Positions 1 through 58,032 of a stretch of DNA of 58,032 nucleotides are shown here, piece after piece (position 1 is the stretch's first letter; each line of letters opens with the position of its first letter). Origin of the DNA: Clostridiales bacterium (GTDB lineage: Bacteria; Bacillota; Clostridia; Peptostreptococcales; NVVX01); the NCBI GenBank assembly GCA_021129775.1, contig JAJOKP010000095.1:1-58032 (forward strand), given 5' to 3'. The position numbers were made by a program, and so were the translations under genes. The notes below the pieces were generated by a model. The model searched no databases. It worked only from the letters and a program-made list of their open reading frames with translations, and was not told where the DNA came from.

Positions 1-96
1 GTTAGAGTAAAAACTCCAACTGAATTAAGGTTCGCTTTTATGCATACTAGATAAACAGTTGACTATTCATTTGATGTGTGTTATTATAGATGAAAG
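1..96 (+). repeat. Promoter-bearing repeat, copy 1
   Basis: This stretch matches 1690-1785 at 92 of 96 positions (mismatches at 19, 34, 43 and 56), and the match stops after the GATGAAAG at its end. It holds the right half of a hairpin (CTGAATTAAGGTTC type) and a complete promoter. The left half of that hairpin would lie before the window, so the repeat may extend further upstream. The remaining non-coding DNA to 335 shows only a short palindrome, AGTGAC-aata-GTCACT at 175-190. Confidence 0.9.
59..87 (+). promoter_or_regulatory. Sigma-A-type promoter upstream of the DUF418 gene
   Basis: TTGACT at 59-64 and TATTAT at 82-87 are 17 bases apart, which fits a vegetative promoter. The same promoter stands before the gntR gene at 1748-1776. 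The leader to the DUF418 start at 336 would be about 240 bases, unusually long, and holds the small palindrome at 175-190. Confidence 0.7.
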
Positions 97-335
97 TGAT
101 TTTGAGTGAACACTATATATTAGAAGGGAGTGCAAAAATTCTTACGAAATAACATGATAAATGTCATATCAATTAGTGACAATAGTCACTTACCAATACG
201 GAATTATTTAGATAGAATAGCGAGACGATAGGTTCTTTATCCCTTTTAGCGAGCTTGCTAGTTATCCCTAGCTATTTAGCTATGGGCATTAAAGTTTTTG
301 ACAGTACTTTTGTAGATCGTGGAGGAGGAAGTATT

Positions 336-1562
336 ATGAAGCAAACAGTTTTATCGCCAATATCTGGCAAACAAAGAATTGAAATTCTTGACGTTATTCG
401 AGGGATTGCTCTTTTGGGAGTATTAATTGCGCATATACAATTTTTTAATTCTTTAATTTTAAGCCCAGAGAACATGATTTTCGCATATGATTCACTTGCT
501 ACTCAAATATATGCATGGGTTTTAGCGATTTTAGTAAATGGGAGATTTTTCCCGATTTTTTCTTTTCTTTTTGGGTTAGGATTTTATATTTTTATGAATC
601 GCGCTGCGGCAAAGGGATTAAAAACTTCTAAATTATTTGTTCGTAGAATGGTGGGGCTTCTTATTATTGGTTTTCTTCATTTTGTGTTTGTTTGGTCAGG
701 TGATATTCTTTTTACATTTGCCATTGCTGGTTTTTTTCTATTGATTTTTAGAAAAAAAGAGCCTAAAATAATTTTAAAGTGGATTGTCATATTTTTAATT
801 TTGACTACCATTGCAATGGCTCTTATTCAATCGCTTAATTATTTAATTATTTCACTTGTTGGTGAAGAAGAAATGAGTAAAATTTTACAAGCGACTATTG
901 ACGAGATGACTATTACTATGTCTCAAGGAACGTATTTGGAAATATTGTCTACACGATTAATAAATGAAGTAATTAGCATATTTTTTCTCTCCATTCCAAT
1001 TGCAGTAATAAGTGTTTTACCGCTCTTTCTTATGGGATTTTATGTTGGGAAAATGCGATATTTTGAAAGATTAGATGAATTATTATCATCATTTAAAAAA
1101 ATGTGGCGTCTATCTTTGATTATTGGAGTTTTCGCGTCTTTGCTTTTCGCGCTGTTGATAATTACTGCCAGTGAGTCTCCTTCGCTATTTCAATCTATAG
1201 CAATTATGGTGGTTGGGTATTTTTCTGGAATTGTTGTGAGTACATTTTACGTGACTTCCGCAGTGCTTCTTTTCAAAAAAGGGAAATTTAAGACAATAGG
1301 AAAACATTTCGGATATGTTGGTAAAATGGCATTAACAAATTACTTAATGCAGTCATTTATTTGTACTTTCATATTTTGGGGTTTTGGATTAGGTCTTTTT
1401 GGTCAAATTGAATTTGTTTCGGGTTTATTTATAGCACTTGGAATATTTACTTTTCAGATCTTTGCAAGCAAGATATGGCTACACTATTATAAATACGGTC
1501 CGTTTGAGTGGGTATGGCGCAAGTTTACTTATAAAAATAAATTGTTGCTAAGAAGTAAGTAA
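336..1562 (+). CDS. DUF418 family integral membrane protein
   Basis: The protein has about 408 residues and many membrane segments. It begins with the family's IEILDVIRGIALLGVLIAHI signature and ends with the typical GPFEWVWRKFTY. DUF418 (YeiB-like) proteins are related to membrane acyltransferases, but their substrate is generally unknown. The open frame runs back to a TTG at 255. I place the start at the ATG at 336 because a strong GGAGGAGG lies at 321-328 and the DUF418 motif follows directly. It appears to be a single-gene unit between two copies of a 96-base promoter repeat, followed by a relic of an oxidase gene. Family assignment is firm; function is not known. Confidence 0.85.
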   Translation: MKQTVLSPISGKQRIEILDVIRGIALLGVLIAHIQFFNSLILSPENMIFAYDSLATQIYAWVLAILVNGRFFPIFSFLFGLGFYIFMNRAAAKGLKTSKLFVRRMVGLLIIGFLHFVFVWSGDILFTFAIAGFFLLIFRKKEPKIILKWIVIFLILTTIAMALIQSLNYLIISLVGEEEMSKILQATIDEMTITMSQGTYLEILSTRLINEVISIFFLSIPIAVISVLPLFLMGFYVGKMRYFERLDELLSSFKKMWRLSLIIGVFASLLFALLIITASESPSLFQSIAIMVVGYFSGIVVSTFYVTSAVLLFKKGKFKTIGKHFGYVGKMALTNYLMQSFICTFIFWGFGLGLFGQIEFVSGLFIALGIFTFQIFASKIWLHYYKYGPFEWVWRKFTYKNKLLLRSK

Positions 1563-1570
1563 ACATTTAA

Positions 1571-1636
1571 AATCTCAGTAACATTAAGCTAGCGTTTGAT
1601 CCAAAAGGCTTATTGAATCCCGGGAAGGTATGTTAG
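1571..1636 (+). pseudogene. 3' remnant of a FAD-linked oxidase (GlcD-type) gene
   Basis: After a stop at 1568-1570 this frame encodes about 21 residues containing IKLAFDPKGLLNPGKV and then a TAG stop. That closely matches the extreme C-terminus of GlcD/lactate-dehydrogenase-type FAD-linked oxidases, whose last residues read roughly IKxAxDPxxILNPGK. Nothing upstream in the DUF418 gene matches such an enzyme, so the rest of the gene is gone. A hairpin and promoter repeat follow directly. This suggests the DUF418 gene replaced or was inserted into an older oxidase-gntR arrangement. The match is short but very characteristic. Confidence 0.6.
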
Positions 1637-1677
1637 GCAAAATTAACGGGGGAAATTAATATAGATAATATAAAAAT

Positions 1678-1730
1678 GAACCTAATTCAGTTAGAGTAAA
1701 AACTCCACCTGAATTAAGGTTCACTTTTAT
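1678..1730 (+). terminator. Hairpin at the start of promoter repeat copy 2
   Basis: GAACCTAATTCAG (1678-1690) pairs with CTGAATTAAGGTTC (1709-1722) with one bulged base. A smaller GAGT/ACTC stem lies in the loop and a T-rich ACTTTTAT follows. It lies upstream of the -35 at 1748, so it most likely ends transcription from the left. An operator role is possible because the same sequence precedes both promoter copies. Confidence 0.5.
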
Positions 1731-1785
1731 GTATACTAGATAAATAGTTGACTATTCATTTGATGTGTGTTATTATAGATGAAAG
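1690..1785 (+). repeat. Promoter-bearing repeat, copy 2
   Basis: Second copy of the repeat at 1-96, in the same orientation, offset by 1689 bases with four mismatches. It carries the promoter of the gntR-ABC operon. The two copies bracket the DUF418 gene and the oxidase remnant. Confidence 0.9.
1748..1776 (+). promoter_or_regulatory. Promoter of the YtrA-type gntR-ABC operon
   Basis: TTGACT at 1748-1753 and TATTAT at 1771-1776 have a 17-base spacer. The gntR start at 1837 is about 55 bases after the expected transcription start. YtrA-family repressors usually bind their own promoter, so the flanking repeat is a reasonable operator candidate. That is inference. Confidence 0.7.
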
Positions 1786-1836
1786 AGACTTTACCATGAA
1801 AACTCTACACTAGATATAGAGAGGAGGTGAAAACGT

Positions 1837-2232
1837 GTGAAATACAACGATAGGGAGCCTATATATTTACAAATCATGAATGATATTAAGTATCAAATAG
1901 TATTGGGAAACCTAAAAGCAGATGAGAGATTATTATCTATAAAAGAACAATCAGAATGTATGGGGGTTAATCCAAATACAATTGCTAGAGTGTATACTGA
2001 GCTAGAACGAGAAAGAATTGTGCATAAGGAAAAGGGGTTAGGTACTTTTGTGACAAGCGATGAAAATGTAATTACGCAATTGAAGCATGAAATAGCAGAA
2101 GAGAATATTAAGCGATTTGTTGACAGGATGAGAAAGATAGGTATTAGCAAAACAGACATGAAAGCTCTGCTAGTGGAGTATTTGAACAGGACGAAAAAAG
2201 TTGATGAGCAAAATGAATATAGAGAGGGGTAA
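1837..2232 (+). CDS. GntR family transcriptional regulator, YtrA subfamily
   Basis: This 131-residue protein has an N-terminal winged helix (EPIYLQIMNDIKYQIVLGNL, then NPNTIARVYTELERERIV as the recognition region) and a short C-terminal helical tail. It lacks the large ligand-binding domain of other GntR proteins, which is the YtrA pattern. The start is GTG, with GAGGAGGTG just upstream. It is the first gene of an operon with an ABC ATPase 4 bases downstream and two membrane subunits, as in ytr-type operons that respond to cell-envelope-active compounds. It probably represses its own operon; the inducer cannot be read from the sequence. Confidence 0.9.
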   Translation: MKYNDREPIYLQIMNDIKYQIVLGNLKADERLLSIKEQSECMGVNPNTIARVYTELERERIVHKEKGLGTFVTSDENVITQLKHEIAEENIKRFVDRMRKIGISKTDMKALLVEYLNRTKKVDEQNEYREG

Positions 2233-2236
2233 AAAA

Positions 2237-2947
2237 ATGAGTGTAATTCTTAAAACAAATAATTTAATTAAGTATTATGATGAGAAAAAAGCATTGGATG
2301 GTATTAGTATTGAGTTTGAAATAGGGAAAATTTATGGGTTTTTAGGTCCGAATGGAAGTGGCAAAACCACGTTTTTAAGAGCGTGTGCAGCGCTGATAAA
2401 AAAGCATGAAGGTGAAGTATTAATTGATGGATTAAAACCAGGAGAAAAGACTAAAGCGATAGTTGCTTATTTGCCAGACTACAATTATTTTTTTGACTGG
2501 ATGAAAGTGAAGGATGCACTGAGCTTTTTTGACGATTTTTTTGAGGATTTTGATAGAGAAAAATCAGAGAAATTACTAGCAGACATGGAGCTTGAACATG
2601 AAGAAAAGATATCAAAGTTGTCTAAAGGGATGTTAGCGAGGATGAAATTAGCAATAATTCTAGGTAGAAAAGCGAAACTATATTTGCTAGACGAGCCATT
2701 TGACGGTATCGATGGAGTTACTAGGGAAAAAATTATTAAAACTATGATAAGTACCTTTAGTAAAGAAAGTACAATAATAGTTGCGACACATCATATTACG
2801 TATGTAGAAAAACTATTAGATTCAGTTAAATTTCTTTATAAAGGGAAAATAATTGATGAATTTGATGCAGAGGATATTAGGCGTGATAAAGGGATGACGA
2901 TTAACGAATACTATTTGGAGGAGTTTAGAGATGCTGAAACTGATTAA
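2237..2947 (+). CDS. ABC transporter ATP-binding protein
   Basis: About 236 residues with Walker A GPNGSGKTT, signature LSKGM and Walker B LYLLDEPFDGID, then the switch His in VATHH. The frame is open from 2201, but the ATG at 2237 has AGAGAGGGG 8 bases before it and begins the conserved MSVILKTNNLIKYYD, so I use it. It overlaps the next gene by 17 bases. With two following membrane proteins it forms an ABC-2-type exporter or lipid/peptide-related transporter controlled by the GntR regulator. Confidence 0.9.
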   Translation: MSVILKTNNLIKYYDEKKALDGISIEFEIGKIYGFLGPNGSGKTTFLRACAALIKKHEGEVLIDGLKPGEKTKAIVAYLPDYNYFFDWMKVKDALSFFDDFFEDFDREKSEKLLADMELEHEEKISKLSKGMLARMKLAIILGRKAKLYLLDEPFDGIDGVTREKIIKTMISTFSKESTIIVATHHITYVEKLLDSVKFLYKGKIIDEFDAEDIRRDKGMTINEYYLEEFRDAETD

Positions 2948-3674
2948 GTTTAAAATGAAGCAATATACTAGACCAATTGGGCTTTTTTCAATTATCACAA
3001 TACTTTGTCTGCCTTTTTTAGCTAGAGCTACTCTTTTTATGTTTCCTTATTTCAGTGATTGGGTGTTAACAGTTGCACTTTTTATTTTGGGAGCTTATCT
3101 GTATATGAGTAGCTATATGAATGCTTTTTCATTGCGTATTAGCTTTCAGACAGAGCAAATTAATTTTATGCCAGATGACGCCTCGAATATGTTAATGCAT
3201 ATTCCTATTTCATTTAAAAAAATAAATCTCGCTAGATTGATTGCTCACATACCGACTATTATAGTAGCGTTTATATCATTTGTCTTTCTAGGATTTTTCT
3301 TCGAAAAGGGATTCTATGAAATGGAAATATTTTGTTTAAAGTCTTTGAACTTTCGCTCTTACTTGTTAATTATCTGTGTATACGTTTTATATCTTTTATT
3401 AGTACAGTTTATAATAGTAGATAAGAAGGCAATTATGCCGAAATTTATGCAGAAGATTATGGGCAGTTCATTTATTGATTATTTTGATAAAGAAGTTGTA
3501 GGTGCAGCCGCCCCTGCTGTTATTGTGATAGCTCTTTTAATAGGGATTGTAACAGCTTTACCCATTATAGAATATATAACGCCGCTACAAAATTATTTAT
3601 TAACGATTGTAGTAGTTTTATTATCGGTCGCATTTTTTTACTTGAATGCAAGCTTGCTAGAAAAAAGCGTATAG
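2931..3674 (+). CDS. ABC transporter membrane subunit (ABC-2 type)
   Basis: A 247-residue hydrophobic protein with about six membrane segments and no enzymatic motif. Its ATG lies inside the end of the ATPase gene, with GGAGGAG upstream, which suggests translational coupling. Assignment as permease rests on hydrophobicity and its place between the ATPase and a second membrane protein. The substrate is unknown. Confidence 0.75.
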   Translation: MLKLIKFKMKQYTRPIGLFSIITILCLPFLARATLFMFPYFSDWVLTVALFILGAYLYMSSYMNAFSLRISFQTEQINFMPDDASNMLMHIPISFKKINLARLIAHIPTIIVAFISFVFLGFFFEKGFYEMEIFCLKSLNFRSYLLIICVYVLYLLLVQFIIVDKKAIMPKFMQKIMGSSFIDYFDKEVVGAAAPAVIVIALLIGIVTALPIIEYITPLQNYLLTIVVVLLSVAFFYLNASLLEKSV

Positions 3675-3693
3675 GAGAGAAAGGAGAATTAAA

Positions 3694-4425
3694 ATGTTAA
3701 GTCTATTAAAGTATGCCTACATGTCAGACAAAAAAAACATTACATTTTTACTTGTCATTTCATTTTGTTTTCTTATAATTAATTTGGTTGGTAATCACTT
3801 ATCCGTAGATTGGATGAGAAAAATGATGTGGGTTTCGGCATTCTTGATGTTTGTATTTATTAACACTTGGGTAGGTATTTTTTTCAATGGAGCAAGCGGG
3901 GGTATGCACAGGGGTATACAACATTTATTTTCGTGTATTCCCGAATCGAGGCGTAAAATAATTCTCGCACATCTGATATTATTATTCTTAGTAACGGGGT
4001 TATTATTAGTAAATGTTACATTTTTCTTCATGGTTTTTAGCTATTTTTTCCCACAAGGGGGAGTTGTATTGAGTGTAATTAATTCTATGAAATTTGTTTT
4101 ATATATTGTAGCGTTTGCTGCTTTGTTGGGGTTTGGTTATTCCTCTACGACAACTTTAGCTCTGAAAAAATGGATTTCGTTTCCTATAGGAGCAATCACG
4201 TTTGCCGCACTAATAGCGGGCTACGTAAAGTTAATATTTATAATGTTTGGTTATGTGTGGCTTGTTGCAAATAGATTTATAGCAGGAGAGGTGCTAGGGT
4301 ACTCTTTGCTTTTTCAAACACCTTTGCATGTTTCACTTAGAAACTTGTTGTTGGCATTGTTCTTTACATTAATTCTAACTTATGCAAATGCGTATATATC
4401 GGAAAAATTCTGCGATGTAACGTAG
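3694..4425 (+). CDS. Second ABC transporter membrane subunit
   Basis: A 243-residue protein with about six hydrophobic segments, starting 19 bases after the previous gene behind GAGAAAGGAG. It is not an obvious duplicate of its neighbour. A terminator follows, so it is the last gene of the gntR-ABC operon. It probably pairs with the preceding membrane protein and the ATPase. No substrate motif can be seen. Confidence 0.75.
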   Translation: MLSLLKYAYMSDKKNITFLLVISFCFLIINLVGNHLSVDWMRKMMWVSAFLMFVFINTWVGIFFNGASGGMHRGIQHLFSCIPESRRKIILAHLILLFLVTGLLLVNVTFFFMVFSYFFPQGGVVLSVINSMKFVLYIVAFAALLGFGYSSTTTLALKKWISFPIGAITFAALIAGYVKLIFIMFGYVWLVANRFIAGEVLGYSLLFQTPLHVSLRNLLLALFFTLILTYANAYISEKFCDVT

Positions 4426-4467
4426 CAACGCCTGACTCTAGCTTCTAGCTCATTTCAATGAAAAAAA

Positions 4468-4499
4468 ATAGTGCTTACAATATCAAAGTGCTATTTTTA
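4468..4499 (+). terminator. Terminator of the gntR-ABC operon
   Basis: ATAGTGCTT (4468-4476) pairs with AAGTGCTAT (4486-4494), allowing two G-U pairs, followed by a run of T. A hairpin of nearly the same sequence ends the glutaredoxin gene at 6409-6439. Confidence 0.65.
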
Positions 4500-4651
4500 T
4501 GTTTTTAGCATTTTCTGTATCCGTGAGGAGGTTTCAAGAGTGGGTTCATGTAAGTATTCTTGTCGGCATCGTCGTTTGTTTGATTTCGCGTTTGTTCTAC
4601 TATGAACGTAAATTTAGAGTGTGAAACAAATCTTTATTGTATAATTTCGCG
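4499..4651 (+). other. Intergenic stretch with a possible 41-residue membrane peptide or gene remnant
   Basis: The 306 bases between 4426 and 4731 hold a terminator, a promoter and this stretch. An ATG at 4499 opens 41 codons ending at 4624, with a central hydrophobic run (VSILVGIVVCLISRLFYYERK) like a membrane anchor. The ATG sits in the terminator's T run and has no ribosome site. An internal GTG has GAGGAGG before it but meets a stop at once in its own frame. A decayed gene end is as likely as a real peptide. Confidence 0.2.
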
Positions 4652-4680
4652 TTGAAAAAATAATGCAAAAGAGTTATAAT
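4652..4680 (+). promoter_or_regulatory. Strong promoter before the 92-residue protein gene
   Basis: TTGAAA at 4652-4657 and a perfect TATAAT at 4675-4680 are separated by 17 bases. The start codon at 4732 follows about 45 bases after the expected transcription start. It should also serve the hydroxyacid dehydrogenase gene. Confidence 0.8.
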
Positions 4681-4731
4681 CAACTAAGAGATGTATATAA
4701 ACCAATTATTTGTATAAAGGAGTGACAAGGA

Positions 4732-5010
4732 ATGTATACAGGAGGAGCGGGAGCTGCCGCAGTAGTAATTGCTAATGCAATTAAATCGTCAGGGGCTATA
4801 ATAGTTCTTGAGGTAAGAGATTTTATGAGTATATTAGCAAAAACAAAAGATCCTTTAGTTGTAACTGCTGAAGGTGGTCTGTTTAAGAAAAAGAATAGGT
4901 ACATCACGTCATACAAGGGACTTTTTTTCTATACACAGGCAGAAGATGTTATAAAATTGCCTTTAGGGACAGAGTTAATTAAGGCGAAGTCAATATCAAT
5001 ACCTGATTGA
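4732..5010 (+). CDS. Small protein of unknown function
   Basis: 92 residues, not recognised. A Gly/Ala-rich, weakly hydrophobic start (MYTGGAGAAAVVIANAIKSSG) is followed by a mixed alpha/beta-looking sequence with a basic KKKNRY stretch near the middle. It has AAGGAGTG upstream and its own consensus promoter. The next gene, a hydroxyacid dehydrogenase, starts 13 bases later, so the two are cotranscribed. I see no cofactor or metal motif. Confidence 0.75.
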   Translation: MYTGGAGAAAVVIANAIKSSGAIIVLEVRDFMSILAKTKDPLVVTAEGGLFKKKNRYITSYKGLFFYTQAEDVIKLPLGTELIKAKSISIPD

Positions 5011-5023
5011 AGGGTGGTATAAT

Positions 5024-5962
5024 ATGATAGCAGTATCAACAGTATATTTAAAAGAAGAGCAAATAAGAAAAATTGAAACTTTAGGCTATGAGTTAATAAT
5101 GAAAGATGAAAATCTTGAAAATTCGCCTAAAGTTAATGATGCTGAAATACTTGTTTGTTACAATCCGTTTGCAAACCTAGATATTACAAAAATGAGTAAA
5201 TTGAAATGGATACAGCTAACAAGCATTGGAATAGACCAAGTTCCTTTAGAGCAAATCGTAGAAAGAGGAATAGTTTTAACAAATAATAAAGGTGGATATA
5301 GTGTCCCTATGGGGGAATGGATTGTACTAAAGATGCTTGAAATATATAAAAATAGTTTTGCTTTTTATATGCAACAACAAAACAAAAGCTGGGAAATGAG
5401 AAAAGATGTATATGAATTGTATGGGAAGAAAATACTTTTTATTGGAACGGGTAGCATTGCAAAGGAAGCGGCAAAAAGATTAGCAGGTTTTGAAACTGCT
5501 GTTCGTGGAATTAACACTACTGGAAGAAGAGTACAGCATTTTGATCAATGTTATAAAATGGATGAGCTGAGTTTTGTCGTGCAAAACGCAGACGTCGTTG
5601 TGATTAGCATTCCATACACTAATGAAACACATCACCTTATTAATGATGAAATATTAAGATTAATGAAGACGAGCTGTGTACTTATCAATGTAAGCAGAGG
5701 AAGCGTAATTGACGAAGGTGCTTTAATTGAACACTTGAAGCAAGGGCGATTTTTAGGTGTGGCGCTTGATGTGTTTGAAGAAGAACCGCTACCTCAAAAC
5801 AGCGTATTATGGGAGTTTGAACGGGTACTAATAACCCCTCATAATTCCTGGATGTCAGAGATGCGAAACGTGAGGAGGTTTAACATAATTTTTGAGAATA
5901 TGAAGAGATATGCAAACAATATGGATTTGCAGAATATTGTTGATTTGAAAAAAGGATATTAA
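5024..5962 (+). CDS. D-isomer-specific 2-hydroxyacid dehydrogenase family protein
   Basis: 312 residues. The N-terminal catalytic domain is followed by an NAD-binding Rossmann domain with FIGTGSIAKEAAKRL (GxGxxx variant of the usual GxGxxG), then VVISIPYTNETHHLI, the NVSRGSVIDEGAL signature, and ITPHNSW carrying the catalytic His. The family reduces 2-keto acids or oxidises 2-hydroxy acids with NAD(P). The substrate is not clear; serA, ghrA-like and lactate-type members all share these motifs. The last Gly of the dinucleotide loop is replaced by Ala. Cotranscribed with the small unknown protein upstream. Confidence 0.85.
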   Translation: MIAVSTVYLKEEQIRKIETLGYELIMKDENLENSPKVNDAEILVCYNPFANLDITKMSKLKWIQLTSIGIDQVPLEQIVERGIVLTNNKGGYSVPMGEWIVLKMLEIYKNSFAFYMQQQNKSWEMRKDVYELYGKKILFIGTGSIAKEAAKRLAGFETAVRGINTTGRRVQHFDQCYKMDELSFVVQNADVVVISIPYTNETHHLINDEILRLMKTSCVLINVSRGSVIDEGALIEHLKQGRFLGVALDVFEEEPLPQNSVLWEFERVLITPHNSWMSEMRNVRRFNIIFENMKRYANNMDLQNIVDLKKGY

Positions 5963-6112
5963 TAGAGATATAGTTTGTTGAAAGTTCTTAGAAGAGATTC
6001 ATCTATCTGCCCTGTTGGAAGGGGGCTGAGAAAGAGGGATTTTTTTGAAAACATTTCATTTATCTAAAAGCATGCATTATTGTGCAGAAAAATTGCAGAA
6101 ATGGAGAGTAAT

Positions 6113-6367
6113 ATGAGAAAAAAAGTTGTAATATATACTTGGAAAACCTGCGTATTTTGCATTAGAGCAAAGCGACTGCTTAAAAATAAGGGAGTAGAAT
6201 TTGACGAGATAGACATTGAGGATGATATAAACAAGCTAAGGCAATTAGAAGCAAAAACAGGCTCTGGTACTGTTCCGCAGATTTTTGTAGATGATAAATA
6301 CATAGGTGGTTGTGATGACATTGTTAACTTACATAAAAGAGACAAGTTTGACATAGTTTTCAAGTAG
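6113..6367 (+). CDS. Glutaredoxin (GrxC type)
   Basis: About 84 residues from the ATG at 6113 (MRKKVVIYTWK). GGAGAG precedes this ATG, while the frame's earlier start at 6080 lacks a ribosome site. Active site CVFC is followed by the conserved TVPQIFVDDKYIGGCDD loop that binds glutathione-like thiols. It reduces disulfides or handles low-molecular-weight thiols in the cytoplasm. A single gene followed by a terminator. Most clostridia lack glutathione, so the physiological partner may be another thiol or a dedicated reductase. Confidence 0.9.
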   Translation: MRKKVVIYTWKTCVFCIRAKRLLKNKGVEFDEIDIEDDINKLRQLEAKTGSGTVPQIFVDDKYIGGCDDIVNLHKRDKFDIVFK

Positions 6368-6408
6368 AGCGATATTTAATAACACAAATGCATAATTAAA
6401 CAAAGAAA

Positions 6409-6439
6409 GTAGCGCTTGCAATTAAAGTGCTATTTTTTT
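6409..6439 (+). terminator. Terminator after the glutaredoxin gene
   Basis: GTAGCGCTT (6409-6417) pairs with AAGTGCTAT (6425-6433) with two G-U pairs and runs into seven T. A likely -10 (TATAAT at 6459-6464) for the next gene follows, with a weak TTTACC at 6437-6442. Confidence 0.75.
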
Positions 6440-6493
6440 ACCCAAAACATTGGTATACTATAATTAGAAAATAGTTTTAGAGAGGCGATAATT

Positions 6494-7657
6494 ATGAGAA
6501 AAGTTGAATTAATAGCAACAGCAACATTTGGGTTAGAAGCGATTGTAGCAAGAGAAGTGAAAGCGTTAGGGTATGAAGATGTAAAAGTCGAAAATGGCAG
6601 GGTGACTTTTAGTGCAGATATTTCTGCAATTTGTAGAACAAACCTATGGTTAAGAACAGCTGATAGAGTATTACTGAAAGTAGGAGAATTTAAAGCTACA
6701 ACATTTGATGAATTATTTGAAAAAACAAAGGCACTGCCTTGGGGTGACATTATTCCCGAAAATGCAGAATTTCCTGTAACAGGCAAGTCGATAAAATCAC
6801 AATTAGCTAGTGTACCTAACTGTCAAGGGATAGTGAAGAAGGCTATTGTAGAAAAAATGAAGCAGAAATACAAAAATGAATGGTTTAACGAAAATGGGGA
6901 TATGTACAAAATAGAGGTAGCGTTTCTAAAAGATATTGCAACGTTGACAATTGATACAACTGGTGCGGGGCTACATAAAAGAGGGTATAGAAAACTATCT
7001 AATAGAGCACCAATGAAAGAAACTTTAGCTGCTGCAATGATACAGCTTAGCTATTGGAATCCAGATAGAGTATTAATGGATCCATTTTGCGGTTCGGGAA
7101 CTATTATTATTGAAGCAGGTTTAATAGGTAAGAATATAGCACCAGGAATGAACCGTAATTTCGTGTCAGAAAAATGGGGCATAATTCCAAAGAGCGCTTG
7201 GAGCGAGGCAAGAAAAGAAACACATGACCTAGCAGATTTTGATAGAAAACTGCGAATATTTGGATCTGATATTGATGGCGAAGTCTTAAGTATAGCTAGA
7301 TATCATATTAAAGAAGCATTTTTAGAAGAAGATGTCTTTGTACAAAAACTCCCATTAAGTAAATTATCATCACGATTTGAGCATGGAATCACAATTGCAA
7401 ATCCTCCCTATGGAGAGCGGATTGGAGAGAAAGAAGAAATTGATAGGTTATATATTGAAATGGGTAAAGTATATAATAAGTTAGACACATGGTCACATTA
7501 TATTTTCACTGCAAGTAAAGAATTTGAAAAACTGTTTGGAAAGAAAGCAGATAGAAAACGAAAACTATATAATGGTAGAATTGAATGTACATACTATCAA
7601 TACCACGGGACTAGACCACCAAAACCTAGAAATGCTGACGAGGAAGAAAGAGAATAA
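6494..7657 (+). CDS. THUMP-domain class I SAM-dependent RNA methyltransferase (RlmL/YpsC-like)
   Basis: 387 residues. An N-terminal ferredoxin-like/THUMP region (to about residue 155) binds RNA. The SAM domain has DPFCGSGTIIIEAGL (SAM-binding loop) and the NPPYGERIG catalytic motif typical of N2-guanine RNA methylases. The length matches the single-domain rRNA (guanine-N2) methyltransferases such as B. subtilis YpsC, not the fused E. coli RlmKL. AGAGAGGCG precedes the start. It stands alone between a terminator and the large regulator gene. The exact modified base is inferred from the family. Confidence 0.9.
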   Translation: MRKVELIATATFGLEAIVAREVKALGYEDVKVENGRVTFSADISAICRTNLWLRTADRVLLKVGEFKATTFDELFEKTKALPWGDIIPENAEFPVTGKSIKSQLASVPNCQGIVKKAIVEKMKQKYKNEWFNENGDMYKIEVAFLKDIATLTIDTTGAGLHKRGYRKLSNRAPMKETLAAAMIQLSYWNPDRVLMDPFCGSGTIIIEAGLIGKNIAPGMNRNFVSEKWGIIPKSAWSEARKETHDLADFDRKLRIFGSDIDGEVLSIARYHIKEAFLEEDVFVQKLPLSKLSSRFEHGITIANPPYGERIGEKEEIDRLYIEMGKVYNKLDTWSHYIFTASKEFEKLFGKKADRKRKLYNGRIECTYYQYHGTRPPKPRNADEEERE

Positions 7658-7764
7658 TATTACTGTCAATTTGTTTCGCTTTTTATGTATTTGGAGATAA
7701 TTGTGAATAAAACAAGACTAATATCATTCGTTACGCCAATACCATGCTCAAAAGGTGTGATTCT

Positions 7765-10700
7765 ATGAAGTATATTAATTTGAATAAATTCATTGTTCCG
7801 CTATCAAACAGGACAATTGACCGAGCGAAATTATTATCACTGTTTGAAAAGAGCAGACAAAAGAAAATTGTGGTGGTATGTGCTCCGGCGGGGTATGGAA
7901 AAAGCACATTTCTTTCTGATGTCGTTAATAGAAGAGAAAGCAGATTTTTATGGTATCAAATTGATGAAGAAGACACGAATGTAGATAATTTTAGGGAGTC
8001 ACTTTTTTGTGGTTTGTACAAAACTATTAACGGGCAAGCACCTAATGAAGTTGGAAATATTCGTGAGCTGTTTGCGGTTTTAAGAGAAACTGAAGAGGAA
8101 ATGATTTTTATATTTGAGGATTTCCATTATCTGAATGGCAGTACAGCTGTTCTGAAAGAATTTAAGAAACTGATGGAAATTTCTCCTGCAAACTGCAGGT
8201 TTATTATCTCGTCAAGGGAAAAACTGAAGATTAATTTAGCAAAAGAAAAACTGAGTGGGAATACTTGTGAGATAGACAGTAAAGCACTTGAATTTAGCCA
8301 AGAAGAAATTCAATTATTATTTCGTTTGAAGTTTAGCAAGGCATTAGATACGGAAACTAGTACATTGATATATGAGAAAACAGAAGGATGGCCAGTAGCT
8401 GTGAGCTTACTGCTTGAGCGTGTTGGACAAGGAGATTACTCTTTGTTTGATGGTATTGACGCAGCGGATATAATTGATTACTTGACGCAAGAGGTTTTTA
8501 ACAATCTTCCGCATGATTATAGGGTATTTGCAATGAAGTCAGCATTTTTAGAAGAATTAGACGTAGATTATTTAAATGAGCTTCTTGACACAAATAAATC
8601 AGAAACAATAATTTGTAACTTAACTGAGAAAAATATTTTTATTCATTCAGATATTAGTAAGAAGATATTTAAATATCACAAGCTATTTAGAAGCTTTCTT
8701 ATGCAAAGAGCGTACGTACTCCTTGACGAAGGTGAATTGGAGGATTTTTTTAAGAAAGCTTCTAAACTTTACCTTCGCGATAACTATTTAATCAAGGCTT
8801 TAAATATCTTACAACTAAGGAAGGCGCACGAAGAAACAGTTTTTTTGCTTGAAGAAAGAGCAATTGAATTAATAAAAGAAAAACAAATATTGAGTGTGAA
8901 ACATATAATGGATAAAATCCCAACGGAGTTTAAACTGGAATCCCCTTGGGTTACTTTAATTGAAAGTTATTTACTAAAACTAGCCGGCAAATGGAGCGAC
9001 GCATTGGTTATGATTGAAAAGCCAGCTATTTTTTTTGAGCGTCAAAACTGTGAATTGGGAAAACATGAAGTTGAAATGCTTAAAACTTGGATACTACTAG
9101 ATAGAGGGGATCTTGATGAGGCGCTCCTTTCACTTGAAGAGGTGTTAGCTACAATAGAGGATACAGGGTATTCTAAAAAAGCTGAAATATTTAAAAGGAA
9201 AGCAATTATTTATTGGCAAAAAGGTGAGCTGATGAAGACCGAGATGTTTGCATATAGAGCTTTAGATTGTTTTTACAAAACGGAAGATAGACTTGGGATA
9301 GCTGCAATGTACAATAACATCGCAGGATTTATACATATTCCAAATGGGCGCTACTATGAGGCGTTGGAGATGCATAAAAAGTCCTTGCATTTAGAAAACT
9401 CGCATAATCCAAAGTCGGACACCGCGGTAATGAGTATGGTGAATATTGGATATACATACACTATGATAGGGCAAATGGGAGAAGCTGAAAGGTACTTTAT
9501 AGATGCAATTGAAAAGGCTAAGGAAAACAATTTTTTCAGAATGCTTTCATATGCGTATTCGAAATATGCCGCTTTGTGTTTAGAAACAAATCGAATTGAT
9601 GATGCTGAAAACTTTTTTTTGCTTGCATCAACTATTCAAGAACAATTGCACGAATTGCTAAGAAGTGCTGAAATTGACTATGGTTTAAGCTATGTATATA
9701 GAGCAAGAGGGAATTACGAATTGGCACTGAAGCATGCACAGTTAGACCGAATAGCATGTGAAAAATTAGGCAACAAACTTTTAATTTGCCAAGCAAATAT
9801 TAACGAGGGAATTATTCATTGGTTTCTCGGGAACGAAAAGCGGGCTAGCAAGTACATTTCTAATAATGCAGAATTTTATATCAATAGTATAGATAAGAGG
9901 GCCTCTATGCCTGCTCAACTATATAGATGCGTTGTATTAATGGATGAATGCATTGAAGAATTTGTAGATCGAATGGACAGGTTAATTGGAGAAGTTGTTG
10001 AAGAGAAATTAGAATATACATTGATGAAAGAAAAACGACTGCTTAGCGCTGTCTGTAGAAAGCTAAAGGAGCTTAATTTTGATATAGCAAAGCTAGAACA
10101 TTTTATTAAGCTGATGCAATTAGACGAAATAACGGATAATATCTTTGTAAGTCTACTAGGCAAGTTTAAGCTGAGTGTAAATGGGAAAGAAGTATGTGAC
10201 AATGAGTGGAGAAGACCAAAAGAGAGAGTTTTGTTTCAGTATATTGCTATGAAATACCCAAACAAAGTAAGCAAGGATTTACTTATTGAAGACTTATGGA
10301 GTGATAAGTCAATAGATGATGCGAAAAAAAATATTAACACTAGTTTGTATAATTTAAGGAAATTACTTAACGGGAAGCTTGAGAGTAAAGAAAAAGTAAT
10401 TAATTCGCAGAAAAATAGTATATGCTTTAGTGATAGTTTCTTGATTTTTAGTGATGTTTCGCAGGTCAAAACTTTGTGGGAAAAAGCTAGTTTAGCTAGA
10501 GATAACAAAGATAAAATTTTAGTATATTTGCTAGAAATGTTGGGTTTATTTAAAGGAGATTTGCTTCCAGAATTAATATGCGAAGAATGGACAATATCGG
10601 AACGGGAGTATTTGAGAAGCATTTACTATTCAGCATTAAAAACAGTTGCAAAGAGATACTTAGAGCAAGAAAGATACGAAGCTTCAAAATATTATTTAGA

Positions 10701-10893
10701 TAAATTGATTTTGGCTGACGAGACAGACGAAAGCACTCACAGGATGTTGATGTTGCTGTTTTATGAAACAGGACAGAGAAAGAAGTTGATAAGGCAATAC
10801 AATAAATGCGTTCAAATAATTGACGTAGAATTTGGAGTGGATGTATCAAAAGAAACAAGAAAGGTATATGCGGAGATGATGGATGAATATTAA
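7765..10893 (+). CDS. Large transcriptional regulator: MalT-like STAND ATPase, TPR repeats, C-terminal BTAD/SARP-type domain
   Basis: About 1042 residues from the ATG at 7765, which has AAAGGTGTG before it (the frame opens at 7744). The N-terminal ATPase has Walker A APAGYGKST and a FIFEDFHYL Walker B-like segment, as in MalT/LuxR-family STAND proteins. The middle is helical with tetratricopeptide-like repeats (roughly residues 400-750). From about residue 795 comes an OmpR-like winged helix (LLGKFKLSVNGKEV ... LIEDLWSD ... NTSLYNLRKLL), then a BTAD-type helical domain. Such proteins sense a ligand or partner through the TPR region and activate transcription. The target is unknown; the small envelope-protein genes downstream, beyond a terminator, are one candidate. 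Confidence 0.85.
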   Translation: MKYINLNKFIVPLSNRTIDRAKLLSLFEKSRQKKIVVVCAPAGYGKSTFLSDVVNRRESRFLWYQIDEEDTNVDNFRESLFCGLYKTINGQAPNEVGNIRELFAVLRETEEEMIFIFEDFHYLNGSTAVLKEFKKLMEISPANCRFIISSREKLKINLAKEKLSGNTCEIDSKALEFSQEEIQLLFRLKFSKALDTETSTLIYEKTEGWPVAVSLLLERVGQGDYSLFDGIDAADIIDYLTQEVFNNLPHDYRVFAMKSAFLEELDVDYLNELLDTNKSETIICNLTEKNIFIHSDISKKIFKYHKLFRSFLMQRAYVLLDEGELEDFFKKASKLYLRDNYLIKALNILQLRKAHEETVFLLEERAIELIKEKQILSVKHIMDKIPTEFKLESPWVTLIESYLLKLAGKWSDALVMIEKPAIFFERQNCELGKHEVEMLKTWILLDRGDLDEALLSLEEVLATIEDTGYSKKAEIFKRKAIIYWQKGELMKTEMFAYRALDCFYKTEDRLGIAAMYNNIAGFIHIPNGRYYEALEMHKKSLHLENSHNPKSDTAVMSMVNIGYTYTMIGQMGEAERYFIDAIEKAKENNFFRMLSYAYSKYAALCLETNRIDDAENFFLLASTIQEQLHELLRSAEIDYGLSYVYRARGNYELALKHAQLDRIACEKLGNKLLICQANINEGIIHWFLGNEKRASKYISNNAEFYINSIDKRASMPAQLYRCVVLMDECIEEFVDRMDRLIGEVVEEKLEYTLMKEKRLLSAVCRKLKELNFDIAKLEHFIKLMQLDEITDNIFVSLLGKFKLSVNGKEVCDNEWRRPKERVLFQYIAMKYPNKVSKDLLIEDLWSDKSIDDAKKNINTSLYNLRKLLNGKLESKEKVINSQKNSICFSDSFLIFSDVSQVKTLWEKASLARDNKDKILVYLLEMLGLFKGDLLPELICEEWTISEREYLRSIYYSALKTVAKRYLEQERYEASKYYLDKLILADETDESTHRMLMLLFYETGQRKKLIRQYNKCVQIIDVEFGVDVSKETRKVYAEMMDEY

Positions 10894-10970
10894 GATAGAT
10901 GATTATGATTTTTGAGAGTTTGCCCGAATTAATGTAATCGTTATTAAAGAATATACTATGAGACTATATA

Positions 10971-11003
10971 AAAAAGCAGCCGATTAAGGCTGTTTATTTT
11001 TTG
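10971..11003 (+). terminator. Terminator after the large regulator gene
   Basis: CAGCC (10977-10981), loop GATTAA, GGCTG (10988-10992), then TTTATTTTTT. Flanking A and T runs extend the stem. Confidence 0.8.
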
Positions 11004-11076
11004 TTTATTTGCATATGTTTTAATATGAGTACAGAGTATAGTGGGGTTCAAAAACAGTGCAAAGGTGGTGTAAAGA

Positions 11077-11277
11077 ATGCAAATATTAGGAGTAATACTT
11101 TTTGTGATAGCAGTTACAATACTATTATCATTTGTTGGGAAGTTTGCAAAACCAGTGCGAAGAAAGCGGCGTGATAGCCTAAGACAGATTTATGAGGACC
11201 AATATTGGTCAGAGAAAGAAAATGCAGTGCCAGAAATCGTCTCAGCAGGTGATGATGATTACGATGATGATGACTAA
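11077..11277 (+). CDS. Small single-pass membrane protein with acidic tail
   Basis: 66 residues, not recognised. One N-terminal membrane segment (ILGVILFVIAVTILLSFVG) is followed by a basic patch (KPVRRKRRDSLR), which suggests a cytoplasmic C-terminus, and a very acidic end (DDDYDDDD). AAAGGTGGTG precedes the ATG. It leads a run of four unidirectional genes to 13163 that are probably cotranscribed. No function can be assigned. Confidence 0.7.
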   Translation: MQILGVILFVIAVTILLSFVGKFAKPVRRKRRDSLRQIYEDQYWSEKENAVPEIVSAGDDDYDDDD

Positions 11278-11325
11278 GTAGCTAGCTATTGGAATAGTGA
11301 GATTTTAAGGAAGAAGGCTAACAAT

Positions 11326-11523
11326 ATGCAGAATAATGTGTCAAACGCCATAGTTATAGTGAGTATTAAAAAAGAAAAAGAGGAAAGTTCAGATGTAAGA
11401 TGTGAGTTGAAAAATTTAGAGGGCAACATAGTTGCTAGGCTAGTTGGGTTAGAAGAATTGCCTAAAGAAATAATGAGGCTAATTGAAAATGATAAAATAA
11501 CGCTGAAAGGAGGTGCGCATTAG
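11326..11523 (+). CDS. Small soluble protein of unknown function
   Basis: 65 residues with no membrane segment and no recognised motif. It looks like a small beta-rich domain (AIVIVSIKK ... RCELKNLEGNIVARLVG). GGAAGAAGG lies 10 bases before the ATG. Placed 48 bases after a membrane protein gene and 27 before another, in the same direction, it looks like part of the same operon. Confidence 0.6.
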   Translation: MQNNVSNAIVIVSIKKEKEESSDVRCELKNLEGNIVARLVGLEELPKEIMRLIENDKITLKGGAH

Positions 11524-11550
11524 TAAAGGGCTGAAACTAATGCAAATAAG

Positions 11551-12321
11551 ATGAAAAAACTAGTTAAGTTTTTAATTGTTGTAATTGTAATAGTTGTAGC
11601 TATAGGGCTAGGGTTTAATTACATGCTCAATACTGGAAAGGAAGTTGCTGTAGATTGGAGCGATAAAGACTATAATGTTGCAATTTCTAAAACACAGATT
11701 GAAATAGATGACATAAAAAGTGTAAGCATTGAAAATCTTTTTGACAATAAATTTTCTGCAAATGGGAAAGTAGTCATAGAAGAACATTTTTCAAGCGAAG
11801 AAATGAGCGCATTAATTTCATCTGCAAATCATGAAGGGCAATTAATTAATGAAGTAAATTTGAAATTTGGGCAGAATAATGATGGAGAAACGAGCTTTAA
11901 GATTTCAGATAAATTTGTAGACTTCTTGAAAGATTCTGGAATTCTAGAGGACATTGCGAGGCAGGAAATAGAAAACAATTCATTTATTTCTATTTTAGCT
12001 GCGACTGAAAGTCCAAGAGATTTGACGGCTCACGTAACTAATTATATAGCTTCGATTGCAAACAATAAGCCTGTTTATGCAAGAGGATATTTGTCTAGAA
12101 CATCAGATAATACAGTATCTATCGATATTAGCGAACTAAAAGTTGGAAGAGTTGCAATGCCGGAAAGAGTTGTTGCAATTGTTGAAAGAGAAGTGGTTAT
12201 ATTTGTTAACTCGCTAATAACATCACAAAATGGATTTACAATTGAAGAACTAAGAATAGAAGACGGAAAGCTTTACTATAAGGGAACATTACCGGCTGAA
12301 ATTAAAGGGATTGCAAGGTAA
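11551..12321 (+). CDS. Membrane-anchored extracytoplasmic protein of unknown function
   Basis: 256 residues. MKKLVKFLIVVIVIVVAIGLGFNYML is a signal anchor or uncleaved signal peptide without a lipobox Cys, so most of the protein would lie outside the membrane. The rest is polar with regular beta-strand-like segments and no Cys. I recognise no family. It is followed after 26 bases by an exported SLH-like protein, so an envelope role is likely. The ribosome site is weak (no clear AGGAGG close to the ATG). Confidence 0.7.
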   Translation: MKKLVKFLIVVIVIVVAIGLGFNYMLNTGKEVAVDWSDKDYNVAISKTQIEIDDIKSVSIENLFDNKFSANGKVVIEEHFSSEEMSALISSANHEGQLINEVNLKFGQNNDGETSFKISDKFVDFLKDSGILEDIARQEIENNSFISILAATESPRDLTAHVTNYIASIANNKPVYARGYLSRTSDNTVSIDISELKVGRVAMPERVVAIVEREVVIFVNSLITSQNGFTIEELRIEDGKLYYKGTLPAEIKGIAR

Positions 12322-12347
12322 AAAAATAGGTTATGAAGGGCCGGAAA

Positions 12348-13163
12348 ATGAAAAAATTATTAGTCTTTTTACTAGTCTTGGTAACTATTTCAACGAGTTT
12401 CTCGTTTGCATTAACTCGTTACGATTCAGAAGCAGAAAAGTTAAAAGAAATTGGAGTATTCAAAGGTACTGGTAATGGTTTCGAATTAGAGCGTGCAACA
12501 AACAGGTTAGAAGGTGCGATAATGTTTGTAAGACTATTAGGTGCTGAAGCTGAGGCCGAAGAGAAGAAATACCCGCATCCTTTTGACGATGTGCCAGCTT
12601 GGGGCTCACATTATGTCGGCTACTTATACCATAATGGGCTGACTAAAGGGATTTCAGCAATTGAATTCGGTTCTAGTCGAATAGAGGGTAATCAAGCTGA
12701 AATTTTTAGTGACTATGTTCAAAGAATTAAAAATGGCGAAGATTTGAGAAGTAGTGAAACTGCCTGGCAAACTTATAATGGGTTTTTAGAAGGCAGATTA
12801 ATTAGAATAGAAATGAAAGAGCTTGAAGATTATGTTGGGATAACTGACGATTTAGGGCAAGCAAAGAGAGCAGCAAATCAGGACGAATTATTGCAAGGGT
12901 ATGGGCTAATTCCTTATCTCAACTCTAAAGATGAAGTATTAGCGTTTATGGGGAATCCTGACTGGCTTTTAGGTGAAATTGATGAATTTATGCAAATGAA
13001 GGAAGATATTGAAAAAAACACAAACGTTAAATTTTATGTAATTGCTGATATTATAATATCGTCAAAAGAAGACGAGTTAGTATATTCTGTTTATTCAGAG
13101 CAATACTTAGGATATACAGGCGAAAGCATTAGTGAAAAAGTATTTAATGAGTATGTTAAATGA
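12348..13163 (+). CDS. Exported protein with an S-layer-homology-like domain
   Basis: About 271 residues. MKKLLVFLLVLVTISTSFSFA is a cleavable signal peptide. The next 100 or so residues follow the SLH pattern: YDSEAEKLKEIGVFKGTGNGFELERATNR, then FDDVPAWGSHYVGYLYHNGLTKGIS, which recalls the usual FxDVxxxWA and G-x-T motifs. The C-terminal half is unassigned. An ATG at 12333 would add five residues (MKGRK); the inner ATG gives a cleaner signal peptide and has GAAGGG in front. It may bind cell-wall polymer. A terminator follows. Confidence 0.75.
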   Translation: MKKLLVFLLVLVTISTSFSFALTRYDSEAEKLKEIGVFKGTGNGFELERATNRLEGAIMFVRLLGAEAEAEEKKYPHPFDDVPAWGSHYVGYLYHNGLTKGISAIEFGSSRIEGNQAEIFSDYVQRIKNGEDLRSSETAWQTYNGFLEGRLIRIEMKELEDYVGITDDLGQAKRAANQDELLQGYGLIPYLNSKDEVLAFMGNPDWLLGEIDEFMQMKEDIEKNTNVKFYVIADIIISSKEDELVYSVYSEQYLGYTGESISEKVFNEYVK

Positions 13164-13202
13164 AATTGAAAACAAAAATGAAGTAAGCAATTAAGGGGGA
13201 AC

Positions 13203-13244
13203 CTAGGCCCAAGGGTATAGACTCAAGAGCCTAGTTTTTTTTTT
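13203..13244 (+). terminator. Terminator after the envelope-protein genes
   Basis: CTAGGC (13203-13208) pairs with GCCTAG (13229-13234), with a 20-base loop, followed by ten T. It separates the envelope genes from the sigma-54 regulator. Confidence 0.85.
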
Positions 13245-13339
13245 GAAGCTTTTTTTAAAATATATACGTAGTTGTGATAGAATGATATTACTAAGAGGCG
13301 ATGGCGAAGAATGAGAAACAGGCGAGCATGCTAAAAAAT

Positions 13340-13353
13340 GGGCACGTGTGCCC
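13340..13353. other. GC-rich hairpin directly upstream of the sigma-54 activator gene
   Basis: GGGCAC-gt-GTGCCC is flanked by AAAAAAT and AAAAAAA. It ends 19 bases before the chosen start and would sit in the mRNA leader. On the other strand it has the form of an intrinsic terminator (hairpin plus T run). It may limit antisense transcription or affect translation of the regulator. Confidence 0.45.
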
Positions 13354-13372
13354 AAAAAAAGGCGGTGAAGTG

Positions 13373-14764
13373 ATGCAAGGGATATTTTCTAAAGAGAATA
13401 TAGAAAAAATTTTAGATTACGTCAGTGATGCTGTTCAAATAATCAATGCAAGAGGAAAGATAATATATTGTAATAGAGCCTCTGCAAAACTAGATGGTGT
13501 AGAGCAAAATGCTATTTTGGGAAAACACGTACTCGAAATATATCCTTCGCTTGATGAAGATACAAGTACATTGCTTGGAGTAATTAAGACAGGGAAAAAA
13601 ATAGTTAATTTGCAACAATCCTTTATTAATTATAAAGGCGAGAGTATTACTACCGTCAATTCCTCATTTCCGATTAAAGAAGGAGAAAAAATTGTCGGAG
13701 CAATAGAAATATCCTTTAATATTACCCAAATGAAAAAATTGACAGAGAAAGTAGTGGATTTACAAACGAAGTTATATAAGGGTGCAACGGAGAAACGTAA
13801 ACAATTAAAAGGTACAGCCAAATACACTTTTTCAGATATAATAGGTAATAGTAGAGTAATGCGTATAATTAAGGAGAGAGCAATGAAGGCTTCTGAAAAC
13901 TCGTCTTCAGTAATTATTTACGGCGATACAGGAACAGGCAAAGAGCTACTGGTTCAATCCATACACAACTATAGTAATAGATTTAACAAACCATTTATAG
14001 CACAAAACTGTGCAGCCATCCCCAATACTTTGTTAGAGAGTATTTTATTTGGGACTGTCAAAGGAAGTTTTACAGGAGCAGAAGACAGAAAGGGCTTGTT
14101 TGAACTTGCAAATGGCGGAACACTTTTTTTGGACGAAATTAACTCTATGCCGCTTACTCTGCAGGCTAAACTCTTACGTGTGCTAGAAGATGGCTTTATA
14201 CGCAGAGTTGGTGACGTTAAGACATATGATATAGATGTAAGAATAATTACGGCGATGAATATGAATCCTAAAGAAGCTGTAGAAAAGAAATTACTAAGAA
14301 AAGATCTTTACTACAGATTGAATGTACTATCAATTAGAGTACCCGATTTGGTGGAAAGACGAGAGGATATATTTGATTTATCATACTATTTTATTGGAAA
14401 ATATAATAGTAAATTTGGAAAACAAGTAAATAAAATTGAGCGACAAGTAATGGATATATTCTTAACTTATGCTTGGCCAGGTAACGTGAGAGAATTGCAG
14501 CATGTTATAGAGGGGGTAATGAATATTGCTAGTGACGATATAATTACTAAGGACGACTTGCCTCACTACTTTGCGGAGAAAAAAGTAAGTATTGGTTGGG
14601 GAAAAAGCGAAAGAAAATCTCTTAGAAAATGCTTGGATGAATTAGAAAAAGCTTTAATTATAGATGCAATGGCTTCAGTTCGTGGGAATGTTACAAACGC
14701 AGCGAAACGATTAGAAATTCCAAGGCAGACGTTGCAATATAAAATTGAAAAATTCAATATATAA
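13373..14764 (+). CDS. Sigma-54-dependent activator with PAS, AAA+ and Fis-type HTH domains; probable lysine-degradation regulator
   Basis: 463 residues from the ATG at 13373, which has AAAGGCGGTGA before it (the frame is open from 13301). A PAS domain (ILDYVSDAVQIINARGKIIYCN) is followed by the AAA+ core: Walker A GDTGTGKELL, the sigma-54 contact loop as GSFTGAEDRKGLFELA, Walker B GTLFLDEINSM and arginine-finger region. The Fis-type HTH (NVTNAAKRLEIPRQTLQYKI) ends the protein. The GSFTGA version of the loop keeps the key residues. It lies directly upstream of a -24/-12 promoter serving kdd-kamABCDE, so it is very likely the lysine-pathway activator, comparable to RocR. The effector sensed by PAS is unknown. 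Confidence 0.92.
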   Translation: MQGIFSKENIEKILDYVSDAVQIINARGKIIYCNRASAKLDGVEQNAILGKHVLEIYPSLDEDTSTLLGVIKTGKKIVNLQQSFINYKGESITTVNSSFPIKEGEKIVGAIEISFNITQMKKLTEKVVDLQTKLYKGATEKRKQLKGTAKYTFSDIIGNSRVMRIIKERAMKASENSSSVIIYGDTGTGKELLVQSIHNYSNRFNKPFIAQNCAAIPNTLLESILFGTVKGSFTGAEDRKGLFELANGGTLFLDEINSMPLTLQAKLLRVLEDGFIRRVGDVKTYDIDVRIITAMNMNPKEAVEKKLLRKDLYYRLNVLSIRVPDLVERREDIFDLSYYFIGKYNSKFGKQVNKIERQVMDIFLTYAWPGNVRELQHVIEGVMNIASDDIITKDDLPHYFAEKKVSIGWGKSERKSLRKCLDELEKALIIDAMASVRGNVTNAAKRLEIPRQTLQYKIEKFNI

Positions 14765-14793
14765 CTGCTTAATTTTGGGCAGTTATTTTGTTT
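14761..14793 (+). terminator. Terminator of the sigma-54 activator gene
   Basis: ATAACTGC (14761-14768, overlapping the stop codon) pairs perfectly with GCAGTTAT (14779-14786), followed by TTTTGTTT. Confidence 0.75.
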
Positions 14794-14815
14794 AGTGGAT
14801 ATGAAAATGAGCGCA

Positions 14816-14877
14816 GTGCTTGAAACCCTTGAAAAAACAAGCAAGCTAAAAGATTAAAAATTGGCATTGATTTTGCA
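14816..14877 (+). promoter_or_regulatory. Sigma-54 (-24/-12) promoter of the lysine fermentation operon, with possible upstream site
   Basis: TTGGCAT at 14861-14867 and TTGC at 14873-14876 place the invariant GG (14863-14864) and GC (14875-14876) exactly 10 bases apart, the sigma-54 rule. An inverted repeat TGCTTG (14817-14822) / CAAGCA (14838-14843) upstream is a candidate activator site, though it is close to the promoter. The activator gene ends only 97 bases upstream. kdd begins 120 bases downstream. Confidence 0.8.
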
Positions 14878-14904
14878 AGTTGTTTTAGTGTGCGAACGAA
14901 AGGC

Positions 14905-14930
14905 AAACGGGGACGGTTCTTGCTTGCTCA
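14905..14930. repeat. GGGGACGG-type repeat fragment in the kdd leader
   Basis: AAACGGGGACGGTTCTTGC at 14905-14923 resembles the GGGGAC/GTCCCC motifs found in other hairpins of this window (16038, 17360, 23563, 54885, 56861). It lies between the sigma-54 promoter and kdd. No clean stem is formed here, so it may be a decayed copy. Confidence 0.5.
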
Positions 14931-14996
14931 CAATGAAATTCCGGAGTAGCGGACAGCAATTTTGTAAAATATAATAGCATTTAGGAGGAAAAAAGA

Positions 14997-16034
14997 ATGA
15001 AACCAGGATGTATTTATGGAGTACACAGATCTTTAGAGCCAATAAACGTGTTACCGCAACCAGCAATAAAAATCGATAACAACATGGAGATTTATGATAA
15101 TGAAATTTTAATTGACGTAGCAACTCTTAACATTGACTCTGCAAGCTTCACACAAATCAAAGGAGAAGCAAATGGGGACGAGAGTAGAATTAAAGAAATA
15201 ATGATGAAAATCGTCAAAGAAAAGGGCAAGCATCAGAATCCTGTGACTGGCTCTGGTGGTATGTTAATAGGAACCGTTGAGAAAATAGGTTCTAAGCTTG
15301 AAGGAAAAACTGACTTAAAAGTAGGAGATAAGATTGCAACTCTCGTTTCACTATCATTAACTCCACTTAGAATTGATAGAATAAATGAAATAAGAATTAA
15401 TACAGATCAAGTAGATATTGAAGGTAAAGCTATTTTATTTGAAAGTGGCATCTATGCTGTAATACCGAGCGATTTACCTATGAATTTAGTGTTATCTGTT
15501 CTTGACGTTGCAGGAGCACCGGCACAAACTGCAAAGCTTGTAAAACCGGGAGACACAGTTGTTGTAATCGGTGGGGGTGGAAAATCAGGAATGCTATGTT
15601 TATATGAGGCGAAAAGGAGGGCAGGAGTAATAGGGAAAGTAATTTGTGTAGGTAGAAAAGAATCTTCTCTTGTTCATGCGAGCATGTTAAATTTAGCTGA
15701 CGAATATATTATCGCTGATGCAACAGATGCGCTTGATGTAATGCAAAAAGTTAGTGAAGCAACAGATGGAGAAATGGCAGACATAGTTATAAACTGTGTT
15801 AATGTAAACAATACGGAAATGTCGAGCGTATTAGCGGCTAAAAATGATGGTTTGATTTATTTCTTTAGTATGGCAACAAGCTTTACTAAGGCAGCCTTAG
15901 GAGCAGAGGGTGTAGGTAGTGATGCAACTATGATTATTGGAAATGGATATACAAAAGGACATGCAGAAATTGCAATTCAAATTATGAGAGAAAACGAAGA
16001 ATTAAGAAAAACGTACGAGGAGATTTACGCATAA
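14997..16034 (+). CDS. kdd: L-erythro-3,5-diaminohexanoate dehydrogenase
   Basis: 345 residues, start behind AGGAGGAAAAAAG. It oxidatively deaminates 3,5-diaminohexanoate to 5-amino-3-oxohexanoate with NAD(P), the third step of lysine fermentation. The sequence begins with the family's MKPGCIYGVHRSLEP and has a medium-chain dehydrogenase Rossmann region with VVVIGGGGKSGMLCLYEA. It is the first gene after the sigma-54 promoter, and its partners kamA and kamDE follow, which makes the assignment firm. The next enzyme, Kce, is not in this window. Confidence 0.95.
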   Translation: MKPGCIYGVHRSLEPINVLPQPAIKIDNNMEIYDNEILIDVATLNIDSASFTQIKGEANGDESRIKEIMMKIVKEKGKHQNPVTGSGGMLIGTVEKIGSKLEGKTDLKVGDKIATLVSLSLTPLRIDRINEIRINTDQVDIEGKAILFESGIYAVIPSDLPMNLVLSVLDVAGAPAQTAKLVKPGDTVVVIGGGGKSGMLCLYEAKRRAGVIGKVICVGRKESSLVHASMLNLADEYIIADATDALDVMQKVSEATDGEMADIVINCVNVNNTEMSSVLAAKNDGLIYFFSMATSFTKAALGAEGVGSDATMIIGNGYTKGHAEIAIQIMRENEELRKTYEEIYA

Positions 16035-16037
16035 TGC

Positions 16038-16064
16038 AAATCAAGGTTCCTGTCCCCTTGATTT
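16038..16064 (+). repeat. GTCCCC-type hairpin between kdd and kamA
   Basis: AAATCAAGG (16038-16046) pairs perfectly with CCTTGATTT (16056-16064) around TTCCTGTCC. A short A-rich rather than T-rich tail follows, so it is probably an mRNA-processing or stability hairpin of the dispersed repeat family and not a strong terminator. Confidence 0.6.
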
Positions 16065-16101
16065 AAAAGTTTTGAAGAATGAATTTTGGAGGAGAGATAA
16101 A

Positions 16102-17349
16102 GTGAGTAATTATAGAGAAAATGAACTTTGGAAAGATGTCACCGAAGAGCAATGGAATGATTGGTATTGGCAAGTTAAAAACAGGATTACTAGTATTGAA
16201 GACTTGAAAAAAGTTATTAATTTAACAAAAGACGAAGAAGGAGGTATTGAAAAATGCTTAACAACAATAAGAATCGCAATAACACCGTACTATGCATCTT
16301 TAATGGACAAAGATGATCCAAAATGTCCAATTAGAATGCAAGCAGTACCTGTGAAAAATGAACTTGAAAAAGGCAGTGCCGACATGGATGACCCACTTCA
16401 CGAAGATGCGGACTCACCTGCACCAGGTTTAACACATCGTTACCCCGATAGAGTGCTACTGTTAGTTACTGATATGTGTGCAATGTATTGTAGACATTGC
16501 ACAAGAAGAAGGTTTGCTGGGCAAAATGATGCGAATATGGCAGTTGATAAAATCGACGTTGCTATAGAATATATTGCTAAAACCCCAGAAATAAGAGACG
16601 TATTATTATCTGGGGGAGACTGTCTGCTTGTATCTGATGAGCGACTTGAATATATTATTGGTAAATTGAGAGAAATTAAGCATGTAGAAATTATAAGATT
16701 AGGATCAAGAATTCCTGTTGTAATGCCACAAAGAATTACTCCTAAATTAGTTAATATGCTTAAAAAATATCACCCGATATGGTTAAACACTCATTTTAAC
16801 CATATGAAAGAAGTAACTCCAGAAGCTAAAAAAGCATTAGAATTACTTGCAAATGCGGGGGTGCCTTTAGGTAATCAATCAGTATTATTAAAAGGGATTA
16901 ATGACTGCATACATGTGATGAAAGAACTAGTGCATAGATTAGTAAAAGAAAGAGTGAGACCTTATTATATTTATCAATGTGACTTATCAATGGGAATAGA
17001 GCATTTTAGAACTTCAGTTTCTAAAGGGATTGAAATTATTGAAGGGTTAAGAGGGCACACATCTGGATTTGCTGTTCCAACATTCGTAGTGGACGCGCCA
17101 GGTGGTGGAGGCAAAATTCCTGTAATGCCGAATTACGTGTTGTCACAATCGCCAAACAAAATCATTCTAAGAAATTACGAGGGAGTAATTACAACTTACA
17201 CAGAACCTGATGTATATGTAGATGAGTGCGCCTGTGATATATGTTCTGAAAAGAAAAAAACAAAATTACACGGAGTTGTTGGTTTGCTACAAGGGAATCA
17301 AATTGCAATTGAGCCTGCTGAGCTTGATAGACATAAAAGAAGTGAGTAG
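16102..17349 (+). CDS. kamA: L-lysine 2,3-aminomutase (radical SAM, PLP)
   Basis: It converts L-lysine to L-beta-lysine, the first step of the pathway. I use the GTG at 16102: GGAGGAGAG lies just upstream and the resulting 416 residues fit the classical clostridial enzyme, while the open frame goes back to 16072. The radical SAM cluster is CAMYCRHC (Cys126, Cys130, Cys133). The PLP lysine lies in PGGGGKIPVMPNYV. C-terminal Cys residues (DECACDIC) resemble the zinc-binding end of the family. In the operon it is followed by a 158-base gap with two hairpins before kamB. Confidence 0.97.
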   Translation: MSNYRENELWKDVTEEQWNDWYWQVKNRITSIEDLKKVINLTKDEEGGIEKCLTTIRIAITPYYASLMDKDDPKCPIRMQAVPVKNELEKGSADMDDPLHEDADSPAPGLTHRYPDRVLLLVTDMCAMYCRHCTRRRFAGQNDANMAVDKIDVAIEYIAKTPEIRDVLLSGGDCLLVSDERLEYIIGKLREIKHVEIIRLGSRIPVVMPQRITPKLVNMLKKYHPIWLNTHFNHMKEVTPEAKKALELLANAGVPLGNQSVLLKGINDCIHVMKELVHRLVKERVRPYYIYQCDLSMGIEHFRTSVSKGIEIIEGLRGHTSGFAVPTFVVDAPGGGGKIPVMPNYVLSQSPNKIILRNYEGVITTYTEPDVYVDECACDICSEKKKTKLHGVVGLLQGNQIAIEPAELDRHKRSE

Positions 17350-17359
17350 TTGAAAACAT

Positions 17360-17386
17360 AAGACACGGGGACAGGTACTCTGTCTT
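17360..17386 (+). repeat. GGGGACAGG-type hairpin after kamA
   Basis: AAGACA (17360-17365) pairs with TGTCTT (17381-17386), with an alternative inner GACAG/CTGTC. A second related motif, CAGGGACGTTTCTC, follows at about 17400. It belongs to the dispersed GGGGAC family. Confidence 0.6.
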
Positions 17387-17432
17387 GTTGGGTATGACGC
17401 AGGGACGTTTCTCACGACATGTTTTGTCCGCC

Positions 17433-17480
17433 GTAAAATATAGAATAAACACAAATTGTCCTTAGACTCTTATATTTTAC
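17433..17480 (+). other. AT-rich inverted repeat in the kamA-kamB gap
   Basis: GTAAAATATA (17433-17442) and TATATTTTAC (17471-17480) are perfect inverted repeats 28 bases apart. It ends 27 bases before kamB. It could be an operator or a processing hairpin; neither is proven. Confidence 0.4.
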
Positions 17481-17507
17481 CAGACTTAGATTGATGGTGA
17501 GGTTATT

Positions 17508-18551
17508 ATGAAATTAGTGGACTTAATATATAACAAGTACAAAATAATATCTGTAGTAGGCATGTCTAAAAATGCTGGTAAAACAGTTACTCTAAATTAT
17601 CTAATAGAAAAATTTGATGAAATTGGAGCCGTTATAGGGATAACATCTACGGGCAGAGATGGAGAAAAACTCGACATCGTAACTAAAACAGAAAAGCCAA
17701 CTATTTTTGTTATGGAAAATACGATTATTGCATCGGCAAAAGAAACTTTACTAAGGAGTAATGCGAAACTAGAGATATTAGAAATAACTAATAGTAGAAC
17801 ATCTCTTGGTGAGGTGGTCATTGCAAGAGTTAAAAGAAGTGGATATGTGGAAATCGCAGGACCAGAAACGAATACACAAATAAAAGATATTGCAAACAGA
17901 ATGATCGAATATGGTGCAGAGATAGTGATTTTAGATGGAGCGATTAATAGAAAAACTGCAGCGGCTCCAACAATATCGGAGGCTACCATCTTAGCTACTG
18001 GGGCCGCATTAAGTAGAGACATGAATAATGTAATTGAAGAAACGGTATTTCAAGTAGAACTGTATAGTTTAGAAGTAATCGAGGAAGGCGTGTCAAAACT
18101 AGGACTAAGTAAGAGATTTAAAGATAAAGAATTTATTATTATAGACAACGAAGGAAAGAGCGAGTTTATAAATATTACAACTACTTTAAGTTCGGGTCGA
18201 GTAATAGGTGAAGCGATAAACGGAGATAGCAAATACATGGTACTTAGCGGGTCGATTGTTTATAAAACATTCGAAGATATTATTTCTGTGGCGGAAAACT
18301 ATAAGGACGTAATATATATAGTGCAGGATGCTACTAAGATATTTGTTTCATCTAGAGAGTGGAAAATACTAAAGAAAAAAGGAATTGCTATTAGAGTAAT
18401 GAATAGAATAAACCTATTAGCTGTAACAGTAAACCCATATTCGCCGTATGGTTATAATTTTGACGCAAAAGATTTTTTGCATACATTGGAAAAGAGACTG
18501 CCGAATATTGCAGTAATAGATGTAATGGAGGGAGAAAATGCAGATAATTAA
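17508..18551 (+). CDS. kamB: Lysine 5,6-aminomutase reactivase subunit KamB
   Basis: 347 residues with a P-loop near the N-terminus (VVGMSKNAGKTVTLNYLI) and VVILDGAINRKTAAAP further in. KamB works with KamC to reactivate adenosylcobalamin-dependent lysine 5,6-aminomutase after its cofactor is inactivated, presumably by ATP-driven exchange of damaged cobalamin. The identification rests on the P-loop and on its position between kamA and kamC/D/E, a fixed order in lysine fermenters. It overlaps kamC by 14 bases, which suggests coupled synthesis of the two subunits. GATGGTGAGG precedes the ATG. Confidence 0.85.
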   Translation: MKLVDLIYNKYKIISVVGMSKNAGKTVTLNYLIEKFDEIGAVIGITSTGRDGEKLDIVTKTEKPTIFVMENTIIASAKETLLRSNAKLEILEITNSRTSLGEVVIARVKRSGYVEIAGPETNTQIKDIANRMIEYGAEIVILDGAINRKTAAAPTISEATILATGAALSRDMNNVIEETVFQVELYSLEVIEEGVSKLGLSKRFKDKEFIIIDNEGKSEFINITTTLSSGRVIGEAINGDSKYMVLSGSIVYKTFEDIISVAENYKDVIYIVQDATKIFVSSREWKILKKKGIAIRVMNRINLLAVTVNPYSPYGYNFDAKDFLHTLEKRLPNIAVIDVMEGENADN

Positions 18552-20175
18552 CAATGTCTTTATAGATGAACGCACAAAGAAAAGTATAGGTCTGGATGAA
18601 ATAATAAATAATCTTCCGACACTTACTGATTACGGAAACAAAGCCAAAATAAGCATGACTCCTTATCTTAAAGAAGATATAAAGGAACTTAGATTTGTCT
18701 TGGAAGATTTGAGTATTATAAAGAGATTTGCTGAAATGAATAAAAGCAAAATGAATGAAATAAAGAGCGCATTACATGTAATTAAAGACATTCATGGCAC
18801 AATAAAAAGGTTGCAGGGAAGAAAAGTGCTAAACGAAGTAGAATTTTTTGAATTAAAATGTCAATTCATTGAGATGGAAAAATTGCACCAGTTACTTATA
18901 TCAACAGAAGAAATATATCTAAACAGATTCAAGCTAAATTCATCTAAGTTTGAAATAGAACTGCTTGATCCTGAAAAATCAGGTACGAAAACCTTTTATA
19001 TGTACGATGCTTTTTCTGTGGATTTATCTGAAATTAGAAAAAATAAAAGAGAAGTAGAGAAGAAAATTAGGCTAATGAAAGAGAAATTAAGAGAAGAAGT
19101 ATTTGACGAGATAGGGTTAATGCCAAAGAAAAATGACGAAATAAGAGTAGATAGAGGAAAGACAAGTGAAATAGAAAAGCTAGGTAAAAGCGATAAAGTA
19201 GTAATGAGTTCTGAAACTTTTAGTGGTTTGGTATTTAAGGTTAAGCAAAATAACGATACAATTCAACTGGTAAACAAACTAGGGGATTTAGAGATTCAAG
19301 AGGAAAAAGAAGAATTTAAGATAAGAAAAATACTTGTAGAAAAACTGAGTAGAAATGTAGAGAAATATGAAGAGAACATATTAGCAGTTGCAGAGTTAGA
19401 TTTAATTATAGCTAAAGCTGTTTACGCAACTAGAATAAGCGCTGTAAAAGCAGATATATGCGACGATGTATATATTGAAATTGTAAAAGGTAGACATGCG
19501 AGTACAGAAGATGCACTAAGGTTAAAAGGCTCAGAGATTATACCTGTGGATATCAGCATAAAAAGAGGTGTTACGTTGATTACAGGTGCAAATATGGGTG
19601 GAAAGACTGTAACGCTAAAAATGGTTTCGCTTATTGTTGCTCTGACGCAATACGCAATGTTTGTACCAGCCCAAAGTGCAAAAATAGGACTTATGAATTT
19701 TGTGTATTTATCAGTAGGAGACGAACAATCAGAAAAGCAAGGACTTTCTACTTTTGGAGCTGAGATTTTTAATCTCAAAGAAATCATAGCAAAAGCAGAC
19801 GAAGTAGGTTTGATTTTGATTGATGAAATTGCAAGAGGAACCAATCCATTAGAAGGTCAAGCGATTGCTAAGGCGATTATTCAGTACTTGCAAAACAAAA
19901 AATCTACTACAATAATTACATCTCATTTTGACGGTTTATGTGCTATAGATGGGATTAAGTATCTTCAGGTTAAAGGATTAAGAGGTGCTGACCTTAGCAA
20001 AATGAAAAATGATGTCAAAAGAAAAGCGAAATATGAAGAGATATTCGAAAAATATATGGATTACAGACTAGAAGAAGTAAAAACTAAAAAGTCAGTTCCA
20101 AGGGATGCACTATTAGTTGCTGAAATTATGGGATTAAATAAAGAAATAATTGATAGCGCAAACGGATTTATATAA
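18538..20175 (+). CDS. kamC: Lysine 5,6-aminomutase reactivase ATPase KamC (MutS-like)
   Basis: 545 residues. The C-terminal half is a MutS-family ABC ATPase: Walker A ITGANMGGKTVTLK, then LSTFGAEIFNLKEI, Walker B GLILIDEIARGTNPLEGQA and IITSHFDGL. It lacks the mismatch-binding N-terminal domain, so DNA repair is unlikely. The N-terminal half is rich in charged helices. Together with KamB it forms the reactivation machinery for KamDE. The start lies inside the kamB end, behind GGAGGGAG. A 105-base gap separates it from kamD. Confidence 0.88.
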   Translation: MQIINNVFIDERTKKSIGLDEIINNLPTLTDYGNKAKISMTPYLKEDIKELRFVLEDLSIIKRFAEMNKSKMNEIKSALHVIKDIHGTIKRLQGRKVLNEVEFFELKCQFIEMEKLHQLLISTEEIYLNRFKLNSSKFEIELLDPEKSGTKTFYMYDAFSVDLSEIRKNKREVEKKIRLMKEKLREEVFDEIGLMPKKNDEIRVDRGKTSEIEKLGKSDKVVMSSETFSGLVFKVKQNNDTIQLVNKLGDLEIQEEKEEFKIRKILVEKLSRNVEKYEENILAVAELDLIIAKAVYATRISAVKADICDDVYIEIVKGRHASTEDALRLKGSEIIPVDISIKRGVTLITGANMGGKTVTLKMVSLIVALTQYAMFVPAQSAKIGLMNFVYLSVGDEQSEKQGLSTFGAEIFNLKEIIAKADEVGLILIDEIARGTNPLEGQAIAKAIIQYLQNKKSTTIITSHFDGLCAIDGIKYLQVKGLRGADLSKMKNDVKRKAKYEEIFEKYMDYRLEEVKTKKSVPRDALLVAEIMGLNKEIIDSANGFI

Positions 20176-20280
20176 TTTGACTTCGCCCTGTAGATGATAC
20201 GCGGATGCATGGAGAAGGGGTTGTTGTCAACATTTTTAAAAGCATTTGAAATAATACAGAAAAAATAATGGAGGTCTAAA

Positions 20281-21837
20281 ATGGAAAGCAAGTTAAATTT
20301 AGATTTTGATTTAATAAAAAGAGCAAGAGGTGCATCTAAAAAAATTGCACTTGATGTACAAGATTTTATTGATTTGCACACAACGGTAACGGTTGAAAGA
20401 ACTATTGTAAGACTAATTGGAATAGATGGAGTTGATGAAATTGACACACCTCTTCCTAATGTAGTGGTGGAAGATGTTAAAGAAAATGGTGGGATTGAAA
20501 GAGGAATTGCATTTTGGTTAGGGAATGCAGCCGTATACACAAGTAAAACACCGCAAGAAATAGCTGAAGCCGTAGCATCGGGAGAAATAAATTTAACGCA
20601 AATTCCTATGCAAGACAAAGAAGCTATAAAAGCAAAGATTGACGAATGGGCTATAAATTCTGTAGAAAAAATAAGAAACAAAAGGCTTGAGCGAGAGAAC
20701 ACAATTGAACGAATTGGAGAGGGAGAGAAGCCATATATATATGTAATAGTTGCAACTGGGAATGTTTATGAGGATGCTATTCAAGCTCAGGCAGCAGCGA
20801 GGCAAGGAGCAGATATTATTGCTGTCATTAGATCAACTGCTCAATCTTTACTTGACTACGTGCCTTATGGTGCTACAACCGAAGGCTTTGGCGGAACTTA
20901 CGCAACACAAGAGAATTTTAGAATAGTTAGAAAAGCACTAGATGAAGTTGGGGAAGAAGTAGGCAGATACATCAGACTATGCAATTATTGTTCAGGCTTA
21001 TGTATGCCTGAAATCGCAGCTATGGGTGCAATAGAAAGACTAGACGTAATGCTAAACGATGCACTCTACGGAATACTATTTAGAGACATAAACATGCAAA
21101 GAACTTTTATAGATCAGTACTTTTCAAGAGTTATTAACGGATTTGCTGGAATCATAATAAATACAGGCGAAGATAACTACTTGACTACAGCTGATGCGGT
21201 TGAAGAAGCGCATACGGTTCTCGCCTCTCAATTTATTAACGAACAATTCGCTTTGTTCGCGGGGTTACCAGAAGAGCAAATGGCATTAGGTCATGCATTT
21301 GAAATGAACCCTAAAGAAGAAAATGGTTTTCTATGGGAACTGGCACAAGCGCAAATGGCGAGAGAAATTTTTTATATCTCGCCACTGAAATACATGCCTC
21401 CTACTAAGTTCATAACTGGAGATATTTTCAAAGGACATGTCCAAAATGCACTTTTTAATCTAATATCCATATGGACAAATCAAGGGATTCAACTATTAGG
21501 AATGTTGACGGAAGCAATTCATACCCCGCATTTACACGATAGAGCTTTGATGATAGAAAATGCTAAGTATGTTTTTAATAATTGCAAGGACCTAGGAGAC
21601 GAAATTGAATTTAAGAAAGACGGAATCATTCAAAAAAGAGCGCAAAAAGTATTAAAAGAAGCCACTGAGTTAATAGAAGAGATTGAAAGAAACGGAATGT
21701 ATAACACGATAGAACAAGGGAAATTTGGTGGAGTAAAGCGTTTACGAACAGGTGGGAAAGGATTAAGAGGAGTTATTAAGAAAGATGATGAATATTATAA
21801 TCCATTTATCATCTTGATGCTCAGGAGGAATGCATAA
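20281..21837 (+). CDS. kamD: Lysine 5,6-aminomutase alpha subunit
   Basis: 518 residues forming the TIM-barrel catalytic subunit that, with KamE, moves the terminal amino group of beta-lysine from C6 to C5 (or D-lysine to 2,5-diaminohexanoate) using PLP and adenosylcobalamin. The sequence is family-like throughout, for example the start MESKLNLDFDLIKRARG and the RLCNYCSGLCMPEIAAMG segment. A clear GGAGGTC precedes the ATG. The stop overlaps the kamE start codon, giving strict coupling of the two subunits. Confidence 0.96.
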   Translation: MESKLNLDFDLIKRARGASKKIALDVQDFIDLHTTVTVERTIVRLIGIDGVDEIDTPLPNVVVEDVKENGGIERGIAFWLGNAAVYTSKTPQEIAEAVASGEINLTQIPMQDKEAIKAKIDEWAINSVEKIRNKRLERENTIERIGEGEKPYIYVIVATGNVYEDAIQAQAAARQGADIIAVIRSTAQSLLDYVPYGATTEGFGGTYATQENFRIVRKALDEVGEEVGRYIRLCNYCSGLCMPEIAAMGAIERLDVMLNDALYGILFRDINMQRTFIDQYFSRVINGFAGIIINTGEDNYLTTADAVEEAHTVLASQFINEQFALFAGLPEEQMALGHAFEMNPKEENGFLWELAQAQMAREIFYISPLKYMPPTKFITGDIFKGHVQNALFNLISIWTNQGIQLLGMLTEAIHTPHLHDRALMIENAKYVFNNCKDLGDEIEFKKDGIIQKRAQKVLKEATELIEEIERNGMYNTIEQGKFGGVKRLRTGGKGLRGVIKKDDEYYNPFIILMLRRNA

Positions 21838-22592
21838 TGCCAGCAGGGAAAATTGACTATTCAAAAATTAAACCATATGGGGATACCTTAAATGATGGAA
21901 TGACACAATTAAGCTTTACCTTGCCAATTCCTTGTGATGAAAAGGGAATAGAAGCAGCAAAACAACTAGCCGCGAAAATGGGATTTGAAGAACCAAGTGT
22001 AGTGCATGCAAAAGACTTAGGAGTGGGATATACTTATTTTATTCTTTATGGAAAATGCAAACACACTGTAAACTATGAAGTGATAAAAGTAGTAAAAGTA
22101 GAAACAGGTGTAATGTCAAGAAAAGAAGTAGAGGCATATATTTTAGAAAATCTCAAAAAAGACATAGTAATTCTAGGTGCATGTACAGGATCAGATGCAC
22201 ATACAGTAGGGATAGATGCGATTATGAATATGAAGGGCTATGACGGACATTACGGCTTAGAAAGATATAAAGGCATTGATGCTCTGAATATGGGGAGTCA
22301 GGTAGAAAATGAAGAACTAATTGCAAAAGCAATAGAACTAAAAGCAGATGCTATTTTAGTTTCGCAAATAGTAACGCAAAAAGATGTACACGTTAACAAC
22401 TTAACTAATTTAGTAGAATTAATGGAAGCAGAAGGAATCAGGGACGATATAATTCTAATTTGTGGAGGACCTAGAATTAACCATGAATTAGCCAAAGAAT
22501 TAGGCTATGATGCTGGTTTTGGACCAGGAACATACGCAGAAGACGTTGCATCATTTGTTGTTAATGAAATGGTGGCTAGGAGAAGGAAGTAG
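21837..22592 (+). CDS. kamE: Lysine 5,6-aminomutase beta subunit (B12- and PLP-binding)
   Basis: 251 residues. The C-terminal Rossmann domain carries the base-off cobalamin motif DAHTVG (Asp120, His122, Gly125), where His replaces the lower axial ligand of cobalamin. The family's PLP-binding lysine belongs to this subunit. The start overlaps kamD by one base, behind CAGGAGGAATGCA. Right after the stop codon the same reading frame continues as a HipA-like kinase fragment, which marks a rearrangement at the operon's 3' end. Confidence 0.96.
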   Translation: MPAGKIDYSKIKPYGDTLNDGMTQLSFTLPIPCDEKGIEAAKQLAAKMGFEEPSVVHAKDLGVGYTYFILYGKCKHTVNYEVIKVVKVETGVMSRKEVEAYILENLKKDIVILGACTGSDAHTVGIDAIMNMKGYDGHYGLERYKGIDALNMGSQVENEELIAKAIELKADAILVSQIVTQKDVHVNNLTNLVELMEAEGIRDDIILICGGPRINHELAKELGYDAGFGPGTYAEDVASFVVNEMVARRRK

Positions 22593-23204
22593 GATAGGGG
22601 AGCTTCTAAGATTCAACGTTGTAAGTATGCCCTAGCCAAAGCGATCCTATTTCCAGAAGTTAACAATTATGGGAAAGAGCATCTATCTATATGCAGTAAC
22701 TTCTTAGCTGAAGAAGAGGAATTTATTTCAATATATAAGAGAGCAGATACCGCAAGGAAGAAACCTAAAGGCAAAGAGGGGTGGGAGTCTCTTGCGAGAA
22801 AATGGATGAACCCTAAAAGCTTCAACGAGATGATAACGCTTGACGCTATTGTTGGGAATGAAGATAGACATCTTAATAATTTCGGATTTGTTTTCAATAT
22901 GAGAGAAGAGGTTTACAAGACAGCACCGATATTCGATACAGGAGCTAGTTTATTAGCTTGGGTAGATGAAGCTGATTTATCTAGACTTTCGAAAATTTAC
23001 ATTCACGATAAAGCTAAACCCTTTAGAACTACTCATAAGAAACAGCTAAAGTTAGTGGGCGATAGCATAAACCTAGAACATATTAAGTACTTAGCTGTCA
23101 TTAAGTCTGTTGAAGATATTCTAGAGTATTTGTCACCTCAAAGAGCTAAAGCAGTCTGGGAGTATTTAAAGTGGAGGTGCGAATATTATGTTAACATCAC
23201 CTAA
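22593..23204 (+). pseudogene. 5'-truncated HipA-like kinase gene
   Basis: The frame is open from the base after the kamE stop (TAG at 22590-22592) to 23204, about 203 codons, but has no plausible start until an internal ATG at 22806. The translated sequence continues family-like upstream of that ATG, so the gene has lost its 5' part. The HipA C-lobe is present: DAIVGNEDRHLNNFGF (catalytic loop N-x-DRHxxN) and PIFDTGAS (metal-binding DxG). The missing part would hold the ATP-binding N-lobe. The stop overlaps the next gene by 17 bases, as in an intact two-gene unit. A shortened protein from 22806 could still be made. Confidence 0.7.
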
Positions 23205-23550
23205 AATAATGTGTGGAAAAGAAGTTGTTGCAGAAGTCTTAGACCCTAAGGTTATTTTCGCAGATGGAGTAAAGCAGCATATAATAGAAAGGTTACCTAA
23301 GTCTCTTCCAGAGTTTGCTAGATGGGTAGAGGATAGAGTAGTACCTAATGACAGAGTAGACATTGAGGATGTTTTGAGCTTAATGAGTTTAAAAGAATAT
23401 GACTTCTTTGCTATGGCACAGAAGACAAGAGCAAATCTGATGGAGGATGATTTCTGGGTGAAGTTCGAAGATGACGACTCTTGGCAAGATAATCTAAAGG
23501 CTCGTGCAGGCTATAAACCTACACCTAGAAAGTACATTTTCAACAAGTAA
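23188..23550 (+). CDS. Companion protein of the HipA-like kinase, unknown function
   Basis: 120 residues, soluble and acidic, not recognised. It begins MLTSPKIMCGKEVVAEVLDPK behind GGAGGTGCG and overlaps the kinase-like gene by 17 bases, so the two were translationally coupled. No DNA-binding motif is apparent, so calling it an antitoxin would be speculation. With its partner truncated it may no longer have a role. Confidence 0.6.
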   Translation: MLTSPKIMCGKEVVAEVLDPKVIFADGVKQHIIERLPKSLPEFARWVEDRVVPNDRVDIEDVLSLMSLKEYDFFAMAQKTRANLMEDDFWVKFEDDDSWQDNLKARAGYKPTPRKYIFNK

Positions 23551-23562
23551 AGCTGGATAGTC

Positions 23563-23636
23563 CAGACAGGGGAACAGGGACTCGTCTGGTTCTGAAAAAG
23601 CAAGCGTGAGCAGACAAGTCCCTGTTCCCCTGTCTG
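23563..23636. repeat. Long GC-rich inverted repeat of the GGGGAACAGGGAC family
   Basis: Two 26-base arms, 23563-23588 and 23611-23636, match at 25 of 26 positions in inverted orientation around a 22-base loop. Each arm also starts CAGAC and ends GTCTG. It can form a very stable hairpin and may terminate transcription in both directions. The rest of the 23551-23734 gap shows no gene. Confidence 0.85.
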
Positions 23637-23734
23637 ACTTTAACAATGCCTAACTTGAATTTCTGGAAGAATTGCAACAAAGAATTCAGGAATTCCGCTA
23701 AATTCAACAGTTTAAATGATTTACCATGTTGAAC

Positions 23735-23795
23735 TTGACAAACATCGAAAAAAATGATATCCTCAAATTATGATTTGACAAATTATGATTTGAGG
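23735..23795 (+). promoter_or_regulatory. Promoter and operator-like palindrome of the DUF234 ATPase gene
   Basis: TTGACA (23735-23740) and TATCCT (23758-23763) have a 17-base spacer. Overlapping the -10 and running to the start codon are inverted arms CCTCAAAT (23761-23768) / ATTTGAGG (23788-23795), with AAATTATGATTTGA directly repeated inside. The right arm includes the ribosome site GAGG, so a bound protein or RNA hairpin could block both transcription and translation. Confidence 0.6.
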
Positions 23796-23802
23796 TGTTT
23801 TT

Positions 23803-25179
23803 GTGTTTGTAGGAAGAAAAGAAGAAATGAGCTATTTAGAAAAACTATATAAAAGTAATAAAGCAGAATTTGTAACAATTTATGGTCGAAGAAGAATAGG
23901 GAAGACAGAGCTACTAAACGAATTTTGTAAAAACAAAAAGAGTGTTTTTTATAGTGCAAAGGAATGTACAGGGGTTGAACAACTAAGGACATTTTCTGCA
24001 AAAATGTTAGGGACAGATGCCACATTTAAAAACTGGGAAGATGCGTTTTTGTATTTAAGCAAATTAGAAACAGCAGAAAAAACAATACTTGTAATGGATG
24101 AGTTTCCTTATATGGTAAACAGCGAAAAAAGTATTCCATCCATCCTCCAAAACTTATGGGATCATAAACTAAAAAAACTAAACATAATGATAATTATTTG
24201 TGGCTCAAGCATGAGCTTTATGGAAAAGAAAATTTTATCAGAAAAAAATCCCCTATATGGAAGAATGACAGGGATATATAAGATAGAAGAATTAGGAATC
24301 GAAGAGATCTCGAAATTCTTTCCGAATTATAATGAAGAAAAAATATTTGAAGTGTACTCTATCCTAGGAGGAGTACCGTATTATCTGATGCAATTTTCAG
24401 ATACTATAAGTGTAGAAGCAAACATTAAAGAAGCAATATTAGACAAAGGAAAAATATTATATAGCGAAGTAAACTTTCTTATGAAGCAAGAGTTGCGGGA
24501 AACACAAACATACTACACAATAATTGAAAAAATTGCACTAGGAAACACAAAGCTAAATCAGATACATACTAAAACACTCATAGATAAAAATAAATTAACA
24601 GTATATACAAAAAACCTGATAGAGTTAGGAATATTACAAAAAGAATATCCGGTAACAGAAAAACTAAAAGCGAGAGCCAACGTACATACGGGATTGTACA
24701 AGTTATCGAATAATTTTTTTAAATTTTATTTCGCTTACGTATTTCCAAATATATCGGAGTTAGAGCAAAGAGAAATTGAGTGGGTATACGAGAATGAAAT
24801 AGAAGGAAGCTTGAATGAGTACCTGTCAGTAGAATTTGAAAAATTATCAATACAATATATAAAAAAACTTAAAATTAAAAATGCTTTAAATATAAAAATC
24901 AAAAACATAGGACGATGGTGGAGCAAAGGAACAGAAATTGACATAGTCGCCTTCAGCAAACAAAATGAATATATATTTGGCGAATGCAAGTGGACAAACA
25001 AAAAAGTAGGAACACCTGTACTCGACAAATTAGAAGAAAAAGTGGAACAAAATTTTAACCCAATGGTAAAAGAATATTATTTATTTTCAAAAACAGGATT
25101 CACCCAAGAAATACAACAATTAGCGAGTGAAAACAAAAAACTTCATCTAATTACATTTGAAGAAACAATGAAGATGTAG
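23803..25179 (+). CDS. AAA+ ATPase with C-terminal DUF234 nuclease-like domain
   Basis: 458 residues, GTG start 7 bases after GAGG. The N-terminal archaeal-type ATPase has FVGRKEEMSYLEKLY, Walker A IYGRRRIGKTELLNEF and Walker B TILVMDEFPYM. The C-terminal region resembles DUF234, with a PD-(D/E)XK-like pattern (GTEIDIVAF then FGECKW). This family is widespread in archaea and anaerobes, often in strain-specific DNA, and its biological role is not settled. It stands alone with its own palindromic promoter. A second ATPase with a different C-terminus follows after a repeat element. Confidence 0.88.
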   Translation: MFVGRKEEMSYLEKLYKSNKAEFVTIYGRRRIGKTELLNEFCKNKKSVFYSAKECTGVEQLRTFSAKMLGTDATFKNWEDAFLYLSKLETAEKTILVMDEFPYMVNSEKSIPSILQNLWDHKLKKLNIMIIICGSSMSFMEKKILSEKNPLYGRMTGIYKIEELGIEEISKFFPNYNEEKIFEVYSILGGVPYYLMQFSDTISVEANIKEAILDKGKILYSEVNFLMKQELRETQTYYTIIEKIALGNTKLNQIHTKTLIDKNKLTVYTKNLIELGILQKEYPVTEKLKARANVHTGLYKLSNNFFKFYFAYVFPNISELEQREIEWVYENEIEGSLNEYLSVEFEKLSIQYIKKLKIKNALNIKIKNIGRWWSKGTEIDIVAFSKQNEYIFGECKWTNKKVGTPVLDKLEEKVEQNFNPMVKEYYLFSKTGFTQEIQQLASENKKLHLITFEETMKM

Positions 25180-25265
25180 TTTGTGGGTGTATTATGAGGG
25201 AGTTTAGCACTGTGAAATACAGAAAGTAACCGAGGTTCAAGCAGTCTAAAGCGATTGCACTTTTA

Positions 25266-25472
25266 GTTACAGTTCAGAGGATACTCTACCGCTGTCGCCC
25301 TGAGCGAGCTTTTGCGAGTCGAACGGGTCTCTACTACGGTCAAAGCAATTTCATATATAAGTAACCATCCTTGTAGCAATTCTTTTTTTCGTGTTTGTCC
25401 ATTTCGAGACCCATTCGACTCACTGCGTTCGCTCAGGGTGACAACAAGTGGATATCCTCTGAACAGTAATCA
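25266..25472. repeat. Composite inverted repeat of the CACCCTGAGCGA family
   Basis: The left arm (25266-25333) and right arm (25403-25472) are about 70 bases each and imperfect inverted copies. Both hold GTTCAGAGGATA, GCCCTGAGCGA or CACCCTGAGCGA, and GAGTCGAA(C/T)GGGTCTC. About 70 unrelated bases separate them. Related single copies occur at 33082-33164 and 50501-50558. The 378-base gap from 25180 to 25557 holds this element and a promoter and no gene. Confidence 0.8.
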
Positions 25473-25473
25473 C

Positions 25474-25540
25474 TTTTAAGTCAATAAAAATAAAAAATAT
25501 TTGATTTTTATTGACTTAAAAACAATATTCGCAGTATAAT
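25474..25540 (+). promoter_or_regulatory. Promoter with an 18-base palindromic operator before the DUF4143 ATPase gene
   Basis: TTTTAAGTCAATAAAAAT (25474-25491) and its exact inverse (25504-25521) flank 12 bases. The -35 TTGACT (25511-25516) lies inside the right arm, and TATAAT follows at 25535-25540 after an 18-base spacer. This layout suits a repressor that covers the -35. Confidence 0.75.
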
Positions 25541-25557
25541 AGACTTGAGGTGTTGGT

Positions 25558-26859
25558 ATGAAAAGAAAAATTATGAACAGGATAGTAAAATGGAAGAATA
25601 AAAAGGATAGAATGCCACTAATAATTCACGGTGCAAGACAAGTTGGGAAAACATATATTATAGATGAATTTGGAAGAGAAAATTATGAAAATATAATATA
25701 TGTGAATTTTGAAACGAATGAAGATATTGTAAAAGATTTTGAGACTAGAATAACACCAAACTTTTTGATTGGTAGGATGGAATTATTTTTTGGCAAAAAA
25801 ATCAAGAAGGGAAAAACATTAATATTTTTTGATGAAATACAGGCTTGCGAAAGAGCATTAACATCGTTAAAGTACTTTTGTGAAGAGGCACCAGATTACC
25901 ATGTAATTGCAGCAGGAAGTTTGCTTGGAGTTACTATTGATAGAAAAAAGTCTTCTTTTCCAGTAGGCAAAGTGGATATGATGACATTATATCCAATGGA
26001 TTTTGAAGAGTTTCTGTGGTCTCTAGATAGAGAGAGTTTGGCAAAAGAGATAAGAAAATGCTATAGCAAAAATGACGAGATGTCACCAGCAATTCATAGC
26101 TTATGTTTGGAATTATTTAAGACTTACTTGATAGTAGGTGGAATGCCAAATGTTATTAAAAAGTATGGTGAAGATGAAAGAGTAATAGATGTATCTGGTA
26201 TAAAAGCTGGTATTTTAGATAGTTATATTGCGGATATGTTTAAATATACATCGCGAAACGAAGCGACAAAGGTTATAGGGGCGTACGATTCTATACCTTC
26301 CCAATTAGCGAAAGAGAATAAAAAGTTTCAGTATAAAGTAGTGCAAAAAGGTGGGACAGCAACAATTTTTGGAGCTTCGCTAGCATGGCTTGAGTCTGCT
26401 GGGGTCGTACTTAAATGTCATAAAATAGAACACGGATATATGCCGCCAAGAGCATATAGAGATTTGTCCAGTTTTAAAATATACATGAGTGATATAGGAT
26501 TGCTTACATTAAAATCTAAAGTATCACTGCATAGCATAATGTTAGGAGAGACAAACAGGTTTACTTTTATGGGGGCTTTGGTTGAAAACTATGTAGCACA
26601 AGTACTGTCAACTAATGGTTTCGATTTGCATTATTGGACATCAAAAGACACAGCAGAAATAGATTTCATAATACAAACTGAGGACTTGATAATCCCAATA
26701 GAAGTAAAGGCAGGAATCAACACTAGGTCAAGGAGTCTAAATGTATATAAGAAAAAATACAATCCAAAATACTCAATAAGAATATCAGCAAAAAACTTTG
26801 GTTGCGAAAACGAAATAAAATCAGTTCCGTTATACGCAGTGTTTTGTATAGAGGAATGA
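25558..26859 (+). CDS. AAA+ ATPase with C-terminal DUF4143 domain
   Basis: 433 residues. N-terminal AAA domain with Walker A IIHGARQVGKTYIIDEF and Walker B TLIFFDEIQACERAL, then VIAAGSLLG. The C-terminal DUF4143 region has ENYVAQVL ... YWTSKDTAEIDFIIQ and IPIEVKAG, a PD-(D/E)XK-like core with D and E-x-K. GAGGTGTTGGT precedes the ATG. Like the DUF234 ATPase upstream, this family is common in variable genome regions and its function is unproven. Both genes have their own palindromic promoters, so they appear to be independently regulated units. Confidence 0.9.
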   Translation: MKRKIMNRIVKWKNKKDRMPLIIHGARQVGKTYIIDEFGRENYENIIYVNFETNEDIVKDFETRITPNFLIGRMELFFGKKIKKGKTLIFFDEIQACERALTSLKYFCEEAPDYHVIAAGSLLGVTIDRKKSSFPVGKVDMMTLYPMDFEEFLWSLDRESLAKEIRKCYSKNDEMSPAIHSLCLELFKTYLIVGGMPNVIKKYGEDERVIDVSGIKAGILDSYIADMFKYTSRNEATKVIGAYDSIPSQLAKENKKFQYKVVQKGGTATIFGASLAWLESAGVVLKCHKIEHGYMPPRAYRDLSSFKIYMSDIGLLTLKSKVSLHSIMLGETNRFTFMGALVENYVAQVLSTNGFDLHYWTSKDTAEIDFIIQTEDLIIPIEVKAGINTRSRSLNVYKKKYNPKYSIRISAKNFGCENEIKSVPLYAVFCIEE

Positions 26860-26993
26860 CAAGAGGTATTTGTTTGCGGAGGCAGCTGTTTTTTAAGGGA
26901 AATTATGTGTGCGTAGAAATAGAATACTCATGTGTACGTTATGGTATTAATCGAACTATGTTTTACGGGAGAGTAGCGAAGGAGTTGAACAAT

Positions 26994-28211
26994 GTGAAAT
27001 ACAGAAAAGTACCAAAAAACGGCGACAAATTATCGATACTTGGATATGGCACAATGCGATTTCCTGCTAAGAATGGGCGGATTATTGAACAAAAAGCTAT
27101 AGCTCAACTAAGGGGGGCGATAGATAGAGGATTAAATTACATAGATACAGCCTACCCATATCATGCAGGCGCAAGTGAGGTTTTGATAGGAAAAGCATTA
27201 AAAGACGGCTATCGTGAGAAAGTAAAAATAGCTACAAAGCTTCCGCCTTGGTCAGTTAAAAAAGCAGAAGATATGGAAATGATATTAAATGATCAATTAA
27301 ACAAGTTACAAGTAGACTGTATTGATTATTATTTGCTACACGCACTAAATGATGTCAATTGGAAGCGACTTCTCGAATTTGGTGTATTCGATTTTCTAGA
27401 AGAGCAGAAGAAAAAAGGCAAAATCATTAATATAGGGTTTTCATTTCACGGAGACAAAGATACATTTAAGGAGATTATTGATGCATACGATTGGGTCTTT
27501 TGCATGATACAATATAATTTTTTAGACGAAAATTACCAAGCAGGCAGAGGGGGGCTAGAGTATGCGTATGATAAAGATATAGCGGTAATGGTGATGGAAC
27601 CGCTAAGAGGTGGTACATTAGCAAATGGTATTCCCGAAAAGATACAAGCAAAATATGATAAAGCCCAAATTAAGCGAAGTCCTGCTGAGTGGGCCTTGAG
27701 GTGGATATGGAATCATAAAGAAGTAACCTTACTACTCTCAGGAATGACTGAAGATGCTCATATTGATGAAAACCTAAAAATTGCATCAGAAGTAGAAAAG
27801 GATTCAATGGCAAAGGGAGAGCTAAAAACAATTGATGAAGTGAAAAAAATGTATGAGGATATGAAAAAGGTTCCCTGTACTAGTTGTAGATACTGTATTC
27901 CTTGCCCGTTTGGCGTAGACATACCAAGGTGTTTTGAACTTTTCAACGCTAAAAATACTATGAGGGTAAGCAAAGCAAAAAAGTTTTATTGGTTTCAGCT
28001 TGGGGGCATTACCAGTAAAAAAGCTTATGCCTCGCTGTGCAGAGATTGTGGTGTGTGCGTGCCAAAATGCCCGCAAAATATTGATATTCCAAAAGAGCTT
28101 TTTATGGTATCAAAAGAAATGGAAGGATTCACTATGAAGATTGCTGTGTTTGGAGCAAATATTTTTTTTGCTTTTCAAAGAAAACTTGCGATTTGGAGAA
28201 AACGCAAGTAA
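26994..28211 (+). CDS. Aldo/keto reductase with C-terminal ferredoxin-like iron-sulfur domain
   Basis: 405 residues from a GTG at 26994, chosen because AAGGAG lies 11 bases upstream and the conserved KLSILGYGTMRFP follows. The open frame extends to 26802 but overlaps the previous gene without family character. The aldo/keto reductase barrel shows YIDTAYPYH with the catalytic Asp and Tyr and IDYYLLHALN. The C-terminus has CTSCRYCIPCPFGVDIP and CRDCGVCVPKCPQNIDIP, two 4Fe-4S-type motifs. Such fusions occur in anaerobes and probably exchange electrons with ferredoxin. The substrate is unknown. Confidence 0.9.
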   Translation: MKYRKVPKNGDKLSILGYGTMRFPAKNGRIIEQKAIAQLRGAIDRGLNYIDTAYPYHAGASEVLIGKALKDGYREKVKIATKLPPWSVKKAEDMEMILNDQLNKLQVDCIDYYLLHALNDVNWKRLLEFGVFDFLEEQKKKGKIINIGFSFHGDKDTFKEIIDAYDWVFCMIQYNFLDENYQAGRGGLEYAYDKDIAVMVMEPLRGGTLANGIPEKIQAKYDKAQIKRSPAEWALRWIWNHKEVTLLLSGMTEDAHIDENLKIASEVEKDSMAKGELKTIDEVKKMYEDMKKVPCTSCRYCIPCPFGVDIPRCFELFNAKNTMRVSKAKKFYWFQLGGITSKKAYASLCRDCGVCVPKCPQNIDIPKELFMVSKEMEGFTMKIAVFGANIFFAFQRKLAIWRKRK

Positions 28212-28221
28212 AGACCATGGG

Positions 28222-28294
28222 GAGGGCTCTTGTGGTTTTCTGGGTGTTTTCTTGCTTTAAAACCACAAAAGACTTCCTCGTGGCTCACGGACGG
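28222..28294. terminator. Inverted repeat between convergent genes, probable bidirectional terminator
   Basis: The left arm, ending CTTGTGGTTTT near 28245, pairs imperfectly with a right arm starting AAAACCACAAAAG near 28271 and ending in CCTC. It lies between the convergent aldo/keto reductase and argJ genes. The T runs expected of a strong intrinsic terminator are short. Confidence 0.45.
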
Positions 28295-28337
28295 CGGGCT
28301 TTTGTGCATGCCGTTTCGCTCGTTATCTACTGATTTT

Positions 28338-29552
28338 CTATGATCTGTATGAAGTGTTGATTTTTACGTACTCATGCGTTAAATCGCAGCCCCATGCCTG
28401 TGCCGTACTTTTCCCGCTGTTCATATTAATGAGAATTTGTATAGTTGGTTCATCAAGGACTTCTAATGCAAGCTCTTCATCGAATACGATCCCCTTACCT
28501 TGGTCGAAGACTTTCACATAACCTCCGTCACTTTTGAACGCTACATCGACTTTATTCAAGTCAAAATCAACTCCAGAGTAGCCCATAGCACAGACAATTC
28601 GTCCCCAGTTGGCATCTCTGCCGAAAAAAGCTGCTTTGACGAGGCTAGATGAGACAACTGCTTTAGCACATTTGACTGCTACCTCGTCATTTAGCCCGCC
28701 AGTCAGGTTTACCTCTAAAAGTTTAGTAGCGCCTTCGCCGTCCTTTGCAATCATCTTTGCAAGATGAATCATCAGTTTTGTCAAAGCGTTATTAAACTGA
28801 AGAAAATTACGGTCTGTTTCTGTTAAAAGTGCATGATTTGCTGATCCATTAGCGAGGACAGAAACCATATCATTAGTACTTGTATCGCCATCAACGCTAA
28901 TCATGTTAAACGATTTGCTAGTTGCTTCAGAAACTGCTTTTTGTAGTAAAGGTTTTGCAATGTTTGCATCAGTAATGAAAAAACCAAGCATTGTTGCCAT
29001 GTTAGGGTGAATCATTCCTGAGCCTTTAGCCATTCCGCTGATTGTAACCTGTGTGTTATTGATATCAAAAACTATTGAAGCTTTCTTTTCAAAAGTATCC
29101 GTTGTTAAAATTGCTTCTGCTGCAGAATCAAATCCTTTGTTAGATAATTTCGCGACACATTTTGGTATTGCGTTTACAATATTACCTATAGGAAGTTGGA
29201 CGCCAATAATCCCTGTTGAGGCAACGATTACTTCTGACGGTTCGATTTTTAAATGCTTTGCTGCTACTTCTGTCATAAGTTTTGTATTTTCAAGACCAGC
29301 ATCGCCTGTACAGGCGTTTGCATTTCCACTATTAACAATGAATGCTCGAGTGTTTGTAGACTGTGCGTTATTCTTGCTAATCAAGATAGGAGCAGCACAA
29401 GCAACGTTCTGAGTGAAAACATTTCCAGAAACGGAAGGGTTTTCGCTGTAGAGAATCATAAGATCTTTTTTTTGAGTATTTTTTCTAATTCCACCATGTA
29501 TACCAAAAGCTTTGAAACCATCAATGGGCATAAATTCGTTAGTTATTTTCAT
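28338..29552 (-). CDS. argJ: Bifunctional glutamate N-acetyltransferase/ornithine acetyltransferase
   Basis: 404 residues. ArgJ transfers acetyl from N-acetylornithine to glutamate, recycling the acetyl group in arginine synthesis; some members also use acetyl-CoA. The autocleavage site is in KGSGMIHPNMATMLGFF, where the Thr becomes the N-terminal nucleophile of the beta chain. Also visible are ISVDGDTSTND and FGRDANWGRI. GGAGGAATATTC precedes the ATG. It follows argC on the reverse strand after 138 bases, and the two form a small operon divergent from argBD. Confidence 0.95.
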   Translation of the reverse strand: MKITNEFMPIDGFKAFGIHGGIRKNTQKKDLMILYSENPSVSGNVFTQNVACAAPILISKNNAQSTNTRAFIVNSGNANACTGDAGLENTKLMTEVAAKHLKIEPSEVIVASTGIIGVQLPIGNIVNAIPKCVAKLSNKGFDSAAEAILTTDTFEKKASIVFDINNTQVTISGMAKGSGMIHPNMATMLGFFITDANIAKPLLQKAVSEATSKSFNMISVDGDTSTNDMVSVLANGSANHALLTETDRNFLQFNNALTKLMIHLAKMIAKDGEGATKLLEVNLTGGLNDEVAVKCAKAVVSSSLVKAAFFGRDANWGRIVCAMGYSGVDFDLNKVDVAFKSDGGYVKVFDQGKGIVFDEELALEVLDEPTIQILINMNSGKSTAQAWGCDLTHEYVKINTSYRS

Positions 29553-29690
29553 GAATATTCCTCCAAATTTTTTGATAATATCTCAAAATAGCGCGAGTGT
29601 GTATTCGTGAGATTTTATTTTTTAAAAGACTCGCACTTCAGTTCTCCTAGTTTTACTAGTAGGTATTTCTCTTGAATTTTGAAAAAAAAA

Positions 29691-30725
29691 TTACGGTAAG
29701 AACGATATTTGCGATAGTCCTAGTGTTTCATCAAAACCACACATGATATTCATATTATGAACAGCTTGGCTTGCTGCACCCTTCATTAAATTGTCGATGG
29801 CAGAAACGACAATAACGCGATTTGTTGAAGTATCAACTCTTAGTGAAATGTCGCAAAAATTTGTGTTTCTTACCCATCGTGTTTCGGGTAGTTCCTTTGA
29901 TATGCGAATAAATGGATGAGTAGAGTAAAAATTTTCATACATTTCAAATAGCTTGGCTTCGGTGTATGGTTGATTTAGCTTGGCATAGCATGTCGTTAAA
30001 ATGCCTCTATTCATAGGCACTAAATGTGGCGCAAACAAAACAGATACATCATCTTGATATAGATTTGATAACTCTTGTGCAATTTCGGGCGTGTGCCTGT
30101 GAGTAATAAGGCTGTACGCTTTGAGGGTCTCATTAGCTTCTCCATATAAAGTTGCCGTATTTAATGATCTACCTGCACCTGACACACCACTCTTTGCATC
30201 AATAATAATTGAAGTTGGATCAATTAATTTATCCTTTGCCAAAGGTGCAATAGATAAGATAGAAGCTGTAGGATAGCATCCTGGGTTAGCGATTAACTGA
30301 GCGGATGAGATATCAGCTTTGTGCAACTCAGGCAATCCGTAAACTGCAGCTTCAAGAAAATGCGGGGATGCATGCTCCAAATTGTACCATTTTTCGTAAG
30401 TAGATTGAGACTTCAGACGGTAATCTGCCCCAAAGTCAACGACTTTAATTCCGGCTTTCAAGAATTTAGGAATGATGTGCATGGATTTTCCGTGAGGAAT
30501 CGCAACAAAAATGATGTCTGTGGACGGAAGATACTCATCTACTTTATCTATAGAGATGAACTTTTTATTTATGCGATTTCTAAAGTTTTTGTAAACATCG
30601 GAGTATTCTTGATTAACATAACTGTTTGAAACAAGGAAATCAATTGTAACAGCAGGATGATTTGCCAATAGGGACACAAGTTGCTGGCCTGCATAACCAG
30701 TAGCGCCAATAATTCCAGTTTTCAT
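29691..30725 (-). CDS. argC: N-acetyl-gamma-glutamyl-phosphate reductase
   Basis: 344 residues. NADPH-dependent reduction of N-acetylglutamyl phosphate, third step of arginine synthesis. The N-terminal GATGYAGQQLVSLL binds NADPH, the active Cys is in ANPGCYPTA, and VSGAGRSLN and HRHTPEI follow, all typical of the family. AAGGAGACGC precedes the start. It is the first gene of argCJ, with its own promoter facing away from argB. Confidence 0.96.
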   Translation of the reverse strand: MKTGIIGATGYAGQQLVSLLANHPAVTIDFLVSNSYVNQEYSDVYKNFRNRINKKFISIDKVDEYLPSTDIIFVAIPHGKSMHIIPKFLKAGIKVVDFGADYRLKSQSTYEKWYNLEHASPHFLEAAVYGLPELHKADISSAQLIANPGCYPTASILSIAPLAKDKLIDPTSIIIDAKSGVSGAGRSLNTATLYGEANETLKAYSLITHRHTPEIAQELSNLYQDDVSVLFAPHLVPMNRGILTTCYAKLNQPYTEAKLFEMYENFYSTHPFIRISKELPETRWVRNTNFCDISLRVDTSTNRVIVVSAIDNLMKGAASQAVHNMNIMCGFDETLGLSQISFLP

Positions 30726-30779
30726 AATGCGTCTCCTTATTCGAAGTATTTGGTGATTATAGATGACAATTTACGAATA

Positions 30780-30808
30780 ATTATATACGACATCTATAGG
30801 AAAAGCAA
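30780..30808 (-). promoter_or_regulatory. Promoter of argCJ
   Basis: Read on the reverse strand, TTGCTT (30808-30803) and TATAAT (30785-30780) have a 17-base spacer. It is back to back with the argB promoter 18 bases away, so one arginine repressor could control both. An ARG-box-like AT-rich sequence around 30774-30790 fits such a site but is not decisive. Confidence 0.7.
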
Positions 30809-30825
30809 GTATTTTTCGAAAACTA

Positions 30826-31038
30826 TTGCATAAATATTATTTGGCGTGTATAATTATTTATTAAGGTGGCATCTCGAAATATCAATGAGTTTCCTAGCGA
30901 GCACAATAAATTAGATAACATCCATATATTTCTTGTTGTGTGAGTTAGCAGATACTAGTGAATTTGAGATTGATAAAACTCGAATAATCTACCAATGGAT
31001 AATTTCGGGAGTTTGCCATTATACAGGGAGGTGCCGAG
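30826..31038 (+). promoter_or_regulatory. Promoter and long leader of argBD
   Basis: TTGCAT (30826-30831) and TATAAT (30849-30854) have a 17-base spacer. The leader is about 180 bases. Its last part can fold: AAACTC near 30977 with GAGTTT near 31009, continued by an inner GAATAATC/GGATAATTTC stem with bulges, ending just before the ribosome site GGGAGG. I found no T-box sequence and no terminator T run. The 313-base gap between argC and argB holds these two promoters and this leader. Confidence 0.6.
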
Positions 31039-31926
31039 TTGATAAATTCTCAAAAACGTATACAGAATTTAATAGAATCTTTACCCTATATTATGGAGTT
31101 TAAGGGGAAGACGTTTGTTATAAAATTTGGTGGTAGCATAATGGAGAATGAAGTGCCCAAGAAAGCTTTTATTCAAGATATTGTTTTTATGGAACATTTA
31201 GGGATTAATATAGTGATTGTTCATGGTGGGGGATCTAGTATTTCAAAAAGACTGACTCGGTTAAATATAGAATCCCAATTTATTGATGGGCTACGCGTGA
31301 CCGACAAGGAAGTTATGCAGGAAGTTGAAATGGTTCTTTCAGGCATGATCAATAAAGAGCTTACCATGTGTCTCAACAATGCTGGCACAGGTGCGATAGG
31401 GATTAGCGGCAAGGATGGAAGTTTTATTCAAGCAAAAAAGAAAATACTGAAAAAAAACGGGAAAGAAATTGATCTCGGTTATGTTGGTGAGGTTGAGAAG
31501 GTTAATGAGCAGTTTTTACTGGATTTAATCGAAAAAGGATATTTGCCAGTTATTGCTCCGATTGGATTTGATAAGGGTGGGAACAGTTATAATATTAATG
31601 CCGACTATGCTGCATCCGCAGTAAGTGGGACTATTAGTGCAGAAAAACTGATTCTGCTTACTGATGTAGATGGATTATATTCGGACTTCGAGAATAAAGA
31701 CTCTTTACTTTCCAAGTTAACACTGAGCGAATGCGAGGAATTAATTGAGAGACAGATTATTCAAGGAGGCATGTTGCCAAAGCTTCAATGCGCGGTAGAA
31801 GCCATTAAAAAGGGGGCGCGTAGCGTTCATATGATTAATGGGTCACTCGAACATGGGTTGCTATTAGAAGTTTTTACAGCAGAAGGAATTGGAACAATGA
31901 TTAAGGGGCTGAAAACGAATGATTAA
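31039..31926 (+). CDS. argB: Acetylglutamate kinase
   Basis: 295 residues, TTG start behind GGGAGGTGCC. It phosphorylates N-acetylglutamate, second step of arginine synthesis. Motifs are FVIKFGGSIM, IVIVHGGGSSISKRL and the ATP-binding LILLTDVDGLY. An N-terminal extension of about 25 residues before the kinase core resembles the arginine-sensitive hexameric type, so feedback by arginine is possible. It overlaps argD by 8 bases. Confidence 0.95.
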   Translation: MINSQKRIQNLIESLPYIMEFKGKTFVIKFGGSIMENEVPKKAFIQDIVFMEHLGINIVIVHGGGSSISKRLTRLNIESQFIDGLRVTDKEVMQEVEMVLSGMINKELTMCLNNAGTGAIGISGKDGSFIQAKKKILKKNGKEIDLGYVGEVEKVNEQFLLDLIEKGYLPVIAPIGFDKGGNSYNINADYAASAVSGTISAEKLILLTDVDGLYSDFENKDSLLSKLTLSECEELIERQIIQGGMLPKLQCAVEAIKKGARSVHMINGSLEHGLLLEVFTAEGIGTMIKGLKTND

Positions 31927-33076
31927 AAATAAATTAATGAAAACTTACGCACGACCAGATGTAATATTCGAAAAAGGGGATGGTTCCTATCTTTATGATA
32001 AAGATCAAAACGCATATTTGGATTTCGTGGCAGGCGTTGCTGTTAATGCATTAGGTCATTGCAGTCCTGTCGTTACGGAGGCAATAGAGAAGCAGAGTAA
32101 ACAACTTATCCACCTTTCAAATCTATTTTGGACAGATGCTCAATTAGATTTAGCTGAGTTTTTAATCAACGAAAGTAATCATGAAGAAGTCTTTTTCGTC
32201 AATAGTGGAACAGAAGCGATAGAAACAGCTATTAAAATAGCGAGAAAGTATGGTAAGGGAGCAAATGAAAACAAAGGAGATATTTTATATCTGGAAAATT
32301 CATTTCATGGTCGTACAGTGGGAGCTTTGAGCTTAACAGGACAATTAAAATATCAAGCTGATTTTATGCCATTGATGGGTAAGGTGAAAATGGGAAAAGT
32401 AAACAGCATTGCAGATCTTGAAAGTAAAATTAGCGAAAATACATGCGCTCTCTTTTTAGAACCAATTCAAGCCGAAGGAGGAGTTGTTTCTTTAAATAGT
32501 GAATTTATTAAAGCGGCACGATCCTTATGTGATAAATACGAAGCATTGCTTGTATTTGACGAAGTGCAATGCGGGATTGGGAGAATAGGGACTTTCTACG
32601 CATATGAGAGTATTGGAGTAATCCCTGATATATTATGCTTAGCAAAAGGATTAGGCGGTGGTTTTCCAATAGGTGCAGTCTTGGCAAATAAAAAAGCCAA
32701 TGTTTTGGAGTTAGGAGATCACGGATGTACATTTGGTGGAAGTCCGTTAGCGTGTGCAACTTCTCACGCAGTTGTTTCGGTTGTAAAAGAACAAAGATTT
32801 TTAGATTCTGTAAAAGAAAAAGGGAAGTATATTAAAGATAAACTAGAAGCGGCATTGGAGGGGAACAATTCTTTTAAATCAGTTGAAGGAAAAGGTATGT
32901 TACTTGGACTTCACTTAAACATTGAGGCGAAAGCTATTGTAGAAGCGGCTTTTAAAGAAAAACTACTTATTATACGAGCTGGAGAAAAAGTCATTCGTAT
33001 TGTACCTGCTTTAAATATATCTAATAATGAAATAGACAAAGGGTTAGACATATTAATTAAGATCTTAAGAAAGTAA
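31919..33076 (+). CDS. argD: Acetylornithine aminotransferase
   Basis: 385 residues. PLP-dependent transamination of N-acetylglutamate semialdehyde to N-acetylornithine. Visible are FVNSGTEAIETAIKIARK, NSFHGRTVGALSLTG, VFDEVQCGIGR and the PLP lysine in LAKGLGGGFPIGA. The start lies inside argB, giving translational coupling. A repeat element and a terminator follow. argF and argGH are not in the window. Confidence 0.95.
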   Translation: MIKNKLMKTYARPDVIFEKGDGSYLYDKDQNAYLDFVAGVAVNALGHCSPVVTEAIEKQSKQLIHLSNLFWTDAQLDLAEFLINESNHEEVFFVNSGTEAIETAIKIARKYGKGANENKGDILYLENSFHGRTVGALSLTGQLKYQADFMPLMGKVKMGKVNSIADLESKISENTCALFLEPIQAEGGVVSLNSEFIKAARSLCDKYEALLVFDEVQCGIGRIGTFYAYESIGVIPDILCLAKGLGGGFPIGAVLANKKANVLELGDHGCTFGGSPLACATSHAVVSVVKEQRFLDSVKEKGKYIKDKLEAALEGNNSFKSVEGKGMLLGLHLNIEAKAIVEAAFKEKLLIIRAGEKVIRIVPALNISNNEIDKGLDILIKILRK

Positions 33077-33081
33077 ATTCA

Positions 33082-33164
33082 TACTGTTCAGAGGATACCC
33101 ATCTGCTGTCACCTTGAACGAGCTTTTGCTTGCCTGCGCGGTGCGCCAAGCAGGCGAGTCTCAA
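33082..33164. repeat. Single copy of the CACCCTGAGCGA repeat family with internal GC-rich palindrome
   Basis: TACTGTTCAGAGGATA and GCTGTCACCTTGAACGAGC match the arms at 25266-25472. In this copy the middle is GCCTGCGCGGTGCGCCAAGC, a GC-rich palindrome absent from the others, followed by GCGAGTCTCAAC. It lies between argD and its terminator. Confidence 0.7.
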
Positions 33165-33191
33165 CTCCTGCCACGAGAAGGTACTTCAAAG

Positions 33192-33230
33192 CTATTCGCC
33201 TAAAATCTTCGCCTTTAGACGAATAGTTTT
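33192..33230 (+). terminator. Terminator after argD
   Basis: CTATTCG-c-CTAAA (33192-33204) pairs with TTTAG-a-CGAATAG (33214-33226), followed by TTTT. Confidence 0.75.
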
Positions 33231-33239
33231 AGTATGGGA

Positions 33240-33268
33240 TTGACTTAAGGTAATAAATAGAGTATTAT
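33240..33268 (+). promoter_or_regulatory. Promoter of tilS
   Basis: TTGACT (33240-33245) and TATTAT (33263-33268) have a 17-base spacer, and the tilS start follows 24 bases later. It has the same hexamers as the promoter repeat at 59 and 1748 but no wider similarity. Confidence 0.75.
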
Positions 33269-33291
33269 TCAAGTGAGGCGAGGAATGATAT

Positions 33292-34689
33292 ATGCTGAGT
33301 ATAGAAAAAGTTACCGATGCAATTGAGGAGCATAACCTGTTAAATAAAGGAGATAAGGTCGTCGTAGCTGTTTCAGGAGGACCTGATTCTGTATGCTTGT
33401 TACATTTATTATGCGCGTTGAAAGACAGATACGAAATGAAGCTATATGTTGCGCATTTGAATCATAATTTTAGAGGGATAGAAGCACAAAAAGATGCACA
33501 GTATGTTGCTAATTTATGTGAAGAATTGAATGTCATATGTTTTGTCAAAAGCGTGAATGTAACAAGTTATGCAAAACAAAACCATATGTCTGATGAAGAA
33601 GCTGGCAGAATTAAACGATATGAGTTCTTTAATGAAGTTAAAGAAAAGGTAGGTGCTAATAAAATTGCAGTTGGTCATAATTTAAACGATCAAGCCGAAA
33701 CATTATTAATGAGACTGCTTAGAGGGGCAGGTTTACAAGGACTATCATCTATATGGCATAAAAGGGGGGATGTTATTCGTCCGTTATTAGATGTTGAAAG
33801 AGAAGATATTGAAGAATACTGTAGTGTTAATAATCTAACACCAAGGATAGATGCTACTAATTTAAAGCCGGTTTACCATAGAAACAAAATTAGGTTAGAG
33901 CTTATGCCATATTTAAAAGAAAATTATAATCCGAACTTAACTGAATCGCTTGCTAGAACAGCTAAAATATTTAAGGAAGATAGTGATTACTTAGATTTAC
34001 AAGCGAACGAAAATTTTGAGTTGATAAGCACGATAGACAACGATGACAAAGTAACAATTCCAATTGCATTTCTTGACACATTACATGGAGCTATGAAGAC
34101 GAGAGTATTTAGACTAGCAGCAGAAAGATTAGTTGGTAGACGTGAAGTTTTTACATATATGCAGATTCAGAATATACTGGCGCTTGTTGACAATAATAGT
34201 ACAGGGAAAAAATTGCAACTTTCCATGGCGATTACAGCAACAATCAGTTATGATAAATTGATATTTACTACTACTACAAATGATGCTGATGCGGAGTACT
34301 TATATAGATTAGAGATTGGGGGATTCGTGAAAGTCGATGTTTTAAATACTACATTTAAAGCAAAACTTGTAAATGAGAATGCGATAAAAGATGTTGGAGC
34401 AAGCAAAAGTAAGAAGTTTTTTGATTTCGATAGAATTATAAATGGTCTATGTATTAGAAATAGAAAGCAAGGAGATATTTTTAAACCTTTGGGAATGAAG
34501 GGAACGAAAAAACTTAAGAATTTTTTTATTGACAAAAAAATAGATAGAGAAGAACGTGACAAGATTGCGTTGGTATGCGATGGAGAGAGAATAATGTGGG
34601 TCGTAGGGCATAGAATAAGTGATTATTATAAAATTACAAAGAATACAACCAGATTTTTGTTAATAGAATGCTATGAAAACGAGCTTTAA
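33292..34689 (+). CDS. tilS: tRNA(Ile)-lysidine synthase
   Basis: 465 residues. It attaches lysine to C34 of tRNA-Ile(CAU) so that it reads AUA. The ATP-pyrophosphatase motif is AVSGGPDSVCLLHLL, followed by GHNLNDQAETLLMRLLRG. The C-terminal TilS domain (RNRKQGDIFKPLGMKGTKKLKNFFID) is typical. It stands just before ftsH, as in most Firmicutes, but the usual hpt gene between them is absent. Confidence 0.95.
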   Translation: MLSIEKVTDAIEEHNLLNKGDKVVVAVSGGPDSVCLLHLLCALKDRYEMKLYVAHLNHNFRGIEAQKDAQYVANLCEELNVICFVKSVNVTSYAKQNHMSDEEAGRIKRYEFFNEVKEKVGANKIAVGHNLNDQAETLLMRLLRGAGLQGLSSIWHKRGDVIRPLLDVEREDIEEYCSVNNLTPRIDATNLKPVYHRNKIRLELMPYLKENYNPNLTESLARTAKIFKEDSDYLDLQANENFELISTIDNDDKVTIPIAFLDTLHGAMKTRVFRLAAERLVGRREVFTYMQIQNILALVDNNSTGKKLQLSMAITATISYDKLIFTTTTNDADAEYLYRLEIGGFVKVDVLNTTFKAKLVNENAIKDVGASKSKKFFDFDRIINGLCIRNRKQGDIFKPLGMKGTKKLKNFFIDKKIDREERDKIALVCDGERIMWVVGHRISDYYKITKNTTRFLLIECYENEL

Positions 34690-34748
34690 CTGCCAGTGTT
34701 TGACCCCAAAGATGAAATGATAGTTTGAAAAATAATAATCATATATCA

Positions 34749-34777
34749 TTGTGTTTACAATTGTATTGTGATAGAAT
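34749..34777 (+). promoter_or_regulatory. Probable promoter of ftsH
   Basis: TTGTGT (34749-34754) and TAGAAT (34772-34777) with a 17-base spacer, 38 bases before the start codon. The hexamers are only a moderate match. Confidence 0.45.
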
Positions 34778-34814
34778 GATTTAGCGGATATTTTTGTTGG
34801 AAAGGATGATATAG

Positions 34815-36818
34815 TTGAAGAAATTTTTTCGTGGCGCGAGCTTTTATATTTTAATTTTTTTAGTACTCATGCTGATAGTTCAAGAATTTGCGAAACCAAA
34901 TGAGCAAAAAATAGATATAGAATTCTCCGTGTTACATGAAGCAATACTAAATGGCGATGTACAAAGAATTCATATAGTAGAGCGTTCTTTAGAAGGAACA
35001 ATGTTAAAAGATGGGGCAGTGATAGAATTTAAGTCATTTGTTCCAGCTATGTATAGTGAAGAAGCTTTCACTAAGTTATTGGTAGAGCAAATGGAGGAAG
35101 GTTCAGTTGTAACGGGCGCCTCGCCGCCAGTAACGCCATGGTATATTCAAATGCTGCCATACATTATTATGATGCTTATATTTGTAGTGTTTTGGTTTGT
35201 GTTTATGAACCAATCTCAGGGTGGCGGCAACAAAGTGATGTCTTTTGGTAAAAGCAGGGCAAAGCAACACAAAGAAGAAGATAAACAAGTTGCTTTTAAA
35301 GATGTAGCGGGATTAGATGAAGAAAAAGAAGAATTAGAAGAGTTGGTTGATTTTCTTAAAAATCCGAAGAAATATATAGAACTTGGAGCAAGAATACCGA
35401 AGGGAATATTAATGGTAGGACCACCAGGAATGGGTAAAACTTATTTAACCAAAGCAGTAGCCGGTGAAGCTAAAGTACCTTTTTTTAGTATTAGTGGTTC
35501 TGATTTTGTAGAGATGTTCGTTGGGGTTGGTGCCTCACGTGTGCGTGACTTGTTTGACAATGCAAAGAAAAACGCTCCTTGCATCGTATTCATTGATGAA
35601 ATTGATGCTGTAGGTAGAAAAAGAGGAGCAGGCCTAGGCGGCGGGCATGACGAAAGAGAGCAAACCCTAAATCAGCTACTAGTTGAAATGGATGGGTTTG
35701 GAATTAACGAAGGAGTTATTGTTGTTGCCGCAACAAACAGACCAGATATATTGGATCCTGCATTACTACGAGCAGGAAGGTTTGATAGGCAAGTAATGGT
35801 GGGACTGCCGGATATTAAAGCGAGAGAGGCCATAATAGCTGTTCATGTACAAGGTAAGCCTTTAGCGAAAGATGTAGATTTAAAGATTATTGCAAGAAGG
35901 ACTCCTGGATTTACTCCGGCAGATATTGAAAATTTAATGAATGAAGCGGCGTTATTAACTGCGCGTAAAAATGCAAAGAAAATAGATATACATACTATTG
36001 AGGAGGCAGTTACTAAAGTAATTGCGGGGATCGCTAAGAAAAGCAAGGTTATAAGTGAAGAAGAAAGAAAATTAACAGCATACCATGAAGCAGGGCATGC
36101 TGTACTAGCTGAGTTGTTACCCAAGATTGATACTGTCCATCAAGTAACGATAATACCTAGAGGACGTTCTGGTGGTTTTACAATGGTGCTACCAAAAGAA
36201 GATAGGTATTATATGACGAAAAAAGAAATGGAAGAGCAGATCGTACATCTACTTGGAGGTAGAGTTGCTGAAAAACTTGTTTTAGATGACATTAGTACTG
36301 GCGCATCAAATGATTTGCAACGAGTAGCTGCAATTGCGAGAGCCATGGTGACTAAGTATGGGATGAGTGAAAAAATAGGGGCGCTAGCTTTAGGGAGTAG
36401 TAGTGATGAAGTATTCTTAGGAAAAGATTTTACTTCAAGACGAGATTATTCAGAGGAAATTGCAGCAGAAGTTGACAAAGAGATTAGAAGAATTGTCGAT
36501 ACTGCCTATAAAATAACAGAAAAATTGCTAGAAGATAATATTGATAAACTACACACTATTGCTAAGGCGTTGTTAGTTATTGAAACCTTAGATGCAGCAC
36601 AGTTTAGGTTTGTTTTTAATGGGAATTTGCAAATTACAGATGATGATACTGTCACTTCTGTTGAAAAAAAATATAAAGAATTAATAAAGCAAGAAAAGAA
36701 AGCATTAGTGGAGAAAGAGAAAGCATTAGATAATAAGGGAAAAAAAGAATTGCCTGAGGAAGAGAAAATATCATTGGACGAAGGAATAGTGGAATTGCCT
36801 AAGAAAGAAGAAAAATAA
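34815..36818 (+). CDS. ftsH: ATP-dependent zinc metalloprotease FtsH
   Basis: 667 residues, TTG start with AAAGGATGA upstream. Two membrane segments (about residues 8-22 and 112-132) flank an outer domain. The AAA+ domain has Walker A GPPGMGKT, Walker [13 protein letters not shown], the second region of homology [18 protein letters not shown] and the protease motif HEAGHAV. It removes damaged or unassembled membrane proteins and some regulators. The C-terminus has a lysine/glutamate-rich extension. [10 protein letters not shown] differs from the usual GTGKTLLAKA but keeps all catalytic residues. Confidence 0.97.
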
Positions 36819-36828
36819 AAGCACATGT

Positions 36829-36854
36829 AAAATCGTCTATATTAGGCGATTTTT
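36829..36854 (+). terminator. Terminator after ftsH
   Basis: AAAATCGTC (36829-36837) pairs with GGCGATTTT, allowing one U-G pair, and ends in a T run. Confidence 0.75.
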
Positions 36855-36882
36855 GTTTACTCAAAACTTTTTGTGAAAATAC

Positions 36883-37127
36883 TTGCATTAAACGGCAAAA
36901 GAAGGTAGAATGACTGTATTAGATATCGTTGTATTATAGCATTTGCAAGGGGCTGAATTAGAACTTGCAGATAATAGTAGTAGTTGTGTATAGAATTTAA
37001 AGAGTGCTTGCATTGAATTGAATTGAATCAATTGATTTTGAGTAAGAGAGTGCTTTATTGATTAAGACAGATGAGCCATTGAATGTTGCAAAACTGAAAT
37101 TGTTCAAAATAGTATAGGAGGAAGAAA
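36883..37127 (+). promoter_or_regulatory. Probable promoter and long leader of the methylmalonyl-CoA operon
   Basis: TTGCAT (36883-36888) and TAGAAT (36906-36911) have a 17-base spacer. The leader to the start at 37128 is about 210 bases, AT-rich, with a small ATTGA tandem repeat around 37015-37034. I looked for a cobalamin riboswitch because the operon encodes a B12 enzyme, but found only an isolated GCCATTG. The gap from 36819 to 37127 contains this and the ftsH terminator, and no gene. Confidence 0.45.
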
Positions 37128-38807
37128 ATGTTTGACAAGAACGAAATTAAGCAATTAAAGAAAAAAAAGAACGTGTGGGAGGAAGAAAAGGTTCAAAAGA
37201 CTTTGAACAGATTTCCAGAAAGAAAAGAGCAATTTACCACAGTTTCAAATAAAATAGTGGATAGGCTGTACACCCCAATTAACGTAGAAGATTTTGATTA
37301 CCAACAAGATTCAGGTTACCCAGGCGAATTCCCATTCACCCGTGGTGTTCAACCTACGATGTATCGAGGACGATTGTGGACAATGAGACAATATGCTGGA
37401 TTCGCAACAGCAGAAGAATCTAACAATAGATATAAGTTTTTGTTAGAGCAAGGACAAACTGGTTTGTCTGTAGCTTTTGACTTGCCAACACAAATAGGTT
37501 ACGATTCAGATCACTCTTTATCGCAGGGAGAGGTAGGGAAAGTGGGCGTAGCGATAGACTCCTTAAAGGACATGGAAATATTGTTTGACGGCATCCCACT
37601 AGATAACGTCAGTACTTCAATGACTATTAATGCACCTGCAGCAGTGCTTTTAGCGATGTATATTGCGGTTGCAGAAAAACAAGGTGTTTCATCTGACAAA
37701 TTAAAAGGGACAATACAAAACGACATATTGAAAGAATATATTGCAAGAGGCACTTATATTTTCCCTGTAGAGCCATCAATGAGGCTAATCATAGATATAT
37801 TTGCATACTGTGCTGAGGTAGTACCAAAATGGAACACAATAAGTATTTCGGGGTATCACATTAGAGAAGCAGGTTCAACAGCAACACAAGAGGTTGCATT
37901 TACTTTGGCGGACGGGATTGCTTACGTAGAAGCAGCAATAAAAGCGGGGCTTGAGGTTGATAGTTTTGCACCTAGATTATCATTCTTCTTCAATGCACAT
38001 AATGACTTATTAGAAGAAGTATCTAAATATAGAGCTGCAAGAAGATTATGGGCTAAAATCATGAAAGAAAGATTTGGAGCAAAGAATCCTAAATCTATGC
38101 AACTAAAATTCCATACTCAAACAGGAGGCTCAACATTAACTGCGCAGCAGCCTGAAAACAATATCGTAAGAGTTGCTATACAAACATTAGCAGCGGTATT
38201 AGGTGGTACGCAATCACTACATACAAATTCTAAAGATGAAGCATTAGCACTTCCTACGGAAGACTCTGTAAGAATTGCACTTAGAACACAGCAAATAGTT
38301 GCGCATGAAAGCGGGGTAGCAGAAACCATCGACCCTCTTGCAGGTTCGTATTATGTTGAAAGCCTAACTACAGAAATTGAAAATGGTGCAATGGACTACA
38401 TCAAAAAAATTGACGATTTGGGTGGGGCAGCAAAAGCTATAGAAAAAGGATATATACAAAAAGAAATTATGGATAGTTCCTACGAATATCAAATACAAGT
38501 GGAGAAAAATGAACGTATAATAGTAGGGATGAATAAATTTAAAATTGAAGAGAAAGCACCAAAGGGTTTGTTAAAAGTTGACCCTGCTGTAGGCGAAATG
38601 CAGAAGGCTAAGATAAATCAACTTAAAAGTGAAAGAAACCAGAAAGAAGTAGAAAGCAGACTTAGAGCGTTAAAAGATGCTGCAACAGGCGATGATAATT
38701 TAATGCCGTATATACTTGAAGCGGTGAAAGCTTATGCTACGCTTGGAGAAATTTGCGATGAATTAAGAGGAGTTTTTGGAGAATACGAACAGAGTGTCAT
38801 TATTTAA
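37128..38807 (+). CDS. mcmA: Methylmalonyl-CoA mutase large (catalytic) subunit
   Basis: 559 residues, the TIM-barrel part only; the B12 domain is encoded by the next gene. The enzyme interconverts succinyl-CoA and (R)-methylmalonyl-CoA by a radical mechanism. Characteristic stretches are [21 protein letters not shown], with the substrate-contact Tyr and Arg, and [13 protein letters not shown], and [26 protein letters not shown] precedes the ATG. It leads an eight-gene run (mutase, MeaB, epimerase, decarboxylase) that makes or uses propionyl-CoA. Confidence 0.95.
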
Positions 38808-38845
38808 TAGAGTTTTACCAGTAAGAAAATGAGGAGGAAATGCAC

Positions 38846-39259
38846 ATGGGGAAAACGATTCGGGTTTTAATTGCAAAACCAGGTCTAGATGGACATGACC
38901 GTGGAGCTAAAGTGATTGCAAGAGCATTAAGAGATGCAGGAATGGAAGTAATATATACTGGGCTTAGGCTAACACCTGAGCAAATTGTACAATCTGCGAT
39001 ACAAGAAGATGTAGATGCTGTGGCATTAAGTATTTTATCTGGGGCACATAATTATTTGTTGCCACGAGTAGTAGAGCTACTAAAAGAAGAGAATGCTTAT
39101 GATGATATATTAGTTTTGGGTGGCGGCGTAATACCAGAAGAAGATATTCCACAACTAAAAGAAAAAGGGATTGCAGAAATTTTTACACATGGAACCTCAA
39201 CTCAAGTCACTATAGATTTTATTAGGAACAATGTAAAAAATAGCGTTCGATGTTCATGA
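38846..39259 (+). CDS. Methylmalonyl-CoA mutase small subunit, B12-binding domain
   Basis: 137 residues from the ATG at 38846 (spacing from GAGGAGG favours it over the ATG at 38840). [10 protein letters not shown] is the DxHxxG cobalamin motif with His17 as axial ligand, followed by [18 protein letters not shown] and [11 protein letters not shown]. It forms the mutase with the preceding subunit. The split arrangement is common in anaerobes and archaea. It ends 85 bases before meaB. Confidence 0.95.
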
Positions 39260-39344
39260 AGGAATATATAGAACATATGGCAAAGCAAGAACTACCCCCT
39301 CTTGCCTTTGGGAGAGAACTGTAAGCAGATAGGGAGATAGCAAT

Positions 39345-40307
39345 ATGGACTTACTAAACGGATTACTAAACAAAGAAAAAAGAGCCATTGCTCGAATGAT
39401 TACTTTGGTTGAAGCAAATGATGAGGAAGCTTTAAGAATATTAAGTGATTTATATAAATTTTCGGGTAAAGCGTATGTTATAGGTATTACAGGACCGCCA
39501 GGAGCAGGCAAGAGCACTTTGACAGATAAGTTGGCTAGCAACCTTCGTAAGGAAGGCAAAAAAGTTGGCATTATTGCAGTTGATCCAACTAGCCCATTTA
39601 CTGGAGGAGCAATATTAGGAGACAGAATCAGAATGAATAAACTAGCCACTGACCCAGGGGTTTTCATCAGAAGCATGGGGGCAAGAGGTCATTTAGGGGG
39701 CATATCAAAGGCGACACACGCTGCCGTAAAAATACTAGACATTGCTGGCTTTGACTATATTTTCATAGAGACAGTAGGAGTAGGACAGTCAGAAATTGAT
39801 ATTGTAAAGGCTACAGATACTGTTGTAATGGTAATGGTTCCAGGATTAGGTGATGATATACAGGCATTAAAGGCTGGAATTATGGAAATAGCAGATATAT
39901 TTGCAGTTAATAAATCCGACAGAGATGGCGCAGATAGAACTAAAGTTGAGATTGAGATGATGTTAGACTTTAGTTGCACTAATTGGCGTCCGCCAGTGAC
40001 TAAAGTAGTTGCAACTTATAATGAAGGAATTGAAGAGTTAATTGATAATGTTTTTGAACACAAAAATTTTCTGATTAGTTCCGGGACTTTTTTGGAAAAA
40101 AGAATTTTAAATAGTGAGGCTGAAATAATTGGATTGATTAAAGATAGAATAATTGATAGAATAGTGAATGATTCATCAAATGAAAATGATGTGAGAATAT
40201 ATGCAGAGCAGGCAGCTAAACGAAAGATTGATCCGTATACTGCTTCTGTAGAATTGCTTGTTAAATCTATGAAGGAGGTGGACAATAGTGGATGTAAAAA
40301 AGGTTGA
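39345..40307 (+). CDS. meaB: Methylmalonyl-CoA mutase-associated GTPase MeaB
   Basis: 320 residues. G3E-family GTPase that protects the mutase and gates loading of adenosylcobalamin. Walker A GITGPPGAGKSTLTDKL, then GIIAVDPTSPFTGGAILGDRIRM, a switch region ETVGVGQSEID, and the base-recognition NKSD. GGGAGATAGC precedes the ATG. Its 3' end overlaps the epimerase gene by 20 bases. Confidence 0.95.
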   Translation: MDLLNGLLNKEKRAIARMITLVEANDEEALRILSDLYKFSGKAYVIGITGPPGAGKSTLTDKLASNLRKEGKKVGIIAVDPTSPFTGGAILGDRIRMNKLATDPGVFIRSMGARGHLGGISKATHAAVKILDIAGFDYIFIETVGVGQSEIDIVKATDTVVMVMVPGLGDDIQALKAGIMEIADIFAVNKSDRDGADRTKVEIEMMLDFSCTNWRPPVTKVVATYNEGIEELIDNVFEHKNFLISSGTFLEKRILNSEAEIIGLIKDRIIDRIVNDSSNENDVRIYAEQAAKRKIDPYTASVELLVKSMKEVDNSGCKKG

Positions 40308-40689
40308 TCATATTGGAATAGCTGTAAAGAACATAGAAGAGTCATTAAAGTTCTATAAAGACGTATTAGGCATTGAGTGTACGGAAATTGAGGAAGTGAC
40401 TGAGCAGAAGGTTAAAGTTGCCTTCTTGCCAATAGGAGATACAGAACTTGAACTTTTAGAATCTACAGACAAAGATGGACCAATTGTTAGATTTATTGAG
40501 AAAAAAGGTGAAGGGATGCAGCATATAGCATTTCAAGTAGCGAATATTGAAAAAGCTATTCAAGAAATGCAAGATAAAGGAATTAGAATGATTGACGAAA
40601 AACCAAGATATGGTGCAGGTGGGGCAAAAATAGCTTTTTGTCATCCGAAGAGTACTGGCGGAGTGCTAGTAGAACTAAGCGAAAGATAG
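40288..40689 (+). CDS. mce: Methylmalonyl-CoA epimerase
   Basis: 133 residues, GTG start behind GAAGGAGGTGG. It interconverts (R)- and (S)-methylmalonyl-CoA, linking the mutase to the decarboxylase. A glyoxalase-fold metal enzyme: VDHIGIAVKNIEESLKFY (first metal His), ELELLEST, GEGMQHIAFQV (second His) and PKSTGGVLVELSE (Glu). The length is normal. Overlap with meaB implies coupling. Confidence 0.95.
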   Translation: MDVKKVDHIGIAVKNIEESLKFYKDVLGIECTEIEEVTEQKVKVAFLPIGDTELELLESTDKDGPIVRFIEKKGEGMQHIAFQVANIEKAIQEMQDKGIRMIDEKPRYGAGGAKIAFCHPKSTGGVLVELSER

Positions 40690-40800
40690 TAAATTTGTTT
40701 AGTGTAGACCACAGAGACGGAGCACTCATTTTGTTGCGATTTCTGAGTGGAACATTTAAAATAGTAATCTCAATAAAGTAACATTATTTTAGGAGGGTAT

Positions 40801-42351
40801 ATGATGTCGTCAAGCAAGCTAGAACAACTGCGCCAACTTAAAGAGGATGTAAAATTAGGTGGCGGTGAAAAGAGAATTGAAAGTCAACGCAAAAAAGGTA
40901 AAAAGACTGCTAGGGAAAGAATCAACTTGCTATTTGATGAAGGCTCATTTGTAGAAGTAGGAGCATTTGTAAAACACAGATGTAAGAATTTTGGCATGGA
41001 TAAAACTAAAGCGCAAGGAGAGGGAGTAGTAACAGGTTATGGGCAAGTAGATGGGCGACTTATTTACGCCTATGCGCAAGATTTTACAGTTTTAGGCGGT
41101 TCTTTAGGAGAAATGCATGCAAAAAAAATATGTAAGATACAAGATTTAGCATTGAAAATGGGAGCTCCAATGGTTGGCATTAACGATTCTGGTGGGGCAA
41201 GAATACAAGAAGGTGTTGATGCGCTATCAGGGTATGCAAACATTTTCTTTAGAAACACGATCTCATCAGGGGTAATACCGCAAATAACAGCCATAATGGG
41301 ACCATGTGCTGGTGGAGCGGTTTATTCGCCTGCTATTACCGATTTTGTTTTCATGGTTGACAAAACTAGCCAGATGTTCATTACTGGGCCTCAAGTAATT
41401 AAGACAGTGACAGGCGAAGAGGTAACATCAGAAGTTCTTGGTGGTGCAAAGACTCATAATACTATAAGTGGAGTTGCACATTTAGTTTCTGATGGTGAGG
41501 CTGAGTGTATTGAAGACATTAAGAAACTGCTTAGCTTTTTGCCATCTAATAATATGGAAACAGCGCCAATTTATGAAGTTCAAGATGAGCTAAATAGGCT
41601 GATTCCTGAATTAGATGAAATTATACCAGAAAATCCGAATAAGCCCTATAATATGAAAAATATTATTAAAGCGATTGCGGACGAGAACGATTTTTTTGAA
41701 ACACAAGCTGATTATGCTAAAAACATAATTACAGGATTTATTAGGTTAAATGGACAATCTGTTGGAGTCATTGCAAATCAACCTAAAGTGTTAGCAGGAT
41801 GTTTAGATATAAATGCTTCAGACAAAGCAGGGCGATTTGTAAGAACTTGCGATTGCTTTAATATTCCAGTACTAAGCATTGTGGACGTACCTGGATTCTT
41901 ACCAGGAACAGCACAAGAGTATGGAGGAATAATAAGGCATGGCGCAAAACTACTATATGCGTATAGTGAGGCGACAGTGCCGAAAATTACATTAATTGTA
42001 AGAAAAGCATATGGTGGAGCATACATAGCGATGTGCTGTAAAGAACTAGGTGCAGATGTTTCTCTTGCATGGCCAAGTGCTGAAATTGCTGTTATGGGAC
42101 CAGATGGTGCTGCAAACATAATATTTAGAAAAGAAATTGCTGATTCTGATGATCCGCAAATGATTCGTGTGGAGTTAGTTGATAATTATAAGAGAGAATT
42201 TGCTACGCCATATAAGGCGGCAGAGAGAGGCTATATTGACGATGTGATTGAACCTTCATCAACTAGAAAAAGGCTTATTGATGCACTAAATATGACGGCT
42301 AGCAAAAGGGAAGTAAGACCATCTAAAAAGCATGGTAACTTACCAGTGTAA
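40801..42351 (+). CDS. mmdA: Methylmalonyl-CoA decarboxylase alpha subunit (carboxyltransferase)
   Basis: 516 residues. It transfers CO2 from (S)-methylmalonyl-CoA to biotin. The crotonase-like halves show GGSLGEMHAKKICKIQDLA, GVDALSGYANIF, GPCAGGAVYSP and later VDVPGFLPGTAQEYGGI and AYGGAYIAMCCKEL. ATGs at 40801 and 40804 are both possible after AGGAGGG; the second has the better spacing. The presence of the beta, delta and biotin subunits downstream makes a Na+ pump far more likely than a soluble propionyl-CoA carboxylase. Confidence 0.94.
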   Translation: MMSSSKLEQLRQLKEDVKLGGGEKRIESQRKKGKKTARERINLLFDEGSFVEVGAFVKHRCKNFGMDKTKAQGEGVVTGYGQVDGRLIYAYAQDFTVLGGSLGEMHAKKICKIQDLALKMGAPMVGINDSGGARIQEGVDALSGYANIFFRNTISSGVIPQITAIMGPCAGGAVYSPAITDFVFMVDKTSQMFITGPQVIKTVTGEEVTSEVLGGAKTHNTISGVAHLVSDGEAECIEDIKKLLSFLPSNNMETAPIYEVQDELNRLIPELDEIIPENPNKPYNMKNIIKAIADENDFFETQADYAKNIITGFIRLNGQSVGVIANQPKVLAGCLDINASDKAGRFVRTCDCFNIPVLSIVDVPGFLPGTAQEYGGIIRHGAKLLYAYSEATVPKITLIVRKAYGGAYIAMCCKELGADVSLAWPSAEIAVMGPDGAANIIFRKEIADSDDPQMIRVELVDNYKREFATPYKAAERGYIDDVIEPSSTRKRLIDALNMTASKREVRPSKKHGNLPV

Positions 42352-42382
42352 TAGATTTTAAAAAGAGAGGTGACATTTAGCA

Positions 42383-42778
42383 ATGCTATTAGAGAGAATG
42401 AAGTATTCTATGGATACGTTAACTACGGGCGAAAAAATTGTAGCGAGTTTACAAGTAACAATCATAGGAATTGCAATAGTGTTTGTTGCTTTGCTGGCGC
42501 TGTATCTCGTTATTAGAATTATGGAAAAAACTATTGGCAAACCTGCGGTGTGTCATAAAATAGAATGCGAAGAACAATCCACAAATGTGAAAAATAATGA
42601 AATTGCCGAAGTCGAGATTGATAATGCAGAACTTGTAGCGGTCATTGCTGCAGCTATTAGTGCAACCCTAAACACTTCGACATGTAATATTGTAGTAAAA
42701 AATATAAGAAGAGTTAACAATGAGAGTCCTGCTTGGGCTAAAGCGGGTAGAACTGAACAGATAGGTAGTATGTTATAG
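42383..42778 (+). CDS. mmdD: Decarboxylase delta subunit (OadG-like, single membrane segment)
   Basis: 131 residues. One membrane segment (LQVTIIGIAIVFVALLALYLVIRIM) near residues 25-50, then a charged linker and a C-terminal end typical of OadG/MmdD (VAVIAAAISATLN). It anchors the carboxyltransferase to the membrane subunit and assists assembly. AGAGAGGTGAC lies 11 bases upstream. Placed between alpha and biotin carrier genes, as in Veillonella-type clusters. Confidence 0.85.
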   Translation: MLLERMKYSMDTLTTGEKIVASLQVTIIGIAIVFVALLALYLVIRIMEKTIGKPAVCHKIECEEQSTNVKNNEIAEVEIDNAELVAVIAAAISATLNTSTCNIVVKNIRRVNNESPAWAKAGRTEQIGSML

Positions 42779-42859
42779 TAAATATTTAAAGAAGTGATTG
42801 AATGCTAAGATAATCGTAAATTTGCAAACTAGGTGTATTAAATTTAGGAGGAATAACTA

Positions 42860-43255
42860 ATGAAGAAATATAATATTACTGTAAATGGCGTTAGCTATGA
42901 AGTAGAAGTTGAAGAGTTAAACGGAGGAGCACCGTCAGTGCCAACAAGTAGACCAGTAGCTACTACAACTCTAAAAGCTACACCAAAACCTGCTCCAAAA
43001 CCTGTGCAAGCTGCGCCAAAACAAGCAAAGGCTTCAGCAGGAGCTACTACAGTAGAAGCTCCTATGCCAGGGAACATATGGAAAATACAGGTAAAAGAGG
43101 GGCAACAAGTAAAAGCAGGCGATGTCTTAATTATATTGGAAGCAATGAAAATGGAAAATGAAATAATGGCGGAGCAAGATGGGACAGTAGAAAAAATACA
43201 TGTTACAGAGGGTGTTGCAGTTAATGGTGGAGATTTGTTGGTCTCACTAACCTAG
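42860..43255 (+). CDS. mmdC: Biotin carboxyl carrier subunit of methylmalonyl-CoA decarboxylase
   Basis: 131 residues. A short N-terminal domain is followed by a Pro/Ala/Lys-rich hinge (about residues 35-62) and a biotinyl domain with EAMKMEN; Lys97 is the biotinylation site. It shuttles carboxybiotin between MmdA and MmdB. AGGAGGAATAAC precedes the start. The biotin ligase gene birA lies 1.5 kb downstream. Confidence 0.95.
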
Positions 43256-43327
43256 CACTAGAGAAGAAAATAAATTGACGGGCGAAGCAAAAAGAATTCG
43301 CAGTCTGATTTGAAAGGAGACTCAACA

Positions 43328-44566
43328 ATGTTAGATGTAGTATATAAATTTTTACATACAACAGGATACGCAAACATGGATATTCCAAGCGCTATAATGA
43401 TAGTGATAGCATGTATTTTGCTGTACTTAGCAATTGCTAAGAAGTTTGAACCATTACTACTGCTTCCTATAGCATTTGGGATGTTGCTTGTAAATTTGCC
43501 GCTTTCAGGACTGGTTGAAGCAGGAGAAACAATTATTAAATCAGTAAATCCAGAAACTGCTGCTGACACGGCAAGAATGTTGGCTGATCCAACGACAGAA
43601 ATGTTGGCTACAGGAATTCCTGCAAGAATTTACACTGAAATCCCTGGAGGGCTACTAGGCTATTTTTATAAAGGAATCCATTTAGGAATATTCCCGCCTT
43701 TAATCTTCTTAGGTGTAGGAGCTATGACTGACTTTGGTCCTTTGATTGCAAATCCTAAGAGTTTGTTCCTAGGGGCGGCTGCGCAATTTGGCATATTCTT
43801 TACATTTATAGGCGCAGTATTATTCGGTTTTTCTGCACAAGAAGCAGCATCTATTGGAATAATTGGTGGAGCTGACGGACCTACAGCTATATTTATAACT
43901 TCGATAATGGCTCCTGATTTACTTGGGCCAATAGCTGTTGCCGCTTATTCATACATGGCGCTTGTTCCAATAATACAACCTCCTATAATGAAAGCTTTAA
44001 CTACGAAGAAAGAAAGACAGATTAAAATGAAACAATTAAGAGTCGTTACAAAGCAAGAGAAGATTCTTTTTCCAATAGTGGTTACTTTACTGGTTTCATT
44101 ACTGTTGCCTCCCGCAACTACATTAGTGGGAATGTTAATGTTAGGGAACCTGCTTCGTGAATCAATGGTAACAGACAGATTATCGAAAATGGCACAGAAT
44201 GAATTGATTAATATAGTTACTATATTACTCGGGCTAGGTGTAGGAGGAATGACAAAAGCAGAGTACTTCTTGAAATTTGAGACTTTGCAAATTATAGTAC
44301 TAGGAGTAGTTGCCTTTGCTGTAGGTACCGCATCTGGAGTGTTACTTGCTAAAGTTATGAATAAAATGATGGGTGGAAATGCAATAAATCCACTTATTGG
44401 CTCGGCAGGCGTTTCTGCTGTTCCTATGGCTGCTAGAGTATCGCAAACAGTAGGGCAAAAAGAGAATCCTAGCAATTTCCTCCTTATGCACGCAATGGGA
44501 CCAAATGTTTCAGGAGTTATTGGTTCTGCAGTAGCTGCAGGAATATTACTGTCTTTATTTGGTTAA
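43328..44566 (+). CDS. mmdB: Methylmalonyl-CoA decarboxylase beta subunit, Na+ pump
   Basis: About 412 residues from the ATG at 43328, which follows AAAGGAG (the frame opens at 43310). A very hydrophobic OadB-type protein with many membrane segments. The conserved [17 protein letters not shown] loop (Asp needed for Na+ binding and decarboxylation of biotin) and [18 protein letters not shown] are present. It couples CO2 release to Na+ export. Last gene of the operon; a repeat and a terminator follow. Confidence 0.96.
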
Positions 44567-44622
44567 GTATATGATGTATCAATGATGGCAGTGAACAAAA
44601 AGTAAAAATTGTAGGTGTTCCG

Positions 44623-44683
44623 CTTAAAGTAGAGAACTGAAATCTTTGATTTCGTGTGAATCACTTTGTTTGTTTATCTAGTG
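44623..44683 (+). repeat. Structured repeat family A, copy 1
   Basis: CTTAAAGTAGAGAACTGAAA followed by TCTTTGATTTCGTGTGAATC and CACTTTGTTTG. It matches the reverse complement of 51541-51590 at nearly every position, and its second half matches 57079-57110. It contains small palindromes GAAATC/GATTTC and GTG/CAC. Confidence 0.8.
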
Positions 44684-44717
44684 GGTAACTGAATAGAATT
44701 TAATAATGATAGCGATG

Positions 44718-44742
44718 AAAGGGTGCATAGGTGCATCCTTTT
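44718..44742 (+). terminator. Terminator after the methylmalonyl-CoA operon
   Basis: AAAGGGTGCA (44718-44727) pairs with TGCATCCTTT (44732-44741) around a 4-base loop, with one G-U pair. The T run is short. Confidence 0.6.
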
Positions 44743-44794
44743 AGTGCATTAAGAGTGTTGTGAATATTCTAACGAAGTTTTTGGAGGGGCTAGG

Positions 44795-45775
44795 ATGAAA
44801 AAGCAAATCTTAAAAGAATTATATGAGAGCAAAGGGGAATATGTTTCGGGAGAGAAATTAAGCCAGAAACTGGGGATATCGAGAACAGCGGTGTGGAAAA
44901 ATATCGCGTGTTTAAAAGAAGAGGGGCATACTATAGAAAGTGTTAGGAAGCGAGGTTATTGCCTGTTGAGTAGCACCTTAGGATTGTCTCAAACAGATTT
45001 GCAATTAAGTATAAATACGAAAGAAATTGGAAAGAAAATAATATATTTTGATGAAATTGACTCCACAAATAATTTTGCGAAAAAAATTGTTAACAAAGAA
45101 GAGCATGGGACAATCGTAATTGCTAACTCGCAAACAGCGGGCAGAGGGCGAAGAGGCAGGAATTGGCTATCTCCGCAAAATGAAGGTCTGTGGATGTCAA
45201 TAATACTAAAGCCTAAAATACCATCGACAGAAGCTAGTAAGGTAACTCAAATAGCAGCAGTGGCGATTTGTCAGGCAACCAGGGAATTATGCAAATGCGA
45301 AGCATTAATTAAATGGCCAAATGACATTGTAATCAATGGTAAAAAAACATGTGGAATATTGACCGAGATGGCAGGAGAATTAGGAGAAGTTAATTATATT
45401 ATAGTAGGAATAGGGATAAACGTTAACACAAAAAGATTTAATGAAGAATTAGGCGGAGTAGCGACTTCGCTGTTAATAGAGACAGAAAAAGAAATTGGCA
45501 GAAGAGACCTCTTTATTATGGTAATAGAGAAGTTTGAAAAGCATTACCAAAATTTCGTTGTAGAGAACTCGTTAGAGGGAATTATTTCAGGACTTAGAAA
45601 GTACTCAGCTTTACTAGGTAAAAAGATTGTGGTTTTAAGAAAAAACGAAAAAATATATGCAATTGCAAAAGATATAACTGTTGACGGTGGACTGATGATT
45701 AAAATGGATGATAACAAAGAAATGCTATTAAATTCTGGAGATGTTTCAATTAGAGGAGAAAACAATTATATTTAG
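44795..45775 (+). CDS. birA: Biotin-[protein] ligase and repressor
   Basis: 326 residues. An N-terminal winged helix (KLSQKLGISRTAVWKNIACLKEEGH) precedes the ligase domain, with the biotin/ATP loop QTAGRGRRGRNWLSPQNEGLWMS and the catalytic KWPNDI. It loads biotin onto MmdC and, in its bifunctional form, represses biotin genes. GGAGGGGC precedes the ATG. Its place just after the biotin-dependent decarboxylase genes fits its role. Confidence 0.95.
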   Translation: MKKQILKELYESKGEYVSGEKLSQKLGISRTAVWKNIACLKEEGHTIESVRKRGYCLLSSTLGLSQTDLQLSINTKEIGKKIIYFDEIDSTNNFAKKIVNKEEHGTIVIANSQTAGRGRRGRNWLSPQNEGLWMSIILKPKIPSTEASKVTQIAAVAICQATRELCKCEALIKWPNDIVINGKKTCGILTEMAGELGEVNYIIVGIGINVNTKRFNEELGGVATSLLIETEKEIGRRDLFIMVIEKFEKHYQNFVVENSLEGIISGLRKYSALLGKKIVVLRKNEKIYAIAKDITVDGGLMIKMDDNKEMLLNSGDVSIRGENNYI

Positions 45776-45939
45776 TTAATTATCTAGGAGGTCGGGCACA
45801 GAAATTGCGAATTATATGTTGATTGAAAGCATGAGCATGTAGCAATCTACATTATATATGCCAAATAAAACTAATGATGACACAAGTTTCAAAGTATGTA
45901 GTGAGTAGGTGAAGCAGGAAATTTAAAGGAGGGTTTATG

Positions 45940-47124
45940 ATGAGAGAGGTAGTAATTGCAAGCGCTGTAAGAACACCAATAGGGAGCTTTGGCGGTGTAT
46001 TAGCAAAAGTTTCAGCCCCCGAATTAGGAGCGATAGTAATAAAAGAAGCAATAAACAGAGCAGGGATTAGCTCTAAACAAGTGGATGAAGTTTTAATGGG
46101 GTGTACTCTGCAAGCAGGATTGGGGCAGGGGGTTGCCAGACAAGCAGCTATAAAAGCCGGCATACCTGTAGAGACGCCTGCGACAACAATCAATATGTTA
46201 TGCGGCTCTGGGCTTAATGCTGTAGCAATCGCAGCACAAACAATACTAGTAGGGGACAACGAAGTTGTAATTGCTGGTGGAACAGAAAACATGAGTCAAG
46301 CTCCGTATTTACTACCTAAAGCAAGATGGGGGGTAAAAATGGGTGATTCGAATATGCTTGATTCCATGGTGCTTGATGGACTTACCGATGCTTTTAATAA
46401 TTATCATATGGGAATAACAGCTGAAAATTTGGCAGAGAAATATAGTATTTCAAGAGAAGAGCAAGATAAGTTCGCAACTGAAAGTGAGAATAGAGCAGAA
46501 AGAGCCATGAATTCAAATAGATTTTCTGATGAAATTGTTTCAGTCACGGTACCGCAGAGAAAAGGGGAGCCAATAGTTGTTAGCAAAGACGAATATCCGA
46601 AAAGAGGAGTAACAGTAGAAAAACTTTCTAAATTACGACCAGTTTTTAAGAAAGATGGAACTGTTACTGCAGGAAACGCTTCTGGGATTAATGATGGAGC
46701 GTCTGCTTTAGTAATTATGTCAAAAGAAAAAGCAGACCAGCTGGGAATAAGACCATTAGCAACTATTTTATCTTACGCAAATGCAGGAGTAAAACCTTCA
46801 GTTATGGGGATTGGACCAGTGCCTGCAACAAAGAAAGCACTAACGAAAGCTAATTTAAAGCTAGAGGATATAGATTTGGTAGAAGCAAATGAAGCTTTTG
46901 CAGCACAAGCATTAGCAGTAACAAAAGAATTTGGGTGGGACTTAGAAAAAGTTAATGTAAATGGTGGAGCGATTGCGTTAGGGCACCCTATAGGAGCTAG
47001 CGGGGCAAGAATATTAACGACTTTATTATATGAAATGGAAAAGCGTGATAATAAGCTTGGGCTAGCGACGTTATGTGTTGGTGGCGGTTTGGGTGTAGCA
47101 ATGATAGTGAAAAGAAATGACTAA
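45940..47124 (+). CDS. thlA: Acetyl-CoA acetyltransferase (thiolase)
   Basis: 394 residues from the second of two adjacent ATGs (45937 and 45940), preferred by the spacing from AAAGGAGGG. It condenses two acetyl-CoA or cleaves acetoacetyl-CoA. Catalytic Cys88 is in [26 protein letters not shown] and [11 protein letters not shown] carry the His and second Cys. With lysine fermentation the CoA intermediates meet here. A perfect palindrome terminator follows; bcd-etfBA is a separate unit. Confidence 0.95.
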
Positions 47125-47139
47125 CATGCTCTAGGAGCA

Positions 47140-47165
47140 AAAGGGGGTCAGATCTGACCCCCTTT
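47140..47165. terminator. Perfect 26-base palindrome, bidirectional terminator after thlA
   Basis: AAAGGGGGTCAGA followed by its exact reverse complement TCTGACCCCCTTT. The form GGGGTCAGATCTGACCCC looks like a REP-type element. A T-containing tail follows on the + strand and an A/T tract on the other. Confidence 0.8.
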
Positions 47166-47428
47166 CTATAAAAAAATAACAACAATTTTAAATTTGTGCT
47201 TTACATTTTGCTTATAATATGTAAATATAGAGTAGGTAAGAGTTGAGTATAGTATTAATTTATGAAAAGAAAATTTTTTTTTAAAAATACTATATGTTAA
47301 TTTTATAACAAACCTAAGGATATTGGATTTGTGAATAATGAAAAAAGTCAAAAACCTAAATTGTCTTCAATGGGTGAAGCAACATTATGCCCCTAAAATA
47401 AAAGAATAAAGTGACTGGAGGTAAATTA
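47166..47428 (+). other. AT-rich intergenic stretch before bcd with an inverted repeat
   Basis: No gene is seen. TATAGTATT (47248-47256) and AATACTATA (47286-47294) are perfect inverted repeats around an A/T tract. TATAAT lies at about 47213-47218, but no good -35 is at the right distance. This may be the promoter region of bcd-etfBA. Confidence 0.4.
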
Positions 47429-48568
47429 ATGGATTTCAAACTATCTAATGAACACAAATTAATTAGAACGATGTATCGTGAATTTGCAGAAACAGAGGTA
47501 AAACCAATTGCAGAGGAAGTTGATGAAACAGAAGAGTTTCCAGTAGAAACAGTAAAAAAGCTTGCGAGATATGGGTTTATGGGAATACCAATACCTAAAA
47601 AATACGGCGGAGCTGGTGCAGACAATCTTGCATATGCTATGGCTGTAGAAGAGTTGTCTAAAGTTTGTGGAACTACTGGAGTAATAGTATCGGCGCATAC
47701 CTCGCTTTGTGCAGTGCCTATACTGGAACATGGAACAGAAGAGCAAAAACAAAAGTATTTGGTACCATTAGCAAAAGGAGAAAAACTAGGCGCATTTGGC
47801 TTGACAGAAGCTAATGCAGGGACAGATGCAGCAGCTCAACAAACAACAGCAGTATTAGATGGAGACCACTATATTTTAGAAGGTAATAAAATATTTATCA
47901 CAAATGCTGGAGAAGCTGATATCTATGTAATTATGGCGATGACTGATAAGAGTAAGGGAACTAGAGGAATTTCTGCATTTATAGTTGAAGCAGGCACAGA
48001 AGGATTTTCTATTGGTAAGAAAGAGTCCAAAATGGGTATTAGAGGGTCATCAACTTGTGAATTAATATTTGAAAATTGTAGAATACCTAAAGAGAATCTT
48101 TTAGGAAGAGAAGGCAAAGGCTTTGGTATCGCAATGAAAACTCTTGATGGTGGGCGTGTTGGAATCGCAGCCCAAGCATTAGGATTGGCTCAAGGAGCTC
48201 TTGACGAAACAGTTGCGTATACTAAAGAAAGAGTACAATTTGGAAGAGCAATTTCCAAATTTCAAAATACTCAATTTCAATTAGCAACTATGGACATGAA
48301 AACTGAAGCAGCAAGACTTTTAGTATACAAAGCAGCTTTTTATAAAGATAGCAAAATGTCCTATTCAAAAGAAGCAGCAATGGCTAAATTATATGCTTCA
48401 GAAATATCAATGGAAGTTACATCTCAAGCGATTCAACTGCATGGTGGTTATGGATACACAAGAGAGTACCCAGTAGAAAGAATGCATAGAGATGCTAAAA
48501 TCACAGAAATATATGAAGGAACATCAGAGGTGCAAAGAATGGTAATTTCTGCACATTTACTTAAGTAG
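47429..48568 (+). CDS. bcd: Acyl-CoA dehydrogenase, probably butyryl-CoA type
   Basis: 379 residues from the ATG at 47429 (CTGGAGG upstream; the frame opens at 47411). FAD enzyme with FGLTEANAGTDAAAQQT, ITNAGEADIYVIMA, and the catalytic Glu in REYPVERMHRDAKITEIYEGTSEVQ. etfB and etfA follow directly, which fits a butyryl-CoA dehydrogenase/Etf complex that may bifurcate electrons to ferredoxin. Crotonase and 3-hydroxybutyryl-CoA dehydrogenase genes are not here. Lysine fermentation yields crotonyl-CoA, which this enzyme would reduce. Confidence 0.9.
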   Translation: MDFKLSNEHKLIRTMYREFAETEVKPIAEEVDETEEFPVETVKKLARYGFMGIPIPKKYGGAGADNLAYAMAVEELSKVCGTTGVIVSAHTSLCAVPILEHGTEEQKQKYLVPLAKGEKLGAFGLTEANAGTDAAAQQTTAVLDGDHYILEGNKIFITNAGEADIYVIMAMTDKSKGTRGISAFIVEAGTEGFSIGKKESKMGIRGSSTCELIFENCRIPKENLLGREGKGFGIAMKTLDGGRVGIAAQALGLAQGALDETVAYTKERVQFGRAISKFQNTQFQLATMDMKTEAARLLVYKAAFYKDSKMSYSKEAAMAKLYASEISMEVTSQAIQLHGGYGYTREYPVERMHRDAKITEIYEGTSEVQRMVISAHLLK

Positions 48569-48589
48569 AGGTAGAGGAGGATAATCTAA

Positions 48590-49372
48590 ATGAATATAAT
48601 AGTTTGTGTAAAACAAGTTCCAAATACTAATGAAGTAAAACTAGATCCTGAAACAGGGACATTAATACGGGAAGGGATCCCAAGTATAATAAATCCAGAC
48701 GACAAAAGTGGACTAGAAGCGGCATTAGTTTTGAAAGACAAATACGGTGCAAAAGTTACAGTTTTGACGATGGGTCCGCCACAAGCAGATTTAGCATTAA
48801 GAGAAGCTCTTGCAATGGGTGCAGATAGAGCTGTATTACTTACTGACAGAGCATTTGCAGGTTCAGACACATTAGCTACATCTAGCGTTTTAGCGAGTGC
48901 AATTAGAGAAATTGACTATGACTTAATAATTGCTGGCAGGCAAGCAATTGATGGAGACACTGCGCAGGTTGGACCTCAAATTGCGGAACATTTAGATATA
49001 CCGCAAGTATCGTATGTAGAAGAACTAGAATTAGTAGATAAAGTGTTAGTTATCAAGAGAGCTTTTGAAGGTGGCTATTTCAAGATAAAATCTCAAATGC
49101 CGTGCTTAATTACAACATTAACAGAAATGAACACACCAAGATATATGAGTGTAAGTGGAATATTTGATGCCTATAGAGAAAAGGAAGTTGAAAAATGGAC
49201 AATTGAAAATATTACCATTGACAAAGAAGGCATCGGGTTACACGGTTCACCAACAAAGGTAAAGAAATCATTTACTAAAGGCGTTAAGGCTGCAGGGAAA
49301 AAATATGAAGTTGATCATAAAGAAGCAGCTAAAATTATTGTAGAGAATTTAAAAGAAAAATACATTATCTAG
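48590..49372 (+). CDS. etfB: Electron transfer flavoprotein beta subunit
   Basis: 260 residues. MNIIVCVKQVPNTNEVKLDPETG is typical, with GMGP-like MGPPQADLALREALAMGADRAVLL and AGRQAIDGDTAQVGPQ. It pairs with EtfA and shuttles electrons for the preceding dehydrogenase; in bifurcating systems it binds NADH and the second FAD. GAGGAGGATAAT precedes the ATG. It is 21 bases after bcd and 15 before etfA. Confidence 0.95.
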   Translation: MNIIVCVKQVPNTNEVKLDPETGTLIREGIPSIINPDDKSGLEAALVLKDKYGAKVTVLTMGPPQADLALREALAMGADRAVLLTDRAFAGSDTLATSSVLASAIREIDYDLIIAGRQAIDGDTAQVGPQIAEHLDIPQVSYVEELELVDKVLVIKRAFEGGYFKIKSQMPCLITTLTEMNTPRYMSVSGIFDAYREKEVEKWTIENITIDKEGIGLHGSPTKVKKSFTKGVKAAGKKYEVDHKEAAKIIVENLKEKYII

Positions 49373-49387
49373 TGAGGAGGATGCACA

Positions 49388-50398
49388 TTGAATTTATCTG
49401 AATATAAAGGAGTAATGGTTTTTGCTGAGCAAAGAGATGGCGAGATGCAAAAAGTTTCACTAGAATTACTCGGCGAAGGTAGAAGACTAGCAGACGAATT
49501 AAAAACAGATTTAACGGCAATTTTTTTAGGGCATAACATAAGAGGCAAGGCAAACGAGTTAATATACTATGGTGCCGACAAAGTAGTAGTTGCTGATCAC
49601 GAAATTCTTGAAACATACATGACAGAACCATATACAAAGACTATGACTAAAATGGTTAATGAATATAAACCAGACATTATTTTAATGGGAGCAACAGCTT
49701 TTGGTCGTGATTTAGCGCCTAGAGTATCTGCTAGAGTTGCTACTGGACTCACAGCTGATTGTACTTCGCTAGAAGTAGAAAAAGACACAAATCTTTTGTT
49801 AATGACAAGACCCGCTTTTGGCGGAAACATTATGGCGACTATTATTTGTCCTGACCATAGACCACAAATGTCTACGGTTAGAGCTGGTGTTATGTTAAAG
49901 TTAGATAGAGACGAAAGCAAAACAGGAGAGATCATTGATTACAGTATTTCTTTATCTAGTGACGACATGAAAGTAGAAATTTTAGAAGTAGTAAAAGAAG
50001 AAAAAACAAAGGCTAATATTGAAGATGCAAATATATTGGTATCAGGCGGGCGTGGAGTTGGTAAAAAAGAGAATTTTGATATACTAGAAAATTTAGCGCA
50101 CGAATTTAAAGGATTAGTATCAGGCTCAAGAGCTACAGTAGATGCTGGTTGGGTTGACAGAAGTCAACAAGTTGGACAAACGGGTACTACAGTTAGACCG
50201 GATTTATATTTTGCGTGTGGTATTTCTGGAGCAATACAGCATCTTGCTGGAATGGAAGAGTCAGAATTTATTATTGCAATAAACAAAAATCCAGAAGCAC
50301 CAATATTTGATGTAGCAGACTTAGGTATTGTTGGTGATCTGCATAAGGTTGTGCCTGCAGTCATAGAAGAGTTAAAGAAGGCCAAAAAAGAAGTGTAG
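49388..50398 (+). CDS. etfA: Electron transfer flavoprotein alpha subunit
   Basis: 336 residues, TTG start behind GAGGAGG. The C-terminal FAD domain has SGGRGVGKKENFDIL, SRATVDAGWVDRSQQVGQTG, LYFACGISGAIQHLAGM and AINKNPEAPIFDVADLGIVGD, all highly conserved. It forms the Etf heterodimer with EtfB. A strong terminator ends the bcd-etfBA unit. Confidence 0.96.
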   Translation: MNLSEYKGVMVFAEQRDGEMQKVSLELLGEGRRLADELKTDLTAIFLGHNIRGKANELIYYGADKVVVADHEILETYMTEPYTKTMTKMVNEYKPDIILMGATAFGRDLAPRVSARVATGLTADCTSLEVEKDTNLLLMTRPAFGGNIMATIICPDHRPQMSTVRAGVMLKLDRDESKTGEIIDYSISLSSDDMKVEILEVVKEEKTKANIEDANILVSGGRGVGKKENFDILENLAHEFKGLVSGSRATVDAGWVDRSQQVGQTGTTVRPDLYFACGISGAIQHLAGMEESEFIIAINKNPEAPIFDVADLGIVGDLHKVVPAVIEELKKAKKEV

Positions 50399-50425
50399 CA
50401 AAAATCATAAGTAGTAAAAAATGTT

Positions 50426-50477
50426 AACTCACATATTTATGCCATTTTTATAGGCTGATTATGTGAGTTGGTTTTTT
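50426..50477 (+). terminator. Terminator of bcd-etfBA
   Basis: AACTCACATA (50426-50435) pairs perfectly with TATGTGAGTT (50460-50469), followed by GGTTTTTTG. Confidence 0.85.
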
Positions 50478-50500
50478 GAAGGAGGTCTCATAAAAGTAGA

Positions 50501-50558
50501 AAGTGACTGGTCTCGACCTGTCACCCTGAGCGAAATGAAGTCGAATGGGTCTCAACAA
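50501..50558. repeat. CACCCTGAGCGA repeat family, single copy
   Basis: TGTCACCCTGAGCGAAATGA followed by AGTCGAATGGGTCTCAAC, as in the right arm at 25403-25472. It is directly followed by the coaX promoter, so the promoter may have been placed next to the element. Confidence 0.75.
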
Positions 50559-50561
50559 GAC

Positions 50562-50589
50562 TTGCTATATGTCGGAATTATAGTATAAT
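50562..50589 (+). promoter_or_regulatory. Promoter of coaX
   Basis: TTGCTA (50562-50567) and TATAAT (50584-50589) with a 16-base spacer, about 70 bases before the start codon. Confidence 0.6.
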
Positions 50590-50661
50590 GTATACGGAAA
50601 AGGAAAACAACTTTGAAACAAATTTAGAATATGTAAAGAATACAATTGAAGAGCAGGTGAT

Positions 50662-51441
50662 GTGGTGTTATTAGTCATTGACGTTGGAAATACAAATATT
50701 GTACTAGGTGTATACAAAGGAGAGAAACTATTAGACTCATGGAGAATTGATACGGATGAAAATAAAACGTCTGATGAATATAGTATACTTATTAATCAAT
50801 TACTTTTGTTTAGTGAAATTAAAGCAAGCGAAATAGAAGATATAATTATTTCTTTTGTAGTCCCTAATATTAGGCACTCTCTAGGCAATACTATAAGAAA
50901 ATTGTTTAATAAAGAGCCGTTGGTAGTAGGTCCAGGGGTTAAAACAGGTATGAATATTAAAATTGATAATCCCAAACAAGTAGGAGCAGACCGCATAGTT
51001 AATGCTATAGCAGCATATGAAAAATACGGGGGCCCTTTAATTGTCGTTGATTTTGGAACGGCTACAACCTTTTGTGCAATTGCAGAAGATGGTAGCTATT
51101 TAGGGGGCACAATTGCCCCTGGCATTAAAATATCGGGTGACGCATTATTCGACAAAGCTGCTAAATTGCCTAGGGTTGAACTTGTTAAACCTGGTAAAAC
51201 AATTTGTAAAGATACAGTAAGTAGTATACAATCAGGCATTATTTATGGATATGTTGGCTTAGTTGAAAATATTGTTAATAAAATGATATCTGAGTTAAAT
51301 GGCGGAAAAGTTAAAGTAGTAGCAACTGGTGGATTCGCTACTTTAATTGCGAGTGAAACAAATTGTATTCATGTTGTTGACAGATTAATTACTTTAGAAG
51401 GGTTGCGAATCATATTTAATAGGAACAAAAATGGAAAATAG
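50662..51441 (+). CDS. coaX: Type III pantothenate kinase
   Basis: 259 residues, GTG start after GAGCAGGTGAT. First step of coenzyme A synthesis. ASKHA-fold motifs are [14 protein letters not shown] (phosphate loop), [27 protein letters not shown] (catalytic Asp and K+ site) and GGTIAPGI and ATGGFATLI. It is part of the birA/coaX/dus/greA/lysS housekeeping set. Confidence 0.95.
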
Positions 51442-51509
51442 TTAATAAAAGAATCTTTGATTTTCAGCCACGGGCATAAAGCCCGAGGTATTTTAGAGGA
51501 TGATTCTCT

Positions 51510-51658
51510 TGAAACTTTGTCAGGCTTCGCCTAGATGAAACAACAAAGTGATTCACACGAAATCACAGATTTCGGTTCTCTACTTTTAAGTCGTTATATC
51601 AAAATCTAAATTAAAGTTTAGGTGTGGATTTTGATGAAACTTTGTCAGGCTTCGCCTA
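51510..51658. repeat. Composite repeat family A, with 24-base terminal direct repeats
   Basis: A 24-base sequence beginning TGAAACTTTGTCAGG is perfectly repeated at 51510-51533 and 51635-51658. Between them lie the reverse complement of repeat 44623-44683 (51541-51590) and inverted arms ATCAAAATC (51598-51606) / GATTTTGAT (51627-51635). A related, inverted copy of the last part lies before greA. A small hairpin CGGGC-ataaa-GCCCG near 51473-51487 precedes it. No gene is seen from 51442 to 51731. Confidence 0.75.
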
Positions 51659-51731
51659 AGTAGTTATAAGCAAAGTTGAATGTTCAGAGTATGTCGAATT
51701 ATGTTTGGGAAAGAATAAGCAAGGTGAACTT

Positions 51732-52703
51732 ATGGGAAAAGACAAAGTAGGATTTAATAATAATATTATGTTAGCGCCAATGGCAGGTATTTCAGACTTG
51801 CCATTTCGAATTATTTGTAGCATGATGGGTTGTGATGTGGTCTATTCAGAGATGGTTAGTGCAAAGGCGTTGCACTATAGAGATAAGAAGACGGAAAAAT
51901 TATTAGAAATAAGCAGAGATGAAAAGTCTGTAGCTATACAAATATTTGGTTCTGATGTTGATATTATGGCTAGAGCGGCATATTATCTTAACGATAGAGA
52001 AAATGCCATATTAGACATTAATATGGGTTGCCCTGCTCCGAAAATTGTAAAAAATGGTGATGGAAGTGCGTTAATGAAATCACCAAAATTAGCAGGAAAA
52101 ATCATAAAAGCAGTAGTAAAAGAGTCAATAAAACCCGTAACAGTAAAGATTAGAAAAGGATGGGATGCTAGCAGTGTTAACGCCGTTGAAATTTCTAAAA
52201 TTGCAGAAGAAAATGGAGCGAACGCGATAGCGGTTCATGGAAGAACCAGAGAGCAATTTTACACAGGCAAAGCGGATTGGGATATTATTAAACAAGTAAA
52301 AGAAGCGGTGTCGGTGCCAGTTATTGGAAACGGAGACGTTTTTGGAGCACGAAGCGCGAAAAATATGTTTACATACACTAAATGCGATTCAATTATGATA
52401 GGAAGAGGAGCGAGGGGGAATCCGTGGATATTTAAACAGGTTAGTGAGTATATGAAAACAGGGGAGTTGCTGCAGGAACCTTCTCTAAAAGAACGTATTG
52501 CTATAATTTTACGCCATATGGATTTATTGATTGATTGTAAGGGTGAATATATAGGGATACGTGAGATGCGAAAGCATATAGCTTGGTATATAAAGGGATT
52601 TAGGCATTCGGCAAGAATAAGAGATGATGTAAATAGAATAAACACCGCAGAAGAAATGATAGAAGTTTTAAACGATTTTTTCAATTGTTACTCAAAGGCT
52701 TGA
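51732..52703 (+). CDS. dusB: tRNA-dihydrouridine synthase
   Basis: About 323 residues from the ATG at 51732, which has AAGGTGA in front; a TTG at 51705 in frame is less likely. FMN enzyme that reduces uridines in the tRNA D-loop. Conserved parts are LAPMAGISDLPFRIICS, DINMGCPAPKIVKNGDGSAL (with the catalytic Cys), PVTVKIRKGWD, AVHGRTREQFYTG and MIGRGARGNPWIF. DusB-type by context with greA and lysS. Confidence 0.93.
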   Translation: MGKDKVGFNNNIMLAPMAGISDLPFRIICSMMGCDVVYSEMVSAKALHYRDKKTEKLLEISRDEKSVAIQIFGSDVDIMARAAYYLNDRENAILDINMGCPAPKIVKNGDGSALMKSPKLAGKIIKAVVKESIKPVTVKIRKGWDASSVNAVEISKIAEENGANAIAVHGRTREQFYTGKADWDIIKQVKEAVSVPVIGNGDVFGARSAKNMFTYTKCDSIMIGRGARGNPWIFKQVSEYMKTGELLQEPSLKERIAIILRHMDLLIDCKGEYIGIREMRKHIAWYIKGFRHSARIRDDVNRINTAEEMIEVLNDFFNCYSKA

Positions 52704-52725
52704 CAATTTGTAGTGTCTACCTTAT

Positions 52726-52797
52726 AATGACTACGCGAAGCGTACAAAATTTCATCAAAATCCACCAATTGAACATGATTAAAGATTTTGATATAAT
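52726..52797 (+). promoter_or_regulatory. Promoter of greA-lysS inside an inverted repeat-family element
   Basis: TTGAAC (52769-52774) and TATAAT (52792-52797) have a 17-base spacer. The -35 lies in the loop and the -10 touches the right arm of ATCAAAATC (52754-52762) / GATTTTGAT (52784-52792). On the reverse strand 52726-52765 reads GGATTTTGATGAAATTTTG then GCTTCGC, like the element at 51625-51658. The promoter therefore appears to be carried by a repeat. Confidence 0.7.
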
Positions 52798-52904
52798 ATC
52801 TACAATTGTACAATGAGTAGAGTGAGCTAAGTTAAAATGTAATGAATATACTTTAATGCACACTAATATATTTAACATAAAACTAAGTGAAGGAGTGGAG
52901 TGAA

Positions 52905-53381
52905 ATGTTTGGTAGGGAAGTAGTGTTAACAAAAAAGGGGTTAAATAAAATAGAGGCGGAGATTGAGCACTTAAAAACGGTGAGGAGAAAAGAAGTATCA
53001 GGGAGAATTAAACAAGCCATAGCTTTTGGAGATATAAGCGAGAATTCAGAATACGACGAAGCTAAAAACGAGCAAGCACAAGTGGAAGAAAGAATTAATA
53101 AGCTTGAAAATATGCTTGTGGGTGCAACCGTTGTAGATGAAAATGATATTGACACTGAAGTTGTTAATATTGGGTCTATAGTTGTAGTTAAAGACGTAGA
53201 AAGAAACGAAGAAATGGAATATACTATTGTTGGTTTGACAGAAGCAGATCCATATGAATTAAAAGTTTCTAATGAATCGCCTATAGGTAGAGCCCTTATT
53301 GGGAAAAGAGTTGATGATTTAGTTGAAATCATGATTCCAGATGGTCAAATTAATTATGAAATTATGGATATAAGAAGGTAG
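52905..53381 (+). CDS. greA: Transcription elongation factor GreA
   Basis: 158 residues from the ATG at 52905 (AAGGAGTGGAG upstream; the frame opens at 52887). It rescues backtracked RNA polymerase by stimulating transcript cleavage. The N-terminal coiled coil carries the acidic tip (AFGDISENSEYDEAKNEQ) and the C-terminal FKBP-like domain has SPIGRALIGKRVDD. lysS starts 16 bases after its stop. Confidence 0.96.
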   Translation: MFGREVVLTKKGLNKIEAEIEHLKTVRRKEVSGRIKQAIAFGDISENSEYDEAKNEQAQVEERINKLENMLVGATVVDENDIDTEVVNIGSIVVVKDVERNEEMEYTIVGLTEADPYELKVSNESPIGRALIGKRVDDLVEIMIPDGQINYEIMDIRR

Positions 53382-53397
53382 CTAAGGAGAGAGAGAA

Positions 53398-54876
53398 ATG
53401 TCAAATGAAGAGCAAAGTACAAGTGAACTACTCAAAATTAGAAGGGAAAAACTTGAGCACTTGCAGAGTATTGGTAAAGACCCTTTTAAGATTGAAAAAG
53501 TAAATGTTACGCATTGTAGCGAGAACATTAAACAGAACTTTGAAATATTAGAAGGGCAAGAAGTGTCTATTGCTGGAAGAATTATGGCGAAAAGAGGGCA
53601 TGGCAAAGCTAGCTTTATTAATATCCAAGACAAGGATGGACAGATTCAAGTATATGTAAGACAGGATAGAGTAGGGGAAGAAACATATAAAATGTTTGTG
53701 ACCTATGACATTGGAGATATACTTGAAATAAAAGGAGTTATTTTTAAGACTAAAAAAGAAGAAATTTCTGTAAAAGCATCAAGTATTAGATTGTTATCAA
53801 AATCACTTCAAATATTGCCAGAAAAATGGCATGGGTTAAAGGACCAAGATTTAAGGTACAGACAAAGATATGTTGATCTTATAGTTAATCCTGATGTAAA
53901 AAAAGCCTTTGTTATTCGTTCTAAAGCAATTAAGGCAATTAGAGAGTTTTTAGATGAAAGAGATTATATGGAAGTTGAGACGCCAATATTAAGTACCCTT
54001 GCAGGTGGAGCAAATGCAAAACCGTTTGTAACACATCACAATACTTTAGGCATTGATATGTATCTAAGAATTGCTACTGAATTACATCTAAAAAGGTTAA
54101 TAGTAGGCGGATTTGATCGTGTTTATGAAATAGGTCGTTTATTTAGAAATGAAGGGATGTCAATGAAGCATAATCCTGAATTTACAACAGTAGAATTGTA
54201 TGAAGCTTATGCTGATTATCATGACATGATGGAAATTACTGAAAATATTGTAGCTCATATGGCTAATAAAGCGTTAGGAACTGCAAAAATTAACTATCAA
54301 GGAAAAGAAATTGACTTAACACCACCTTGGGATAAAATTACTATGGTTGATGCATGTAAAAAATATGCCGATGTTGATTTTAACGAAATTAAAACAGACG
54401 AAGAAGCAATAGATATTGCAAAAAAACTAGGAATTGAAGTAAGAAAAGGAATGAAAAATGGGCATATTATTAGTGAAGTGTTTGAAGAATTTGTAGAAAA
54501 ACATTTAATTCAACCTATTTTCATTACACAGCATCCAGTAGAGATTTCACCTTTAGCAAAAAGAAATCCAGATAATCCTAAATTTGCAAACAGATTTGAG
54601 GCATTTATCAATACATGGGAAATAGCGAATGCTTTCTCTGAGTTGAATGACCCAATTGATCAAAGGGAAAGATTTGAAGAACAACTATTGCAAAGAGAAG
54701 CAGGAGATGATGAAGCGCATGTGATGGATGACGATTTCATAAACGCAATTGAAGTTGGATTGCCACCAACTGGTGGACAAGGCATCGGCATAGACCGTTT
54801 AATGATGCTATTAACAGATTCTCCATCTATAAGAGATGTATTACTATTTCCTACTATGAAAAATATTAATAAATAG
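53398..54876 (+). CDS. lysS: Lysyl-tRNA synthetase, class II
   Basis: 492 residues. N-terminal OB-fold anticodon domain ([23 protein letters not shown]), then class II motif 2 ([30 protein letters not shown]) and motif 3 ([11 protein letters not shown]). The organism ferments lysine through the neighbouring kam operon and uses this enzyme to charge tRNA-Lys. greA-lysS is a standard pair. The gene ends at an inverted repeat that separates it from the convergent his genes. Confidence 0.97.
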
Positions 54877-54884
54877 TATGCGGC

Positions 54885-54948
54885 AAGGGGACGTTTTGTG
54901 CTCCACGCTTTCCCATTATGGAGAGCATGGCTAGCAAAACGTCCCCTT
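54885..54948. terminator. Inverted repeat of the GGGGAC family between lysS and hisG
   Basis: AAGGGGACGTTTTG (54885-54898) pairs perfectly with CAAAACGTCCCCTT (54935-54948). An inner GCTCCA/TGGAGAGC stem lies in the loop. Placed between convergent genes, it may terminate transcription from both sides, although no long T run follows. Confidence 0.7.
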
Positions 54949-54977
54949 ACCACGTTAAATTTTGCGTTTTATTCTTT

Positions 54978-55598
54978 TCATAATTTAGTCGATGTTAACG
55001 AGTTAATAATCGGTTCGTTCTCTGCATATTTCGTTTTAAAATGTAATTTGTTTGCGATAATCTTACTACTGATATCGCATATATCTTCTAGGACTGTCAG
55101 ATCGTTTTCAGATAATGTTCTACCAGTTTCTACGATATCCACGATTACATCTGAAAGACCAATCAAAGGAGCTAGTTCTACTGAACCGCTAAGCTCAACA
55201 ATTTCATGGCGAATACCTAGAGCTTTAAAATAAGCTTTCGTCATCGTAGGATATTTCGTGCCAATTTTTAGGAATTTTTTTGATTTGAAATTGAAGTTTG
55301 CGTAACCTGCAACAGCAAGTTTACATTTTCCAATATCAAGGCTCAAAATCTCATATACATCGCAATCCGATTCGCACAGAGTATCCTTACCTACAAGCCC
55401 CATATCGACTACACCTGCATCCACGTAGATTGGGATATCTTGGCCTTTCATTAGTATAACCTGAATCTTGTTATCGGTGCTTTCAATAATCAACTTACGT
55501 GTTGTTTGCACATCATCCTTAAACTCATAGCCGCACTGGACAAGGAATTTAATAGCTTGTTTGGCTGTTCTTCCTTTGCATATAGCTATAGTTATCAT
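54978..55598 (-). CDS. hisG: ATP phosphoribosyltransferase catalytic subunit, short form
   Basis: 206 residues, lacking the C-terminal regulatory domain, so it depends on HisZ. First step of histidine synthesis, joining ATP and PRPP. Conserved parts are MITIAICKGR, VDMGLVGKDTL, KLAVAGYAN, ATKYPTMTKAYF-like IGTKYPTMTKAYF, and the PRPP loop IVDIVETGRTLSENDL. GGAGGTTAGAGCC precedes the ATG. The hisZ frame runs 50 bases past its start. No other his genes follow. Confidence 0.95.
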   Translation of the reverse strand: MITIAICKGRTAKQAIKFLVQCGYEFKDDVQTTRKLIIESTDNKIQVILMKGQDIPIYVDAGVVDMGLVGKDTLCESDCDVYEILSLDIGKCKLAVAGYANFNFKSKKFLKIGTKYPTMTKAYFKALGIRHEIVELSGSVELAPLIGLSDVIVDIVETGRTLSENDLTVLEDICDISSKIIANKLHFKTKYAENEPIINSLTSTKL

Positions 55599-56514
55599 AG
55601 GCTCTAACCTCCTTTAAATTATTAAAGTCAATTGTGAATCCGCATGCAGAGAATGCAGACTCCATCTGTCTCATTAATTTATCATATCGACCGCCTTGCA
55701 AAATAATTTTGCTATAGTCGTTAACATAAGCTTTGAAAATAATTCCTGAGTAATAGTGGTAAGTATTTGTAAATCCCATATCTAGCATCATATATTTAGC
55801 AAAGTTTTTGGTATCAAGGAAATTGTAGATTGTTTCAAGTCTTTCTATTGCAGCGAGTGCTTTAGTGTTTAGTGCGATAGCTTTTGCTCTTTCGACGGAT
55901 TGCTTGAATGAACCGAAAATTAATGGAATTTTGCAGATGTTTTGTTTTTGTTTATCAGTTATATTTAGAGAGTCTAAGAGAGAAGTGAGTTCAAAAATGT
56001 TCTTCTCTTCAATTAGAGCAAGAATTTCTTTGGTAGATTCGGCTGGAATTGACTGTAACATTGCATGTATGAACTAAATGGACCCTAAATCAATTTTGAA
56101 ATTCTCAATGCTTAAATTAATTAATGACTGAATAGCCATGAATAATTGCTCGCCATCTGCCTCCAATAAGTTTTCATTGTAGTTTTCCATACCCCAGACA
56201 GTTGTCTCTTTAATTTTTCTTTTAGAATCTGTATAAAGTGTTTTCGATAGGTAGGCTATTTTTTTTTCGATTGGCATGTACTCAGGGCTCTTTGAAAAAA
56301 TCTGTGCCATAGATAAGGTGCAATCGAAATTCACCACTTGAACAATGCCGTCAGCATCGACAAATTTCACCATTTTTCGTTTAATGTAATCCTCCATGTT
56401 GGTAAATTCCTTGAAGTCTATCAACGTTGGGATTTCAGCATTTTTATAGCCGAATTGATTCGAGAGCCCTATTAAAGTATTCATGTCTTTTGTCGATACG
56501 TTAAAGTATTTCAT
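55549..56514 (-). pseudogene. hisZ: ATP phosphoribosyltransferase regulatory subunit with in-frame amber stop
   Basis: The reverse-strand frame codes for 146 residues (from the ATG at 56514), then TAG at 56076-56074, then continues in the same frame for 174 more codons to 55549. Both halves are HisZ-like: a class II aaRS-like fold without synthetase catalysis, with KIDLGSI before the stop and YSGIIFKAYV ... ILQGGRYDKLM after it. Total length with the stop read through is about 321 residues, short but plausible for HisZ. There is no frameshift; one base change removes the stop. HisZ is needed by short HisG, so loss would cause histidine auxotrophy. Suppression, two-part expression from ATG 56061, sequencing error or true decay are all possible. 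Confidence 0.85.
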
Positions 56515-56539
56515 ATTTCCTCCTGTGAAACAAATTTTT

Positions 56540-56587
56540 AAAATTAAAAAACCAGTAAAACAAACTTGAAGCTTGCTCTTACTGGTT
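56540..56587 (-). terminator. Attenuator terminator of the his operon
   Basis: On the reverse strand AACCAGTAA (56587-56579) pairs with TTACTGGTT (56558-56550) around a 20-base loop, followed by TTTTTAATTTT. It lies between the leader peptide and hisZ. Its 5' arm can instead pair upstream (TGGTTG at 56608-56603 with CAACCA at 56588-56583), giving an antiterminator. Confidence 0.8.
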
Positions 56588-56679
56588 GGGTTGGATTTCT
56601 ATCAACCATTCCTTCTTAGAGGCAAACTCCTTTGAAACTCAAAATGGAGTCTGCATCGTGAATAAACGGCACATACTCT

Positions 56680-56733
56680 CTAAGAATGATGATGGTATTG
56701 TATTGATGAACTAACTTTTTTTGAAAGCAACAT
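56680..56733 (-). CDS. His operon leader peptide
   Basis: 17 residues, MLLSKKVSSSIQYHHHS, then TAG, with AAGGGGG upstream. Three consecutive His codons lie just before the stop. The end of the peptide gene (CTTAGAG, 56684-56678) pairs with CTCTAAG (56621-56615), and the downstream segment holds an antiterminator and a terminator. This is the arrangement of ribosome-mediated attenuation: a ribosome stalled at His codons would favour the antiterminator and let hisZ-hisG be transcribed. Confidence 0.8.
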   Translation of the reverse strand: MLLSKKVSSSIQYHHHS

Positions 56734-56802
56734 ATTAACCCCCTTTTTTGTAATTGTGCTCCGAATAACGAAGTTTAATTCTACTCATTAGATATTTCTC
56801 AA

Positions 56803-56832
56803 ATTATAGCACAGGTGATGGAAATTAGTCAA
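56803..56832 (-). promoter_or_regulatory. Promoter of the his leader and hisZG
   Basis: Reverse strand TTGACT (56832-56827) and TATAAT (56808-56803) with an 18-base spacer. The leader peptide starts about 65 bases downstream. A perfect AT palindrome (AAATATATTTT, 56832-56842, with its inverse 56846-56856) lies just upstream and may act as an UP element. Confidence 0.75.
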
Positions 56833-56887
56833 AATATATTTTAATAAAATATATTTTTTTGGACAGGCAGGGGGGCAGGGATTGTCC
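56832..56887. repeat. AT palindrome followed by a GGACAGGCAGGGG-type hairpin
   Basis: AAATATATTTT-aat-AAAATATATTT is a perfect 11-base stem, followed by T and then GGACA (56861-56865) ... TGTCC (56883-56887). The second part belongs to the GC-rich dispersed family. The region to 57164 also has a small stem GCGAC-ggaatt-GTCGC (56945-56960) and no gene. The 650 bases from 56515 to 57164 thus hold the his leader, its promoter and repeats. Confidence 0.6.
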
Positions 56888-57078
56888 GTGTAAATATTTG
56901 TTTAATTTCGCAGTATGAGGGTAAACATTTAAGGAAAAAGCAAGGCGACGGAATTGTCGCTTTTGCCACGCTTTTACTTGATCTTTTGTAATGGAATAGA
57001 AATTTTCTTAAAGGGTTTTAGCAAAATATGTCGAACTTATAATAGGGTTTCTCCTTTCGTAGGTCTCCTTGTCTGTTA

Positions 57079-57110
57079 AGATTTCGTGTGAATCACTTTG
57101 TTTATCTAGT
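57079..57110 (+). repeat. Structured repeat family A, partial copy
   Basis: AGATTTCGTGTGAATCACTT followed by TGTTTATCTAGT, matching the second half of 44623-44683. It lies about 55 bases before the sensor gene. Confidence 0.7.
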
Positions 57111-57164
57111 GATACATAATATTTGAAATATGAATTGCATGTTTGCGTGTTTAAGGAGGAAGAA

Positions 57165-58032
57165 ATGCTGAAAAATAGAATGCTTATTGTCTTATCATCC
57201 TTTTTTATCCTTGCTTTAGTAATGTATTTAGTGATTGTTCCTATTACTAAACCCGATGCAAATGATATGAGAAGTATTATAATAGCAGGTGACGAAAATT
57301 TCCCGCCTTTTGAGTTTATTGACGACGAAGGGGATTATCGTGGTTTTAATATTGACATAATGAAGGCTATAGGGCTAGAAATGGGTTTAGACATTTCGCT
57401 AAAACCCATGCCTTGGGCAGAAGCAATAGAGGCATTAATGAGAGGAGATGTTGATGCAATTCAAGGTATGGCAAGAAGTGTAGAAAGAGAAGAAGTATTC
57501 TCTTTTGTAAGTCACTCAATAGAAAATGCTCTAGTGATCTTTACTCGCAAAGATACTGTGTATATTAATTCTATAGATGACTTAGACGGCGTTAAAGTTG
57601 CATTTCAAGAAGGAGACATTGCTACTGAACTTTTGCAAGATCATCCTGAAATAATTCCTATTTTTTTTACTGATCAAGAAGCGGCTTTAAAGAGATTAGC
57701 AGGAGCAGAACTTGGAGCTTTTATCGGAAATAGGATGGTAGCACTATATTTTGCGCAAAAATATAATTTGCTTGATGAGATTAAAATAGTTGGAGAACCA
57801 TTCCAGAGCTATGAGTACGGAGCGGTTACACTTAGAGGCAATACAGAAGTTTTTGACTTGTTGAATGAAGGTATGCATAGAATTAAAAAGAGCGGGCTAC
57901 ATAGTAAAATACACAAAACATGGTTCGGTGAAACCTTTGGGCATGTAGAAGCTTTAAGAAGACGCTATATCACAATTGCATTAATTAGTATAGCGTTGCT
58001 AATTATAGTTACAGTGTTTGCTGTATTAATAA
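57165..58032 (+). CDS. Membrane sensor protein with extracellular solute-binding domain, 3' end outside window
   Basis: At least 289 residues, with no stop before the window ends. AAGGAGGAAG precedes the ATG. An N-terminal membrane segment (MLIVLSSFFILALVMYLVIV) is followed by a bacterial solute-binding family 3 domain: IIIAGDENFPPFEFIDDEGDYRGFNIDIMKAI, MRGDVDAIQGMARS and the usual C-terminal GLHSKIHKTWFG. A second membrane segment (ITIALISIALLIIVTVFAVLI) starts at about residue 268. Such a layout belongs to sensor kinases or diguanylate cyclases that detect amino acids outside the cell. The output domain lies beyond the window. Confidence 0.85.
   Translation, partial: MLKNRMLIVLSSFFILALVMYLVIVPITKPDANDMRSIIIAGDENFPPFEFIDDEGDYRGFNIDIMKAIGLEMGLDISLKPMPWAEAIEALMRGDVDAIQGMARSVEREEVFSFVSHSIENALVIFTRKDTVYINSIDDLDGVKVAFQEGDIATELLQDHPEIIPIFFTDQEAALKRLAGAELGAFIGNRMVALYFAQKYNLLDEIKIVGEPFQSYEYGAVTLRGNTEVFDLLNEGMHRIKKSGLHSKIHKTWFGETFGHVEALRRRYITIALISIALLIIVTVFAVLI

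Follow-up and report, generated by a model that had tools for sequence, protein, structure and literature searches.

A histidine leader upstream of hisZ-hisG and a probable family of codon-swappable attenuator RNAs in Clostridia

We analyzed a stretch of 58,032 nucleotides of Clostridiales bacterium DNA, referred to here as the window, and found that the leader of its hisZ-hisG genes is a real minus-strand feature consisting of a promoter, a 17-amino-acid leader peptide, and a terminator. We consider it very likely that this leader is a ribosome-mediated transcription attenuator for histidine, in which the pairings B:C and D:E would alternate with C:D and E:F. Furthermore, our data suggest, with good but lower confidence, that the leader belongs to a single Clostridia-wide attenuator RNA which has been re-addressed to His, Tyr, Phe, or Leu by its codon run, and that the Rfam families RF04312 (trpB motif) and RF02863 (Enterococcus sRNA_2410) are parts of this RNA and are read by the ribosome and not by a ligand. 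The evidence for the window leader and for the family is computational throughout.

The hisZ-hisG leader and its exclusive pairings

The features of the leader are listed in Table 1. A TTGACA/TATAAT arrangement likewise lies 5' of a paralogous leader in the same genome and of the leader of Alkaliphilus sp. NORP52 (G001, NVVX01000014.1), a genome of the same genus that NCBI places in Peptostreptococcales. The first-pass annotation had proposed a 17-residue HHH peptide, and the reading frame is indeed preceded by a strong ribosome site (AAAAAAGGGGG) and ends with three His codons, a Ser codon, and the stop. Of 66 short ORFs in control DNA that have a ribosome site, none contains three His within seven residues. 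The T-tailed terminator proposed at the same time was also recovered; its arms, AACCAGTAA/TTACTGGTT in the window, are exchanged for CCCTGTA/TACAGGG in the paralogue, a compensatory replacement. The folding energy of the window leader is -51.8 kcal/mol compared to -33.3 +/- 3.7 kcal/mol for shuffled sequences (z about -5).

Table 1. Features of the hisZ-hisG leader and the genes behind it, in window coordinates
Feature	Position	Strand	Description
Leader promoter	56832-56803	minus	TTGACT, 18-nt spacer, TG-extended TATAAT; 11/12 consensus, sigma-70-like
Leader peptide ORF MLLSKKVSSSIQYHHHS	56733-56680	minus	17 codons, stop TAG; homologous HHHH and HHHHH ORFs
Three His codons CATCATCAT, putative sensor	56694-56686	minus	3-5 His codons at this place in family members before his genes
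Segment A TTCTTAGAG	56686-56678	minus	includes stop codon; pairs with 3' part of D; MFE fold
Segment B GAGTATGTGCCGT	56678-56666	minus	right after stop codon; starts GAGTATG; B:C covariation
Segment C ACGATGCAGACTC (ends ..GATGCAGACTC)	56659-56647	minus	pairs with B or D
Segment D GAGTTTGCCTCTAAGAA	56629-56613	minus	pairs with C (and A) or with E
Segment E AGAGCAAGC	56579-56571	minus	in terminator 5' arm; antiterminator with D 56627-56618
Intrinsic terminator hairpin E:F	56587-56550, T tract 56551-56546	minus	folds
hisZ, putatively regulated gene	56514-55549	minus	ATG at 56514; 64% identical to NORP52 HisZ
hisG (short form), putatively regulated gene	55598-54978	minus	76% identical to NORP52 HisG

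The terminator and antiterminator pairings of the window leader are mutually exclusive and are placed so that the position of the ribosome would select between them. The CTTAGAG/CTCTAAG stem noted in the first reading holds as a pairing that spans the leader stop codon. The TGGTTG/CAACCA antiterminator that had been suggested with it was rejected as unconserved, since CAACCA is missing from the paralogue and from the relative and is specific to the window copy; D:E is supported instead. In the window, the energy of D:E is -13.2 kcal/mol compared to -6.4 +/- 1.9 kcal/mol for shuffled E, with 0 of 100 shuffles as good, and the mean over 95 family loci is -10.8 kcal/mol compared to -6.1 kcal/mol with shuffled E. 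A terminator is present at all 95 of the family loci tested.

Conservation of the two competing helices was calculated from 33 sequences. C:D is paired in 91.9% of cells, a value that 0 of 500 shuffles reach, and both sides have changed in 9 of its 15 pairs, while slid versions pair in 23-37%. B:C, which lies outside the covariance model, is paired in 92.6% of cells and has 11 double-change cells compared to 3.7 in shuffles (0 of 500 reach 11). With 92 unique sequences, C:D is paired in 94.6% and B:C in 93.1%, in an alignment that was fitted to C:D and not to B:C.

We propose that when His-tRNA is scarce, a ribosome would stall on the His codons and leave segment B free to pair with C, such that D stays open, captures E (the 5' arm of the terminator), and RNA polymerase reads into hisZ-hisG. 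When His-tRNA is plentiful, the ribosome would proceed to the stop codon and mask segment B; C:D and E:F would then form and transcription would end. Without translation, A and C would both pair with D, and the terminator would form too.

When the three genus leaders were folded downstream of a ribosome on the first His codon, B:C and D:E formed, and with the ribosome at the stop codon B:C was lost, C:D formed, and E was left for F. Equilibrium folds of 95 family members gave P(B:C) 0 and P(C:D) 0.88 for a ribosome at the stop codon, and mean P(B:C) 0.35 and P(C:D) 0.57 for a stalled ribosome; P(B:C) was higher in the stalled state than at the stop for every one of the 95. These equilibrium folds did not separate D:E between the states across the whole family, and for the window copy the stalled-state fold depends on precisely where the edge of the ribosome is set. 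Mixed folds in the stalled state would be expected if folding order matters. Our computations cover the parts, the compensatory changes that preserve the two exclusive helices, the agreement of the leaders with their target genes, and the folds predicted for them, and from these we infer stalling, readthrough, and regulation of the window leader in the cell.

A his operon in two halves

Our data indicate that the his operon is split in the window's genome and that each half has its own attenuator. The second leader copy (C55:263-475), 74% identical to the window leader, encodes MLSTVKINSAILLHHHHS with HHHH and precedes hisDCBHAFIE. NORP52 has a single leader, encoding MLQTTKINAAAQLHHHHHS with HHHHH, before an unsplit hisZGDCBHAFIE. 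In the comparison of leaders named as a check in the first-pass annotation, the His codons are kept, as HHHH in the paralogue and HHHHH in NORP52, and the stems covary. The accompanying statement that the leader controls only hisZ-hisG holds for the window copy; the remaining pathway genes lie behind the second copy.

Between the second copy and hisD lies a 59-bp hisZ relic (alignment score 71, compared to 36 for the best of 200 shuffles), and the last bases of hisG also remain between the second attenuator and hisD (both relics at 480-566 of locus L003). These relics indicate a fossil of the operon split. The hisZG pair of the window is flanked by lysS and a sensor gene, and there is no hisZG at the syntenic place in NORP52. 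Compared to that genome, HisZ and HisG are 64 and 76% identical, respectively, the other His proteins 87-95%, and LysS 90%. Given the relics, the synteny, and the divergence, we infer that the operon lost its first genes in place and that a more diverged hisZG with an attenuator of its own, which may have arisen by duplication or by transfer, serves from elsewhere. Contamination was rejected as the source of the window contig since LysS, at this identity, is also syntenic with a genome of the same genus.

The hisZ frame contains an in-frame TAG at 56076-56074 (minus strand), where the relative has a Glu codon. A recoded codon was rejected: TAG is a normal stop that terminates 12 of 41 long frames, and no pyrrolysyl-tRNA synthetase was found above the cut-off. 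Therefore, either hisZ is broken or the draft sequence is in error. The genome is a draft, 87% complete.

Codon runs, downstream genes, and related RNA families

Plain DNA similarity found nothing outside the genus among 148 relatives, and related leaders were found at HisZ loci of the order. A covariance model made from nine His leaders (R1) matched 50 of 395 genomes of the order, including Tyr-run leaders before sodium symporters. A second covariance model without the codon run (R2) matched 70 of 390 genomes of the order, in 34 genera, as well as 15 of 391 genomes of the class; in a 399-genome sample of the phylum it matched none outside the class. R3, a codon-blind model for which His leaders alone were used, recovered all 50 aromatic loci at E up to 0.005 and 0 of 42 control loci, with a best E of 0.53 among the latter, E-values of covariance models being rough. 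Since R3 recovers the aromatic loci and not the controls, the His and aromatic switches are homologous.

A leader ORF is present at all 99 of the R2 loci examined. His-run leaders precede genes for HisZ (35 loci), HisD (2), HisS (4), and a family-3 solute-binding protein (7), while Tyr/Phe-run leaders precede sodium symporters (13), BrnQ-like carriers (14), TrpXYZ-like ABC permeases (21), and an NhaC-like antiporter (1). Among classified loci, no crossover between His and Tyr/Phe runs and gene classes was found; two R2 loci are without a classified gene, one of which (L195) encodes a TrpX-like binding protein. His runs occur in 49 of the 99 leaders compared to 0 of 66 comparable ORFs from attenuator-free control loci, and strong Tyr/Phe runs in 40 of 99 compared to 1 of 66. 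Where other genes are downstream, the position of the His codons holds Tyr, Phe, or Leu codons, and the codons CAY, UAY, and UUY are single-base differences. In one genome (G054), two tandem transporter operons (L159 and L163) with permeases 99.7% identical carry a Tyr leader (MNTLLNNKKYYYYYSHYF) on one and a Phe leader (MKTLLNKQVRFFSSQFS) on the other, in addition to a His leader elsewhere. This pair suggests either/or sensing after a codon swap.

Further variation was seen within the family. The family-3 solute-binding protein behind the His-run attenuators at L105, L107, L111, L115, L116, L118, and L121 is annotated only as a general polar amino-acid binder, and we consider it probably a His uptake system. 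At three loci with aromatic leaders (L123, L127, and L134) there are two successive terminators, each with an E-like arm complementary to D. Leu runs (LLLLANL) stand before a distinct sodium symporter subfamily at L231, L238, L241, L251, and L252.

The trpB motif (RF04312), of which over 900 examples are reported from Firmicutes and Fusobacteria, has been presented as a strong riboswitch candidate, although its authors did not rule out a classic attenuator (PMC11109978). The window leader has no RF04312 match, and the aromatic leaders score just below its gathering threshold (best 57.6 compared to 59 bits). When aligned with L142, L225, and L228, the RF04312 consensus corresponds to C:D, D:E, and E:F: both of its hairpins, and the antiterminator that it places in P1's right shoulder, are those of the family, but the Rfam model begins at segment C and leaves out B and the leader ORF. 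Within the taxonomic family of genome G651, 26 of 116 genomes match RF04312, all below its cut-off. All 26 sub-threshold loci examined have a leader ORF directly upstream, with His before hisZ or hisS, Phe/Tyr before symporters, BrnQ, and ABC genes, and Leu before another symporter subfamily; 25 of these 26 are also recovered by R3 at E up to 0.007. Judged from RF04312 matches that all lie below cut-off, the trpB motif and the His/Tyr/Phe/Leu attenuator family are likely identical, and a codon-swappable attenuator probably explains the motif.

Three leaders before BrnQ-type genes (L198, L202, and L213) are matched by RF02863 above its gathering score. The RNA behind this model, Enterococcus sRNA_2410, differs in that it was described as an sRNA and not as an attenuated leader (PMC5593968), a comparison made via the Rfam model only. 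The fit suggests that the annotated sRNA_2410 may be an attenuated leader.

Alternative readings and known systems

A T-box riboswitch that reads uncharged tRNA-His directly would be a familiar solution, since T-boxes are common in the window's genome (10 matches elsewhere in it) and are a known regulator of his genes in Firmicutes (PMC9413887). The first reading of the sequence saw no T-box, and the covariance search bears this out: RF00230 has no match over the window leader at the gathering level or at E up to 10. A scan of the whole window matched no Rfam family at the gathering level, and between 56400 and 57200 no Rfam match was found at E up to 10 except two chance snoRNA-like ones. Moreover, one of the conserved elements is a translated codon run, and it varies with the gene that follows. 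We regard a T-box as extremely improbable. The codon run also bears on the idea of a riboswitch or protein-binding RNA that senses the free amino acid, with the short ORF incidental. Segments B, C, and D are conserved in sequence beyond the codons, and the related trpB motif has been put forward as a candidate riboswitch (PMC11109978). However, an ORF with a gene-matched run ends at the switch at 99 of 99 R2 loci and 26 of 26 RF04312 loci examined, and no part other than the run varies consistently with the amino acid predicted, which makes a free-amino-acid sensor very unlikely.

The window leader might also be a decaying, non-functional copy that remained after the his operon was split. It is the most diverged of the three genus leaders and has the fewest His codons, which is evidence against the attenuator reading, and its model score is the lowest of the genus (43.6 bits compared to 51.8 and 59.8). 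Because of this divergence, the few His codons, and the nonsense codon in hisZ, the window copy could be decaying. Nevertheless, its promoter, ORF, both helices, terminator, and D:E are intact, the terminator arms have changed in a compensatory manner, and hisG is intact as well. Decay therefore seems unlikely to us, and we favor a ribosome-mediated attenuator for histidine.

The enterobacterial his leader combines a His codon run with the exclusive pairings B:C/D:E and C:D/E:F. The window leader has the same operating logic, with six segments like those of E. coli his, and the ribosome-mediated attenuation of enterobacterial type proposed in the first-pass annotation is supported computationally; its observation was confirmed, and its interpretation supported, in part. 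The enterobacterial leader differs in having 7 His codons compared to 3-5 here, and its covariance model (RF00514) did not match the window leader at the gathering level or at E up to 10. The likeness is most likely convergent.

The family would form a natural series of one switch that is set to different amino acids via codons alone, a leader-peptide counterpart of the T-box specifier. Leader codons yield predictions of the substrates of uncharacterised transporters, namely sodium symporters, BrnQ-like carriers, TrpXYZ-like ABC systems, and NhaC-like antiporters. For an orphan riboswitch candidate of which more than 900 examples are reported, the family also suggests an answer that can be tested directly.

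Leader-peptide attenuators of his genes in Firmicutes have already been published (Naville and Gautheret 2010, PMC2965389; Ashniev et al. 2022, PMC9413887), including, in the former, a bacilli leader before both hisZ and a hisS paralogue. These attenuators share with the window leader a run of 3-5 His codons, hairpins that alternate, a terminator in front of his genes, and the absence of a T-box. As in Ashniev et al. 2022, three to five His codons stand directly before the his attenuator in the three genus leaders, and family f4 of our scans probably includes the Peptostreptococcaceae attenuators of that study. The published attenuators, as far as described there, concern His only and are treated separately by lineage (PMC9413887, PMC2965389). 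In the literature searched, there is no description of the Tyr, Phe, and Leu leaders of the family. Our data differ from these reports in that one homologous RNA covers His, Tyr, Phe, and Leu, the two exclusive helices both show covariation, and each half of a split operon has a leader. Both the codon-swappable family and the attenuator reading of the trpB motif appear to be new.
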